A stretch of DNA of 64,000 nt from Acaryochloris sp. IP29b_bin.148 (GTDB lineage Bacteria; Cyanobacteriota; Cyanobacteriia; Thermosynechococcales; Thermosynechococcaceae), in assembly GCF_028285565.1 (NCBI RefSeq), contig NZ_JANQOY010000080.1, positions 1-64,000 on the forward strand, given 5' to 3'. Under the pieces are notes generated by a model. That model saw only the letters and a list, made by a program, of their open reading frames with translations, made no database searches and had not been told where the DNA came from. Both the position numbers and the translations under genes were made by a program. Of this stretch, positions 1 through 64,000 are shown piece after piece (position 1 is the stretch's first letter; each line of letters opens with the position of its first letter).

Positions 1-207
1 TCATTCAAACATTCCTCTTAAGCTAAGTGAAGTGAGACCATTGTAAAACCTCCAAAACTTAGACTGGGCAATGCAACCCGGAAAAATTTACAGGTGGGAC
101 TTTCCTTTCACTGTCATTTCGTTACTGTCTTATTACACCTAAAGCATAGGAGTAATGCAGATGGGGGTACAAGGATCTAAGGTACTAATCTGGCATGCCC
201 TATAGTC

Positions 208-912
208 CTAGTACTCAATCACATTGCGCGTTCCCCAATGCTGTTTTTGTAGCGTGTCCATCGCCTGTCGAGTAGCTGCCATTAGTGCCTTGACCTCGCT
301 AGCAGGAAAGATGGGTTTGTCCAGCACCACTTTGACTGATTGGTATTGAGGAATATGCTGAATTAACGCTAAATCATGGGATTGGGCGATGTGGCTTTGC
401 AAGGCAGGGGGAATGGTGAGACGGGTCAATTGCTCCTGTTGGGGACAGATCATCATGGGTACAATCGGAGCTTGGGCCTTTAAAGCGAGAACTGCAAAGC
501 CTGGATGAAAGTCTGCCAAGGGGGCTGCAAAATCATTCTGAAAAATATAGCGTTCACCTTCAGGGAAAATCCCCAGCAAGGCTCCACGGGCTAGAACAGC
601 TAGGGCTTGTTTAAAGGAACTGGGCTTCACCGGACCCTCCACCTCCATCAGCACCATGCCTGTTCGTCGAATCAGCCAATGGGTAAGGGGTAGATCCTGC
701 ATATAGGCTGCAGTCACCCAGGAGATATAGCGAGGAATTGCCACGCTGACAATCGACGGATCAATATTAGAGCGGTGGTTGCACACCAGAATACCTGCCC
801 CAGTGGATAAATGCTCTAAGCCAATCACCTCAATGTCGATCTGACGGCGAATCCAGGGTGCTAACAGCCACCGGCAACCGTGATAAAACCGCTGTTGGGA
901 TGCAGTGGTCAT
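208..912 (-). CDS. 1-acyl-sn-glycerol-3-phosphate acyltransferase family (PlsC-like)
   Basis: NHRSNIDPSIVS (HX4D-type motif) and GIFPEGER motifs. Internal ATG at 912 overlaps the upstream stop (ATGA), so it is preferred over the 948 start. Confidence 0.85.
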   Translation of the reverse strand: MTTASQQRFYHGCRWLLAPWIRRQIDIEVIGLEHLSTGAGILVCNHRSNIDPSIVSVAIPRYISWVTAAYMQDLPLTHWLIRRTGMVLMEVEGPVKPSSFKQALAVLARGALLGIFPEGERYIFQNDFAAPLADFHPGFAVLALKAQAPIVPMMICPQQEQLTRLTIPPALQSHIAQSHDLALIQHIPQYQSVKVVLDKPIFPASEVKALMAATRQAMDTLQKQHWGTRNVIEY

Positions 913-2081
913 GAGGATGCTGTGACAATCTCTTCTTTTGCAGCCCACTGACCGATATCTTGGCGTTGGATTGCAGCGGCCATTAAGTCTGCAAACTTAT
1001 CGGGCGTGCAGGCAAAGGCGGGAATACCTAGAGCGGCAAATTTAGCAGCATTGCTATGGTCAAAATAAGGGGCACCATCATCACTCAGGGCCAATAGGGT
1101 CACCATCTGCACCCCTGAACTGACCAGGGAAGCAACACGTTTCAGCATGGCTGTCCGATTGCCCCCTTCATACAAATCGCTAATCAGAACTAAGATCGTT
1201 TCTTCCGGTCTGCGGATCAGACCCTGACAGTAGTTCAAAGCGCGGTTGATATCCGTGCCGCCACCAAGTTGGGTACCAAACAACACATCCACTGGATCTT
1301 GCAGCAGGTCCGTTAAATCGACAATGGCCGTGTCGAAAACGACCAGCTGGGTTTTGACCGCAGGGAGAGACGCCAAGACGGCCGCAAAGATACTGGCATA
1401 GACCACCGAGGTAGCCATTGAACCACTCTGATCCACACAGAGCACAATATCGCGGAGGGCTGAGCGTTTGCGACCAAAGCCAATCCGGGTTTCAGGAATA
1501 ATCGTCCGATACTCTGGCTGATAATGGCGCAGGTTAGCCTGAATCGTCCGGTGCCAGTCAATTTCATGATGGCGTGGGCGGCGATTCCGAATCGACCGAT
1601 TTAAACTGCCCTGGACAGCCTGCTGCATGGGGTTAGACAGCTGGCGAATCAAGTCCTCCACCACCTGCTGCACGACCAGCCGAGCCGTCTCTTTGGTCTT
1701 GCTGGGCATTACCTGACTGAGGGATAGCAGATTGGCCACTAAATGAACATCGGGCTCAACCGCAGCGAGCATTTCTGGCTCTAACAGCATCTGCTGTAGG
1801 TTCAGCCGTTCCAGGGCATCCTGCTGCATGACCCGGACAATAGCGCTGGGAAAGTAACTGCGGATATCGCCCAGCCAGCGGGCCACTTTGGGGGATGAGC
1901 TTCCTAAGCCACCGGAGCGTTTGCCTTGGGATTCGTACAGGGCAGCTAAGGTTTGGTCCATCGCCATATCTTGGGATTCAAGGGTTAACCCACTCCCCGC
2001 ACTAATGCCATCTGCCTCGCCACCCCCAAGGATCAGCCGCCATCGACGCTGGCGTTCGGAACTATTCTGGGATTCTGTCAT
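909..2081 (-). CDS. VWA domain-containing (CoxE-like) protein
   Basis: MIDAS-type DQSGSM, GGGTDINRAL and ISDLYEGG motifs. Confidence 0.85.
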   Translation of the reverse strand: MTESQNSSERQRRWRLILGGGEADGISAGSGLTLESQDMAMDQTLAALYESQGKRSGGLGSSSPKVARWLGDIRSYFPSAIVRVMQQDALERLNLQQMLLEPEMLAAVEPDVHLVANLLSLSQVMPSKTKETARLVVQQVVEDLIRQLSNPMQQAVQGSLNRSIRNRRPRHHEIDWHRTIQANLRHYQPEYRTIIPETRIGFGRKRSALRDIVLCVDQSGSMATSVVYASIFAAVLASLPAVKTQLVVFDTAIVDLTDLLQDPVDVLFGTQLGGGTDINRALNYCQGLIRRPEETILVLISDLYEGGNRTAMLKRVASLVSSGVQMVTLLALSDDGAPYFDHSNAAKFAALGIPAFACTPDKFADLMAAAIQRQDIGQWAAKEEIVTASS

Positions 2082-2113
2082 AACTGCCTATTTCCAGAAG
2101 GAGACGATCTGGT

Positions 2114-3082
2114 TTATTCAGAAGAAGAGGGGACTAGCGTTGGGATAACATCAGCAGGGGGAGCAGCCTGGGAGTATAAGGGGTCTGAAGAAACAATGTT
2201 ATGGTCGGCATTGACCCAGACGAGCTGCACATCGGTAACTTGATGGTCTTGTAAGGTTACGAGCGAGAAGTTGCGCTGTAGTCCTTGCTCGGTTTTGATA
2301 ATTCGAGGGACACAGGCGGCATTGAGATAGACCGTGCCTGCTGCATCTACACAAAGTCGCTTGCGCTGGACGGTTTTAGTATGGCGCAAGTTGTGGTGCA
2401 TATGGCCGAAGGTGACGAGGGGGACGCGTTTGCCGGTGGTTCTGGTGGTTGCGATCGCATCTCGCAAATCCGGGTCGCCAAAATCTCCACCCAGCTGCTT
2501 CCAATCCTTCCCACAGGGATCTTCTGCCTGGTCTCCTAACCCGGTCGGGCCATTATGTCCCAGAAAAATAATCGTATCTGCAGAGGCTTGGGCCGCAGCC
2601 TGAGCAATCCGTGCGGTAGATTCTTCAAAATTCTTGACGCCAAACCGATCGCGATAAAATCCAGCACAGCGCCAGTCGGGGCCACCCCAGCTAAAGGGCC
2701 GCCCACCCACGACGCTGAGATCAAGCTGGGGAAAGGTGCGGTGGGAATAGCCCACATGAGCCTCTGCGAGTAAGTCCATTTGCAACGAGACCCAATCTTC
2801 CTGGGTGCGATCATAGGGACAATGTTTTGTGCCCCACGGTGTGGCAGTATACCAGGCATCATGGTTCCCGAAAGATGCGGCATAGGGTAGTTCTAGAGTG
2901 GAGACCGCTTGCACCACCTCCACCGCTTCATTGCCAAAATCCCCCACAAATAGCACTAAATCGACGCCAAGCTGTGCCAACGCCTTTGGATCCTCTGCAT
3001 CCCAAGCGCCATGGATATCGCCAATCACAGCGATTTTGAGCGATGGAGAACAAGCGGGAGGAGTAGAGAGAGGCTCAGTCAT
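2114..3082 (-). CDS. metallophosphoesterase (cyanobacterial/plant TIGR04168-like)
   Basis: GDIHGAWD, GDFGNE, GNHDAW, GHNGP and GHMHH calcineurin-type motifs. Confidence 0.85.
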   Translation of the reverse strand: MTEPLSTPPACSPSLKIAVIGDIHGAWDAEDPKALAQLGVDLVLFVGDFGNEAVEVVQAVSTLELPYAASFGNHDAWYTATPWGTKHCPYDRTQEDWVSLQMDLLAEAHVGYSHRTFPQLDLSVVGGRPFSWGGPDWRCAGFYRDRFGVKNFEESTARIAQAAAQASADTIIFLGHNGPTGLGDQAEDPCGKDWKQLGGDFGDPDLRDAIATTRTTGKRVPLVTFGHMHHNLRHTKTVQRKRLCVDAAGTVYLNAACVPRIIKTEQGLQRNFSLVTLQDHQVTDVQLVWVNADHNIVSSDPLYSQAAPPADVIPTLVPSSSE

Positions 3083-3092
3083 TCATGTTTCG

Positions 3093-3476
3093 CTAGTCTT
3101 GGATATATTCTTGGTCCTGGGCCAAAGCCATTTCGGCCCGGATAAACTCGCGACCTAAATAAGCAGCATGATCCAGTTTGGTTACCAAACAGGTCTTTGG
3201 TTCTTCAAAAATAGCAATACAGAGTTCTTTGGCCGTTTTGGCTCGGAACTGGGCATCGGGTTTGCGCTCTACCTTGCCATGACAGGCTAGAGGTTCTCCT
3301 GTGTCAGGATCAACTGCTAAGCCCTTCTCATTAATGTCATTGGCATAATGATCGGCACAAATGGCTGGGGCTTGCCGATCCAGGTAAATCAAAAAATAGC
3401 CCCCCGGATCTAAAGCAATAAAGCGCTGGGATAACTGGTCATTAATGGCAGCTTGATCACTAACAATGGTGTTCAT
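3093..3476 (-). CDS. DUF4346-like conserved cyanobacterial protein
   Basis: Intact 127-aa ORF with GYFLIYLDR...ICADHY and DHAAYLGRE text typical of this family. Confidence 0.6.
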   Translation of the reverse strand: MNTIVSDQAAINDQLSQRFIALDPGGYFLIYLDRQAPAICADHYANDINEKGLAVDPDTGEPLACHGKVERKPDAQFRAKTAKELCIAIFEEPKTCLVTKLDHAAYLGREFIRAEMALAQDQEYIQD

Positions 3477-3556
3477 GAACTAAAAACGTCGAGTGGGTAG
3501 GATGCAACTCCAAGATCCAGTCTAGTACGCAAACTTTAATTCAGGGAAAAGCATCG

Positions 3557-5332
3557 CTAGTGTTTGGCCCGTAAGGCCATCATGCCAGAATAGACCAGCC
3601 CTTTTTTAATATTTAGGGTGAGGTGAGTCCCATCTCGAATCATCCGCGTGGCATTTTCAACGCCGACAATCACTGGAATGCGCAGTCTCAGACCTAATAC
3701 AGCGGCATGACTGTCCATTCCGCCCACTTCCGTGATAATCCCTGCGGCCTTCCGAATGGCATCCACATGGCGGGCATCCGTCTTCGTGGCCACTAGAATA
3801 TCACCCCGATTGAATTCCTTAATACTATTGGGCGTGGTGACAACGCGGGCCAGACCACTGACAGAGCCTTGACCGATGCCCATTCCCTTACCCATCACAG
3901 CAGTGACTACTTCTACCTTGATAAAGTCGGTAGAGCCCGCAACTCCCTGTAAAGTCCCAGCTGTGATCACGACTAGATCGCCTTCTTCGACGAGTTCTTT
4001 TTCCTGAGCAACATTCAAAGAGGCTTGTAGGGTTTCGTCAATGGACGGCAAATTGAGGACGAGTAAAGGCTGCACCCCCCAAACCATTTGTAATTGGCGG
4101 GCGACTTCCACATGGGGGGTAACCGCCAGGATGGGAATATTAGGCCGATACTTGGAGACATTCCGTCCCGTGGAGCCAGTTTTGGTAAAGGTGAGAACTG
4201 CTTTGGCTTTGAGTTGAGTGGCAATATGACCGACTGCTTGACTAATCGCATTGGGAATGGCAGTTTCTGAGGTATCGAGCGCCGTACTATTTTCCAGGCT
4301 TTGCTCACGGTCGATGCGTTCAGCAATTTTGGCCATGGTGGCAACGGCTTCCACGGGATAGTTACCGACCGCCGCTTCATTGGAGAGCATTACAGCATCG
4401 GTGCCATCCAAGATGGCATTAGCGACGTCTGACACCTCTGCCCGCGTGGGTCGGGGGGAGTTGACCATGCTGTCCAACATTTGCGTGGCCGTAATCACGG
4501 GGATGCCTAAACGATTGGCCGTGGCAATCAGCCGCTTTTGTAGAATTGGGACATCCTCTGCTGGCAGCTCCACCCCTAAATCGCCTCGGGCAATCATAAC
4601 CCCGTCACAGAGACTTAAGATGTCCTCCATCTGCGTGATGGCTTCATGTTTTTCGATTTTGGCGATGACGGGAATCGATTTACCTGCGTTGGCAATAATT
4701 TCTTTGATCTCGATCACGTCTTCAGGATTACGCACAAAACTCAGGGCAATCCAATCCACGCCATGCGTAAGACCAAATTGCAGATCTTCTCGGTCTTTGT
4801 CGGTTAGTGCCTTGACAGATAAATAGACGCCTGGAAAGTTAACACCTTTGGAATCCGAGAGCTTACCGCCAACCACCACCCGACAATGCAGGGTTTTAGA
4901 GGCTAAATCAACGTCCTCTACAACCATCTCTACGCGACCATCGTCTAAGAGAATAGTGGCGCCAACGGAGACTTCCTCTGCGAGCTTGGCATAGGTAACC
5001 ATACTGCTCGTCTGCGTTCCCGGAATCGTCTGGCTGGTCAGCGCAAAGGGATCTCCTTTTTGGAGCATGATCGGGCCATCTGCAAATTTGCCTAGACGAA
5101 TTTTAGGCCCCTGCAAATCCTGAAGGATGGCAACGGGCTGGTTCATCTCGTAAGAGAGTTGCCGGATCAGGCGAATGGAACGCAAATGATCGTCGTGGGT
5201 GCCGTGGGAAAAGTTGAGTCGCAGGGTGGTGGCTCCCGCTTCAATCACCGCCCGTAGCATATCTGGCTTGGCAATGGCTGGCCCTACGGTGGCCACAATT
5301 TTGGTACGACGATTGGACTCAGGCAAGGACAT
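3557..5332 (-). CDS. pyk: pyruvate kinase with C-terminal PEP-utilising domain
   Basis: RTKIVATVGPA, LNFSHG, MIARGDLGVE, TATQMLDSM; C-terminal GGMDSHAAVLGLRLRIPVIVG. Confidence 0.96.
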   Translation of the reverse strand: MSLPESNRRTKIVATVGPAIAKPDMLRAVIEAGATTLRLNFSHGTHDDHLRSIRLIRQLSYEMNQPVAILQDLQGPKIRLGKFADGPIMLQKGDPFALTSQTIPGTQTSSMVTYAKLAEEVSVGATILLDDGRVEMVVEDVDLASKTLHCRVVVGGKLSDSKGVNFPGVYLSVKALTDKDREDLQFGLTHGVDWIALSFVRNPEDVIEIKEIIANAGKSIPVIAKIEKHEAITQMEDILSLCDGVMIARGDLGVELPAEDVPILQKRLIATANRLGIPVITATQMLDSMVNSPRPTRAEVSDVANAILDGTDAVMLSNEAAVGNYPVEAVATMAKIAERIDREQSLENSTALDTSETAIPNAISQAVGHIATQLKAKAVLTFTKTGSTGRNVSKYRPNIPILAVTPHVEVARQLQMVWGVQPLLVLNLPSIDETLQASLNVAQEKELVEEGDLVVITAGTLQGVAGSTDFIKVEVVTAVMGKGMGIGQGSVSGLARVVTTPNSIKEFNRGDILVATKTDARHVDAIRKAAGIITEVGGMDSHAAVLGLRLRIPVIVGVENATRMIRDGTHLTLNIKKGLVYSGMMALRAKH

Positions 5333-5472
5333 GTATCAATTTCAAAAAATAGTCTAGGCAGTTAAGATAAACAGTCAATAGGGTTGACCATCAACTTAAC
5401 AGTTTAGGCTGAGACGTTACGCCAAGCGAATTTTTGGCTGAATTCCTATAGAACAATCAGACGGAGATTAGG

Positions 5473-5916
5473 GTGAAGTTAACGACGCGAGGGCACTATA
5501 GTGTGAAGGCGTTGCTCGATTTGAGTTTGCAGCCCAATTTTGGACCCGCATCGGTGAATGCCATTGCTAAGCGACAGTCTCTCCCGGCGCCCTATCTGGA
5601 AAAGCTCTTGATTGAGTTACGACAAGCGGGGTTGGTCCGCTCAGTTCGGGGTTCGAAAGGGGGATATCAGTTAGACCGTTCTCCGGGACAAATTTCTCTG
5701 GGGCAAATTTTAGAGGCGGTGGGTGAAACGATTGAACCGTTGGTGGACCAATCGACGCCCCCCCAACTCGCAGAAGATTGGGTGACGCAAACGCTGTGGA
5801 AGCGCCTCCACCAAAAACTCAAGGAATCCCTCTACAGCATTTCTCTAGAAGATCTTTACTACGATGCTCGTAGTTGGCAAGCTGCCCAAGGCGCTGAAAC
5901 GAGTTTTGTGGTTTAA
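5473..5916 (+). CDS. Rrf2 family transcriptional regulator
   Basis: MKLTTRGHYSVKALLDL...SLPAPYLEKLLIELRQAGLVRSVRGSKGGYQL. Confidence 0.9.
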   Translation: MKLTTRGHYSVKALLDLSLQPNFGPASVNAIAKRQSLPAPYLEKLLIELRQAGLVRSVRGSKGGYQLDRSPGQISLGQILEAVGETIEPLVDQSTPPQLAEDWVTQTLWKRLHQKLKESLYSISLEDLYYDARSWQAAQGAETSFVV

Positions 5917-5996
5917 GGAGTGAATCACAAGCTGGCGGTTGGACCAGTATGACGAGAATTTAGGACTTATACAGATGCCGATTCAACGACTATCCT

Positions 5997-7346
5997 TTAG
6001 ACATCTGGTGTGATAGTCGCCAGAATCACTAGATCTTGATAATCATAAGAAGGATCACCTGGACTACGGCGTCCCAGCTCAAAAAGAAAAATAACTTGAT
6101 TGTCTGCAATGGTGACCCTTCCATTGGCATCGATATACCCTTGGGTAATGGTGGCAATCGGTAACTGACCGCCAAAGGGTGTGATGTTAGGCAGTGAATC
6201 TCCATTCTGTAGGGTTAAAACACGCTCAGAATTACTATCTGATGATGCAGAAATATTTCCTGTTCTACCAGGACATGTCCCATTAGTATTCCCATTCTCG
6301 TCTAATGTTGATGGTGTTGAGCTACCGTCCACCGATAGTTGAGTTCCGGGGGCAACTGAGATATTCGTCTGGGATCCTAATGGTGCAACGGTAGACAGAG
6401 AAGCCTGGCTGACAAGTTGTTGCCTTAGGGTGAGGCTATAACTTGCTAAAGTCTGAAGAGGATCTCCCCCTGAACCACAAGTTATTTCACTGCCTAAAAC
6501 CTGAACATCCAGTGTCGATGGTTCCAAGATGGTTACAGGGGTATCGTCTGAGGGGGGACTACCTGTAGGGATGCCACCTGTAGAGGTGCCACCTGTAGAG
6601 GTGCCGCCTGTAGAGGTGCCGCCTGTAGAAGTACTACCTGAAGGAGCAAAACTTTTAGAATTACGGGTTGCAACCGTAGTGCTTGCAGTGTAAGAATCTG
6701 AGCCTTGAATGGGAAGATCGTAAACACCTGCATGGAATAGTTGAGCAATTTTGCCAGTGGAGTCAACACACGCTCCAAAACCAAGATTGCCATTCGCAGT
6801 CCAATCGGCATTGGGACAATCCGGGGAAACGCTACTCGCTTGGATTGAATCAATCAGTGGTTCATGGCTCCAGTTTGCGGAGTCTGAAGGATCTGAATAG
6901 GTTCCATCGTTATTGTACTTAGGTCCCCATCTGAAAATGACTCTGGGGCCTACCCACAAGTCATTAGGCGAAGGGGCTGTGTAGTATACGACTGACTGTT
7001 GGCTGTCAGGTATATCTGACATTTTTAGTACGAGGACTGGCTCAGCCCCAGTGGGTAAATTGGTCGTAAAGTTTGGAGGCTCTGGCTCTTGGTCTGCATC
7101 GAAAACGATTCTGTCCGCATGGCGAATTTCGGTGGCAATGAACTCTAAAGACCGATTCAACTCGACCCGTCGTTCATTTTGGGCATTGGCGACCTGACTG
7201 GAGCGAAAGATGGAGACTAGGCCGAAGCCGCCCAAGGCCACCACCCCCAGAGTAATGGCGGCAGCGACGAGCACTTCAGGTAGCGTAAAGCCTTGCGAGG
7301 AAGGCTTTCGATCAATAATCTGTTGTCTTAATAATTGATTTACCAC
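5997..7346 (-). CDS. PilW-like prepilin-type N-terminal cleavage/methylation protein (minor pseudopilin)
   Basis: Class III signal QG|FTLPEVLVAAAITLGVVAL; Gly/Thr/Ser repeat in the middle. Confidence 0.8.
   Translation of the reverse strand: MVNQLLRQQIIDRKPSSQGFTLPEVLVAAAITLGVVALGGFGLVSIFRSSQVANAQNERRVELNRSLEFIATEIRHADRIVFDADQEPEPPNFTTNLPTGAEPVLVLKMSDIPDSQQSVVYYTAPSPNDLWVGPRVIFRWGPKYNNDGTYSDPSDSANWSHEPLIDSIQASSVSPDCPNADWTANGNLGFGACVDSTGKIAQLFHAGVYDLPIQGSDSYTASTTVATRNSKSFAPSGSTSTGGTSTGGTSTGGTSTGGIPTGSPPSDDTPVTILEPSTLDVQVLGSEITCGSGGDPLQTLASYSLTLRQQLVSQASLSTVAPLGSQTNISVAPGTQLSVDGSSTPSTLDENGNTNGTCPGRTGNISASSDSNSERVLTLQNGDSLPNITPFGGQLPIATITQGYIDANGRVTIADNQVIFLFELGRRSPGDPSYDYQDLVILATITPDV
6561..6635 (-). 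repeat. 15-bp tandem repeat (about 5 units) encoding (S/T)TGGT linker
   Basis: Unit acctgtagaggtgcc and close variants repeated head-to-tail; encodes STGGTSTGGTSTGG. Confidence 0.85.
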
Positions 7347-7574
7347 TTTTTTATATATTCTGAATAAGATTTTCTATCGAGATGAATGTCAGTTAGATGG
7401 TAAGTTGAGCGCTGTCGTTCAAGTTATTAAATAGGTTTAGTTAATGTTTTTTTGAAATATTCATTTTTAATCTTAGAAAAGAGTTTAGCTTACTCTGAAA
7501 TAATAGGGAAAGTGATCAAGGCTGGGACACAAGTACTGTTAGAAAAAACTCTTGATAGGTCACGGATGTTTCTA

Positions 7575-8108
7575 TCAAGAGGCATAACAATCTTTGGCCT
7601 CTGGTTGGTTCGCTGTTGGTGGATAGGCCCCTCTGAATTCACCTGTTCTAATAATGCCAATGCCAGCGGCAATCGCGATACAACGCATCCCTTGAGATTG
7701 ATCGGGATGATAAAACACTAAGACATTACTGGAAGCAGTCGATCCTTTCAGGGAAAATTCGATAGGGGTGTTGTTTGCAGCGATGAGATCAACCGCATTG
7801 GGGTTTGTGCCGCCACCCAATTGTGTCAAATCTCGCGCGCCTGTCGGCAAGCAACTTGGAGGAGTGGCTGTGATAGAAGAACTGCTAATCGTCAGGCTGC
7901 ATTGTTGGCTGGTGCGAATGGCGGTTGCTTGGCCTTCCTTGAGGGCTCCCTCTACTTGTCTGGAGACGTCTTCTATTCTTTTGTTGTTGACCCAGCTAAA
8001 AAAACTAGGCGCTGATAGGGCAGCCAATATACCTACAATGACTACTATTGCTAAGACTTCAGGCAATGAAAATCCGAAGTTTTTGCGTTGATATTGGGAT
8101 AATGTCAT
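7575..8108 (-). CDS. GspH/FimT-like minor pseudopilin
   Basis: NFG|FSLPEVLAIVVIVGILAALSAPSFFSWVNN. Confidence 0.8.
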   Translation of the reverse strand: MTLSQYQRKNFGFSLPEVLAIVVIVGILAALSAPSFFSWVNNKRIEDVSRQVEGALKEGQATAIRTSQQCSLTISSSSITATPPSCLPTGARDLTQLGGGTNPNAVDLIAANNTPIEFSLKGSTASSNVLVFYHPDQSQGMRCIAIAAGIGIIRTGEFRGAYPPTANQPEAKDCYAS

Positions 8109-8137
8109 AGCGTTCGCTGGTCAGTTCAAACAATTAA

Positions 8138-8662
8138 CTAAGGACACTCAAGTGATTTATCAGGAATGACCTTAGTTTGAACGATGGCAATGGGAATACT
8201 ATCAGCAGAGACGACCTCATATTCTAAGCTCAGTACATTGAAAGGAGCATCAGAGGAAAGCGTTGGAGTACGTGTAAGGGTATACGGACGATTGCCAATA
8301 ACGCTTAGTTTGTCGGTATCCACTGGTGCATTTTGCTCAATTCTGGCTTGCAGGAGAGCGGCATATCCCGAGGTGTTATCCAGTGTTTGACACGCTGGTA
8401 AGTTAACGTCTTCTCCTAAACCCAAGCGCTTCGCTTCAAACCTTACCCGTTCTATATCTTCTTGGATCCAGGTTGTTGCTTCACTCAGTTCTTGACCTTT
8501 TACTTTGAAGGCAGTTGCAGTCACTAACGCTTGCATGGCAGTGCTAATAAAGCCAGTAATTACTAAGAGGCCGACTAAGACTTCTACTAAAGTAAATCCA
8601 GTGTGTTGAGGTTGATGTAAATTGGGTTTGGTTATCATGAAATTTGTAAACTGTGAGAACAT
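8138..8662 (-). CDS. PilV-like minor pseudopilin
   Basis: HTG|FTLVEVLVGLLVITGFISTAMQALVTA. Confidence 0.8.
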   Translation of the reverse strand: MFSQFTNFMITKPNLHQPQHTGFTLVEVLVGLLVITGFISTAMQALVTATAFKVKGQELSEATTWIQEDIERVRFEAKRLGLGEDVNLPACQTLDNTSGYAALLQARIEQNAPVDTDKLSVIGNRPYTLTRTPTLSSDAPFNVLSLEYEVVSADSIPIAIVQTKVIPDKSLECP

Positions 8663-8757
8663 ATCATCCGTCCAGCTTTTTATTGAAGTATATTTTAGAA
8701 TGTCTGAGTTTTAATTAGAGTTATTGATCAACAAAAACAATCTGGAATATTTTATTG

Positions 8758-10104
8758 CTAATTAACAGAACGCTCGTTGGTTATCCATGCTTGAATTGGA
8801 CTTATTTGTGGTGGATAAAGTACGTCTATAGGTGCATTACTCCATTTACGCGAACTTGCTGGTTTGATTTCTTGTACATTATCTAGAACTGGTGTTCTCA
8901 CGGTTCCGGTTCCACTATCCGACCAGCTCTCAACCCAAAAAACGCTTGTATTGAAGATTTCACGGCTATCATTATTGGTGCCACATATATTAGAGGTAGT
9001 CGGCATTAGGCCGCTTGCAGAATTCCGGACAGTATGGGACGGTGCATGGATAAAGACATTACATAAAACAGTACCTTTATCTAACAGAATATCTCCACTA
9101 CCTTGGCCATAAATTTTAACTTGAAATTCTTGGCAATTTTCTGCGGAACCTCCGCAACGAATTACAGTATTTTGTAAATTAATATCTCCACCTACCCATA
9201 GCTCAACGTTTTGACTTGCATTAACATCTATAAAACTGATTGAACTATTATTGGGATTTCCTAGGCCATTAGGATTAAAAGATTTAGATATACTGCTGTT
9301 CACTTGAATATTGCTATTTGTTGAATCTCTTAGAGGTAAAGAAGGACCAGCGGGAGGTAGTGGTGGGTCAGGGATCGAAAGACTTAAGTTCTTAGTAAAG
9401 TGGTTATTTTGAGATTGTGCAGTGATGGAGCTACTGCAAGATCCAACAACGTCTGTGTTTATGGGGCCAACATCAGCATTATCCGCAACCCATAGACCTG
9501 CAAGAGGGACTTCTTCTACTGGAAACTCTACTTCCAATTCAGAAATTGATTCGCTGGGTTGGCCTGCGTTAACCCGTCCTTGAACTCGGAGTATGGAGTT
9601 TTGATCATCATAGGTTAGCAATCGATATTCGCCTTGACTAGGTTCGCTAGGATTAATATCCTGCCATTCTCTGTTCGCAATGCTGACGATCTCAGATGTT
9701 CGATTAATCCCACATTCAGCCAAGATGTTACGAATGTTGTTGGGTAACGCCCAGCTTTCAATAGAGTTGCCACTATCTGGACAAGTACCATCAGGATTTC
9801 TAGTGGGGGGAGTATTCAGATCTGTTGTACAGGCAGGATGATTTGCGATCGCACGATGCTGATTCATCAAAGCTCGGATTTCATTGACCCCGGTTTCGGC
9901 AGCGTTGAGGCTTTTGGCGGTATCTTTTTGTGCGATCGCACTGACTTGACTATCTTGCGATCGCAATAACAGAGTCAAACCCACCAATAGAATGATCAAT
10001 CCCATGCCCATCGCGACGGGTAGAGCAAATCCAGCTTGGCCTCTACGGCATTTCAGCGAATATTCAATCCATCGATTCATAGTTGATGGTCTCAACGAAA
10101 ACAC
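8758..10104 (-). CDS. PilX-like minor pseudopilin
   Basis: QAG|FALPVAMGMGLIILLVGLTLLLRSQ...NAAETGVNEIRA; lacks Glu5, as in PilX/GspK-type N-termini. ATG at 10080 is an alternative start. Confidence 0.7.
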   Translation of the reverse strand: MFSLRPSTMNRWIEYSLKCRRGQAGFALPVAMGMGLIILLVGLTLLLRSQDSQVSAIAQKDTAKSLNAAETGVNEIRALMNQHRAIANHPACTTDLNTPPTRNPDGTCPDSGNSIESWALPNNIRNILAECGINRTSEIVSIANREWQDINPSEPSQGEYRLLTYDDQNSILRVQGRVNAGQPSESISELEVEFPVEEVPLAGLWVADNADVGPINTDVVGSCSSSITAQSQNNHFTKNLSLSIPDPPLPPAGPSLPLRDSTNSNIQVNSSISKSFNPNGLGNPNNSSISFIDVNASQNVELWVGGDINLQNTVIRCGGSAENCQEFQVKIYGQGSGDILLDKGTVLCNVFIHAPSHTVRNSASGLMPTTSNICGTNNDSREIFNTSVFWVESWSDSGTGTVRTPVLDNVQEIKPASSRKWSNAPIDVLYPPQISPIQAWITNERSVN

Positions 10105-10340
10105 AAATGTAAAGTGATCTGTATAGATAATGCGCGATTAGATTTGTATTAAGACTATACCGAATTTTTGTATGTAATTTAAGTACTTCTTCCCATGACA
10201 ATCAGTAATATTTAATTATGAATACTGCCGCGATTCCTCAATGCTATGTTTATAGACCTTGATCAGACTATAGAACATATACACTGTCATTTTTGGGAAT
10301 CTAGCGAATTTTTGTCGACGCTCAGATAAAAATTATATTC

Positions 10341-10356
10341 AGTGATCTAGATCACA
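10341..10356. promoter_or_regulatory. candidate CRP/SYCRP1-type binding site
   Basis: AGTGATCTAGATCACA: perfect 14-bp palindrome GTGATCTAGATCAC, one mismatch to TGTGA-TCTAGA-TCACA; lies between divergent pseudopilin operons. Confidence 0.5.
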
Positions 10357-10567
10357 CTGGCAGGTGATTTCGATTTCTACACTGGGTTCAAAGAACGAGA
10401 GCTAGGAGTGGACTTCAGACCTATCCTGAACCACTGTCTTCTTTATCTTTAAAAGATTCAATAGTGTGTTGCTTGGGTGTTAGCGCAGACTAGGAATTAA
10501 GGCTTATTAACAATAAATACTCGTAATCCTGAATTTCTTCAAAGTTATTGGAAGATTAGGGATATTG

Positions 10568-10602
10568 TATTGCCGTATTAATTATAGTCGGCAATATTTT
10601 TT
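10568..10602 (+). terminator. candidate intrinsic terminator (orphan)
   Basis: tattgccg / cggcaata 8-bp stem, 13-nt loop, then TTTTT; no CDS immediately upstream on the + strand. Confidence 0.4.
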
Positions 10603-10951
10603 GCAACTTACTATTTTGTTTTGTCTATTTTTTAACCATTAATGCTTGATTAGTATTTTTCTCTTACCAGAAGTTTGTTGCTATTTTTGTCTGTTTTAGC
10701 GTCTAAGAAGTAGAACTTGTAAGATTTCCGCGATATCACTGAGGTGAGCCAGGAAGATTTTATATAGAGTGATGGTTGGGGATAGAAAAGCTTTGTAGCA
10801 ATATCTACCAGACCTGTGTTTGTCGATCGGTGCTTGGGAGCAACTGAGGCGAACATTGGGCTCAGTCAAGGGACAGTTTTTGTTGGATCTTGGCGGGCTT
10901 TCGCTTGGCCAATTTTGACGCCACAAACCTCTATGTTATATCGCCATTTCA

Positions 10952-11557
10952 GTGATCAATTTTGTTGAAGTTGCGTCCATCCTAAGGATCAAGAAGAGAG
11001 TTTATCCCATGCGTCGAAACACCCTATCTTTTGTATTTTATAATCGCCTGATTCGGTATCAACACACAGCAAATCTAAATGCTGGTATGTCATTAATTGA
11101 AATTTTGGTTGTGGTTGCATTGACAGCAATGTTGGCTGCATTTGCAGCCCCAGCCATCACCTTTGGTACCAATCCACTGAGAGATACATCGAATCGGATG
11201 GCCGCCAATTTCAAGTTAGCAAGGGCCAAAGCGATGGCAAAGACCGCTGCCTATCGGATTCGCCCCCTATCCGTTGGTCAAGTCGTTATCGAGCATGCTA
11301 ATAACTGCAACGAAACCACCTGGACCACAGCCTCAGAATTTGTAACAGAGGATCTGACCTTCGATACACCGACCGAAGTGATTTCAGCACAGGTAGATGG
11401 TTCGGGTGTAGCTAATACGGGCTGGAATGTGTGCTTTAACAGTAGAGGCCGAGCGAATCAAACATTAGAACTGACCTTCCAAGATACAAATACCAATCAA
11501 CAACGAACCTTAGAGATTTTTGTGGGGGGAAATGTTGACCTTAGTGAGATTAGTTGA
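10952..11557 (+). CDS. GspH/FimT-like minor pseudopilin
   Basis: NAG|MSLIEILVVVALTAMLAAFAAPAI. ATG at 11009 (MRRNTL) is an alternative start. Confidence 0.8.
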   Translation: MINFVEVASILRIKKRVYPMRRNTLSFVFYNRLIRYQHTANLNAGMSLIEILVVVALTAMLAAFAAPAITFGTNPLRDTSNRMAANFKLARAKAMAKTAAYRIRPLSVGQVVIEHANNCNETTWTTASEFVTEDLTFDTPTEVISAQVDGSGVANTGWNVCFNSRGRANQTLELTFQDTNTNQQRTLEIFVGGNVDLSEIS

Positions 11558-11585
11558 CACAGGTACAGAGAAAAACTCATGAATT

Positions 11586-12071
11586 GTGAAACAGGTTAAC
11601 GTTATGAGCACTAGAGCTAACAGTAAGATTTACAACCATCTTTTAGGTAGGGTACAGCCTAAGAAGAAAAGCGAACAAGGACTCACTTTAGTTGAAGCAG
11701 TAGTCTCTATATTGATCTTTTTTATTGCCCTAGCTGGTATTGTTCCCATCTCTCTAAACTATTCTCTGGCTGCTATTAGAAATGAGCAACGAACTGGGGC
11801 AATTGCCATGTCCCAACAGATTTTGGACGAATTGCGTCAAGTTGATGCTTCCACTTTGCCGGATGGTAATACGACTTTAACAACGTTGCCTTCTGGAGAA
11901 TCATTAACTGATGTTCCATTGATGGGTAAAGAATACAGCTCCCAAATTACTTACTGTCAAACTTCTAGTGCTAGTTACTGTGATGCAAATTCAAGACATA
12001 TCAAAATCGAGGTGCTTAGGGATGGTCAATCAATTTATGAAGTTGAGACTGTCTACACGAAGTTCGAATAA
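11586..12071 (+). CDS. PilV-like (HpsB-like) minor pseudopilin
   Basis: EQG|LTLVEAVVSILIFFIALAGIVPI; overlaps the start of the next gene. Confidence 0.8.
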   Translation: MKQVNVMSTRANSKIYNHLLGRVQPKKKSEQGLTLVEAVVSILIFFIALAGIVPISLNYSLAAIRNEQRTGAIAMSQQILDELRQVDASTLPDGNTTLTTLPSGESLTDVPLMGKEYSSQITYCQTSSASYCDANSRHIKIEVLRDGQSIYEVETVYTKFE

Positions 12072-13062
12072 GGGATTCACCTTAGTTGAGCTGCTGGTAA
12101 CTACGCTGATCTCATCGATTATTTTGGGAGCATCGTTGTCTCTGATTGTTGACCAACGTAAACAGTTTGTCACCGATCAAAATCGGACCCAAGCTAGTCA
12201 GAACCTAAGAACGGGTATGGACTTAGTTGGGACTGATGTGAAATTAGCAGGCGAGCGCTTAGAAGAGGATTTTGAGCAACCTGCTGTGGTGTTGATTGAT
12301 GAGAGCCATAGCAATAACACATCAGATGCAGATGAACTGGTGGTACAGCGAAAACTCATCCCGGAAAAACTAGGTGTTTGCGCAGATGTAGCAGCTGGTG
12401 CTTCTAGCATCACAGTATCCATTGCTTCAGGCTCCGATCTATGTACTTTTTCTAGTAATGAAACACCGACAGCGGATGAATATACAGATCTGCTCAATAT
12501 TTTCCGAGACTACCGTTGTGAGGAGGATGGAACTGCAGGCTGTGCAAGAACGACAGCCCCGGGAGCAGGGAATTGTGATGATGAATGCACTTGGGCTTAT
12601 ATTTATAATCCCAATACTAACTCGGGTGAATTCTTTCAGTATGCCTTTGAAGATGTAGATAGTACCGATCCTGAATTGAACCGCATTTATCTGGGGGGCT
12701 CTTCAACCTTAGCCTCAAATTACCCCGCTGCTGACAACCCAGAAATTTATCTGCTAGAGGAACGGGAGTACAGATTGAATGGTGAGGTCCTTGAGCTGGT
12801 CATTAATCGTCAAAATAGTGAACCACTGCGCTTGATTAATGAAGTCCAAGACTTTGAAGTAACCGTTCAAGCGTCGGGGGCATCTAATTCTTCCTTTAAC
12901 CCTGATGGTGTGCCCACCACAGCGCTTAATTGGCGTGACATTGAGCATATCGAAGTGGAATTAAAAACCAATAACCCTGCTACATCTGATTTGATTGAAC
13001 TTTCAGAAGATAAGCGCACATTATCCTCCAAATTTTTCCCACGTAATATTATCTCCAAATAA
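12037..13062 (+). CDS. PilW-like (HpsC-like) minor pseudopilin
   Basis: Internal ATG at 12037 gives MKLRLSTRSSNKG|FTLVELLVTTLISSIILGASL, better than the 11968 ORF start. Confidence 0.8.
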   Translation: MKLRLSTRSSNKGFTLVELLVTTLISSIILGASLSLIVDQRKQFVTDQNRTQASQNLRTGMDLVGTDVKLAGERLEEDFEQPAVVLIDESHSNNTSDADELVVQRKLIPEKLGVCADVAAGASSITVSIASGSDLCTFSSNETPTADEYTDLLNIFRDYRCEEDGTAGCARTTAPGAGNCDDECTWAYIYNPNTNSGEFFQYAFEDVDSTDPELNRIYLGGSSTLASNYPAADNPEIYLLEEREYRLNGEVLELVINRQNSEPLRLINEVQDFEVTVQASGASNSSFNPDGVPTTALNWRDIEHIEVELKTNNPATSDLIELSEDKRTLSSKFFPRNIISK

Positions 13063-13071
13063 TTTGCAGCT

Positions 13072-15375
13072 ATGAAACGCCAGCCTAAATATTTCCAAAA
13101 GTCCTTATTCCATCTTTATCTGCGGTTGCAGCGACAACAGCAGGTGGAGGGAGGCTACAGTTTAGTGGTCACTGTTGCCATGCTGCTGATCCTATCTACG
13201 CTACTGATCAGTGCCGCCATCATTAGCAAGGTGGATACTGTGAGCACAACCGCTTCCGCCAAAAGTAATATTGGTTTCTATGCTGCTGAAGCAGGACTGA
13301 ATATACGGGCACAGGAAATTAGGAGAGAATTTGAGGGCTATAACCGTCCTTCCGGGACTTCACCTACTTCATGGCAAGACTGCGTGAATGGCACAACAGG
13401 TGCGCAAGGAACACTCGACTTTGGGTGTGATGAAGAACCTTTCCAGGGACAACAAGTCTGGACTTACGTTGAAGAATTTCCGAATAACCCAAGACCAACT
13501 ATCGTTGCCGATGGGCCTTTTGCAGGGCTATCGGCCCAGGAATATATTTATGATGTGGTATCCGTTGCCACTGACCGAGATACGCTTACTAATGAAACAT
13601 CACCGTCTACCATTTTGGGCATGAGATTCAAAAGCCGTTTAGTCCCACTGTTTCAGTTTGCGGCTTTTTATGAGCAAGATATGGATTTTGCCGTTCCGCC
13701 CAGTATGACTGTTAATGGTAGAGTCCATAGCAATAACGATTTATATTTGGATGCCAGTAGCAGCGGCACCTTCTCAATTAATGGCCAAGTCACTTCAGTT
13801 GGGAAGCTCTACCGGGGTGAAAAAATTGATGATGATTGCAGTGGTATTGTCCGAATCGATGATGGATCAGGTTATCGGACCTTAGGATGTAGTGGTAGCA
13901 GGCAAGAGTATACTCAAAGCGATGTTGAATCAGATTGGAATGGCAATATCAATGTTGGCATTGACAAATTAACTGTTCCAGAACCCGATCAGTTTGATGC
14001 ACAAGCTGGCAAACTTTATTGGGACAAAGCTGATTTGAGAGTAGCCCTTGTTTTAGACTCGGGTGGTGATCCAACTGGCATCGAGGTGCAAGACGTAGAT
14101 GGCTCTTCCAACAGCACAGCTACAACCGATTTACGGAGCTGTAGTGCTGATGGTGTTACCACAACATTGCAAAATGAAAACGGTAGTGATGCTAACTATG
14201 AAGCCAACGATACCCAAGTCAAAATAACGAACGGCACAGGGAGCCAGTTTAGCACTGGTGATGTTGTAGTTGTAGGTGATGATATTGACAGCAATGTTAT
14301 TACTTCTGTCACAACTGCAGGTAGCCCTGATCGACTCGATTTTAAGAGGCAGCTTGGACATAGCTATCAATCTGCTTTTCCGAGTGCTGGCGACACTGTT
14401 CGTAAAGCTGTTGTTTCCACTTCTGATACCTTCTATAACTATCGTGAAAAAGAGGGTAGCTCTGGTACAGAGCAAGGTAGATATATCCGCATGTTAGATA
14501 TCAACATGGAAGCCCTGTTCGACTGCGTACAGTCAGAAAGCTTGATGGGGTCTACCAATCTGGATGATGATACCGATGGTGGACTCGTTTGGTTCTTTAC
14601 AGTCAAAGGACCAGACTCTAATACAGATGTGACGGCTAGCGGTAGTCCCAACAACTATGGTGTTCGGATGTACAATGCTGGGACATTAGCATCTACAATA
14701 TCTGGAGCCCCTACCATTCAAGGGTTGACTGTGGTTTCCGATCAAGCTATTTACACTCGGGGCGACTATAACCGCTTCAACAAAAAACCGGCTGCCATAC
14801 TGGGTGATACGATTAATGTCCTTTCCGACGCCTGGAAAATGGACGATTCTAATGGTCGTATTTATAACCCTTTGACAAATATCCCTGGCCCCGAGGACAG
14901 TACTTCTTTTGATGTCATTGTAGGTGCTCTTCGCCAAGCAAGTTCAACTACGATTAATGCTGCCTTTTTGGCTGGGATTGATATTTCTGGCGGTGTGAAT
15001 CAAGGCGGGCAAGATGGTGGGTGGAGTTCTTCTGGTGGTGGATGGAACAACTATCCTCGTTTTCACGAAACATGGTCTGGGGCTACCTTAACTTATAGAG
15101 GGTCAATGGTGACTTTGGGATCACCTCGACGTGTGAATGGTAGCTTTTGTGGTAGTCAGTCCATTAACTCTAGTTGCAACATCTACACTCCTCCAACTCG
15201 TAACTGGGATTACGATACGGATTACGATAATGCTGCAAACTTACCTCCGTTAACCCCCCAAGCAGTTTATCTAGAGCAAGAGTTGTTCCAACGTGAATTT
15301 GATGTCTCTTTCTCAAATAGTGGAAAGCAATATATTGCAACCTTACCCACCATTCAGCCAAGCTTTACGTTTTAA
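13072..15375 (+). CDS. large PilX/HpsA-like protein (hormogonium polysaccharide HpsA / DUF4900 type)
   Basis: EGG|YSLVVTVAMLLILSTLLISAA...GFYAAEAGL N-terminus; SMTVNGRVHSNNDLYL motif; 767 aa. Confidence 0.7.
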   Translation: MKRQPKYFQKSLFHLYLRLQRQQQVEGGYSLVVTVAMLLILSTLLISAAIISKVDTVSTTASAKSNIGFYAAEAGLNIRAQEIRREFEGYNRPSGTSPTSWQDCVNGTTGAQGTLDFGCDEEPFQGQQVWTYVEEFPNNPRPTIVADGPFAGLSAQEYIYDVVSVATDRDTLTNETSPSTILGMRFKSRLVPLFQFAAFYEQDMDFAVPPSMTVNGRVHSNNDLYLDASSSGTFSINGQVTSVGKLYRGEKIDDDCSGIVRIDDGSGYRTLGCSGSRQEYTQSDVESDWNGNINVGIDKLTVPEPDQFDAQAGKLYWDKADLRVALVLDSGGDPTGIEVQDVDGSSNSTATTDLRSCSADGVTTTLQNENGSDANYEANDTQVKITNGTGSQFSTGDVVVVGDDIDSNVITSVTTAGSPDRLDFKRQLGHSYQSAFPSAGDTVRKAVVSTSDTFYNYREKEGSSGTEQGRYIRMLDINMEALFDCVQSESLMGSTNLDDDTDGGLVWFFTVKGPDSNTDVTASGSPNNYGVRMYNAGTLASTISGAPTIQGLTVVSDQAIYTRGDYNRFNKKPAAILGDTINVLSDAWKMDDSNGRIYNPLTNIPGPEDSTSFDVIVGALRQASSTTINAAFLAGIDISGGVNQGGQDGGWSSSGGGWNNYPRFHETWSGATLTYRGSMVTLGSPRRVNGSFCGSQSINSSCNIYTPPTRNWDYDTDYDNAANLPPLTPQAVYLEQELFQREFDVSFSNSGKQYIATLPTIQPSFTF

Positions 15376-15420
15376 GTATTGCTAATAAGAAGTTCAACTG
15401 GAATTCCTGAATAAACTAGG

Positions 15421-15458
15421 AAGCGAGAGTTAGAGATAAATCTAGCTCTTGCTTTTTT
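15421..15458 (+). terminator. intrinsic terminator of the 10952-15375 operon
   Basis: AGCGAGAGTTAGA-GATAAA-TCTAGCTCTTGCT, 13-bp stem with two G-T pairs, then a T6 run, 46 bp after the stop. Confidence 0.85.
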
Positions 15459-16657
15459 ATGATTGGCATGACTAAAACTATATAAAGATTAGGATAACTT
15501 GTTTATCAAACGAGTTGAGCTTGTAAATATCCTGCTGACAGTCGTCTAGTTTTTAGTAAATTCATAGGAGTCAAAACTCTAGACAGTTAATACTAATTCC
15601 TCATGAGAATGTTTTTTTATCTCGATGAATTGACAAATTTTCAATGTTTTTGAAAACCTATATAGGTCATTTATATGGGAAATTCATATTAGTAAAAAAT
15701 CTATAATATTTACAGTGCACTCAGCTTGTAAATTTTTAATTTAACTGAAATTAGATTTTACACAAGCATTAGTCGAAATATTTCATCAACGCAGGATCTA
15801 AACTGAAGATCCATAGAAAAGAAAGGCTCGGAGTATTGATCAAAAAACTATTCTTTTGTCAAAATCACATTAATAATGTAAGTTGATAGTTAGTTAAGCT
15901 TGACTTAAATATATATATTTTTCCTCTTTAAGAACCGATCATATAAAACAAAAAATGTGCGAGATCGAGTTGGTTCTAATGCTGAAAACTAGCTAAGAGA
16001 ACTCTCTTATACAAATTTCGTATAGAGTATAAACTACTTGATCTACTGAATTAACGGGTTTGAAGTGCCTTTACAGATTAATACAGGTCATCTTACTGAG
16101 TAATGTTGATTTAGAAGCTGAGTTTGATAGTAGTAAACCTAAATGTTTTAACTCTGCAATCTAGCTGAGATACAACAAACTTTTCGACCGAATTATGGGC
16201 CTCTATCCTACTATAGGCATAATGGTAAAGCCATTGACTATAGGATTTAGCAAGAATAGTAACGTAGACCAATATACATTGGCAACTTAGGAACATATCG
16301 CCGTTGCAATTCAGTATTTTAACTTCAGAAATCTTGACTAGTCTTACTTTCAGATATCAAGTTTTCGATTCCAAACTTTATGCATCTGCAAAGATGACAT
16401 GCTCCCCGGCAACTTCAGCCAGCCTGCTGTCTGATCTGCATAAATCTTTTCACCTGTGCAAGCTAAGTATCTATTTAATTAGCATCTGAATCAGGAATAT
16501 TTGAGTTTCAATTCTTACTAGTATACAGACATAATTTTGCTACTTCAAGTAGCAGAACCGACATGTAGATAGGCTCTCTTCATTATTTTTTTATGAATTC
16601 CTTATGTCTGCTATATAATTAAAAGCTGCATATGCTTTTAGTCCAATTTTTACATAA

Positions 16658-16706
16658 CAAAGAATCGATGAAGTACTTGTAGATAAAAGTCTTCATCGAT
16701 TCTTTG
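16658..16706. terminator. long perfect hairpin downstream of the 16795 (minus) gene; possible terminator
   Basis: caaagaatcgatgaag / cttcatcgattctttg, perfect 16-bp inverted repeat, 17-nt loop. Confidence 0.5.
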
Positions 16707-16794
16707 GCTATGCCCTTTGTCTAGAGAGGCCGAAGCCACTTAGCGAATAGGCTTGAGAAAGTTTTGGAGATTTTGAGAGAGCTTATCTTAGGAA

Positions 16795-17781
16795 TTACCT
16801 AACGAACTGAGTTAACCAATTGTAGAAGTTACCATAGTGATTGTAGCTGTTGCTACTGCTGTTGTTATTAGGGTTGCTATTGCTGCTGCAGTTGGTCCTA
16901 TGGCCGCCATAGTTACTGCAGTTGTTGCCACTATTGTTGCTATTTCGGTTATTTCCGTTATTTCGGTTATTTCGGTTATTTCGGTTATTTCGGTTATTTC
17001 GGTTATTTCGGTTATTTCGGTTATTTCGGTTATTTCCGTTATTTCGGTTATTTCGGTTATTTCGGTTATTTCGGTTATTTCCGTTACTTTGGTTGTTTCC
17101 GCTACTTTGGGTGCTGTTTGAAGATGTTGTCGAAGTTGTAGGCGTTGTCGAAGTTGTAGGCGTTGTCGAAGTTGTAGGCGTTGTCGAAGTTGTGGGTGTT
17201 GTAGGTGCTGTTGCACTGGCAATAGTAGTTGTACCCAAAGAAGTATCTACGCCCATGGCAATTGTACCCCCTCTAAAAATTTCAACCTCTGCTTGCTTAT
17301 TACTATTTGCTAGCGTGAGTTTAAGATTTTTATTAGCACTTCCTCGGCTATCAAAACAAACACTCCAATCAGCATTATGGGAACCACTATTTTCAGTTGC
17401 TTCTGTGATTGATACCCCATCATTAAGGGTTAAATCTTCACCAACGAAACTTGATGCTGTTGTCCAATCCCCAGACGCTGCATTACAAGAATTTGCCTTT
17501 TCAATAATCATCTCAGTGCTTGAGCTAGAGATAGGTTTGACACGATAGGCAGCGGTTTGAAACATCGCCTTAGAACGAGCCATTTTTAAATTTGCTGACA
17601 CACGAGAGGCAGAATCTCGAACAGAATTTTGTCCAAATGAGGCGATAGTTGGGAAAGAGATAGCAGCTAAAAAACCCGTGATAGCAACGACCGTCATGAC
17701 CTCAAGCATACTAATGCCTGCTTCATTGTTAGAGAGAGCAATACGAGAATAGGTTTTATGGAGATAGGTGTGGTGGTTCAT
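16795..17781 (-). CDS. GspH/FimT-like pseudopilin with Thr/Pro/Ser then Asn-Asn-Arg low-complexity C-terminal tail
   Basis: EAG|ISMLEVMTVVAITGFLAAISFPTIASFG; tail TTSTTPTTS... then (NNR/NNG)n. Confidence 0.85.
   Translation of the reverse strand: MNHHTYLHKTYSRIALSNNEAGISMLEVMTVVAITGFLAAISFPTIASFGQNSVRDSASRVSANLKMARSKAMFQTAAYRVKPISSSSTEMIIEKANSCNAASGDWTTASSFVGEDLTLNDGVSITEATENSGSHNADWSVCFDSRGSANKNLKLTLANSNKQAEVEIFRGGTIAMGVDTSLGTTTIASATAPTTPTTSTTPTTSTTPTTSTTPTTSTTSSNSTQSSGNNQSNGNNRNNRNNRNNRNNGNNRNNRNNRNNRNNRNNRNNRNNRNNGNNRNSNNSGNNCSNYGGHRTNCSSNSNPNNNSSSNSYNHYGNFYNWLTQFVR
16944..17087 (-). repeat. 9-bp coding minisatellite, 16 units (ttcggttat on + strand; NNR/NNG on - strand)
   Basis: Read directly: head-to-tail 9-mers with sparse ttccgtta(t/c) variants; 144 bp. 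Confidence 0.95.
17126..17197 (-). repeat. 18-bp tandem repeat, 4 units (gttgtcgaagttgtaggc), encoding TPTTST
   Basis: Read directly; last unit has two substitutions. Confidence 0.9.
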
Positions 17782-17947
17782 GACGGTTAATCAATAGTTA
17801 ATTACAAAACTTGCAGGTAGTTCTATATAAATTATTGACAGATATCTGGTGCAATCTTACATTTTTTGCAAAATTATTTTTCAGTATAAAAAAGGATGCC
17901 AACCTTAAAAAAATATGATGGATATCCATTTGAAATTTATGAATTTC

Positions 17948-18003
17948 TGTCTAACTTATGTATATGAATAGATTATTTTTTGTCTAACTTATGTATATGA
18001 ATA
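17948..18003. repeat. 23-bp direct repeat, two copies with a 33-bp period
   Basis: tgtctaacttatgtatatgaata at 17948-17970 and 17981-18003. Confidence 0.9.
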
Positions 18004-18168
18004 AACTTCTCTCCTCAGCGTATTGCCAAGCTAGCTTGTATTTTTCAGCCCTAAAGGGCTGGTATAAGAATGTAGGTATCAAGAAACATTCCAGCATGGT
18101 TGCGATCACCCCTCTAGCAAAAAAAACAACTTATTTGCATTAATGCTCACTATCCCTACGATTCAGCC

Positions 18169-18301
18169 CAGGGCTGTTTCAAGTTCGCCAGAGCTAATTC
18201 AAAAGTGCTGAAAATTCGTTAGTCGCAAAAGTACTTGTGAAGATCGATGTACGCAAGAATAGTAGCTCCAGATTTTCTCTCAGGAATTTGAAACAGCCCT
18301 G
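18169..18301. mobile_element. MITE-like element, about 133 bp, non-coding
   Basis: Perfect 14-bp TIRs CAGGGCTGTTTCAA / TTGAAACAGCCCTG flanked by perfect 11-bp direct repeats ACGATTCAGCC at 18158-18168 and 18302-18312. Confidence 0.75.
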
Positions 18302-18465
18302 ACGATTCAGCCCAACTTCTCCTTGTAAAGGGGAACAGATAAAGTAAAACCATAGCAGAGGGTGAGTTTCAGGGAAACCTAGACCCACCCTCCGCTTCAT
18401 CCGTTCCACACGGCTCCCCAACCAACACAATCCCCTCCCAAAAGGGGATAGGTGTAGGAATCATA

Positions 18466-18571
18466 TATAGCGGTTCTTTCTCAAGTGAGGTAGAGCGTGG
18501 CAACTGCAATGAATATATAGCAAAGGTTCTAAGACCCTTTACTGTATTTCATCTGTCTGGGAACCGCTATA
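18466..18571. mobile_element. second MITE-like element, about 106 bp
   Basis: Terminal 11-bp inverted repeats tatagcggttc / gaaccgctata; TA at both outer ends, compatible with IS630/Tc1-type TA duplication. Confidence 0.5.
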
Positions 18572-18669
18572 GTCTCAAAGATAATCTGTTCAGGGAAAGA
18601 GAATAGCTGCTCACTTTATCCCCTATCAACCTCATCTAATAAGAACTAGCCCGTCAACTGCGACAACAT

Positions 18670-18969
18670 ATGCCCCCCAGTGAAGTCATTTTGTGGCAGC
18701 ATCGGAAACAAAAACAAATGGGTGGCTACGACTTTGATCGGCAACGACCCATTGACGCTTACATCGTAGACTTTTACTGCAAATTTCTGATGTTGGCGAT
18801 AGAAATCGATGGTAGCAGCCATGACAACCCAACAGCCCAGCAGAACGATCACCTCCGTCAAGCCCGGCTCGAATCTCTAGGCATCAGATTCCTCAGATTT
18901 CGTGAAGCGCAAGTGTACCACCAAGCACCAACCGTCATCCAAACCTGGATAACCCATCATCCCCTTTGA
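18670..18969 (+). CDS. DUF559 (VSR-like) protein, possibly N-terminally truncated
   Basis: RQRPIDAYIVDFYCKFLMLAIEIDGSSHDN and GIRFLRF motifs. Confidence 0.75.
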   Translation: MPPSEVILWQHRKQKQMGGYDFDRQRPIDAYIVDFYCKFLMLAIEIDGSSHDNPTAQQNDHLRQARLESLGIRFLRFREAQVYHQAPTVIQTWITHHPL

Positions 18970-19010
18970 TACATCCCCTCCCAGAAGGGGCGAAGTGGGT
19001 TCAAGACCGA

Positions 19011-19862
19011 TCACAAATGCACATCAAGCCACTGCTCCAATTCCGCCATCTCCGCAAACTCCAATAGTGCTTCACCCAATGCCTCTAGCTGCTCTAGAGA
19101 CAGCGTTTCAATTTGCACTTGCGTCTGCTCAGGAATTGTACCCAAACGGTGAGTCAGCAATCTCAACACCAACAGCCGTTCTCCTTCCTGTCGTCCTTCC
19201 TGTCGTCCTTTTTGTAGCCCTTTTTGTAGCCCTTCTTCTAGAATATCCTGGTAAATCACTGATTCCCGCATCACGTCCTCCCGAAACAACCGCTGAATCA
19301 CATCCTTCTTGAATTTTAACCCAGCCAAAATCTGGATATAGCTAGACACCTCAGCTTGTTGCGCTGGCCCCAACTCATCAACACGCTGCACTACACGCTG
19401 CAACAATCCCTCCGCATTCAGCGCAGATGTTAGCGGGGCAAACGGCAGTAATGCCGGATCACTCAAAAACAACTCAGGAGGCTCTTGCCACAAACGGATC
19501 ACCTGGTACTGATGCTGGGTCTGCTCCACCCTAAAAGCAGACTCAATTACAGTCCCAGCAGAAGGTGGCAGCAACAAGATCACCACTTGGGTAATCGGCA
19601 GCCGATACAGTCGATACAACCTCACCCAATAATCCAGCATCCGCAGCGGTAGAGGGGGCTGAGAGTCCAGCTTGGTTTGGAACTCCAGGTGAAGAATGCG
19701 CCCTTGCACTCGCAAAAAGGTGACCGCATCCGCCCGAATGGGTTCAATACTTAGTTCTGTTTTGAGCACCTCAACCTGTTTCAGAGATTCTCCTAAAATC
19801 CAACTCGCAAAGCGATCAGGATGTTTTTCGCACAGGAGCTTACACAGGTTGTCAAAAGACAT
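19011..19862 (-). CDS. Rpn family recombination-promoting nuclease / DUF4351-type protein
   Basis: RADAVTFLRVQGRILHLEFQTKLD...RMLDYWVRLYR; KGLQKGRQEGRQEGE linker; C-terminal LEALGEALLEF. Confidence 0.75.
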   Translation of the reverse strand: MSFDNLCKLLCEKHPDRFASWILGESLKQVEVLKTELSIEPIRADAVTFLRVQGRILHLEFQTKLDSQPPLPLRMLDYWVRLYRLYRLPITQVVILLLPPSAGTVIESAFRVEQTQHQYQVIRLWQEPPELFLSDPALLPFAPLTSALNAEGLLQRVVQRVDELGPAQQAEVSSYIQILAGLKFKKDVIQRLFREDVMRESVIYQDILEEGLQKGLQKGRQEGRQEGERLLVLRLLTHRLGTIPEQTQVQIETLSLEQLEALGEALLEFAEMAELEQWLDVHL

Positions 19863-19960
19863 AGAAGAAAGTAGTCAGGATACAAACTTAGCCCACCCTC
19901 CAAAATACACCGATACCATCCCCTTCTAGACAAGGTGCCTGTGCGAGAACCATTGGAAAT

Positions 19961-20536
19961 TTAGAGAATGTCAGACAAATCCAGCTCAAAGTCAGATAAC
20001 ACATCCTCTCCCAACAAAACGGCAGGCGAAATTAGCACTTCCGGTAATTGCCCAAGACGATAAATTTCTACCTGCTGACCTTGCGGATCAATCAGCCAGC
20101 CCAACCGAGCCCCACTAGCCATGTACTCCTGCATCTTTTCTTGTAGCTTGGTCAAACTATCGCTCGGAGAACGGAGTTCTACAACAAAATCAGGGCATAA
20201 GGGCAGAAACTTTTGGCGTTCCGCCAGCGTAAGAGCTTGCCAGCGTTCCAGTGTGAGCCAGGAAGCATCTGGAGAACGATCCGCCCCATTGGGGAGCTTA
20301 AAGCCGCCAGAAGAATCGAAAGCAATACCCAGTTTACATCTCTGATTCCATTGATATAGTTGGCCAGCAATAGATAAGTTTCGACGACTAGTTTCACCAC
20401 CCGCAGGGGACATAATAATCAAAGCTCCTGCGGCGTTACGTTCAAATCGGTAGTCGCGATGATGCTGACATAGTTCAAAAAACTGGTCATCAGTCATCTG
20501 GATAAAAGGGGCTAAGTCAAGCGTGATAGCGTCCAT
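19961..20536 (-). CDS. Uma2 family (DUF820) putative endonuclease
   Basis: DRSPDASWLTLERWQ...CPDFVVELRSPSDSLTKLQEKMQEYMASGARLGWLIDPQ. Confidence 0.9.
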   Translation of the reverse strand: MDAITLDLAPFIQMTDDQFFELCQHHRDYRFERNAAGALIIMSPAGGETSRRNLSIAGQLYQWNQRCKLGIAFDSSGGFKLPNGADRSPDASWLTLERWQALTLAERQKFLPLCPDFVVELRSPSDSLTKLQEKMQEYMASGARLGWLIDPQGQQVEIYRLGQLPEVLISPAVLLGEDVLSDFELDLSDIL

Positions 20537-21041
20537 CGTTTTTACTATCCGGGGCTTTGGGCAATTAGTAAATAAAAGCGGTTCAGGTGCTTGTGCCAGA
20601 GGAAATTACAGAGATTACCAGTAAGACGAGTAGAAAAGTGAAAAAGCTCTACAGTTCCGCAACCAACGCTACTGCTGCCTCTGTAACCAGAGTCCTAGGC
20701 CATTTCTGACTACAATTAGCAAACTAGCTGCCGTGATCACATCGACTTTTGTAAGCAACCGATCCAGGTGGGTCAAGACTTGCCATTCTAAAATAGTTGG
20801 ACGCTTAAGAACTCGATGATGTCATTTTGGAAAGGCATTGGTATGGTGGATGTTAACTGGAGTTGCCTTAATCATAACAAAGCCATGTTTCAGCAGCCTC
20901 TCAATACCATCCACCACAAGGCATCGGAGTCTGTGCAGTGAGCGACGGGTCCATTTCTAGAATCACTGGCTTGGCAATGGGGCAAACACAGAGGCAATCA
21001 GACCGATTAACGCGTCTGAGTCTGTGATTATTTCTGACGGT

Positions 21042-22040
21042 GCGATGGTTTTCGACCAGCCTTTAGCCATCGCAGTTCTATTGAGTGCTGCCATCCTCGA
21101 TTTCGCAATTGGCGATCCGTGGGGATGTCCTCATCCTGTACAAGCTATGGGGTGGGTGATTCAGCGATATACCAAAGGGGCATTGCGGTGGTGGCATCAA
21201 CCGTGGCAATTGCGCTTAGCTGGACTCCATCTAACCTTTGCGTTAGTTTGTAGCGTTGGCCTGGGTAGCTGGTTATTGCTCTACGGTCTGAATCAGTGGG
21301 TTTGGCCGATCAGTTTGGGGACTGAAGTCGTATTGTTAGCCAGTTGTTTTGCGGGGCGAAGTCTCCGGGATGCAACAGATGATGTCCTTAGACCGCTAGC
21401 CGTAGGGGATATGATGGTGGCGCGATCGCGTCTACGCCGATACGTGGGTCGAGACACAGATACCCTCGCCGAGCAGGATATTTTGCGTGCCCTTCTCGAA
21501 ACCGTGGCAGAAAATGCGACTGATGGCGTGATGGCTCCTTTGTTTTATGCTTTGGTCGGCATTGCTATTCCTGGTGTAGGGCCTGTTCCCTTGGCCTTAT
21601 CCTATAAAGCGGTCAGTACCCTAGATTCCATGATTGGGTATCGAGAATCTCCCTATACCGATCTGGGTTGGTTTAGTGCCCGGTTAGAGGATCTGCTCAC
21701 CTGGCTTCCCTGTCGGTTGACGGTTCTGACAGTAGGGCTATTATCCGGCAAACTCAAATCCATTTTGATCTTGGGCTGGCGAGATGCGAGGAAAGATCCG
21801 AGCCCTAATTCCGGGTGGAGTGAATGTGCCTATGCTGCCATTCTGGGTGTACAACTAGGTGGGAATAATTGGTATCGAGGAGTTGCCAAGTTCAAACCCT
21901 TATTGGGTAATCCGATTCACCGCATTATTCCCCAACATGTTGAGGTAGCAATCCGGCTGACACGCAATTGTTTTTTGATCTGGTTGGGGTTGACCCTAGC
22001 AACTGCTTTGCTCCTTCTACCTATCCCCAAACTCACGTAA
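21042..22040 (+). CDS. cbiB: adenosylcobinamide-phosphate synthase CbiB/CobD
   Basis: DFAIGDPWGCPHPVQAMG and ETVAENATDGVMAPLFYALVG. ORF extends to 21024; ATG at 21042 preferred. Confidence 0.9.
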   Translation, partial: AMVFDQPLAIAVLLSAAILDFAIGDPWGCPHPVQAMGWVIQRYTKGALRWWHQPWQLRLAGLHLTFALVCSVGLGSWLLLYGLNQWVWPISLGTEVVLLASCFAGRSLRDATDDVLRPLAVGDMMVARSRLRRYVGRDTDTLAEQDILRALLETVAENATDGVMAPLFYALVGIAIPGVGPVPLALSYKAVSTLDSMIGYRESPYTDLGWFSARLEDLLTWLPCRLTVLTVGLLSGKLKSILILGWRDARKDPSPNSGWSECAYAAILGVQLGGNNWYRGVAKFKPLLGNPIHRIIPQHVEVAIRLTRNCFLIWLGLTLATALLLLPIPKLT

Positions 22041-22073
22041 TTGGATGACTACACTGGGGTATTTCAGGGATGA

Positions 22074-22604
22074 CTAATGCAAACTCCCAAGCAGGGTGAG
22101 TACTTCATCGATTCCCACATTGTGATCGACAAACGAAAACATGTGACAAAAGCGGATTTTGCCGTCTAAAGCCACAATATATTGAGCAGGTAACGGGGCA
22201 AGGGCTTGTCCTGCCCCATAGTTGCGGAAGCTCTTACAGGTCGGATCATATAAAAAGGGATAAGGCAGGTCTAAGTCAGAGACAATTTGCTCACTCTGCA
22301 CGTGATCCGTACTCGAGATCATCAGTAGCTCTGCCCCTCGATCTACTATCTCTGAGTAGCGCTGTTTTAAGTCTTGAATATGGGGATAGCAAAAGGGGCA
22401 AAAGAGTTTTTCGGTAAAGATACGAGTAAAGGCGAGAAAGACGGGCTGCTGTCCGCGATAGTCGGAGAGTTTGACTAGGTCGCCTCCGACCTGGGGCAGC
22501 TCAAAGTCTGGCGCAGGCCGTCCGACAGCAGGCTCCCCTTGACCTGGCAGGGGCACAAAGTTATCTATATAGCATCGATTAAAGAACCCTGAACTTTGAG
22601 TCAT
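22074..22604 (-). CDS. peroxiredoxin-like (AhpC/TSA) family protein
   Basis: VGRPAPDFELPQVGGDLVKLSDYRGQQPVFLAFTRIFTEKLFCPFC thioredoxin-fold text. Confidence 0.8.
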   Translation of the reverse strand: MTQSSGFFNRCYIDNFVPLPGQGEPAVGRPAPDFELPQVGGDLVKLSDYRGQQPVFLAFTRIFTEKLFCPFCYPHIQDLKQRYSEIVDRGAELLMISSTDHVQSEQIVSDLDLPYPFLYDPTCKSFRNYGAGQALAPLPAQYIVALDGKIRFCHMFSFVDHNVGIDEVLTLLGSLH

Positions 22605-22737
22605 TGGTCACTGTAATTCAATAGCCAAATGCAAGTGCATATTACCAATGAGTGTACGTTAGTATGCATTAGCCCCGATAGATTAGCTAGAAACCTGGAT
22701 CAACCTTAGGTCTAAGTGCTATATTCATAGACGCAAT

Positions 22738-22811
22738 GGCGGGCGTAGCCAAGTGGTTAAGGCAGTGGATTGTGGTTCCACCATTCGTGGGTTCGAGTCC
22801 CATCGTCCGCC
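22738..22811 (+). tRNA. tRNA-His (anticodon GTG at 22772-22774)
   Basis: Cloverleaf: G(-1):C73 plus 7-bp acceptor, GUGGA/UCCAC anticodon stem, GTGGGTTCGAGTCCCAT T-arm. Confidence 0.95.
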
Positions 22812-22960
22812 CTGAACGCTAGTATTAATCAAGGTGCCGTGTTTTTGAATGCCCGGCTTACCGTTAATTATTGACACGCTAGGTAATAGTCTGCCAGACG
22901 GGTTAAAGGCAGACTCTGAACGTGAAGTGGGCTGAAATAATCCTCATCGGAGCAAAGCAG

Positions 22961-24097
22961 ATGACAACGTGTGATTATGAACCCGGATTAGATGGAATTC
23001 CAGCAGCCCAATCTCGCATTAGCTATGTGGACGGTCAGACGGGGCAACTTGAGTATCGTGGCATTCCCATTACCGACCTCGCCCAGCATAGTAATTTCCT
23101 CGAAACCGCCTTTTTACTGATTTGGGGGCATCTACCGAACCCTGAAGATTTTGAGGCATTTCAGTACGAAGTGCTGCACCATCGCCGGATTAAATATCGG
23201 CTAGTGGATATGATGAAATGCTTCCCTGAGCGCGGTCATCCCTTGGATGCAGTTCAAGCGGCAGTGGCTGCTTTAGGGTTATATCATTCTCGGCGAGCCT
23301 TTAATGATCCAGCCTATATTCGTCGAGCTGTAGTACGACTGCTGGCCAAGATCCCGACAGCAGTGGCCGCCTTTGAGCATATTCGTCAGGGCAATGATCC
23401 CTTGCGATCGCGGGATGATCTAAATTACACCGCTAATTTTTTGTATCTACTTGATGAGCAGGAACCTGATGCCAAAAAGGCACATATTTTTGATCAGTGT
23501 TTGATTCTCCACGCCGAACACACGATGAATGCCTCCACATTTTCTGCCAGAGTCACTGCATCCACGCTCACGGATCCCTATGCCGTCGTGGCTTCGGCCA
23601 TGGGCACCTTGGGGGGGCGGTTACATGGGGGCGCCAATGAAGAGGTGATGCAGATGCTCACGGATATTGGCTCTGTGGAGAATGTGAAACCCTACCTCGA
23701 TCAGCAATTAGCCGCAGGTCGGCGAATCATGGGGTTTGGTCATCGGATTTATAAGGTCAAAGATCCACGAGCCCGGATTATGCAAGGTTTGGCAGAACAG
23801 TTATCCGAGAATTATGGCTGCGATCGCTACTACGGTATTGCCCTAGCACTGGAGCAAGCGATGGAAGAACGACTGGGCGATCGTCAAATTCATGCCAATG
23901 TGGAATTCTATTCTGGGTTAATCTTTAGACAATTGGGATTTCCTGCCGATATCTTTACGTCCATTTTTGCCATTGCTCGGGTCGCCGGATGGCTGGCCCA
24001 CTGGAAAGAACAGCTCGATGCCAACCGGATCTACCGTCCCTCGCAAATCTATATAGGACAACATGATCAACCCTATATTCCTGTGGTGGATCGGTAG
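22961..24097 (+). CDS. gltA: citrate synthase
   Basis: GTLGGRLHGGANEEV, MGFGHRIYKVKDPRA, NVEFYSGLIF. ATG at 22961 preferred. Confidence 0.95.
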   Translation: MTTCDYEPGLDGIPAAQSRISYVDGQTGQLEYRGIPITDLAQHSNFLETAFLLIWGHLPNPEDFEAFQYEVLHHRRIKYRLVDMMKCFPERGHPLDAVQAAVAALGLYHSRRAFNDPAYIRRAVVRLLAKIPTAVAAFEHIRQGNDPLRSRDDLNYTANFLYLLDEQEPDAKKAHIFDQCLILHAEHTMNASTFSARVTASTLTDPYAVVASAMGTLGGRLHGGANEEVMQMLTDIGSVENVKPYLDQQLAAGRRIMGFGHRIYKVKDPRARIMQGLAEQLSENYGCDRYYGIALALEQAMEERLGDRQIHANVEFYSGLIFRQLGFPADIFTSIFAIARVAGWLAHWKEQLDANRIYRPSQIYIGQHDQPYIPVVDR

Positions 24098-24120
24098 CTC
24101 CTTAGTTTCAGGAGAGAAGG

Positions 24121-25104
24121 ATGAGCCCAAAAACGCAACGACGCACGTTTCTAGCTAGTAGCCTCGCAGCTGCAGGAGGCCTGTTGGGTAGCTTAATGCT
24201 GCATCAGGATCGCCGCTCTGCGTCCCGACCTGAGCCATCCCCACCTAAAAATTCACCCCTACCGAAACGAGTGTTGGGAAAAACAGGTGTGAAGTTGCCG
24301 ATTTTAGGTCTAGGGGGCGCTGGCCAAACGCCCTTGTCTCAACCGGGGTCTGAAAAGCAAGCCGTAGAGATGATTCAGGAAGCCTGGAACTTAGGGATTC
24401 GCTATTTTGATACGGCAGCCAGTTATGGCCCTAGTGAAGATTACTTAGGCAAAGTGCTGCCGCAGTATCGTTCTCATCTGTTCTTGGCGAGTAAGACCGC
24501 GAGGCGCGATCGCGATGGGGCATGGCAAGAATTAGAGCGTTCCCTTAATCGTCTCAATACGGATCATCTCGATCTTTGGCAACTGCATCACGTTTCTTTT
24601 GCCGATGAGATTGACACTATTTTTAGTGCTAATGGTGCCATTAAAGCCATTGAAGAAGCCAAATCCCAAGGCATTATCAAATTTGCAGGGATTACCGGTC
24701 ACCATGAACCGAAGATTATCATCGACGGTTTAAACCGCTACGCCTTTGATACCACGTTGATTCCAGTCAATGCCGCAGATGTGCACCATCCTCGCCCGTT
24801 TATTTCCTCGGTGTTGCCCGTCGCTCGTCAACAGCAAATTGGTGTAATTGCCATGAAGGTGCCAGCCTATGGCAAGCTGTTGCGCCCTGGGGTGTTGTCG
24901 GGAATGTCGGAAGCGATGGGTTATTCCTTATCGCAACCTGGGGTGCACACCTGTATCATTGCCGCCGAAACGGTGGAACAACTCACGGCTAATGTGCAAA
25001 CAGCACAAGCATTTCAAGCATTAGATGCGACAACCCTGGCCAACATCGAAAAACGAACCCAATCCACTTGGGAAGATCATTCTTTCTTCCGGGCATGGGC
25101 TTGA
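24121..25104 (+). CDS. aldo/keto reductase family oxidoreductase
   Basis: LGKTGVKLPILGLGGAGQTP, RYFDTAASYGPSEDYLGKVL, DLWQLHHV; Tat-like N-terminus RRTFLASSLAAAGGLLGSL. Confidence 0.9.
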   Translation: MSPKTQRRTFLASSLAAAGGLLGSLMLHQDRRSASRPEPSPPKNSPLPKRVLGKTGVKLPILGLGGAGQTPLSQPGSEKQAVEMIQEAWNLGIRYFDTAASYGPSEDYLGKVLPQYRSHLFLASKTARRDRDGAWQELERSLNRLNTDHLDLWQLHHVSFADEIDTIFSANGAIKAIEEAKSQGIIKFAGITGHHEPKIIIDGLNRYAFDTTLIPVNAADVHHPRPFISSVLPVARQQQIGVIAMKVPAYGKLLRPGVLSGMSEAMGYSLSQPGVHTCIIAAETVEQLTANVQTAQAFQALDATTLANIEKRTQSTWEDHSFFRAWA

Positions 25105-25212
25105 CGCAGAGGATTTTGGCAAGTCTGCCACTGACCGTTGGGGACAGTGATTTGGCAAGGATATACTGGTGATCAATTATCCTGCCATCCTGCAAATATA
25201 GCGGGTTTATCC

Positions 25213-25413
25213 ATGGCATCATCCCCAGATGACTTTCAAGATCCTCAACAACAAGTACTGACAGAGTTGCGAGAATTAAAACAAGACGTTGAGCAATTTA
25301 ATCAGAAATTCGATAACTATCAAAAAACTACCCAATGGGTTGTGCAGCTGGCGTTTAGTTTGATTACGGCTGCAACGGTGATAGTCATTGTTTCAACGGT
25401 GCTGGGTAAGTAG
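25213..25413 (+). CDS. small coiled-coil single-TM hypothetical protein
   Basis: MASSPDDFQDPQQQVLTELRELKQDVEQFNQKFDNYQKTTQWVVQLAFSLITAATVIVIVSTVLGK; ATG at 25213 preferred. Confidence 0.6.
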   Translation: MASSPDDFQDPQQQVLTELRELKQDVEQFNQKFDNYQKTTQWVVQLAFSLITAATVIVIVSTVLGK

Positions 25414-25486
25414 TCTCGCTATTTGGTTGTCGAACGCTTTGTGCTGCTGATTGATGTGATCTCGCGTCCAAACTTTGATTTAGCGT

Positions 25487-26320
25487 ATGGGCTTCACAGT
25501 AAACGAACTACACTCAGCTCGCCAACACTTGCTTGACACTGTTGTTGATTACTTCTTAGCAAAGCCAGGAATTGAAGCCCTGTATCTGCAAGGTTCTGTG
25601 GCAGCAGATTCAGCCGATGAATACTCGGATATTGATTTGCGGGTTGTGGTGCAACCCGATGCATATCTGCAATATCTTTCAGAGCGATTTGCAGCCCCTA
25701 TGCAGTGGGGAGAGTGGCTGTATAACGAATGGGCCAACCGAGCTTGGGTCTGTGTTTCACACTTCAAGCCTTTCAACAAAATTGATGTTTTGTATTTTCA
25801 ACCGCATGAGCTGCAGCCTTCTCCCTGGTTTTTGCTCCCCACACAAGTGATCTATGATCCCAAATCTTTGCTCAGAGAGGTCATGCAAGCATCTCTGGGA
25901 TTAACCTTTACCTGGAATATCCAAGAAGTGGATCGACTCATCAGCAAGGGGTTAGCTTACGCTGAAGAAGGATATCGTCGCATTATGCGGGAGGAACTGT
26001 TTTATGCCCAGTCTCTCCTTGACAGCTTTAGAGCAATTCTGATGCAGTTTGATGATATGTGTCGCCAGTCTCCTTCGGCCGCATCGCCTGCCGCTCATTT
26101 TGAGCAACAGGGTAGTCAAGCGTGTATTCAAAGCTTGAATCACTCCTACACATCATTAGATAAGCATTTACTGCTTCAAGCTTTAAGCGAGTTGCTACAA
26201 TTTTATTATAATCAGGTTGCCCAAATCCACAACACATTAGCATTACAGCGAGATATGCAAACTGATTTATTTTGGATTTATACCATCCTTGAATTATGCA
26301 AAGAGCATATTGAAGTGTGA
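25487..26320 (+). CDS. nucleotidyltransferase domain protein (Pol-beta fold)
   Basis: LYLQGSVAADSADEYSDIDLRVVV matches GSx(n)SDIDL. Confidence 0.75.
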   Translation: MGFTVNELHSARQHLLDTVVDYFLAKPGIEALYLQGSVAADSADEYSDIDLRVVVQPDAYLQYLSERFAAPMQWGEWLYNEWANRAWVCVSHFKPFNKIDVLYFQPHELQPSPWFLLPTQVIYDPKSLLREVMQASLGLTFTWNIQEVDRLISKGLAYAEEGYRRIMREELFYAQSLLDSFRAILMQFDDMCRQSPSAASPAAHFEQQGSQACIQSLNHSYTSLDKHLLLQALSELLQFYYNQVAQIHNTLALQRDMQTDLFWIYTILELCKEHIEV

Positions 26321-26445
26321 AGTAACTACAAGAAAAATCTAGCTGTGATTGAGTATTATGATTTCCTGTATTTTCTGTAGTCTTTCTTGTTCTCGACTTA
26401 AAATTCAAAATTGAGTGAAATTAATGTCCCTTCAACAGTGAGCTT

Positions 26446-26676
26446 ATGTCTGCTGCCGCTATCACTACAATTGTGAAAATGGTTGAATCCCTGCCTGATC
26501 AAGTGCAGGAAAAAGTCATAGAGCATATTCGAGAGTTCATTGCTGAGTTGGAAGAGGAACATCTGTGGGATACCTCTTTCCAGCAAACACAGGATAATTT
26601 AATCGCAGCAGCTCAAAAAGCGAAACAAGAAATTGCAGCAGGTCAATCAACGCCAATGGATTTCGAAAAGTTGTGA
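26446..26676 (+). CDS. putative antitoxin of a ParE/RelE-type pair
   Basis: Small acidic helical protein immediately upstream of, and overlapping, the toxin-like ORF. Confidence 0.6.
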   Translation: MSAAAITTIVKMVESLPDQVQEKVIEHIREFIAELEEEHLWDTSFQQTQDNLIAAAQKAKQEIAAGQSTPMDFEKL

Positions 26677-26936
26677 AATCTGCAACTTTGCCCTCTTTTT
26701 GGTCTAAATATAGAGAACTAAACAGTTCAGCAAAGGCAGGGGCACGGAAAGCCTATCAGTTGTGGGTAAAGAATCCGTTTCATCCATCCCTACATTTCAA
26801 ATGTATCAACGGCCAGGAAAATATTTGGGCTGTACGAGTAACACGAAGTTATCGTGCACTTGGCGTTTGGGAAGGTGATACAGTGACATGGTTTTGGATC
26901 GGAAACCATGATGATTATGAGCAATTCTATTCATAA
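26673..26936 (+). CDS. RelE/ParE-family toxin-like protein
   Basis: NPFHPSLHFKCINGQENIWAVRVTRSYRALGVWEGDTVTWFWIGNHDDYEQF; GTG start overlaps antitoxin stop. Confidence 0.75.
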   Translation: MKSATLPSFWSKYRELNSSAKAGARKAYQLWVKNPFHPSLHFKCINGQENIWAVRVTRSYRALGVWEGDTVTWFWIGNHDDYEQFYS

Positions 26937-27182
26937 TGCTCTAGCTTCGTGAAGGTTGGCATCGGCAATCATCCTTGCCAGGCTTTGGATTTATCATTCT
27001 ACCTACGGTTTGGCAGCAGCTCATGTCTGGGGAAATCTATGGATTGAGCGACCTGCGATCGCACACCTTGCTCAATGGGCACCCTAACAATGATCGAGAT
27101 CGCTATCGTGGACTAAGGTACGACACACCAGCCTTCTCAGCCTTTGCCTAGACTTTAGGCAACCGACAATACCTCAAAAATC

Positions 27183-27506
27183 ATGATCTCACTCAAACTG
27201 ATGTTGCCGCTAGTTGTAGGCACACTCGCGACCCTATGGGGATTCCCCACTTGGGCAGGCACTATTGATCAGAATTCTGATATCCAACGCACCCCTGCTC
27301 AAGCTCTGGGCGGCGAAGTCACCCCCTCCATTACGCTATTTCCTCCAGTGGAGCAGCCAGCGGCCTCCCAAACACCAGACCTCAATTTGCAAGTCTCCGG
27401 GAAATCTCCCTTAGTGACCACCGCTAACCCTGACCTTTGGGAATCTGAATTGCTAGACGAGCAACGACGGAGCGATCCAGGCTTTTTTACGATTACCGCT
27501 GATTAG
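27183..27506 (+). CDS. hypothetical secreted protein
   Basis: Signal peptide-like MISLKLMLPLVVGTLATLWGFPTWAG. Confidence 0.5.
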   Translation: MISLKLMLPLVVGTLATLWGFPTWAGTIDQNSDIQRTPAQALGGEVTPSITLFPPVEQPAASQTPDLNLQVSGKSPLVTTANPDLWESELLDEQRRSDPGFFTITAD

Positions 27507-27538
27507 CCCAAGTGTTAGACCACCACCGTTGGCGCCCC

Positions 27539-27931
27539 TTAACAGCGACTTAAAACCGTCGGTTGTTCATGCAGGGATAACGTTGGCAGAGTGCCGATCA
27601 TCTCTGACATATAGCTCTCTTCTTCCTCATAGAGGGTGAGGGTTTCGGGTTGGCAGCGCGTAATCTTAACAATGATTTCGAGCGCATTTTCACGGACTAA
27701 ATCTTCTACATAGCCCGACTGATACGCTTCGGCCTCTTCAACGCTGGTAAAAGGACCAAAATAATATTGGCATTCAGGAATGGTGGTTTGAATATGCACC
27801 CACCAATACATAAAAGCATTTCTGAAAGAAGACATAAAAAACCTCATTATGAATTGATATTGATTTTTAAAAGTGGGTTCTTTAAATTTCATCGATACTG
27901 AACGATGTCTCTGCCCAATGAAACACTTCAT
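27539..27931 (-). CDS. DUF1816 domain protein (start uncertain)
   Basis: WWVHIQTTIPECQYYFGPFTSVEEAEAYQSGYVEDLV. Confidence 0.7.
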   Translation of the reverse strand: MKCFIGQRHRSVSMKFKEPTFKNQYQFIMRFFMSSFRNAFMYWWVHIQTTIPECQYYFGPFTSVEEAEAYQSGYVEDLVRENALEIIVKITRCQPETLTLYEEEESYMSEMIGTLPTLSLHEQPTVLSRC

Positions 27932-28100
27932 TCAGCTGTTCCAAGGTAATTAATCCGTACTGCCATAAAATGACGGGCAACGGACCTTGTTGTTGATGGC
28001 ATGACTTCAGGGCAATATCAATGGATGCTGTGGATATACCCAAATCTTGTGTGAGAAATTCAATGAGTTTTTGCGATCGCTGGGGTATCATTGCTAACAC
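27882..28100 (-). CDS. DUF2949 domain protein
   Basis: LIEFLTQDLGIS...LPVILWQYGLITLEQLNEVFHW. Confidence 0.7.
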   Translation of the reverse strand: MLAMIPQRSQKLIEFLTQDLGISTASIDIALKSCHQQQGPLPVILWQYGLITLEQLNEVFHWAETSFSIDEI

Positions 28101-28326
28101 CTAAACACGCCTAATGTCGGCCCATTGCATTTGAGAAACGGCATGCGTTCACTGAGCATTGCTGACTCATGAAAGCTGTAGAATGTCGTCTTCAACATCG
28201 AGATTATCGCTGAATATAACGCAGCCTACCCCTTAAACATGAGGAAAGTGTGAGGACCGCCTGATTCCGTTCGTTATATTGCGCCGTTATCTTGCGGCCA
28301 ATCCCATAAATTTGAGGGAAACGGGC

Positions 28327-29433
28327 TTAGTCAAAGACAGGTACTGTCTCAGGTAGGGGCTGATTATCTTGCTCCGCCTGGCGTTTGGGTTGCAAATATA
28401 AATTTTCGATCAACACGCCCCCCGCCGCGATCCAAGGAGGGGTAATTAAAGCACCGATAATGCCTAACACTTGGGTGCCGCCTAAGACCGCCAAGAGTTG
28501 ATAGAGCGGCGGGACATTTACAGATGGACTCACCACTAATGGATCGAGGACATAGGTTTCTAGATTTTGGATCACCACAAACAGCAAGAGCACCCACAAC
28601 GCCGTCCAGCCGCCTTGAGCGACGGCAAATAATAACGCTGGGATGGCTCCCAAAACCGGTCCAAAAAAAGGAATGAGATTGGTTAATCCTGCGATCGCAC
28701 CCAACCCTAAGGCCACCTCCGTAATCCCAATCAGCTTTAAGCCAATACTGACCGTCGTACCTAAGATCAGGGACACCAGCAACCGCCCTTGAATATAGGC
28801 TCCCATACGCTGACTGACAGGATGAACTTGATCGGCAAGGCGCTGCTCCCACGGCTGGGGGAATAACACCACTAATCCGTGGAGCAGCCGTTGTGAATCC
28901 GACAACATATAAGCGGAGAGAATAAGTGCGAGCAGTAAATTGAAAACGCCCCCTAATAAGCCTTTGGTGAGATCAACGGACTGCAAAATCAGCTTTTGAC
29001 TGGATCGGAATGTCCAAGCCGTCAGGGCTTGCAAATCGAAGACTTGATTGATCATCCCTAGGTCTTCCGGCTTGCTGATGCCCAGTTGCAGAATCGTATC
29101 TTCTAGCGATGTCGTCAGCACTTCTAAATATCCTGGCAGAGCATTGAAGATGCGCTGAATTTGTTCCGTGACCGTTGGCCCGATCACTAAGGTGAGCGTA
29201 ATAGCGACGCCAATCAGACCTCCATAAACCGCTAGTACAGCTAGCCATCGCGGCAGCCGTAATGCCTCCACCCGCTGAATCATAGGGGCTAAGGTCGAGG
29301 CCAAGACGATAGCAATCATCAGCACCACTACTAAGTTCTGTAATTGCCACAGCAGTAGCAGTCCCAGGCTGATGGCTCCCACTCTGATCAAACTGGCCAA
29401 AGAAAGGGAGGTGGATGCATCAGATGGCTTCAT
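28327..29433 (-). CDS. AI-2E family transporter (PerM-like)
   Basis: Multi-TM; GAIAGLTNLIPFFGPVLGAIPALL; VLGGTQVLGIIGALI. Confidence 0.85.
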   Translation of the reverse strand: MKPSDASTSLSLASLIRVGAISLGLLLLWQLQNLVVVLMIAIVLASTLAPMIQRVEALRLPRWLAVLAVYGGLIGVAITLTLVIGPTVTEQIQRIFNALPGYLEVLTTSLEDTILQLGISKPEDLGMINQVFDLQALTAWTFRSSQKLILQSVDLTKGLLGGVFNLLLALILSAYMLSDSQRLLHGLVVLFPQPWEQRLADQVHPVSQRMGAYIQGRLLVSLILGTTVSIGLKLIGITEVALGLGAIAGLTNLIPFFGPVLGAIPALLFAVAQGGWTALWVLLLFVVIQNLETYVLDPLVVSPSVNVPPLYQLLAVLGGTQVLGIIGALITPPWIAAGGVLIENLYLQPKRQAEQDNQPLPETVPVFD

Positions 29434-29464
29434 GTCAAAGCAGAGAAGGAATAAAAAGACAAAG

Positions 29465-29845
29465 CTACAGCTGCCAGCCTAATACATCCGCAATTTGATT
29501 GGGGAGTTGCAACGGGTCAAAGGGTTTAGGGATGGTCGCTAAAACACCTAATTCCTTGTAGCGATTCTGATCCACCGTTTGAACTTTGGCCGTCAGTAGT
29601 AGGACAGGAATTTGTTGAGTATGGGGATTGGCTTGAAGTTTTTGGTAGGTGGTGGCTCCATCCATATCCGGCATCATCACATCTAACAGAATCACATCAG
29701 GTTGCGCTTGCTCTGCTTTGAGTAACCCCTCAGCCCCTGAACTGGCTGTGACCACTTGCCAATGTTTAATGGTTTCCAACGCAATCTGGACAACTTCTTG
29801 AATATAGTGTTCGTTGTCAATTACCAGGATACATTTTGCTGTCAT
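29465..29845 (-). CDS. single-domain response regulator
   Basis: ILVIDNEHYIQEVVQ, VILLDVMMPDMDG, LLLTAK. Confidence 0.92.
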   Translation of the reverse strand: MTAKCILVIDNEHYIQEVVQIALETIKHWQVVTASSGAEGLLKAEQAQPDVILLDVMMPDMDGATTYQKLQANPHTQQIPVLLLTAKVQTVDQNRYKELGVLATIPKPFDPLQLPNQIADVLGWQL

Positions 29846-29848
29846 AGA

Positions 29849-32458
29849 CTACGTCTCACTTGCGCTAAACATATCTTGAGCATGAATGGGGAGTGTGAAT
29901 GTAAACGTGCTACCTTTCCCGAGCTGACTTTCCACCCAAATTTGGCCACCATGTTGCTGAACAATACTATGGCAAATAGCCAGCCCTAATCCAGTACCCT
30001 CATGGTTGCGAGCGTCAGAAGAATCCGCCTGCTGAAAGCGCTCAAAGATCGTGTCGATTTTATCGGCGGGAATGCCGCGCCCTTGATCCTCAACCTGAAT
30101 ACACACTTGCAGCGGTTTTTCAGCAGCAGAACGAGCGGGTGTCGCCTCGGCCAAGGTACAGCTGGGCGGCTGACTACTCCGATGGGCCGTAAGCCACACG
30201 GTTCCGCCAGCATGGGAAAATTTAATGGCATTACTCAGTAAATTGGTCAAAGTCTGGACGATGCGATCACCATCTACATCCGCCAAAATCGGCAAGGGTT
30301 GCACAGCAATATTGACCTGCATTTGACGAGCCATACCCTGCATAGTGTCGGCAGCTTGAGTCATTAAATCCGCAATATTGCATGGGTGTTTGGTCATACT
30401 GACTTGGCCCGATTCAATTCGTTCCACATCCAGAATGTCGTTAATTAAGCGGACTAATCGGTCCGTGCTATCTGCCGCAATATTAATCAGCCGCTGACTT
30501 TTATCAGGTTGGGCTGCTAACAAGCCGCTCGCGAGCATCCGCAGTGACCCATGAATCGAGGTGAGCGGTGTGCGTAATTCGTGGCTCACCACGGAAATAA
30601 ACTCATTCTTCATCCGTTCGACCACTTGGCGATCGCTAATATCTTTGAAAGTGATCACAGCACCAACAATTTGAGTCTGCTCCCGGATCGGCGTACTGAC
30701 ATATTCGACCGGAAACAGCGATCCATCCCGTCGTCGAAAGTGATCCGTAATAAACCGATGGGTCGCACCAGAGGTTAAGGAGTCTAGAAAAGGAGCGGGA
30801 ATCTGGGGCAGTTGAGGCTCTAAAATCAGCTCTATCGGTTGACCAATAAGCGCGTTGATCGTATATCCCAACAGTTTTGCAGCCGCTGGATTCACAAAGG
30901 TAATTTGAGTCTCTAGATTTAGACCACAGAGCCCTTCTCCCATCGAATTCAAAATTAATTCGTTTTGGCGCGTCAGCTGCATCAACGAGGATTGGGCTTC
31001 CACCCGTTCCGTAATGTCCCGCAGAATCGCCGTAAAGACTTGTTCTGTTCCCAACTGCAATTTCGAAATCGAGGCTTCTACCGTAAAGCAAGTGCCATCT
31101 CGCCGTTTGGCCAAAATCGGTTGCCGTTCACTCCGATGGCGGGCGAGCATATCAGCCTGTTCATAGGTTTGCATATAGCGCTGATGGGTCTGTAGAAATT
31201 CCGGAGGCAGCAAGACCTCTAAGGATTGCCCTAAGATCTCGTCACGGCGATAGCCAAACATTTTTTCCGCTCCCTGATTAAACAGGGTAATGGTTTGGGA
31301 CGCATCCACGGAAATAATTGCATCTTCCGCAATTTCTAAAATGCCAGAGAATCGCTTTTGGGATTGCTGCAATGCTGCTTCTGCCTGCTGACGGGTGTGC
31401 AGTTCAGCTCGCAACTGTTGATTGGCCGTGCGCAGCGCAGCCGTCCGTTCAGAGACTCGCTGCTCTAAGTTATATTTCGCTTCTTGCAGCACCACTTCCA
31501 CTTGCTCGCGTTCGGTCAGTTCAGATTGCAGTTGGCAATAGAGCTGTGATTGCTGAATAGCGATGGCCAGGTGTGTAGCCAGTCGACTGAGGAGTTTGAT
31601 TTCTAAAGATTCCCAAGGACGGGGACTACGACAATGATGGGCCATCAACAGTCCCCATACCTGATTCTCCAGGATAATGGGCACCACCAAATTGGCCTGG
31701 ATTTGGAATTGAATGAGTAGTTCCAAATGACAGGGGGTCAGGTTAGCGGTGTAGATATTCTCAATGGCACTCGCGTGGAGTTGGTCGGGAGAGCCGCCGT
31801 AAATATCTGGGAAGCAAGGATCTCGGATTTGGGTGCCCAGAATGGAGGGCCACTGATCCGTATCCACAGATTCCACCAAGACGATGCCATTCCAGTTTTT
31901 TTCTAGCTTAAAGATCAGAACGCGATCGGTCTCTAGAAGGTGGCGAACCTCAGCAACGGTGGTATTGAGAATGGTGTGCAGGTCTAATGATTGACGAATG
32001 CGGGCTGCGATCGCACTCAGTAACTGCTCATGCTCTATTTGCTGTTGGAGTGCGAGTGCTGATTGCTGCTGTTCCGTAATATCAATGCCTGTCCCAATCA
32101 CCCATTGGACGGTATCGCTTTGTTTAACCACCGAATGCGACCAAGCGATCAGGCGGTCACCGGTTTTTGTCCGCCAGCCGTGTTGATGCTGGTAGGGTAT
32201 CTGGTGAGTGAGCAACTGCTGGAACATCGATTGGACCTGTTCTTGCTCCTCTGGCACCAGCAATACCTGCCACAGGCAACGCGATTGGACCTCCGCAAAG
32301 GTATACCCAGACACCCGCTCACACGCTTGGTTAAACCCCACAATCCGCCCCTGGATATCCATTACCACCACTAAGGCTGGCAAGGTATTCAAGAGGGTGG
32401 TCATCCACTCCTGTTGGTCGGGCAACAGATGCGGGGCACACTCACGTTCAATGGTCAT
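29849..32458 (-). CDS. PAS-GAF-PAS-PAS sensor histidine kinase
   Basis: EFISVVSHELRTPLTSIHGSL H-box, NLLSNAIKF, DQGRGIPADK, GTGLGLAI. ATG at 32458 overlaps the upstream RR stop; ORF extends to 32554. Confidence 0.9.
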   Translation of the reverse strand: MTIERECAPHLLPDQQEWMTTLLNTLPALVVVMDIQGRIVGFNQACERVSGYTFAEVQSRCLWQVLLVPEEQEQVQSMFQQLLTHQIPYQHQHGWRTKTGDRLIAWSHSVVKQSDTVQWVIGTGIDITEQQQSALALQQQIEHEQLLSAIAARIRQSLDLHTILNTTVAEVRHLLETDRVLIFKLEKNWNGIVLVESVDTDQWPSILGTQIRDPCFPDIYGGSPDQLHASAIENIYTANLTPCHLELLIQFQIQANLVVPIILENQVWGLLMAHHCRSPRPWESLEIKLLSRLATHLAIAIQQSQLYCQLQSELTEREQVEVVLQEAKYNLEQRVSERTAALRTANQQLRAELHTRQQAEAALQQSQKRFSGILEIAEDAIISVDASQTITLFNQGAEKMFGYRRDEILGQSLEVLLPPEFLQTHQRYMQTYEQADMLARHRSERQPILAKRRDGTCFTVEASISKLQLGTEQVFTAILRDITERVEAQSSLMQLTRQNELILNSMGEGLCGLNLETQITFVNPAAAKLLGYTINALIGQPIELILEPQLPQIPAPFLDSLTSGATHRFITDHFRRRDGSLFPVEYVSTPIREQTQIVGAVITFKDISDRQVVERMKNEFISVVSHELRTPLTSIHGSLRMLASGLLAAQPDKSQRLINIAADSTDRLVRLINDILDVERIESGQVSMTKHPCNIADLMTQAADTMQGMARQMQVNIAVQPLPILADVDGDRIVQTLTNLLSNAIKFSHAGGTVWLTAHRSSQPPSCTLAEATPARSAAEKPLQVCIQVEDQGRGIPADKIDTIFERFQQADSSDARNHEGTGLGLAICHSIVQQHGGQIWVESQLGKGSTFTFTLPIHAQDMFSASET

Positions 32459-34757
32459 CGATCTGCCTCCTGATGCACGTCCATGGCTGAGACTGCTGAT
32501 CGGCTCTTTTGTAGAGTTCAGATAGGGTTCCTCCGGCTTGAGGATACTGGACAACGCCCATGGTTAACGCAATGGGGACCGCTTCTCCAGACGGCTGACG
32601 GTAGGTCTGGCAACTCTGGCCAAGATGCTGGATATGATGGGTCGCTTCGGCCGCTTGCACACCATACAGTCCCATGAAAAACTCATTACTACTCCAGCGC
32701 GCCACCACTGCTTCATCCCCACAGCCCTGATGCAATTCATGCCCCACATAACGGAGGATGGCATCGCCTATCCCCAAGCTATAGTCATCGTTAATTTGCC
32801 GTAAATTCGTGACTTTTACTAGGGCTAAACAGAGGGGTTGCTGTAGCTCCTGCGCCCGTTTCATCTGATGTTCGAGCATCGGTACCGCAGGTTGCCGTTT
32901 ATAGGCTTTGGTTAAGGTATCCATCTGCCAGAACTGCTGAGATAACTGCATACGCTCCAGGCGATTGACGAGGCGAACCACCAGTTCTGGTCCAATGACC
33001 GGCTTACTCACAAAATCATCTGCCCCCAAGGCAAAAATCTGGTTGACGATCTCTGCTTCGGTGTGAGCGGTCAGAAAAATAATCGGTAGGTTATGCCAAT
33101 AGGCGTCATTCCGCACCACCTGACACAGTTCCATACCGCTCACATGGGGCATTTCAATATCTAAAATCAGTAGATCGGGGGAGACGGCAACCAGCGTTTG
33201 CCAAAAGAGTCTGGCATCTGCAAGAGTACTGACCTTAAATCCCCAGGGCTCTAGCAAGGGCGGTAACATCTGTAACATCTGAGGGTCATCATCCACAATC
33301 ATGATCTTGGCGGTAATCGCCTGAGTGTGCTGGAGTGCCCGATCCACCTCATGTAATACCTGCATAGGCGTGAGGGGCTTTTCGAGATAAGCTCTACCGC
33401 CCAATCGAGCCACTTCCAAACGAGAGTGCAACCCATCGGGAGGCCCATAAAATAATACGGGTATGGCGGGATGATGGTGAGCCACCGCTTGCAGAAAGGT
33501 CAAGATCTGCTGCGCGTCTCTATCGACCGCTGGATCGATCAAAATCACCTGAGGAGGCTGTTGATTGAAAACCCGTTGAGCCGTGTCTAAGTCAGCTACA
33601 GTCTGTAGTGTCCAATTCCAGTGTCTAGCTTGTTCCGTTAAGTCGGTGACCCATTTGTCATCACTGTCGATAATCAGTAAAGACGGTAGGGTAGGCATGG
33701 CCTCTGGGAGATCAGCAGAGGCAGAATAACCTGATTGATCCACGGTTTGTCTGAGGGTTGCCACCTGGTGATGGAATTGCTCGATATGCTCTGGTGCCAG
33801 AGGCTGAGGCATTTTGAGCAGTTGTTCAAGGGTCCGAGCCAGCTGGGTGCCCTCATGCAGACCAAACATTCCTAAGGCGCCCGCTAACGTATGCGCTTCC
33901 TGCTCTGCCTGCTGCTGCTGGTCAGGGTCAAGCTGGCCGGACTGGGTCTGTAGAGCAGAGCACGTTTGTTCTAGAACCTTTACTTGGTCACTGATCCGGG
34001 AGTGATACCGCTGCCAAATCGTTGCGATCGCAGCCGAGTTATCCATCTGAGGAGTCCCCTCTTCTGTTGTCAGGTCTAGTTCAGATAAAGGCTTGAGCCG
34101 ATAGCCAATCCCATAGACCGTTTCAATCACATCTGGGGGTGCTTTTGCATCTCGTAATTTATGGCGGAGGCCCTTGATATGGGTTCTAACCGCCTCTTCT
34201 CCCGGCATATCCGCATAGGTCCACAGATGCTCTAACAACATCCCACAGCTAAAGACACGGCGAGGGTTACGCAGCAAGAGTTCTAACAGCGCATACTCCT
34301 TGGGCGTTAGCGCCAGCGGCTGCTGTTGATAACTGACCTGGGTAGAGCTAGGGTCGAGCTGAATATCGGCCCATTCTAAGATAGGGGTCGTATAGAGCCG
34401 ACCGCGACGCAGTAAGGCCCGGATACGAGCTTCCAGCTCTTCTAGATCAAAGGGTTTCACCACATAGTCATCCGCCCCAGCATCGAGTCCCACCGCTTTA
34501 TCATGGCTATTGCCCTGCCCTGTCAGGAGCAGAATGGGCATGGTATAGCCTTGATTACGCAGTTGACGACACAGCGTAATGCCATCCAGCTTGGGTAAGA
34601 TGACGTCCAGCATCAGCAAATCATACTCAAACGCCTCCACCATATCGGCAGCGCTCTCACCATCGGTCGCCGTTTCCACGGCATAGCTGCACTGGGTTAG
34701 CAGCGTGATTAAGGCATCCGCCGTCGGCTGATCATCCTCAACGACAAGTATTTTCAT
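32448..34757 (-). CDS. multidomain response regulator: Rec, OmpR-type wHTH, Hpt, Rec, Rec, degenerate GGDEF
   Basis: ILVVEDDQPTADAL; ALTPKEYALLELLLRNPRRVFS; EAHTLAGALGMFGL; two further receivers; RWSSNEFFMGL at the GGDEF position. Confidence 0.85.
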   Translation of the reverse strand: MKILVVEDDQPTADALITLLTQCSYAVETATDGESAADMVEAFEYDLLMLDVILPKLDGITLCRQLRNQGYTMPILLLTGQGNSHDKAVGLDAGADDYVVKPFDLEELEARIRALLRRGRLYTTPILEWADIQLDPSSTQVSYQQQPLALTPKEYALLELLLRNPRRVFSCGMLLEHLWTYADMPGEEAVRTHIKGLRHKLRDAKAPPDVIETVYGIGYRLKPLSELDLTTEEGTPQMDNSAAIATIWQRYHSRISDQVKVLEQTCSALQTQSGQLDPDQQQQAEQEAHTLAGALGMFGLHEGTQLARTLEQLLKMPQPLAPEHIEQFHHQVATLRQTVDQSGYSASADLPEAMPTLPSLLIIDSDDKWVTDLTEQARHWNWTLQTVADLDTAQRVFNQQPPQVILIDPAVDRDAQQILTFLQAVAHHHPAIPVLFYGPPDGLHSRLEVARLGGRAYLEKPLTPMQVLHEVDRALQHTQAITAKIMIVDDDPQMLQMLPPLLEPWGFKVSTLADARLFWQTLVAVSPDLLILDIEMPHVSGMELCQVVRNDAYWHNLPIIFLTAHTEAEIVNQIFALGADDFVSKPVIGPELVVRLVNRLERMQLSQQFWQMDTLTKAYKRQPAVPMLEHQMKRAQELQQPLCLALVKVTNLRQINDDYSLGIGDAILRYVGHELHQGCGDEAVVARWSSNEFFMGLYGVQAAEATHHIQHLGQSCQTYRQPSGEAVPIALTMGVVQYPQAGGTLSELYKRADQQSQPWTCIRRQIDDH

Positions 34758-35257
34758 AATCGGGCTCCTGACATCAGGTCCGATGAAATCTCTAAGGCAA
34801 TGGCTACTTCAATTATCGGTAAAAATTTGCGATCTCACCATAGAGACGATTGGCGAACCCCCAAAAGCAGCCGCCTTGAGCCTCAATGGACTGTGCTCAA
34901 GACAGTCTGGTGATGTGTCCCTGAGCGAAACCGTTGGTAAGACCGCACATCGAGCAGACGTCCAATTAAGAATAAATAAGCCATGAGAAAAAGTTGATCG
35001 GCTCTCCATTACTTAGGCTAAAGCTATTGCATGAATCACAAGCTTCCCTGAGGCGATCAACCCGCGACCTGACCCCTGAGCAGAGCGTAGGAGGACCTGA
35101 AAATATTTTATCGAACCAATCGTTTCAAAAATGATCGTTAAATTGATGACTCTTTCTTGACGATATAGTACTGTTGAGGGCAAAACTTATTCCCCTATTC
35201 AGGGCACTGACTGTCGCTTGAACTGAGTTCAGGTTGCAATCAACATCAACCATTTGA

Positions 35258-37717
35258 ATGTCTAGACTTCCTACTATTTCTGATCAGCGACTGGGTATGG
35301 TGTTACAGCAAGCTGGGCTAGTGTCAGCCCAGCAAGTGGAAGTAGCGCTGGAAGAGCAGCATCACGCTGGACGCCGGATTGGAGAAATCTTAGCGAGCCA
35401 TGGATGGCTCAAGCAGGAATCAGCTGACTTTTTCGCAGAGGTATGGCCCTGGATCCAAGATCAAACTTGGCAAGAACCCCTGGGACAGTATCTTAAACAA
35501 GCCGCTCTCTTAGATGAAGCTCAAATTCAGGCTATTTTGCGAGAACAGCGACAAACACCACTCAAGTTCGGCACTTTAGTCATTTTGAAGGGATGGGTGC
35601 GAAGACAAACCGTTAACTTCTTTTTAGAGCATCTCGATCCGAAGCAAATACAGGCCATCCGTCAACGTGAGCGTGGCCGTAAAGGGGCTCTAGCGGCTGA
35701 AGCAATTCGAAGGAAGCTGCTGGAGAACAAAGTAGTCAACCCTTTCTTGCTGCTATTAACGTATCAGAAGGTACTAGAGCTAGGCGCCATTACAGCAGAT
35801 GATAGCCGTGAACAAAACGAGTTGTTGCGCCTGGGTCTGGTAAGAACAGACCATCAGATACTGAGACTGGCAACGGACCTGGACCCATTGCTCCTCAACC
35901 CACAGTGGGTTGTTCAGGAACTGAACCAACGTCGCCCCTATAGCCACATCCGGCTAAAACTACTGGAGCTGAGTAAAAAATCTGAGCATCCTTACCAAGT
36001 GCTATCGGCCATCCAAGCCTGGACTGGCAACCAGGCGGATCTAACCCAAATCCTCTATCAAGTTACGGTTGAGGCGAGTGTCTTTATTGAAGCTGGAGAA
36101 GAAGCCACCCAGGTTGAAAAACTAGTTGATGATCACATTCTTCAGAACTGGGAGTCAGGGGCTGCGGCTGAACACTTGCGAGGGCTTCGCGATCGCTGGC
36201 TGAATCACCAGCGTTGTCGCCCCCAATACTTGCTGGATCTGTATGGCCGTATTTTAGAAGAGTTTGATATTCCGGCTGAAGACAGCTTAGAAGAACAGGT
36301 GTTGTTGACGCTGGGTTTGGTGACCCGTCACAACCAGACGCTGAGCATTGCCAACCTCATCTATCGACATGTCTTTAATCATCATTGGATTACTCAAGCC
36401 ATCATCGATGTATTAGAGTCACAGGCAGAGGGATTAGAGTCACAGGCGCTAGAGACTTCAGAGCCGCCTAACATCAGTGACGACGAGTCCGGGACAATAT
36501 CTGAGACCCAACCGTCTTATGACACAGACGACGACAGTCCTATCCCTGTCGTCAAAGAAGAAGCTGAAGACCCGTCGGTCCCAAACGTCATATCTGAGGA
36601 TGAAGAAGAGGATGAAGATAGCAGCTCTTTGTCTTCACCGATAGAACTGGAGGATGCTGACGTCCTGACCACCAATAGCGAGTCAGAACAGTTCTTACTC
36701 AAGATCATGGATATCAGTAAAGAGCTATCCGAAGACGACATTACCTCCTTCTTTGCATCCCCAGCAGAATTGGAGGATGCTGACATCCTGACCACCGACA
36801 GCGAGTCAGAACAGTTCTTACTCAGGATCATCGATATCAGTAAAGAGCTATCCGAAGACGACATTACTTCCTTCATGTCCCCTCGTCTAGACATCTCAAA
36901 GGCTAGCTCGAAAGGGTCCCCCTTTGTCGGCATTCCTGAGGCCAGTGCGGCGTTGCCCGCCCAAGATTCCTTCTCGTTATCTACCCCTGCAAAACCAAAG
37001 CCACGTCGGCAAGCGCTCTGGCTAACGTTGGGAACACTGATGTTGGGGGGAGCGATCACTATTGCAGTCTTCTGGCGGCCATCCAGTGAGATGACTCCTG
37101 TAACATCTGCTCCTTCAACGCTGTCTGAAGGATCCTCAGGAACCCCTCAGTCGGGCGAGAATCTAACACCTGCAGGGAATGGGAATAGCAATACTGCGGT
37201 TAGGGCAGATCAAGCCCTGACGATAGCAACACCGTCTAGCACTCAATCAATGGCCACTCACGCATCCACATCAAGCAGCACGGTTGTGATTAGTGCCCTG
37301 GATCCAACCGTTAAGGTGCCTATTGTCACGACGGGGAGCACACAAAAACAGCTCCTCAACACCTTAGGACTCCCTACTTGGGAGCGGAAAGGATACTATC
37401 CAGGGAGTCGAGCCTTCTTTTACAAAGGGATTGTGCCTGATCGGATTGATTTAGGTTATTTAGTGCACAAGACGACGGGAAAACTGCTGCAAACGGAAAT
37501 AGCCTTCGCCCAATCGGTTCCATTGGAGACCATTCAAACAACGCTACGCCAGCTTTTGCAAGGGACACTCCCTCCGTCTGTTCAAGAGCGCTTAACGCAA
37601 ATTTATCAGCGACGCATTAACCAGCACACTTTTGCAGTCAAAGCCTGGAAGGGTGAAATTCATCGAAACCAAAAGGGCTGGATTTATATTGGTATTTGGG
37701 ATACAGGCTTTCACTAA
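35258..37717 (+). CDS. hypothetical protein: helical N-terminal repeats, acidic linker with 41-aa duplication, TM segment, C-terminal domain
   Basis: 819-aa intact ORF; T2SSE_N/DUF2949-like N-terminus; TM LWLTLGTLMLGGAITIAVFW. Confidence 0.6.
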   Translation: MSRLPTISDQRLGMVLQQAGLVSAQQVEVALEEQHHAGRRIGEILASHGWLKQESADFFAEVWPWIQDQTWQEPLGQYLKQAALLDEAQIQAILREQRQTPLKFGTLVILKGWVRRQTVNFFLEHLDPKQIQAIRQRERGRKGALAAEAIRRKLLENKVVNPFLLLLTYQKVLELGAITADDSREQNELLRLGLVRTDHQILRLATDLDPLLLNPQWVVQELNQRRPYSHIRLKLLELSKKSEHPYQVLSAIQAWTGNQADLTQILYQVTVEASVFIEAGEEATQVEKLVDDHILQNWESGAAAEHLRGLRDRWLNHQRCRPQYLLDLYGRILEEFDIPAEDSLEEQVLLTLGLVTRHNQTLSIANLIYRHVFNHHWITQAIIDVLESQAEGLESQALETSEPPNISDDESGTISETQPSYDTDDDSPIPVVKEEAEDPSVPNVISEDEEEDEDSSSLSSPIELEDADVLTTNSESEQFLLKIMDISKELSEDDITSFFASPAELEDADILTTDSESEQFLLRIIDISKELSEDDITSFMSPRLDISKASSKGSPFVGIPEASAALPAQDSFSLSTPAKPKPRRQALWLTLGTLMLGGAITIAVFWRPSSEMTPVTSAPSTLSEGSSGTPQSGENLTPAGNGNSNTAVRADQALTIATPSSTQSMATHASTSSSTVVISALDPTVKVPIVTTGSTQKQLLNTLGLPTWERKGYYPGSRAFFYKGIVPDRIDLGYLVHKTTGKLLQTEIAFAQSVPLETIQTTLRQLLQGTLPPSVQERLTQIYQRRINQHTFAVKAWKGEIHRNQKGWIYIGIWDTGFH
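36644..36876 (+). repeat. 123-bp in-frame direct duplication
   Basis: ELEDADVLTTNSESEQFLLKIMDISKELSEDDITSF followed by ELEDADILTTDSESEQFLLRIIDISKELSEDDITSF. Confidence 0.9.
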
Positions 37718-37789
37718 ACACTGCTCAGAACAGTGCTTGTTGTGTGGCCTGAGCAGTATCTTCTTCAATCGCAGCGGCAGAGCGCCAAC

Positions 37790-38056
37790 TTAAACGTCGT
37801 AGACGCGACACTCCTCAGCATTGGGGTGACCATCACAATAGCTTTCAAACTGAGAAGGCTGCGCTTGTACTTTCTGGTGGGAATATTCAGCTTGCAGTTC
37901 TTCGACAATATCCCAAGCAACGGCGCAAGCTTTAGAGCTGCTTCCTTCATTAGCGCAGGTTTCACGCGCTTGTGATAGCGCATCTTGCATACGCTTTTCC
38001 ATCGCTACAGATTGCTCAAGGGTAGGATTTGGGGCTGTCTCTAAAGTAAGTGGCAT
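37790..38056 (-). CDS. CP12 domain protein (paralog 1)
   Basis: ETC(9)CAVAWDIVEELQAE...SYCDGHPNAEECRVYDV; four conserved Cys. Confidence 0.9.
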   Translation of the reverse strand: MPLTLETAPNPTLEQSVAMEKRMQDALSQARETCANEGSSSKACAVAWDIVEELQAEYSHQKVQAQPSQFESYCDGHPNAEECRVYDV

Positions 38057-38243
38057 TTTTAATCACATTCCTAAGTTTGGGGTCAGAGTTGAGGCTTTTT
38101 AAGTCGCATCATCACGCCGATGACTTCCCTTCTAACCTAGCGATGCTTTCCTCGTACCGACAGCAGTAGAAACCCGTAACTCCTCGGTCGGTTTATTCGC
38201 TAAAACGGACGTTAACTCCGTGATAGCACCGACCCAGTGCCCC

Positions 38244-39116
38244 CTAAACCATGGCCACCACTTGCTCAATCATTCGCTGGGCCTGAGATGCATAGCCCCC
38301 CCCAAATAGGTTGAAGTGATTGAGGATGTGATACAGGTTATAGAGAATTTTGCGCTGTTGATAGCCCTCGGCTAAGGGCCAAGTCTCTTGATAACCTTGA
38401 TAAAAGGCTGGCGGAAAGCCGCCAAATAATTCTGTCATAGCAATGTCCACTTCTCGATCGCCATAATACGTCGCTGGATCGAGAATAATAGGTTCACCTG
38501 CCTGACTAAAGGCTGCATTGCCTGACCAAAGATCACCATGCACTAGGGATGAGGTAACCGGGTGAGCTAACAAAGCAGGGCTTTGATCCAAAAGCACGTC
38601 TCCCTGACGAAAATGGCCACCGTTCCGCTGGGCGAGCTGAAGTTGATAATGAATCCGATGTTCGGTAAAAAATTCTCCCCAGTTTGAGGTCCACGGATTG
38701 CGTTGTGGGGTATCGCCAATCGTATTGTTTTGGTGCCAGCCAAAGCCCTGATCGTGAGCTTGGCGGTGCATTGCTGCCAGTTGTTGTCCCATGGCAAACC
38801 AGGCCTGCGTGTCACCATGGCCGAAGGGAATCCATTCCAGGATGATGTAACTTTGCCCTGCGGCTGTTCCCCAACTCAGCGGTTTGGGTACCCGAATGCT
38901 CTGGGAAGCATGCATTTCCTTCAGACCTGCTGCTTCCGCTTCAAACATGGCCACTTTGCTGGCCTGATTCAGCTTGACGAAATAGGAGTGCTGACTGTCG
39001 CTGATCTGATAGGCCTGGTTGATGCTGCCGCCCCCAACAGACTTGCGATCGCAAACAACAAACTCTCGTCCCTGAACTTGACTGATATTGCGTTGAATCT
39101 CTATCCAGACTGACAT
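38244..39116 (-). CDS. fructosamine kinase family protein
   Basis: GGSINQAYQI, YFVKLN, LVHGDLWSGNAAF. ATG at 39116 preferred. Confidence 0.88.
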   Translation of the reverse strand: MSVWIEIQRNISQVQGREFVVCDRKSVGGGSINQAYQISDSQHSYFVKLNQASKVAMFEAEAAGLKEMHASQSIRVPKPLSWGTAAGQSYIILEWIPFGHGDTQAWFAMGQQLAAMHRQAHDQGFGWHQNNTIGDTPQRNPWTSNWGEFFTEHRIHYQLQLAQRNGGHFRQGDVLLDQSPALLAHPVTSSLVHGDLWSGNAAFSQAGEPIILDPATYYGDREVDIAMTELFGGFPPAFYQGYQETWPLAEGYQQRKILYNLYHILNHFNLFGGGYASQAQRMIEQVVAMV

Positions 39117-39209
39117 GTTTCGCCTCCTCACCCTCATCAAAAAAAAAGACAACCTCAGCAGGCTGCCTTTTGGAAATGTTCGTAAATATCCTAGTCGGGG
39201 AAATCGAAA

Positions 39210-39437
39210 TTAATCGTCATAGATGCGGCACTCTGCGGCATCAGGGTTATCGTCACAATATTGCTCAAGGGAATTTTTGTCTTGATTGTTGCCACCACGC
39301 TGATGGGAAGCTTCTGCTTGCAATTCTTCAACAGCATCCCAGGCAGCCGCACATTCACCAGACGTGGCTCCGCTGGTGTCACAGGTTTCGCGAGCTGTCT
39401 CCAACTCTTTCTCGATCTTTTCTTGAATATTGCTCAT
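39210..39437 (-). CDS. CP12 domain protein (paralog 2)
   Basis: ARETCDTSGATSGECAAAWDAVEELQAE...QYCDDNPDAAECRIYDD. Confidence 0.93.
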   Translation of the reverse strand: MSNIQEKIEKELETARETCDTSGATSGECAAAWDAVEELQAEASHQRGGNNQDKNSLEQYCDDNPDAAECRIYDD

Positions 39438-39771
39438 AGGTCAGTTTTCAACCACTCTTATCTATGTGTTTATCTGAGCGAACAACAGCGTTTAATGGCT
39501 GAAGTTAAGCTGTTCTAATACGTTTCTGGCTTATGCATATTAGTGTAGCCTTAACTCAGAATAGTTGACCAAGTCTAGAAATAGGGTGCCTTTTAACACT
39601 GTTTTAGGAATGTTCTAGCAGCAACCCAGCCGGATTGAACCAAAGATGGATAACAAAATGCATTTTTTGTAAATCGAGATACACATTTTTTTACAAGGTG
39701 TAGGCTGTGCTACACCCATTTATTGAAAGCGTAGCTATACTTCATGGATATCAAAGTTAGCGGAGTCTCTC

Positions 39772-39915
39772 ATGACTACTATCTGCGACAACACAGATCA
39801 AAAAGAGTTGCTGCGTTTCTGGGTAAGAGAACTGACCCAATTGCCTCCCAACAAAGTTGATGAGATTGTAATGGCTCTGAATGAAGACGCCCCCACCCTC
39901 AATCCCATCGCATAA
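39772..39915 (+). CDS. 47-aa small ORF (below the ORF-track cutoff)
   Basis: MTTICDNTDQKELLRFWVRELTQLPPNKVDEIVMALNEDAPTLNPIA*; ggag RBS-like sequence upstream. Confidence 0.4.
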   Translation: MTTICDNTDQKELLRFWVRELTQLPPNKVDEIVMALNEDAPTLNPIA

Positions 39916-40057
39916 CCCACGAAGGGGGATTGATTATTGCAGAGTAAACCGATGGCGTTAGGTCTAATGCCATTGGTTTGTTGTTACAGTTCTCAGCCTG
40001 CGTTAGTCCATTGCTCACTCTGTTAGACTGCTGGGGTTATTTAATCGGTCTTTAGCG

Positions 40058-41146
40058 TTGGTGTCTGCGGGTAAATCCTATCGATTACTATTGGTCTCTA
40101 CACCCCTCGGCCCTCTGGGATCCGGGGTAGGAGGTGGAGTAGAGCTAACTCTTCTGAATATGCTGGATGCTCTGGCCCAGCGGGGTCATTGCATTCAGGT
40201 AGTTGCACCTCAGCAATCTCATTTACCCAACACACCAGTCATCACCGTGGCTGGCTCGCCCCAGATTCCAGCCCAAACCCAAACTCGCCAGACCCCGATT
40301 CATCTGCCTGAAAACTCAGTTCTAGCCAATATGTGGTGGCAGGTGATGACCCTACAATCCGAGTTTGATCTGATTATCAACTTTGCCTACGATTGGCTGC
40401 CCCTGTACCTAACGCCTTTTTTAGACACCCCCGTTGCCCATCTAATCAGTATGGGGTCGCTTTCGGACGCGATGGATCAAATTATTGGTCAAATAGCGGA
40501 GCAGTTCCCCCATACAATTGGTGTCCATACTCAAGCCCAGGCCAATACCTTTCCCTTTGCCCAGCACTGTCATCCTGTCGGCAACGGTTTCAATTTAGAT
40601 CGCTACCAATTCACCCCTACCCCCAAAGACTACTTATGCTGGTTGGGGCGGGTTGCTCCCGAGAAAGCCTTGGAAGATGCGGTCACTGCCATCGATCAAA
40701 CGGGGCAAGCTCTCAAAATTATGGGCCATATTCAAGATCAGGCCTATTTTGACCAAATTCAGGCTCAGTTCCCCCAGGCCAATATCGACTATCTAGGGTT
40801 TCTGGATACCGCAGCCATGCAAGCAGTCTTACGCTATAGCCGAGGGTTGCTCGTAACGCCTCGCTGGGTAGAAGCCTTTGGCAATGTTGTGATTGAAGCC
40901 CTGGCCTGCGGTGTTCCCGTGATTGCCTACCATCGGGGCGGTCCCGCCGAAATTGTGCAGCCAGGACAAACAGGCTGGCTGGTGGAACCCGATAGCGTCG
41001 CTGGCCTAGTAGAGGCCATTCACAAGCTGCCCGAGATCGATCGACAGACCTGTCGCCAGCAGGCCGAGCAGGAGTATTCTCTGACGGCCTTTGCTCAGCG
41101 TTTAGAGCAGTGGTTTGCTAAAATCCTGTCTCAACCCAGTACATAA
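40058..41146 (+). CDS. family 4-type glycosyltransferase
   Basis: CWLGRVAPEKALEDAV; EAFGNVVIEALACGVPVIAYHRGGPAEIV. Confidence 0.9.
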   Translation: MVSAGKSYRLLLVSTPLGPLGSGVGGGVELTLLNMLDALAQRGHCIQVVAPQQSHLPNTPVITVAGSPQIPAQTQTRQTPIHLPENSVLANMWWQVMTLQSEFDLIINFAYDWLPLYLTPFLDTPVAHLISMGSLSDAMDQIIGQIAEQFPHTIGVHTQAQANTFPFAQHCHPVGNGFNLDRYQFTPTPKDYLCWLGRVAPEKALEDAVTAIDQTGQALKIMGHIQDQAYFDQIQAQFPQANIDYLGFLDTAAMQAVLRYSRGLLVTPRWVEAFGNVVIEALACGVPVIAYHRGGPAEIVQPGQTGWLVEPDSVAGLVEAIHKLPEIDRQTCRQQAEQEYSLTAFAQRLEQWFAKILSQPST

Positions 41147-41150
41147 ATCC

Positions 41151-42044
41151 ATGCAAGTCTGTCAGCTCCCTCCTTTTTTGCAGCCAGGCGATCACCTTTG
41201 GGTGACGCTGCCCAGTGGCACCCTCCGAGAGCGGCAGGATTTTGATCAGGGAGTTGCGGTATTGCGATCGCAACACTACACCATCCACCTGTCTCCAAAC
41301 ATCACCGCCCAGTGGGGCTATCTCGCCGGAACGGATCCTCAGCGCAGGCAAGCTCTGCTCGACGGCCTCAAAGGCAATTACTCCGGCATTTTTTGTGGGC
41401 GAGGCGGCTATGGCGGCGCTCGACTGTTAGAAGATTGGCAATGGCCTCCCACCCCTGCCAAATGGCTGGTGGGATTTTCCGATGTCACGGCTCTCCTCTG
41501 GGGACTCGCTACCCAGGGAATCGCCAGTGTTCACGGCCCAGTGATGACCACCTTGGCCCAGGAACCCGACTGGTCGCAGCAGCGACTGTTTGATTGGCTC
41601 GCCGGTCGTCCCATACCCGCCCTCACAGGCAAAGGCTGGGGCCAGGGCAAAGCAACCGGCATCTTATTACCCGGCAATTTAACGGTAGCGACTCATATCT
41701 TAGGAACATCTCTCTGCCCGCAGCTCGATCAGGTAATCTTAGCCTTAGAAGATGTGGGAGAAGCCCCCTATCGGCTGGATCGGATGCTGACCCAATGGCG
41801 CATGAGTGGGGTATTTAAGCAGGTAAAGGGCATTGCCCTCGGACGCTTTAGTGATTGCAAAGCCCCTGCCGGGGTGCCTAGCTTAACGGTGGAAGAGGTG
41901 CTGCAAGATCGCTTGGGGGATTTAGGTATCCCGATTGTGTCAGCGTTACCCTTTGGTCATGGTGCGCCCAACGCAGCCTTACCCGTGGGTGTCCCTGCCC
42001 AGTTAGATGGCGATCAGGGGATATTGACCGTTGGCGCTCCCTAG
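41151..42044 (+). CDS. LD-carboxypeptidase (peptidase S66)
   Basis: IFCGRGGYGGARLLEDW, LVGFSDVTALLWGL, PFGHGAPNAALPVG. ATG at 41151 preferred. Confidence 0.9.
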   Translation: MQVCQLPPFLQPGDHLWVTLPSGTLRERQDFDQGVAVLRSQHYTIHLSPNITAQWGYLAGTDPQRRQALLDGLKGNYSGIFCGRGGYGGARLLEDWQWPPTPAKWLVGFSDVTALLWGLATQGIASVHGPVMTTLAQEPDWSQQRLFDWLAGRPIPALTGKGWGQGKATGILLPGNLTVATHILGTSLCPQLDQVILALEDVGEAPYRLDRMLTQWRMSGVFKQVKGIALGRFSDCKAPAGVPSLTVEEVLQDRLGDLGIPIVSALPFGHGAPNAALPVGVPAQLDGDQGILTVGAP

Positions 42045-42103
42045 AGTTCAGTCCTCTAATCCGTACGCTATCGTAAAAGGTAGAGACCATAGAGACCCTA
42101 GGC

Positions 42104-42922
42104 ATGAACGAGCTGAGGCAGGCACTGGAATTAGCGACGGAAGAAGAATTACAAGATCTGACAGATTTGCTATTTCGGCGTCGATATAATCCCCTCGATT
42201 ATCTGCGAGAACCCACCCCAGGTCAGGTCCAAGCGGCCAGTCGCCAAGATTGGTTGGAGGCCATCGAAAATCGCTTTCGGTTTGTGGCTGCCGACGGATT
42301 TACAGTCTTGAAAGGTCAAACGGAAACCTTGAGCTATCGCCAAGTCCTGGTGCAAGTCAGCCGCCATTTAAAGATTAAATATTCCCCAACCCTATCCACT
42401 ACCGATTTAGAAGCTGAGATCTACTTACATCTGATCAAGGAAGCTTGGCAAAAATTACCAGAAACCCAAAAGGAGCAGCTGCAACAGCGGATCCAAAAGG
42501 CTTTGGCTGAGGCTCCTGGGACGCCCTTACCCGTCAATTGCCAAACGGATTTTCGGCGATGGCTGCTGGAAGGAAGCAGCGCTTTAGCCGTATCATCAGT
42601 GTTGCGCCCCTTGCTGTTAAAGCAACTGGCGCGGCAATTTGCGGCTCAGATGGCAGTGTATCAAGTGGCTCGACAAGCAGCCCCCCAACTCGAAGGACAA
42701 ATCGCTGTGCAAGCAGCACGACGCGGTATGGCTTGGAATGCAGCTCGATATGGCGTGATGCGCGGGGCGTTAACGGTGGTGAGTTCAGCCCTGTGGGTTG
42801 GCTTATTTGCAGACCTGGGTTGGCGTGCGATCGCAACCAACTACGGGCGCGTCATTCCGGTGATCTTTACCCTGGCCCAAATTCGCCTGATTCGGGGGGA
42901 CGCGTCTTGGCAGTCTGTTTGA
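42104..42922 (+). CDS. YaaW family (UPF0174-like) protein
   Basis: MNELRQALELATEEELQDLTDLLFRRRYNPLDYL. Confidence 0.65.
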   Translation: MNELRQALELATEEELQDLTDLLFRRRYNPLDYLREPTPGQVQAASRQDWLEAIENRFRFVAADGFTVLKGQTETLSYRQVLVQVSRHLKIKYSPTLSTTDLEAEIYLHLIKEAWQKLPETQKEQLQQRIQKALAEAPGTPLPVNCQTDFRRWLLEGSSALAVSSVLRPLLLKQLARQFAAQMAVYQVARQAAPQLEGQIAVQAARRGMAWNAARYGVMRGALTVVSSALWVGLFADLGWRAIATNYGRVIPVIFTLAQIRLIRGDASWQSV

Positions 42923-42934
42923 GTATGATTCGAA

Positions 42935-43657
42935 ATGTCCACTAATCCCCATTCTTGGTTTGCTCCCTCTCACTTCATTATGTTGGCCTTACTGGGCAGC
43001 TTTGGGTTAACCCATAGCGGCTTGGCCTCCCTGCGCATGGCCGCAGAGAAAAAGTTAGGAGCCCGACTCTATCGCGTGATTTTTGCCTTAGCGAGTATCA
43101 CTGCAGCCGTGATTGTAATCGGCTATTTTCTCAAGCATCGTTACGATGGGGTGCTGCTCTGGCAGCTACAGGGCACCCCTGGCTTGAAAAGCTTGGTTTG
43201 GGCTTTGTCAGCAATTTCCTTTATTTTTCTCTATCCCGCTACGTTTAACCTGCTCGAAATTGCGGCGATCCAAAAGCCCCAGGTCCATCTCTACGAAACG
43301 GGCATTATTCGCATCTGTCGCCATCCCCAAATGGTAGGCCAGGTGATTTGGTGCATCGCTCATTTGCTCTGGGTCGGCACCTCCTTTACCCTAGCCACCT
43401 GTTTGGGATTGATTGGCTATCATCTCTTTGGAGTTTGGCATGGCGATCAGCGCTTAGCCAAACGCTATGGAGAGGCCTTTGCCGCGGTCAAGGCCCGCAC
43501 CTCCATCGTTCCGTTTCTGGCCATTGCCCAAGGCAAACAGACCTTCCAGCTTCAAGAGTTTTTAAAGCCTGCCTATGTCGGGGTGGCTGGCTTTGTTTGG
43601 CTATTTTGGATTGCTCATCCCTTAATGATGCGTGCAGCATTCAACGTTCGCTGGTAG
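42935..43657 (+). CDS. NnrU family membrane protein (possible zeta-carotene isomerase homolog)
   Basis: GLTHSGLASLRMAAEKKLGARLYR...GIIRICRHPQMVGQVIWCIAHLLW. Confidence 0.75.
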   Translation: MSTNPHSWFAPSHFIMLALLGSFGLTHSGLASLRMAAEKKLGARLYRVIFALASITAAVIVIGYFLKHRYDGVLLWQLQGTPGLKSLVWALSAISFIFLYPATFNLLEIAAIQKPQVHLYETGIIRICRHPQMVGQVIWCIAHLLWVGTSFTLATCLGLIGYHLFGVWHGDQRLAKRYGEAFAAVKARTSIVPFLAIAQGKQTFQLQEFLKPAYVGVAGFVWLFWIAHPLMMRAAFNVRW

Positions 43658-43686
43658 CATGATCCCAGTCGTTCAAATCATCTTTC

Positions 43687-44043
43687 TTGAGCATGCTGCC
43701 TGCGACTAATACCCAGACTTTTAATCCAGACGTTTTGCAATCTAAAACGCCCGTTCTAGTTAGTTTTTGGGCACCTTGGTGTGGAGTCTGTCGTTGGGTG
43801 GAGCCGATGCTGATCCAGGTCCAAGCAGATTACGATTCGGCACTCAAAATTGTCACCATCAATGCCGACGAAAATTTTCCTATTGCTAGCCAATATCGAC
43901 TGACGAATATTCCGAGCTTGCTGCTATTCCAGCAGGGCCGTCTAGTTCACCGAATTGACCAATTTTGCGATCGCACCGAGGCATTGAACTTGTTAGAGGC
44001 AGCTTTCAATCAGGTTGTTCCATCGCTATTGCCTGCGGGGTAA
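43687..44043 (+). CDS. thioredoxin-family protein with WCGVC active site
   Basis: VLVSFWAPWCGVCRWVEPML...YRLTNIPSLLLFQQGR. Confidence 0.9.
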   Translation: MSMLPATNTQTFNPDVLQSKTPVLVSFWAPWCGVCRWVEPMLIQVQADYDSALKIVTINADENFPIASQYRLTNIPSLLLFQQGRLVHRIDQFCDRTEALNLLEAAFNQVVPSLLPAG

Positions 44044-44227
44044 CCTAACTTTACATCTCTAAGCATTCAGATGTCGAGTTCGTAATAATACCTCAAACAG
44101 TGTTTGGGTATAAGATTCGATTGGTTAATCTTAAGATTTGCGGGTCGAGGAAGGGCCTGATATTGTGTAACAATGTAAATTGTTTTACAAACTGTAAAGT
44201 TTTTTTGTATCGACAACAGCGTCAACG

Positions 44228-46291
44228 ATGGATTCGTTATATCAATTTGCTTGGCTTATCCCTGTATTGCCACTCGGCGGTGCATTTCTCGTGGGTTTGG
44301 GGTTAATTTCCTATAACAAACAAACCAACGCCCTCCGTCAACTCAATGCGGCCTTTATTGTGTCCTTGATGGGAGCGGCGATGGTCCTCTCCTTCTCCAT
44401 CTTATGGAGTCAGATTCAAGGCCATGACCCTTATCTGATGACCTTTGAATGGGCCTCAGCAGGAGCGTTTCACCTGACGATGGGTTATACCATCGATCAC
44501 TTGACCTCTCTGATGTTAGTGGTGGTAACGACGGTTGCCTTCCTGGTGATGATTTATACCGATGGGTACATGGCTCATGACCCCGGTTATGTAAGGTTTT
44601 ATGCATATTTAAGTCTATTTAGCTTCTCCATGTTGGGGCTCGTGGTTAGCCCAAACTTGGTACAAATTTATATTTTCTGGGAATTGGTAGGGATGTGTTC
44701 CTACCTGCTGGTGGGATTTTGGTATGACCGCAAGCCCGCCGCCAACGCCTGTCAAAAAGCATTTGTAACGAACCGAGTCGGTGACTTTGGGTTACTGCTC
44801 GGCATCTTAGGCCTGTACTGGGCCACCAATAGTTTTGAATTCGACATTATGGGAGAGCGGTTGCAGTCCCTTGTGTCGACCGGTGAACTCAGCGGAGTGG
44901 TGGCTGCCATCTTCGCTATTTTGGTGTTTATGGGACCCATGGCTAAGTCAGCCCAGTTCCCTCTCCATGTGTGGCTACCGGAAGCCATGGAAGGTCCGAC
45001 TCCCATTTCTGCCCTAATTCACGCAGCGACCATGGTTGCCGCTGGTGTTTTCCTCGTGGCTCGGATGTTCCCCGTGTTCTCGGGCATCCCCACTGCCATG
45101 CAATTTATTGCCTGGACGGGCGCGATTACCGCCTTCTTAGGGGCTACGATTGCGGTGACTCAAAACGATATCAAGAAAGGTCTGGCCTACTCCACCATCT
45201 CTCAGTTGGGCTATATGGTGATGGCCATGGGCATCGGGGCCTACTCTGCAGGTCTATTTCACCTGATGACCCATGCCTACTTTAAAGCCATGCTGTTTCT
45301 CGGCTCTGGCTCCGTCATCCACGGCATGGAAGCCGTCGTCGGCCATAATCCTGCGCTGGCTCAAGATATGCGTTTGATGGGGGGCCTGCGCAAGTACATG
45401 CCCTATACCGGCATTACCTTTTTAATCGGTTGCCTAGCCATTTGCGGTATTCCGCCTTTTGCGGGGTTCTGGTCCAAAGACGAGATTCTCAGCTCTGCTT
45501 TTGCAGCCAATCCAGCCTTGTGGTTGGTGGGCTGGCTAACCGCGGGTCTAACCGCCTTCTATATGTTCCGGATGTATTTCTCCACCTTTGAAGGAGACTT
45601 CCGAGGCAATATCAATGCCTTACGTGAACAGATTGATGGCAAATCTCCGGCCCTCAACTTTGGCCCCGGTGCTATGGATCCCCGCGAATTGACTATGGTT
45701 GCCGAGCAAGAGGCTCATCACCATGACGATCACCACCATGCGGATGAACCCCATGAATCTCCAATTACCATGACCCTGCCATTGATGGTGTTGGCATTGC
45801 CCTCCATTGCCATCGGTTTGTTGGGCATGCCCTTTAATAACCGATTTGAAGCCTTTATTTATGCTCCCGGCGAAGCCAACGCGGCCCTAGAAGCAGCGGC
45901 TGAGTTTGAATGGTCCGAGTTTTTGTTGATGGCTGGAAATTCCGTCGGTATTGCTTTAATCGGCATTACTCTGGCCTCGCTGATGTACCGGACTCGGCAA
46001 GTGGATCCGGCTGCGATCGCAAATCGGTTCCCCTCCTTGTATGAGTTCTCCCTCAACAAGTGGTTTATTGATGACCTCTATGAGCGCACCATCATCAAGG
46101 GTTGTCGCCGGATTGCTCGTCAGGTTCTAGAGGTTGACTTCAAAGTTGTGGATGGCATCGTTAACTTCGCTGGGTTCCTCGCCGTATTGACTGGAGAAGG
46201 GCTGAAGTACTTAGAAAGTGGCCGTATCCAGTTCTACCTGTTCATCATCTTTATGGCAGTCTTGGGGATCTCGATTGCCACGGTCATCTAA
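44228..46291 (+). CDS. ndhF: NAD(P)H-quinone oxidoreductase subunit 5 (NdhF, F1 type)
   Basis: YQFAWLIPVLPLGGAFLVGLGLIS; WELVGMCSYLLVGFWYDRKPAANACQKAFVTNRVGDFG. Confidence 0.95.
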   Translation: MDSLYQFAWLIPVLPLGGAFLVGLGLISYNKQTNALRQLNAAFIVSLMGAAMVLSFSILWSQIQGHDPYLMTFEWASAGAFHLTMGYTIDHLTSLMLVVVTTVAFLVMIYTDGYMAHDPGYVRFYAYLSLFSFSMLGLVVSPNLVQIYIFWELVGMCSYLLVGFWYDRKPAANACQKAFVTNRVGDFGLLLGILGLYWATNSFEFDIMGERLQSLVSTGELSGVVAAIFAILVFMGPMAKSAQFPLHVWLPEAMEGPTPISALIHAATMVAAGVFLVARMFPVFSGIPTAMQFIAWTGAITAFLGATIAVTQNDIKKGLAYSTISQLGYMVMAMGIGAYSAGLFHLMTHAYFKAMLFLGSGSVIHGMEAVVGHNPALAQDMRLMGGLRKYMPYTGITFLIGCLAICGIPPFAGFWSKDEILSSAFAANPALWLVGWLTAGLTAFYMFRMYFSTFEGDFRGNINALREQIDGKSPALNFGPGAMDPRELTMVAEQEAHHHDDHHHADEPHESPITMTLPLMVLALPSIAIGLLGMPFNNRFEAFIYAPGEANAALEAAAEFEWSEFLLMAGNSVGIALIGITLASLMYRTRQVDPAAIANRFPSLYEFSLNKWFIDDLYERTIIKGCRRIARQVLEVDFKVVDGIVNFAGFLAVLTGEGLKYLESGRIQFYLFIIFMAVLGISIATVI

Positions 46292-46347
46292 CGTCTTTTC
46301 CTGCCTTCCTCGTCGTTGCTCAATCCGTTGAATAGAGATAGCGGTTC

Positions 46348-47952
46348 ATGAATCCAGATACATTTCCTTGGCTGTCAACCCTGATTTTCTTCCCAATTGT
46401 GGCCACCGTCGCCCTGCCCTTTATTCCGGACCCAAAGGGTAAAGGTGATCCCATTCGCTGGTATGCACTGGTGATTGGCCTGATTGATTTTGTGTTATTG
46501 ATCTACGCCTTTTACACCCAGTACGACTTTGCCGAGTCTGGGCTACAAATGGTAGAGCGATATGACTGGCTTCCCCAACTCGGGGTGCAATGGTCTGTGG
46601 GGGCAGACGGCTTATCCATGCCCCTGATCTTGCTTACAGGATTTATCACCTCTTTGGCGATCCTGGCCTCTTGGCCTGTTACCTACAAGCCCAGACTCTT
46701 CTATTTCTTGATTCTGGCGATGTACGGCGGTCAAATTGCGGTGTTTGCCGTCCAAGATTTGCTGGTCTTTTTCTTAGTCTGGGAATTGGAATTAGTGCCG
46801 GTGTATCTGTTGCTCTCCATTTGGGGTGGCTACAAACGGCTTTATGCAGCGACGAAATTTATTCTCTATACCGCCATCAGCTCCCTATTTATTCTGGTGG
46901 CAGCCCTGGCAATGGCCTTCTTTGGCCCCGACCTTACCTTTGACCTGCAGTCGCTAGCAGCAAAAGATTATCCGTTAACCTTCCAGCTGCTGTGTTACAC
47001 AGGCTTTCTGGTGGCCTTCGCGGTTAAGTTGCCCATCGTGCCCCTGCATACCTGGTTACCGGATGCCCACGGCGAAGCTACAGCCCCGGTCCATATGCTG
47101 TTGGCCGGAATTCTATTAAAGATGGGTGGCTATGCCTTAATTCGCATGAATGTGGAACTGCTCCCTGACGCCCATGCCTATTTTGCCCCTGCGCTAATTA
47201 TTCTGGGTGTTGTCAATATTATTTACGCCGCCCTCACCTCCTTTGCCCAGCGCAATCTCAAACGCAAAATTGCCTATTCATCTATTTCCCATATGGGATT
47301 TGTCCTAATCGGAATTGCTTCCTTTACGGATTTAGGAATGAGCGGTGCCGTTTTGCAGATGGTCTCTCATGGCCTGATTGGTGCCAGTCTCTTCTTCTTA
47401 GTGGGAGCCACCTACGATCGCACCCACACTTTGATTCTGGAAGAGATGGGAGGCGTAGCCCAGAGCATGCCTAAAATCTTTGCCATGTTCACCACCTGTT
47501 CGATGGCGTCTTTAGCTCTACCTGGGATGAGCGGTTTTGTCGCTGAGCTAATGGTGTTTGTGGGACTAGCCACCAGCGATGCCTATAGCCTCACCTTCCG
47601 CGTACCGGTGGTAATTTTGGCAGGCATTGGCGTGATTCTGACGCCGATTTATCTGCTATCCATGCTGCGGGAAATCTTCTATGGACCTGAGAACAAAGAA
47701 CTCACGTCCCACGAGAAACTAGTCGATGCCGAACCTCGGGAGATCTTCGTGATTGCCTGTTTGCTGGTTCCTATTATTGGTATTGGTCTCTATCCCAAAA
47801 TCATTACTCAGATTTACGATGCCAAGACGACTCAGTTGGTCGCCTATATTCGTCCCTCTGTGCCTTCTATCGCCATGCGAGAAGCCGCAACAGTCGCCTC
47901 TGTCTCCGATGTTGAGCTAGACAGTCCTTACCAAGCTCCTGCAATCAAGTAG
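46348..47952 (+). CDS. ndhD: NAD(P)H-quinone oxidoreductase subunit 4 (NdhD, D1 type)
   Basis: [71 protein letters not shown]. Confidence 0.95.
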
Positions 47953-47987
47953 GTCATACCTCCATCGAATTGAATAGGTAACAGAAT

Positions 47988-48025
47988 CCCCACGCTGAAA
48001 CTCTCTGCGTGGGGTTGGTCTTTTT
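47988..48025 (+). terminator. intrinsic terminator after ndhD
   Basis: CCCCACGC-(11 nt)-GCGTGGGG followed by ttggtcttttt. Confidence 0.8.
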
Positions 48026-48630
48026 GTAGTTCTGAATCTATCCCCAAGTCTGCGAAATTTTGGACTTTTGCTAACAAGAGCAGCCCAGACAATAAGCTCT
48101 ATTCATAACATGCTGATACATAAACTAAAGTAAGGGTTTCGAACAGTACAGAATAATTTGCGAACCATCGATAAATATTGCGAGTCAACTTCAGCGATAT
48201 CTAAATAATCAGCTCATTTATACTACTGATATCCCAAAAGAATCTTAAGATCTGCGATTTATAAAAACCTCAGAATTCAAGATTGATAGAAAGTTAAACA
48301 AAAAGAGCTTTATTGAATTACGTAATTCTACTGCACTCTTTAGTTTTCTAAATCAGCTATAAAAGGTATAGATATGGCTTCTCAGAAATAATAAAGCAAG
48401 AACTTAGCCTGCTTGATCACTGATTTTGCTGAGTTTTTACACAAATCAAATAATTGATATCGTGATATTCGCATAATCTGATTATTCACAAAAAATCAGG
48501 TGCGACCCATATTAATAAATCAACAGACTTTCGCAGTGATTTATTAACAGATTTTTTCGTGCAACGGTTTTCAGCTACTAATCGGTGTGGCGGGCCAACC
48601 GTTGTTTAAAAGTGTGTTCCCTCTTCCTTT

Positions 48631-49305
48631 ATGTCTTACAAACAGTACTCTATACCACTCATTGTCTTCAGTATTATGAGTGTGGGGGTAGTCTCTTCTA
48701 CCGTCTCCTTAGCTCATAGTGAACCTTCAGCTCATCCACAAGCAACATCCGAATCTCAGCAAACAGCCTCCAAGACCTCTTTCCGTCCTGCTTGGTCACA
48801 AGAAATGTTGCAGGCCCACAATCAATGGCGACAGCGAACAGGCATTCCTCCTCTAACGTGGTCAGATAAATTGGCAAACCATGCCCAAGCCTGGGCCAAC
48901 CATTTAGCCCATGACAATTTTAAGCTCTACCACCGTCCCAATAATCCTTATGGTGAGAACTTAACCTGGGCTGCTCACCAACAATTGTCTCCCACACAAG
49001 TCGTCAATATGTGGGGAGATGAAGTCCAGCATTATAATTACGACACCAATCAATGCTCAGCAGTCTGCGGTCATTACACTCAGCTCGTTTGGCAAAACAC
49101 CACTGAAGTGGGTTGCGCCAACGTCCGGTCAGGTCATCAAGAAATTTGGGTATGCAACTATAATCCCCCCGGCAATTATCGTGGCCAAAAGCCTTATCAA
49201 GCGGTGTTCAAGTCTGATCATTCTTCAAAGCAGGCACAAAATACGGTCCAACCCGTTTTACCCACTCAACCCAGCAGAGGACTGTTGCCGCAGCATCCTC
49301 TTTAA
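48631..49305 (+). CDS. secreted CAP (SCP/PR1) domain protein
   Basis: HNQWRQRTGIPPLTWSDKLANHAQAWANHLA; GHYTQLVWQNTTEVGCA; CNYNPPGNY. Confidence 0.92.
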   Translation: MSYKQYSIPLIVFSIMSVGVVSSTVSLAHSEPSAHPQATSESQQTASKTSFRPAWSQEMLQAHNQWRQRTGIPPLTWSDKLANHAQAWANHLAHDNFKLYHRPNNPYGENLTWAAHQQLSPTQVVNMWGDEVQHYNYDTNQCSAVCGHYTQLVWQNTTEVGCANVRSGHQEIWVCNYNPPGNYRGQKPYQAVFKSDHSSKQAQNTVQPVLPTQPSRGLLPQHPL

Positions 49306-49365
49306 CGACGATTTCAGGGTATTTCACGGTTAATTCAACGCTTATAGTGCGCTTGTCTGAGGACC

Positions 49366-50244
49366 TTACTCTACGGCGTGGGCATAGATACCTAAATGAG
49401 TAGCAACCGGTCGTTCCTTCATCGGCCATTTACCATGAATCGGTGCATTTAAAAGGCTTGCCCCTGATACTGTAGAAGCCACCAGGGTGGCAGAACCCCC
49501 TCCATCAAGGTTGAGTGCAACCTCTGCTCCAAGCTGTTGAACCAATTGCTCAATCTCAGCTAAAGTCGCCCCTTCGCTATAAGTGGGCTGCTTGCCATCA
49601 ACCAAGATCAGCCAGAGTGTTTGTCCAGCCTGGTCTAATGCCGCTACTGAACGAGCATAGGGTTTATCTTTCTCCAACTGTAGTGGTTTATGGGGGTCCA
49701 GAATATGACTCCCAGCAACAGCATTGAGGGTGTTAGGTGGACACTGGCCTCCTTCTATAATCTGGGCACGTTGATTGACGTCAAAACAAAGGACAGGCCA
49801 TTGGGCCTGGCTGGGAGAATATTCTTGTCCTCCAGCCACAGACTGCCCCAAAACATTGACACGGTCCCCTGTTCGAGGAGCAAAATCCCAAGGGGTGTTT
49901 TCGTAAAAACGATAGAAATAGCCAGCATTCACCGCCAATTGCAGCTGATGCTTCGTCAAAAAGCTTGATGTTTGATCGGCATGAAATTCGTTCTGATCAT
50001 CCGCAAGCTGCCCTGGCGTTGTCATCACTCTAATTCCCGGATGAGTCAGATCAATCTGGGCAATATGAGCGATATAAGGCCGAGGATGATGAAACACTTG
50101 TCGGCGATAGGTAATCCCTGCAAACAATTGCTTCGTCTGAGGGGTCTGGAATGGACGCTGCCATTGCGATTTGCCATAACAGAATAAAGGAGCCAATAAA
50201 CTAACACTGATAGCTGCCCATCCTAAAAGTTTTAGACGTCGCAT
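49366..50244 (-). CDS. phosphodiester glycosidase (NAGPA-type) family exported protein
   Basis: AVNAGYFYRF, LNAVAGSHIL, ALNLDGGGSATLV; N-terminal signal peptide. Confidence 0.85.
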   Translation of the reverse strand: MRRLKLLGWAAISVSLLAPLFCYGKSQWQRPFQTPQTKQLFAGITYRRQVFHHPRPYIAHIAQIDLTHPGIRVMTTPGQLADDQNEFHADQTSSFLTKHQLQLAVNAGYFYRFYENTPWDFAPRTGDRVNVLGQSVAGGQEYSPSQAQWPVLCFDVNQRAQIIEGGQCPPNTLNAVAGSHILDPHKPLQLEKDKPYARSVAALDQAGQTLWLILVDGKQPTYSEGATLAEIEQLVQQLGAEVALNLDGGGSATLVASTVSGASLLNAPIHGKWPMKERPVATHLGIYAHAVE

Positions 50245-51049
50245 GGTTAAAGTGCAAAAATTTTCGAATCGGAACTTACGAAATCATTCATTTCGGGGCC
50301 AGAATCTGCAGCGGGCTAATTTTAGCGGGTCTGACCTACGGGGTTGCAATTTTGATTTAGCTCAATTGCAAGGAGCAACATTTGATCACGCTAGAGTGGG
50401 CTATGGTCCTGAATCTATCATAATTGGGCTGTTAGCCATTGCGACGTTCGGGGGGCTGGCCTTCTATGCCATCAGTCGGATGGTGTTTGGCGGGCTGGGA
50501 CTCGCAGCAGAATCACCCACCTATCCTTACCTCATCACTTTACTGGGCTTTCTCGTCAGTGCGGGGGGCTGCTGTGCTTTTTCTCTGTGCAGGCGATGGT
50601 TACGGCTCATTGCCGCTCTGACTACAGGGGCATTATTAGGATTGTTTTATGGTGGAGTTATCCAACAGAATGATCCGCAAGCTGCTATCATCACTGCCAC
50701 CATAGTTGGCGTCTTAACCGCAATCGTCAGTTACACGGTCCGATCTCGCCTAGTTCCCCTGGCTATCTTCAGTATCGGGTCCTGTGCAGCCTACGGATTT
50801 TGCTTTTTTTGTGGCACGAGAGCCAGTAGTCTTTTTAATGTCCAAAAACTTGTTGCTGGAGGTGGTTGGAGTTTGCTGTGTTTAATTTTTTGGGGACTAA
50901 CCCTCAAAATTTTGGCGAATATCTTGACCGAACTCCAGGACTTCGCCCACACTTCATGGCGGGGTGCAGATTTATCCGATGCGAGCTTTGATGGTATTCA
51001 AATAGACGTAAACACAAGGACTCGCTATGGATTACCCAGCGATATCTAA
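50243..51049 (+). CDS. pentapeptide-repeat protein with central multi-TM region
   Basis: NHSFRGQNLQRANFSGSDLRGCNFDLAQLQGATF then several hydrophobic segments, then WRGADLSDASFDG. Confidence 0.75.
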   Translation: MVKVQKFSNRNLRNHSFRGQNLQRANFSGSDLRGCNFDLAQLQGATFDHARVGYGPESIIIGLLAIATFGGLAFYAISRMVFGGLGLAAESPTYPYLITLLGFLVSAGGCCAFSLCRRWLRLIAALTTGALLGLFYGGVIQQNDPQAAIITATIVGVLTAIVSYTVRSRLVPLAIFSIGSCAAYGFCFFCGTRASSLFNVQKLVAGGGWSLLCLIFWGLTLKILANILTELQDFAHTSWRGADLSDASFDGIQIDVNTRTRYGLPSDI

Positions 51050-51184
51050 TTCATCATGAACCAAGACGCTTCCCAGGCCATATCATCGGGATAATAGACA
51101 AGCCAACAATGTCATTATTTACGAAGAATAATAGACGGTGCCTATCTTAATATTTGAGTCTTTTTTGTGATATGAGCTTTTGGT

Positions 51185-51940
51185 ATGCCGATTAGTAAGC
51201 CTTACTTTCAAATACCGATTGTGGAATCAGGAGAAACGCTCTTACCGATTCCTCAAGATCTGTTTGCCTTTGAGACACCACACCCTTACGAAGTGTTAGG
51301 CGCGCCTTACGAACAGGCATCTCCCTACTTCTTACGGGAAGGCGTACTAGATGCCCTCAAAACAGCCCAAAGCCATCTACAGCAGCAGCAGCCTCACTGG
51401 CAAATCATGATCTTTGATGCCTATCGACCGATCGCAGTGCAGGCGTTTATGGTGAATTTTACCTATGCTCAAGTTTTGCAAGAGAAAGGCTGGCAAAACG
51501 AGGGTCTATCTCCGACGCAGAAAGAGGAGGCTTGGCAAGCAGTGTATGAGCTGTGGGCACCGCCCAACCAAGATCCCCAAATGCCACCCCCTCACAGTAC
51601 AGGGGCTGCGGTAGACATTACGCTCTTTGATACACAGACAGAAGAACCGATATTTATGGGGTCAGAGATTGATGAATTGTCGGCGCGATCGCATCCCCAC
51701 TATTTTGCCGATCTCGCCAATCATCCCCAAACCCCACCTGCCGAAAAACAGCTTGCTCAACGCGCCGATCAAAATCGCAGCATTTTATATCAGGCCATGC
51801 GACAGGCAGGCTTTCAACGCCATCAACAAGAATGGTGGCACTTTTGCTTAGGCGATCAAATGTGGGCTTGGCTCACTCAACAAGAACAGCCCCAATCGAC
51901 CTACAAGGCTCGTTACGGACGCATCGAGCCTGCTTCTTAG
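51185..51940 (+). CDS. D-alanyl-D-alanine dipeptidase (M15D, VanX-like)
   Basis: IMIFDAYRPIAVQ; PPHSTGAAVDITLFD; EWWHFCLG. Confidence 0.88.
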   Translation: MPISKPYFQIPIVESGETLLPIPQDLFAFETPHPYEVLGAPYEQASPYFLREGVLDALKTAQSHLQQQQPHWQIMIFDAYRPIAVQAFMVNFTYAQVLQEKGWQNEGLSPTQKEEAWQAVYELWAPPNQDPQMPPPHSTGAAVDITLFDTQTEEPIFMGSEIDELSARSHPHYFADLANHPQTPPAEKQLAQRADQNRSILYQAMRQAGFQRHQQEWWHFCLGDQMWAWLTQQEQPQSTYKARYGRIEPAS

Positions 51941-51963
51941 ACCCGATGCGATTGCTTTCAAGG

Positions 51964-53343
51964 TTAGTGGCCAATGCCCACATACTGAAAGCCCACTTCT
52001 TCCAATCGCTTGCGATCTAGGAAATTACGGCCATCGATCATCACAGGGTGATTCATAAGAGTGGCCATCCGTTTGTAATCCAGAGACTGAAAGGCTTGCC
52101 AATCCGTGACCAGCACAAGGGCATCACAATGATCGGCTAACCGCTCAGGATCTGCTTCCACACTGACATTAGACAGACCTTGACTGGACCCGCTTTGGGA
52201 GAGTAAGGGATCATACGCCTTCACTTTGGCCCCCAAACGATTCAATTCGTCGATTAGCGTTAAGGCAGGTGCATCGCGCATATCGTCGGTATCGGGTTTA
52301 AAGGTGAGGCCGAGTAGCCCCACGGTTTTCCCTTTTAAAATTTTGAGGGTTTGCTGTAATTTTTCAATCACAATCACTCGCTGACGCTGGTTGACGCTAA
52401 TGGCGGCCTGCAGCAAAGTGGCTTCATAGCCATAATCGGTGGCCGTGTGTACCAACGCTGAGACATCTTTGGGGAAACAAGAGCCGCCCCAACCTAAGCC
52501 TGCTTGCAGGAATTTGCTGCCAATCCGGGAGTCTAAACCAATGCCCTTGGCGACCTGAACGACATCAGCACCGACGCGATCGCAAATATTGGCGACTTCA
52601 TTGATAAAGCTGATTTTAGTAGCCAAAAAAGCATTCGCTGCATATTTCACCATTTCGGCGGAGCTGAGATCGGTCACCACCACGGGGACAGGCGGAAGGG
52701 ATTGATCTTCCGCAAACTGGCGCTTGACGATCGGCTCGTACAGCTCCTGCATTTTTGCGATCGCATTGGGGTCCGCGCCGCCTAAGACAATGCGATCGGG
52801 ATTAAAGGTGTCATAAACCGCAGATCCTTCCCGCAAAAATTCAGGATTACTGACCACATCAAACAAGCCTTTACTGTCTAAAGTCGACGTATCCACGGCT
52901 TGTCCCGCCTGCTTTTTGGCCTCTGCCAGACCATCTAGCACAATCATCTTCACCCAGTCGCCAGATCCAATCGGAACCGTCGACTTATTGACAATCACTT
53001 TGTAGGCTCCAGTCACATGAGAACCAATGCCTCTAGCCACTGCCTCCACATAGCGGGTATCGCTTTCGCCAGTGGGGAGTGCTGGGGTCCCCACCGCAAT
53101 AAACAAAATATCGCCATGTTCGACGCCAGCTTTTAAGTCCGTCGTGAACTCAATATTTCCTGCATCAATCGATTCGCGCAAGATCTCTGATAAGCCAGGC
53201 TCAAAAATTGGAGACTGGCCAGCCTGCATGACTTTGACTTTTTCTTCGTTATTATCCACACAGATCACATGATGACCAATGCGTGCTAGACAAGCACCTG
53301 TGACAAGGCCCACATACCCTGTTCCAATCACACAGACTTTCAT
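51964..53343 (-). CDS. UDP-glucose 6-dehydrogenase
   Basis: MKVCVIGTGYVGLVTGACLA; GWGGSCFPKDVSALVH; GLTFKPDTDDMRDAPA. ATG at 53343 preferred. Confidence 0.95.
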   Translation of the reverse strand: MKVCVIGTGYVGLVTGACLARIGHHVICVDNNEEKVKVMQAGQSPIFEPGLSEILRESIDAGNIEFTTDLKAGVEHGDILFIAVGTPALPTGESDTRYVEAVARGIGSHVTGAYKVIVNKSTVPIGSGDWVKMIVLDGLAEAKKQAGQAVDTSTLDSKGLFDVVSNPEFLREGSAVYDTFNPDRIVLGGADPNAIAKMQELYEPIVKRQFAEDQSLPPVPVVVTDLSSAEMVKYAANAFLATKISFINEVANICDRVGADVVQVAKGIGLDSRIGSKFLQAGLGWGGSCFPKDVSALVHTATDYGYEATLLQAAISVNQRQRVIVIEKLQQTLKILKGKTVGLLGLTFKPDTDDMRDAPALTLIDELNRLGAKVKAYDPLLSQSGSSQGLSNVSVEADPERLADHCDALVLVTDWQAFQSLDYKRMATLMNHPVMIDGRNFLDRKRLEEVGFQYVGIGH

Positions 53344-53470
53344 ACTCAATAAGACTCCTTTATAACCAGCAATCAACTTAGAGATGCGTCATCATGGGGA
53401 AAAATGTCAGCCTGCTCATGGCAGCTTCTTCTTATTATTGGTCAGCTTTGCCTAAATTCGGAAATTTTGT

Positions 53471-54394
53471 CTACAGCCGGGCTTGAAAATCGGCAACGGT
53501 CCGCTTTAAACCCTCTGGCAAAGCAATCGTCGGTTGCCAACCTAATTCTGTTTGGGCTCGAGTAATATTAGGCTGGCGTTGCTGCGGATCATCTGCAGGC
53601 AGAGGTTTATATTCAATCGCAGTATCAGGGTTTACCATGGTTTGAACAGTTTGTGCGAGCTCCAACACTGTATATTCATCGGGATTCCCCAAGTTGACGG
53701 GACCGATACAGTTGCCGTTCATTAGCCGAATCAGCCCCTCCACTAAATCTGACACATAGCAAAAACTGCGGGTTTGTTGGCCAGACCCATAAACGGTCAA
53801 GGGAATCCCTTTTAAAGCTTGGACGATAAAGTTACTGACGACTCGCCCATCTTGTTCAAGCATCCGTGGACCATAGGTATTAAAAATTCGGGCCACTCGG
53901 ATATCGACATTATTTTGACGGTGATAGTCAAAGGCAAGGGTCTCAGCAACCCGTTTGCCTTCGTCATAGCAACTGCGAATCCCAATCGGATTGACATTAC
54001 CCCGATATTCTTCTGTTTGGGGATGCACTTCTGGGTCACCGTAGACCTCAGACGTGGACGCCAGCAAAAATCGAGCTTTCACACGCTTCGCCAGCCCCAG
54101 CATAATCAGCGTCCCCATCACATTGGTTTTAATCGTTTTGACAGGATTGTATTGATAGTGAACAGGGGATGCAGGACAGGCTAAATGATAAATTTGATCG
54201 ACTTCTAGCCGGATAGGCTCCGTCACATCATGGCGAATGATTTCAAAATTAGGATGGTTCAACCACTGGAGAACATTCTGTTTGCGTCCCGTATAGAAGT
54301 TATCCAAGCAGATGACTTCGTGATCGGCCTCCATCAAACGGTCAATTAAATGAGATCCAATAAAACCAGCACCACCGGTAACCAATATTCTCAT
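53471..54394 (-). CDS. UDP-glucuronate decarboxylase (UXS-like SDR)
   Basis: [63 protein letters not shown]. Confidence 0.92.
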
Positions 54395-54796
54395 AATTAG
54401 AGTTTTTTACAACAAAACTAGACTGAAGACCAAAAAGGTAGCTCGTGCTTCCTCAGTGTGCCTGACAATTGGGAGCATGTCACCTTTGCAAAAGCAGAAA
54501 TTTTGGGACCAAAAAATCAACATCTAGGGCAATCTAAAAATCATTTTAGTGAGACAAAATCTTGACCAGTGCTCATTCAGGTTGAATATGATAGTCACAA
54601 ATCATTTCAGAGTGCTGTATTCAAGAACGGCTAGCAAGGATTTGCGAAATGAGTATATTGACTAGATTGCCAAAGTGACAGACTCCCTTGACCTTTCAGG
54701 ACAATACAAATTCTATGGCACAACAACGTGATTTAAGATGAATCACTGAGCGTGAAAAAACCTAGATAGGGGTGATACAGGTCGTCGGCAGAATGA

Positions 54797-55384
54797 TCAA
54801 GATCTTCTATCTCTAGACGCTTTAGTGCGAGTCGGCAAGGACATAACGTCTGTGGGTGGAGCGTAGTCTGAGTCCTGCAAGGCTGAATATAATCGCCGGT
54901 TCTCTAGCTGCAAAGATTTCACCTTTGTTTTTACCTGGTCTAATCGATTCGAAAATTTCTGTCGATAGACTTCAGGCAATTCTTGAACCAGATGTTCCAG
55001 CATTTGGTTGCGCTCGCTGAGGCTTTGGCAAGAACTTTGCAAGTGAGCAATTTGTGCATCTCGTTTGTCGATTTGAGTCTGATAAAACTCGATTTGGGAC
55101 TCCAGCGTCATCAACTCCTGGCTGAGGGCATCTCCTGGAGGCGTAGAGCGGTTTGAGGTCACTGGCGCAACAGCACTCGCACTGGCTGGCGGAAGTGCTG
55201 CTGGGTTCGCCTTAATTAATCGATAGAGCTCCATCGACAGCTGATCAACCAGCTGATCCCGCACCCGCAACTGTTCGTTGAGTTGTGAAATTTCAGATTG
55301 GACATCATCCGGAAGATGGGTTTTGGAATAATCCACGCCTTGACAACTCCCACATAGATACATTTCAGTCTGCTGTTGAGGCAA
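54797..55384 (-). CDS. hypothetical coiled-coil protein
   Basis: Heptad-rich QLNEQLRVRDQLVDQL...LESQIEFYQTQIDKRDAQIAHLQS; N-terminal MYLCGSC. Confidence 0.55.
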   Translation of the reverse strand: MPQQQTEMYLCGSCQGVDYSKTHLPDDVQSEISQLNEQLRVRDQLVDQLSMELYRLIKANPAALPPASASAVAPVTSNRSTPPGDALSQELMTLESQIEFYQTQIDKRDAQIAHLQSSCQSLSERNQMLEHLVQELPEVYRQKFSNRLDQVKTKVKSLQLENRRLYSALQDSDYAPPTDVMSLPTRTKASRDRRS

Positions 55385-55519
55385 GACTGCAGTGGTCAGC
55401 TCACCGACTCAAAGCATTGGGCTCCAAGCCTAGAATAACGGTGTTTCAACCATGAAGAATAAATATTTTCACTTTAAGTATTCCCCACTTCGATCCAAAT
55501 CATAGCTTGCCCCGTGCAA

Positions 55520-56053
55520 CTAGCCTAGCCAAATCAATCCACCGAGAATCATAAGGAGGACCACTAAGGCAACCCCAACAAGATGGCTTTCTCTTGTATC
55601 GACCTGACTTAAGTCAATCGGCTCTGGAGGATTTTGAGGTGGAGTAGGTTTAGACGCTGATAAGGGAAAGGTGCCCACGCCCATCCGCTCATTCACATCT
55701 TCTTCATTGACGTCGCTTAAATCAGGGATCTGAGTCAACCATTCTGCTTTTTTCTCGAGTTGAGGAGCTTCCAAGATATAGAGCAGTCGCTTGCTTTGTT
55801 TACGAGTTTCCCAGTGGGCATGCATCTGTAGTTTTCGACATAGACTAAGGGCCTCTTGCTGTTGCCCTGCCGCTTGGTAGGCGGTCACAAGCCACATTTG
55901 CATTTCACCGTCCAAAGGGGAATTCCGATTGACTAGGGCAATGGCTTGTAAGAGGCATTCCACAGCTTCTCGATAGCAGCCATGTTCAAAGGCGTCACGA
56001 CCTTTGGTATAGGCGTTCATCATTTGCAGGTGGGTATCGACTTCGGAAGACAC
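55520..56053 (-). CDS. TPR-like protein with C-terminal TM anchor
   Basis: AYTKGRDAFEHGCYREAVECLLQAI; C-terminal LVGVALVVLLMILGGLIWLG. Confidence 0.65.
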   Translation of the reverse strand: MSSEVDTHLQMMNAYTKGRDAFEHGCYREAVECLLQAIALVNRNSPLDGEMQMWLVTAYQAAGQQQEALSLCRKLQMHAHWETRKQSKRLLYILEAPQLEKKAEWLTQIPDLSDVNEEDVNERMGVGTFPLSASKPTPPQNPPEPIDLSQVDTRESHLVGVALVVLLMILGGLIWLG

Positions 56054-56093
56054 AGTTGATTAAGAAACAGTTGATTCAGGTAGGCCCTGCATT

Positions 56094-57557
56094 CTACAAA
56101 CGATTACGGGCTTTTAGCAAGAGATACCGATCCACCAACTGCTCGCTAATGCTCGGGGCAGGTGCATCCAAAACCAGGACTCCCTGTTGCTGTAGTTGGG
56201 CAAAGGCCACCGAGCGCTGATGGAGTAAGTCTAAGGCAACGGCTTGTTCGTATAACCGCTGAATTTGAATATCATTGGCTTCTGATGTTAAGGCTAGAGA
56301 TTGATGGGCCTGACTATCGACTAAGGGATCGCGGAAGGCAACACAGAAGGGCAAAAATCTAGGGGATAGACGAGCCATGGCGGCTAGGAGTTCGCTGGAT
56401 GCGATCGCATCCACAATATCCGTCAGCAACACCACCAAAGCTCGCCGGGTATATTGACTAAGCACCCGACTGGCCACTGCCACATAGTCCGATTCCGTCA
56501 TCACGGGTTCCAGGTTATATACCTGCTCTAGAATCCGAGAGAGGTAGGAGTTTCCTGATTGCGGAGGAATCCAGGTGTGAATGTCATGGTCAAATACACA
56601 GACGCCGACGCGATCGCCCCGTCGTAGCCCTGCCATCGCTAAAGACAAAGTGGCATTTAAAGCCCAATCAAACCGCTTTAGGCCCGCTACCTGAGCGGTC
56701 ATCAATCGACCGCGATCCAGCAGAATAAGCAACGGCTGGTCTCGCTCAGGCTCACAGACACGCACCAGGGGATGCCCTCGACGGGCCGTGGCTTTCCAAT
56801 CGATGAGTCGCAGATCATCGCCTCGATTGTACTCCTGTAATTCGGCAAATTCAGTGCCCCCTAAGGTGCGCTGACGACGACGCAAACCGCCTGCTGATTC
56901 CAAACTTAAGCGCACAGACAATAGCCGCAACCCCATCAAATCGGGATAGACATCCACCTCCGTCTCAATCGGAATTTGCCATGCTTTCCAGGCGAGTCCT
57001 TGAAGGCTGAGCAACCGTAAGGTGACGCCTTGCCATTGAAAAGCGCCCCGCTGCGGCGGGAACACATGATAGGTCACATCGGTTTCAGTGTGGGGGGCAA
57101 TTTTAAGAATCAGGAGGTCCTGGTCGGCCTGAAAGTCTTGGGGATAGCTATCTCTCAGCTTTAATCGGGCTTGTCTGGCTTTACCTGGCCCCGAGCCCAC
57201 AGTCACGGTTAAGTGAATTGGATTATCTCGACCAATGGATAGACGGGAGTCACACTGGCGAGTGACTTGGATGTCCCACCGTTGCGATCGCAAATAATCC
57301 ACCCAGGCCACAGTCAGCACGACAATATCGAACAGCAACATGACTGCCCAGCCTAACTCAATTCCCTCGCCTGGGATCCAAGCGAGACCTAAGGGAATCA
57401 GGAGTCCTAGTCCTAACACCCAATACAGACGAGAGGTGGGTAATAAATGGGGAACGGTAGGTTGAGGGGGGCTGTTTTTTGCAGACGGCGGCGGTACCAC
57501 CGGATCGGACTGCCGATGGAAGGGAGAGATAAACTCAGGTTTAGAGGCGGGGGTCAT
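56094..57557 (-). CDS. DUF58 domain-containing protein
   Basis: GGTEFAELQEYNRGDDLRLIDWKATARRGHPLVRVCEPERDQPLLILLDRGR. Confidence 0.93.
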   Translation of the reverse strand: MTPASKPEFISPFHRQSDPVVPPPSAKNSPPQPTVPHLLPTSRLYWVLGLGLLIPLGLAWIPGEGIELGWAVMLLFDIVVLTVAWVDYLRSQRWDIQVTRQCDSRLSIGRDNPIHLTVTVGSGPGKARQARLKLRDSYPQDFQADQDLLILKIAPHTETDVTYHVFPPQRGAFQWQGVTLRLLSLQGLAWKAWQIPIETEVDVYPDLMGLRLLSVRLSLESAGGLRRRQRTLGGTEFAELQEYNRGDDLRLIDWKATARRGHPLVRVCEPERDQPLLILLDRGRLMTAQVAGLKRFDWALNATLSLAMAGLRRGDRVGVCVFDHDIHTWIPPQSGNSYLSRILEQVYNLEPVMTESDYVAVASRVLSQYTRRALVVLLTDIVDAIASSELLAAMARLSPRFLPFCVAFRDPLVDSQAHQSLALTSEANDIQIQRLYEQAVALDLLHQRSVAFAQLQQQGVLVLDAPAPSISEQLVDRYLLLKARNRL

Positions 57558-58495
57558 CGGGGTACAGGGACGCGGGTCAGCAAGGTCTGAATCACTTGAT
57601 CCATCGATACACCGTCTAACTGGGCTTCAGGCTTAAGAATCAGGCGATGTTGGAGGAGAGGGGCTGCAATAGCCTTCACATCATCTGGGGTGACAAAATC
57701 CCGCGCCGCCAGCCAAGCATGAGCTTGGGCAGCTCGTAGCCAGCCCACCGCCGCTCGGGGTGACGCTCCGAGCATCAACTCTGTTTGTTGACGACTGGCC
57801 ATCACCAGCTCTAGTAAATAATCGAGGACCTGGCCTTCTACTCGAATCCGACGCACCTGTTGCCGCGCCTCCAGCACTTGATCCACCGTTATCACAGGCT
57901 CAAGCGGCATTTGCTTTAAATCGCGAGGTTCAAAGCCACTGAGGATATTGTGAAGCATCTGTTGTTCAGCGGCTTTGCCAGGGTAGGAGACCACCAGCTT
58001 CAATAAGAAGCGGTCTAACTGAGCTTCAGGTAAGGGGTAAGTGCCTTCAAACTCCAGGGGGTTCTGGGTGGCAATCGTCCAAAACAGCTTTGACAGGGCA
58101 ATGGTTTTACCATCCAGGGTGACTTGGCGCTCTTCCATTGCTTCTAGCAGGGCCGCCTGGGTTTTAGGTGGGGTGCGGTTGATTTCATCGGCCAGCAGGA
58201 TTTGGGTAAAAATCGGGCCTTTGCTGAGGGTAAAGCTTTTGCTATTGAAATCAAAAATATTGGTCCCCAAAATATCGGCAGGCAAGACATCTGGGGTGAG
58301 TTGAATGCGGCGAAAATCTGCACTAATCAGCGTAGACAGCAGTTTAACAATCAGGGTCTTGGCCGTTCCTGGAACCCCTTCGAGAATCACATGTCCCTCT
58401 GCCAGCAGAGCAATCAGCAGTCCTTCGACGATGGAGTCTTGACCGATGACGATTTGGCTAAGCTGCTGTTGCAGTTGTTGAAAGGATGAGTTCAA
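57554..58495 (-). CDS. MoxR-family AAA ATPase (probable TTG start)
   Basis: LEGVPGTAKTLIVKLL; LLADEINRTPPKTQAALLEAMEE. In-frame TTG at 58495 overlaps the DUF4350 stop (TTGA); ORF extends to 58627. Confidence 0.9.
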   Translation of the reverse strand: MNSSFQQLQQQLSQIVIGQDSIVEGLLIALLAEGHVILEGVPGTAKTLIVKLLSTLISADFRRIQLTPDVLPADILGTNIFDFNSKSFTLSKGPIFTQILLADEINRTPPKTQAALLEAMEERQVTLDGKTIALSKLFWTIATQNPLEFEGTYPLPEAQLDRFLLKLVVSYPGKAAEQQMLHNILSGFEPRDLKQMPLEPVITVDQVLEARQQVRRIRVEGQVLDYLLELVMASRQQTELMLGASPRAAVGWLRAAQAHAWLAARDFVTPDDVKAIAAPLLQHRLILKPEAQLDGVSMDQVIQTLLTRVPVPR

Positions 58496-59637
58496 GGGAG
58501 ATCCTGCAAAATAGCGTCGGCTTGATTGACCCAAGCTAACAGCATCTGATCGGTGATCGATGGCTGGCTTGATTGTTGTAATAACTCTAATAACTCTTGG
58601 CCGTTCCGTCCAGTGACCATCGCCCATTGAGCGGCCAAGGATGCATCAGGCGGCAATGGCCCTTTGAACCCACTCATGAGGCCCAGACGCTGGGCTAAGG
58701 ATTGCCGCAGATATTGACTCAGCTGAATGAGGACCAGTTCTTGTTGCTGGGCATGATTCAAAGTACCTGCTAGAGCTTGAATATATTGTTGGCTATTATC
58801 TTTGGAAGATTGTGGCAAGCGCAAGGCTAAGCCAAACCGATGATTCTGCCCCCAAATCCAAATCACGGTCAGGAAAACTAACTGGGCTGCCATAGCGGCG
58901 ATCGGGGTTTGGGCGAAAAAGAACCAGAGATTCTCAGGATTGCGCCCCGCTTCGGTGGCTTGCTCTTGCTGATCTCGATGGCCATGCAACCCTTCATCCA
59001 TCCAAATCGTCTCTGCCTCAGGAATCAACTGCTCCAAAAAGGGATAATTCCCCGGCTGATCCGCATAAATATTGGCCCCAATCCAAGGATAGGTGGCGAA
59101 AATCATCTGACCTTTACCCAAGGATTGTGACCACACGACACTGCCATAGTTATCCTTGAGTCTGCTTTGATCGGCTGCAGCCAGTGTTTTACGTCGAGTC
59201 GTGTCGATTCGCACTGGTCCTGCTTCACTCGTGAGATCGCTACTAAAAGGGGCCGCTGAGACCGATCCATCCCAGGTCAAGAGCAGAACGGTATTGCCTT
59301 GCTTGACCCATGATTCAACATTACCCCAGGCGAGCGATTGCGCTTGGGCTTCCTCCAAGTTGGGGGTAATCCAAATCAAGGCTTGATTCTGGCCTTGTAG
59401 CTCGGCGTAGGATTTTTGCCAGCGCTCGATGGGATGGCCTTGCTCGATCATATAGTCATACCAACTGCGATAGCCCTTATTGGAGCGACTATAGGTGGAC
59501 CCCTCTTGTAGGTTAGGGGCGCTGATCACCAGCAGAATTAGCAAAACGATTGCAACTAGGATGGCCCATAACCACAGTCTCCTAGGACCTTCCCTAGGGG
59601 TAATTGGGGTGGGTGAAGATTGGGTGGTTTGGGTCAT
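58492..59637 (-). CDS. DUF4350 domain-containing membrane protein
   Basis: YSRSNKGYRSWYDYMIEQGHPIERW; operon position upstream of MoxR. Confidence 0.85.
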   Translation of the reverse strand: MTQTTQSSPTPITPREGPRRLWLWAILVAIVLLILLVISAPNLQEGSTYSRSNKGYRSWYDYMIEQGHPIERWQKSYAELQGQNQALIWITPNLEEAQAQSLAWGNVESWVKQGNTVLLLTWDGSVSAAPFSSDLTSEAGPVRIDTTRRKTLAAADQSRLKDNYGSVVWSQSLGKGQMIFATYPWIGANIYADQPGNYPFLEQLIPEAETIWMDEGLHGHRDQQEQATEAGRNPENLWFFFAQTPIAAMAAQLVFLTVIWIWGQNHRFGLALRLPQSSKDNSQQYIQALAGTLNHAQQQELVLIQLSQYLRQSLAQRLGLMSGFKGPLPPDASLAAQWAMVTGRNGQELLELLQQSSQPSITDQMLLAWVNQADAILQDLP

Positions 59638-60335
59638 GGCTTGACCTCAGGGGGCTGCTCCAACGCTCCTTCTAAGGTCTGATAGGCTTGCTGACAGGCA
59701 TGAAACGTCTCAGGAGAAACCGATGCAGCTCCATAGTAGGCGGTTTCATGGACTTGAAAGATCTGTCGCCAAGCAGCCTGTAAACGGGTGGGTTTGGCCT
59801 TCAGCACCCATTGGGATTCCAATCGGCGTAAATATTCCTGATTGGTAAAGGTGCGATCGCCATTAATCCACCCCGTTTCTTCTAAACGCAGCAGTAAGGC
59901 CATATAGAGAGCACGACAGCCTGCTGCATAATCCCCTTTTGTTTGGGCCTGCATGGCTTGCTGGAGCCAATCTTGAACGGTCGTTTGATCTGAAACTAGG
60001 GACTGTTGCAGAGCATCACTTAGGGCCACCTTGCGGGTAAACCAGCGCCGCCACCCTCGCAGCTGCTGAAATAACGCCCGGATCAACCAAAGGATGATTA
60101 AAACCGCTAAACCACGGGCAATCCAGAGGAGAAGATCGCCCCACCACGTTGGCGCACTTAATCCTGTCGATTCATTGCCCCATACCCAATTCCCCAAGCG
60201 TTGCCATTGCCACTCAACCCACTCTCCGGTTTGCCGAATTGAGTTTTCAACTTGCCAGATTGTCCGGTCAAACTGGCTCACAGTACTGATTAAAGGTATG
60301 GTAGAAGCCATAGTCCTGAATCTTAGGATAGGCAC
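59634..60335 (-). CDS. DUF4129 domain-containing protein
   Basis: GDYAAGCRALYMALLLRLEETGWI...TNQEYLRRL; operon context. Confidence 0.85.
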   Translation of the reverse strand: MPILRFRTMASTIPLISTVSQFDRTIWQVENSIRQTGEWVEWQWQRLGNWVWGNESTGLSAPTWWGDLLLWIARGLAVLIILWLIRALFQQLRGWRRWFTRKVALSDALQQSLVSDQTTVQDWLQQAMQAQTKGDYAAGCRALYMALLLRLEETGWINGDRTFTNQEYLRRLESQWVLKAKPTRLQAAWRQIFQVHETAYYGAASVSPETFHACQQAYQTLEGALEQPPEVKP

Positions 60336-60438
60336 GTAGGAGAACGATCGGTTCAGCTCTCTATCTTAGGGTATGTAGGCGAGGATCAGTGTTCTGGCCT
60401 ACAGTCAGACTAGCTTGACTGACGATAAGATGGGATCT

Positions 60439-60834
60439 ATGAATCGCACCTTTTTATTTTCCAAGATTCACCACTGCACGTTAACAGAGACCAATCTCGA
60501 GTATGTGGGCAGTATTAGTATTGACCAAACCTTACTGACTGCCGCGGGCATCTTGGCCCATGAGCAAGTCCAGGTGGTCAATATGAATAATGGTGAGCGG
60601 CTGATCACGTATGCGATCCCTGCGCCTGCGGGTTCAGGGGCGGTTGAGTTAAATGGGGCCGCAGCGCGTTTGGGCACTCGTGGTGATCGGGTGATTATTA
60701 TGACCTATGCTCAACTGTCTGCCGAGGAATTAGAGGGCTTCCAGCCGACGGTGGTCTTAGTCGATCAGGATAATCGGATTATGGACGACCCACTGCCCTT
60801 AGATCCGCCTCGCCCCCCCCTATGCTTAACCTGA
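60439..60834 (+). CDS. panD: aspartate 1-decarboxylase
   Basis: [29 protein letters not shown] (Gly-Ser cleavage site); [26 protein letters not shown]. Confidence 0.93.
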
Positions 60835-61022
60835 TGGTTCTGACCTAAGTAGACTGTTCTCCACCCTTCATTGGCAGTGCTGTACACCATCCATAGGTCC
60901 CACCATCATGACAACTATCTCCCTTCTGAAGCGATGATGGGATAGGAGCATGGGCGATTGATGATGGTTGGAGGGATGGGGATAAACGACATGCACAGCA
61001 TGTTGATGGGTCTGGCAACCCA

Positions 61023-62033
61023 TCATCCGAAATGCTGATATCCAGATTGCATGTTCAAAGGATGTTCTATTCCTTGCCTATCCAATACGTTGACATTCCT
61101 CTCCAGCGTAATATGGCCAATGATGGCTGACCCTGCTCCCATTGTGGCAATCAATGCTTGGGCAGAGGGGAGCGGTAAACAAAGCACTAACTCAAAATCT
61201 TCTCCGCCATACAGCGCCCATTCTAGAATTTGCTCTGAGGTTAAAGCTTGAGTGGCTTGCAAACTCTTGGGTATGGGTATGTGAGTTTGCTGGATCTCAG
61301 CCCCGACCCCACTCGCTCGACAAATTTGCAGAACCGCATCGGCCAGCCCATCACTGCTGTCCATGCCAGACACTCGCACTTCAGGAGCAATTTGCCGTAA
61401 GCACTGAATCACATCTAAACGAGGCTGTGGATGCTGATGGGCCTGCTTCAGCTCTAATTGCTCAGCCGTACTTAAGGTCTGGCCCCAGTCTGGGTTGAGT
61501 AACAGTTCCAATCCAGCCCGCGCAGCGCCGTGAACACCCGTCACCACAATTGCATCTCCGGGTTGAGCCGTCGTGCGCAAAATTTGCGCAGAGGGCAAGA
61601 CCTCTCCTAACGCCGTCATACTGACGGTGACCACAGCGGAGCGACTTAAGTCACCACCAATAATGGCTGTTCCATAGGTGTTTAGGCAATCAGCAATCCC
61701 CTGATAAAGCTGGTCAAGCCAGTGGACCGATAACGTTTCAGGTAAGCCTAGACTGATGGTTAACCCTAACGGCATAGCCCCCATAGCAGCAATATCTGAT
61801 AAGTTTGCAGCGGCTGCTCGCCAACCCACATCAGCGGGAGACGTGGTGCGATCGCTAAAGTGAATCCCATCCACCAACATATCCGTCGTCACCACAATGT
61901 GATGTCCTGGACGAGGTGTCAGCACCGCCGCATCATCCCCCACCTTACTGGGAGAACAAAACTGATATAGCCTCTGTAACAGCTGTTGCTCGCCTAAGTC
62001 GGCAATGGTGAGATTGGGATTGCTATGTTCCAT
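61023..62033 (-). CDS. thiL: thiamine-monophosphate kinase
   Basis: VGDDAAVL, TTDMLVDGIHF, GGDLSRS, GMDSSDGLADA, ALYGGEDFELV. Confidence 0.95.
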   Translation of the reverse strand: MEHSNPNLTIADLGEQQLLQRLYQFCSPSKVGDDAAVLTPRPGHHIVVTTDMLVDGIHFSDRTTSPADVGWRAAAANLSDIAAMGAMPLGLTISLGLPETLSVHWLDQLYQGIADCLNTYGTAIIGGDLSRSAVVTVSMTALGEVLPSAQILRTTAQPGDAIVVTGVHGAARAGLELLLNPDWGQTLSTAEQLELKQAHQHPQPRLDVIQCLRQIAPEVRVSGMDSSDGLADAVLQICRASGVGAEIQQTHIPIPKSLQATQALTSEQILEWALYGGEDFELVLCLPLPSAQALIATMGAGSAIIGHITLERNVNVLDRQGIEHPLNMQSGYQHFG

Positions 62034-62106
62034 CTGTACCTCATTAAAAAGGCTTGGAAACTGAACGCTGTTCCCAAGCCGATTAGAGTTGATACGGGTC
62101 TCAGTG

Positions 62107-63201
62107 CTAGACCAGGTTCTCGGCCCCTTTCGTCACCCGAGCTGATTCAATCACATCGCCTGGCTTAATTGTGCCAAGTACATCTTGACCTTCGACAACA
62201 TAGCCAAAAACCGCATAGCGACCATCCAATAAATTGGAGCCAGCAGGTGTCAATTCAGGCTCGAACAATAAGAAAAAGAACTGAGAAGAACCGCCATTGG
62301 CATCGTCTCCTGGTCGAGCCATCGCCATGGTTCCATAGGAAGAGAAGGTCAAAACTGGCTCATCCAGGTAAATTCCAGCATCCTCTAGAGTTGTGCCATA
62401 AATTGGCTCAGAGTCGCCTTTAACCATTATTTCGAGGGGAATCGCCCGGTATTCTCCGGTCTTAGGATCAATAAAACCCGCATCAGGGCCATCTGGATCA
62501 CCCGTCTGCACCACGTAAGACTCTTCCGCCCGTGTAAATTTGAGGCCATCGTAAAACTTACGTTGTACGAGATCGACAAAATTACCCGCCGTGACAGGGG
62601 CTGTATAGCCATCGACCACAACCGTCATGTCACCCTTGTTGGTCTTAATATCAATGGTTGCCCTTCCCTTTAATTGAGGTAGATCTTGGTATTCTTCGGG
62701 CACCTCAAAAGGAAATTCTGTGATCATCGCTTCTTCGATAATGCCCACCCGATCTGCTAGGGGCTTGCGAACCGCGTTGAATTGGTCAATATCCTTAGCA
62801 GCAACCGCATCTTCCAATTCCAATAAGGCCTGAGCAATCCGATCCAACTGTTCAGCTGCAATGGCTTGCTGATCCGGGACAACCGCTGTCAAAATATCGT
62901 CACGATGACGCTCAATCGTTCTTTTCGCTTTACCCAGTCCTTTGCGAATTTCCGGCCATCGCTTGCCTCGAATTTGAGGAGTGGTTCCCTCTACGGCATT
63001 CTGAATATCCCGAATATAGGGTTCATCGATGGGGAGGGCAAAGCGCAGAATGCTGCTGCCATCTTTGACTGCATTCGCCGTGGGCAACACCGATAGCGGC
63101 AACAATGGTGTAGACCAGGCTGGGCCAGATAGCCCCAGAGAGAATGCGAGGGTGAGCAGCACCAGGGCTGTTCTTTTCAACCAAGATTGAAGACTATACA
63201 T
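62107..63201 (-). CDS. cyclophilin-type peptidylprolyl isomerase (CYP38/TLP40-like), exported
   Basis: N-terminal signal, helical domain, then cyclophilin-like VPLEIMVKGD...GTMAMARPGDDANGGSSQFFFLL. Confidence 0.88.
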   Translation of the reverse strand: MYSLQSWLKRTALVLLTLAFSLGLSGPAWSTPLLPLSVLPTANAVKDGSSILRFALPIDEPYIRDIQNAVEGTTPQIRGKRWPEIRKGLGKAKRTIERHRDDILTAVVPDQQAIAAEQLDRIAQALLELEDAVAAKDIDQFNAVRKPLADRVGIIEEAMITEFPFEVPEEYQDLPQLKGRATIDIKTNKGDMTVVVDGYTAPVTAGNFVDLVQRKFYDGLKFTRAEESYVVQTGDPDGPDAGFIDPKTGEYRAIPLEIMVKGDSEPIYGTTLEDAGIYLDEPVLTFSSYGTMAMARPGDDANGGSSQFFFLLFEPELTPAGSNLLDGRYAVFGYVVEGQDVLGTIKPGDVIESARVTKGAENLV

Positions 63202-63401
63202 AGATCCTAAAATTGCAACTTAAATCAAGCCAGCTCGATCGTGAGCCACCCCACGAGGCTAGGAGGGTTGAGCAATCACAACAACCTCCATCAATCTCGT
63301 CAAAACGGTCAACCATTGTTGAACAGAGTCAACAATAGAGACAATGACGCGTTTGCGAGTTTCTGCCTTGCCTTAAGGACAATAAGATTGATCGGGTAGC
63401 C

Positions 63402-64000
63402 TTAAATCTGCTCAACAACCTCAACAGCTTGCGGTGCGGTGAGTTCAGGCAAGATGACCTTCTCAACAACTGGCAGAAACCCTAGCCATTGGTAGGATAA
63501 CTCAGCGAACTGTTCGGGACAACCACTGACAAAGAAACGAGTCGATTGAGCCGTGCGTACGTTCTGTAATTGTAAAAGTTCTAGCTCTTGTTTGGCAGCC
63601 GCAGTGATATGTACTGCTGGGTCAACCGTTTTGACATAAGCAGGCAAGACTTTCTGAATCAGATCAGACAAGTGAGGGTAATGGGTACAGCCATAGACAA
63701 GGGTATCGATTCCCTGGTGCAGCAGTGGTTTTAAGTGTTGGTAAACAATGTGAAGGGTTTGAGGGTCACGAAGGCGGTTGTGCTCGATCAGAGGCACAAA
63801 TTCTGGACAAGCTTCTTGAAATACCTGAGCAGTGGTATTGACCTCTTGAATCGCGTGTGGATAGCTCTTGCTGGCCACTGTGGCAGGTGTGGCAATAACA
63901 CCAATGCGTTTTCCTTGCTTCACCGCAGCTCTCGCGCCGGGCAGGATAATGCCTAAGATGGGAATATCAAACTCAGCACGCACCTCATCTAAGGCTAGGG
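63402..64000 (-). CDS. murI: glutamate racemase, 5' end outside window
   Basis: RIGVIATPATVASKSY; DTLVYGCTHYPHL; frame stays open to the window edge. Confidence 0.92.
   Translation of the reverse strand, partial: LALDEVRAEFDIPILGIILPGARAAVKQGKRIGVIATPATVASKSYPHAIQEVNTTAQVFQEACPEFVPLIEHNRLRDPQTLHIVYQHLKPLLHQGIDTLVYGCTHYPHLSDLIQKVLPAYVKTVDPAVHITAAAKQELELLQLQNVRTAQSTRFFVSGCPEQFAELSYQWLGFLPVVEKVILPELTAPQAVEVVEQI

Follow-up and report, generated by a model that had tools for sequence, protein, structure and literature searches.

Conserved ends and a wholly different repeat-encoded linker in a pilin-like protein of two Acaryochloris species

Here, we describe a gene for a putative prepilin of the GspH/FimT kind whose product has conserved ends in two species of the genus, while the long linker between these ends is replaced wholesale. 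The gene lies in a 64,000-nucleotide stretch of DNA (the window) from a draft genome of the cyanobacterium Acaryochloris sp. IP29b_bin.148. In this genome the linker contains a 9-bp minisatellite that encodes Asn-Asn-Arg (NNR), and in the sister species an unrelated Ser repeat takes its place. On balance we favor the view that the gene encodes a paralogous minor pilin that would display a conserved, Cys-containing end on a hydrophilic stalk of plastic length, and that the NNR array expanded recently within this stalk. The parts of the gene are the following.

16795 to 17781, minus strand: prepilin gene of the GspH/FimT kind (328 aa, stop codon included) with a low-complexity extension; assigned from its leader, the identity of a paralog and conservation in an ortholog
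17245 to 17715, minus strand: predicted mature pilin domain, about residues 23 to 179, with Cys99 and Cys142; 77% identity in the ortholog, Foldseek matches
17126 to 17202, minus strand: 18-bp tandem repeat, (TTPTTS)x4, forming the first portion of the linker; 4.3 copies with 96% matches in TRF
16945 to 17079, minus strand: 9-bp minisatellite of 15 units, NNR x13 and NNG x2; from TRF, codon reading and a shuffle-controlled probe
16804 to 16926, minus strand: C-terminal block NNCSNYGGHRTNCSSNSNPNNNSSSNSYNHYGNFYNWLTQF, about 40 aa with two Cys; 65% identity in the ortholog

The product begins with a class III leader, AG^ISMLEVMTVVAITGFLAAI (AG^ISMLE), that contains Gly22 and Glu27. All hallmarks of a type IV pilin are present: the leader ends in Gly, a hydrophobic helix is found and the mature protein carries Glu at position +5. 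The pilin domain ends at about residue 179. Next comes a low-complexity linker that is about 100 residues long and has a high content of Thr, Pro, Ser, Asn and Arg; within it (TTPTTS)x4 precedes the NNR array. The last part is the block of about 40 residues with two Cys. The prepilin's own Pfam evidence is the N_methyl motif only (PF07963), which reaches 18.3 bits for the protein alone (cut-off 21.2) and 22.2 bits, above the cut-off, in the whole-genome scan. PF12019 (GspH) gives no match in the tailed prepilin itself. Its assignment to the GspH/FimT kind therefore rests on related sequences and a weak model: an untailed paralog in the window is 49% identical and matches PF12019 with 26.6 bits (cut-off 21), the ortholog matches the same family (E 4.9e-4), and Foldseek gives matches to the predicted pilin domain. 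AlphaFold, with window sequences only as alignment input, modeled the full mature protein and the pilin domain with low confidence (pLDDT 43.7 and 51). The pilin-domain model has helices and then seven strands; the GspH/FimT fold is defined by an N-terminal helix followed by two beta-sheets. With this model (pLDDT 51) the best six PDB matches in Foldseek were GspH/FimU-family structures, namely XcpGHIJK, FimU and EpsH, all with E of at least 0.012 and low TM-scores. An earlier interpretation of this DNA, made from its letters alone (the sequence-only reading), had proposed a FimT/GspH-like protein, and the leader, the paralog and the ortholog match support this identity. The same reading had placed the repeat in a C-terminal tail. 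An extension is indeed present, but the array is an internal linker, and beyond the last NNR comes a conserved block with two Cys. No Pfam domain was recognized in the extension (linker and 40-aa block). The C-terminal block may not fold, because it is rich in Asn and Ser, resembles no known domain and is modeled with low confidence.

Between 16945 and 17079 (minus strand) 15 contiguous 9-bp units lie in phase with the open reading frame 16795-17781, 13 of them AATAACCGA (NNR) and two AATAACGGA (NNG), without a single synonymous difference at any position. The sequence-only reading had counted sixteen such units; 15 are true NNR or NNG units, and the sixteenth, AGTAACGGA at 17080-17088, is a degenerate unit that encodes SNG. 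It is followed by NNQ at 17089-17097. TRF reports the array at 16941-17099 with period 9, 17.7 copies and 92% matches, and a probe of three units has 14 matches in the window versus none in 100 dinucleotide-preserving shuffles. The repeat is thus real and its coordinates had been correct to within one unit; its Asn-rich and basic character is likewise borne out (13 Arg, linker net charge +13), as is the point that a 9-bp unit keeps the reading frame when the length changes. In a DNA-pattern search of 292 genomes of the phylum only the window array was found and none in the other 291. A literature search on Asn-rich or minisatellite-coded pilins gave nothing useful.

The copy number of such an array might in principle be an artefact of assembly, since the source genome is a draft (5.07 Mb in 251 contigs, about 87% complete) and repeats built from identical units easily collapse or expand in assembly. 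We consider this very improbable. The longest stretch of identical units is 72 bp, two NNG variants interrupt the array and its edges are degenerate, so that ordinary read lengths can resolve it, and the reading frame is unbroken throughout. In view of the NNG interruptions and the 72-bp limit on identical runs, gross misassembly of the array is unlikely, although the exact number of units may differ from that assembled.

The strongest evidence on the nature of the linker comes from the ortholog. Among 58 related genomes only one, of another species in the same genus (G002), has a close ortholog of the tailed prepilin, with 77% identity over the pilin domain (computed over query 17190-17781). 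The comparison is therefore one of two genomes; with a single genome for each species in the set, the replacement of the repeat is seen between species. The pilin domains differ with a dN/dS of 0.18 at a dS of 0.75, and the reading frame is intact in both species. The C-terminal block is 65% identical, with an alignment score of 154 versus a maximum of 62 in 1000 shuffles, and it occurs in two of 390 genomes of the class, the source genome and G002. Between these conserved parts the linkers are unrelated. In G002 a 27-bp repeat in 4.9 copies encodes a poly-Ser linker that also contains some Thr, Ala and Asn-Pro. It measures 65 aa, compared to 102 aa in the window protein. Its net charge is +2 versus +13, with a few Lys in GKDKK and NKNKNK. 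Since the linker of G002 is near-neutral poly-Ser and that of the source genome is basic, the basic character of NNR is not conserved; what is conserved is a long, hydrophilic, repeat-encoded linker. Absence of the tail from every sister strain had been named as a refutation, and G002 answers this in part: it has the extension and the C-terminal block, but no NNR. The different Ser repeat between the same two conserved parts suggests that the NNR repeat is a rapidly changing spacer and not a conserved adhesive tail. Recurrent slippage, suggested earlier for the array, fits its near-identical units and the very different repeat in G002. Judged by the lack of synonymous variants in 15 units, set against the dS of 0.75 in the pilin domain, the array is young or continually homogenized; if not homogenized, it would be far younger than the split of the two species.

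The charge of the linker bears directly on a different explanation, in which (NNR)n is an arm that binds DNA or other polyanions and aids DNA capture for natural transformation, as the Arg-rich C-terminal region of FimT does in Legionella. In its favor, this FimT-family pilin has an extension, probably flexible, in which 13 Arg are evenly spaced and the net charge reaches +13. In L. pneumophila an Arg-rich patch of FimT, to which the C-terminal tail contributes, binds DNA (PMC8897410). Both genomes have comEC, and the tail of G002 has its few Lys. However, the tail of the ortholog has a net charge of only about +2, the NNR array is specific to one lineage, and the motif G-[R/K]-X-[R/K] described for DNA binding by FimT (PMC12040237) is absent from the tailed protein and from the untailed paralog, with a single GKDK in the linker of G002. 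We therefore regard this explanation as unlikely. Binding of DNA or polysaccharide by the Arg residues is possible in this lineage, but it would be no conserved property, and the proposal that the basic NNR is a functional feature finds no support in the ortholog. Beside the intact comEC of G002 we observed a second comEC-like match (G002:C1:2655036-2655628) that is apparently broken, in two adjacent pieces in different frames.

The genomic setting indicates where the tailed gene may have come from. Its surroundings in the window are as follows.

10952 to 11557, plus strand: untailed FimT/GspH-like paralog, first gene of a minor-pilin run; PF12019, relatives in seven of seven genomes of the genus
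11586 to 15375, plus strand: PilV-like, PilW/HpsC-like and HpsA-like genes of the same run; weak matches to NCBIfam pilV, EPS_HpsC and EPS_HpsA, synteny in the genus
16658 to 16706, no strand assigned: palindromic hairpin between convergent genes; -31.5 kcal/mol, z -8.3

The tailed gene follows the minor-pilin run (10952-15375) at a distance of 1.4 kb, in convergent orientation and about 5 kb from the untailed fimT-like paralog; in G002 the tailed duplicate is likewise downstream of the run and convergent to it. In three congeners (G001, G003 and G004) the next conserved genes follow the HpsA-like gene directly, and the tailed gene is absent; the contigs of two more (G005 and G006) allow no clean test of its absence at this site. 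Elsewhere in the genus, the untailed fimT-like gene gives the best match, with 36-43% identity to the tailed gene. The other species appear to do without the tailed gene, in assemblies several of which are incomplete. A tree joins the two tailed proteins with strong support and puts them next to the untailed genes of the genus (86/87). The tailed gene and the untailed fimT-like gene of the source genome are diverged paralogs. Given the placement in the tree, the duplication probably pre-dates the radiation of the genus and was followed by losses; rapid divergence may be an alternative reason for this position. A search of the genome contigs for related loci with the pilin domain, and also with a two-row alignment, found no relative, and tblastn in plasmids found nothing beyond remote Thermus and Deinococcus pilins. 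The hairpin at 16658-16706 is probably a shared bidirectional terminator, and G002 has a hairpin at the equivalent position with paired changes in the stem. We also considered the hairpin as a dispersed repeat and rejected this, as it occurs in a single copy in the genome. A promoter scan gave a number of sites not above that in shuffles.

A duplicate that three congeners lack at the corresponding site might also be redundant or decaying, and its linker functionally idle, a product of slippage noise that is simply tolerated. The complete replacement of the linker between the two species and the identity of the repeat units would agree with this. We nevertheless find it improbable. Purifying selection acts on the pilin domain (dN/dS 0.18), neither species has a broken frame, conservation extends to the block past the linker, and the terminator-like hairpin has persisted with paired changes.

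The reading that we prefer remains that of an end block on a plastic stalk, which might work as follows. The pilin domain would pack into the pilus or its tip. The linker would act as a flexible stalk, possibly O-glycosylated at TTPTTS, and would present the end block outside, perhaps closed as a small disulphide loop between Cys288 and Cys298. The NNR minisatellite would be one recent repeat expansion within the stalk, where slippage could alter the length by steps of three residues with the frame kept.

Repeats of this type are not restricted to the tailed gene. Another minor pilin in the window, the PilW/GspJ-like 6000-7373, contains the following feature.

6573 to 6632, minus strand: 15-bp repeat, (TSTGG)x4, within the PilW/GspJ-like minor pilin 6000-7373; from TRF and comparison with G004

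In the G004 ortholog of this pilin (PPGST)n is found between the same flanks. Therefore, repeat-encoded linkers recur in the minor pilins of the genus. One may go further and speculate that the minor pilins of this genus bear repeat stalks (NNR, poly-Ser, PT-rich, GGTST) in which turnover of minisatellites rapidly switches length and chemistry and so tunes pilus binding, with cores and end blocks fixed; in this broad form we hold the idea to be doubtful.

Further low-complexity and repeat sequences were observed on the way. A minor pilin of the source genome, L085 (G000:C26, a prepilin frame of 335 aa), has an internal Ser-Pro low-complexity insert, SPSPSPKSAPS, and the related G002 gene L086 has a run of Asp at a comparable position. 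At 36643-36874 (plus strand) the window contains a near-perfect direct repeat with a unit of 123 bp (1.9 copies, 93% matches). It adjoins an acidic stretch within the frame 35258-37714 (plus strand), which encodes 819 aa without a Pfam match.

The comparison of the two genes suggests that a pilus subunit can retain its core and its exposed end while unrelated DNA repeats rebuild the middle between sister species. If the length or charge of the stalk affects what a pilus binds, turnover of minisatellites would offer a simple means of adjusting adhesion or DNA uptake. The gene pair of the source genome and G002 may also serve as a small and clean test case for the question of whether an Arg repeat confers DNA binding on a FimT-family pilin.

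Several known systems resemble parts of this arrangement. The basic tail had been called unexpected on a pilus subunit. In itself it is not, given the Arg-rich DNA-binding C-terminus of L. pneumophila FimT (PMC8897410). As in the GspH/FimT family, including FimT of L. pneumophila and V. cholerae, there is a class III leader, a GspH-like domain is detected in the G002 ortholog and in the untailed paralog, and the C-terminal region is rich in Arg, which in L. pneumophila is used for DNA binding (PMC8897410). Unlike in FimT, the Arg residues of the window protein sit in a low-complexity linker of about 100 aa that is followed by another conserved block, the protein lacks G-[R/K]-X-[R/K], and the charge is not conserved in the ortholog. 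To join a pilin module to an extra C-terminal part that is displayed on the pilus is a widespread and documented strategy (PMC8179133), seen in PilB and PilC of S. sanguinis and CofB of E. coli. The window protein likewise has a pilin module with an added C-terminal part. However, modular pilins carry a recognized functional domain that is not specific to pili, and here the added part is a repeat linker and a 40-aa two-Cys block instead of a folded vWA, lectin or beta-sandwich module. In cyanobacteria differing sets of minor pilins are thought to set the function of the pilus, including transformation and flocculation (reviewed in PMC12288463). The neighbors of the tailed gene are weakly HpsC- and HpsA-like and in this recall the cyanobacterial clusters of hps pseudopilins and of Synechocystis pilA5-pilA6 and pilA9-pilA12, a likeness rather than an established orthology; the NNR repeat sets the window gene apart, as it occurs in 0 of 291 other genomes of the phylum. 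C-terminally modular pilins (PMC8179133), an Arg-rich DNA-binding FimT C-terminus (PMC8897410) and functionally distinct sets of cyanobacterial minor pilins (PMC12288463) are thus already known. What is new here is, at the level of sequence, a clear example in which the middle of a pilin extension has been rebuilt from unrelated minisatellites between sister species and both ends are conserved.
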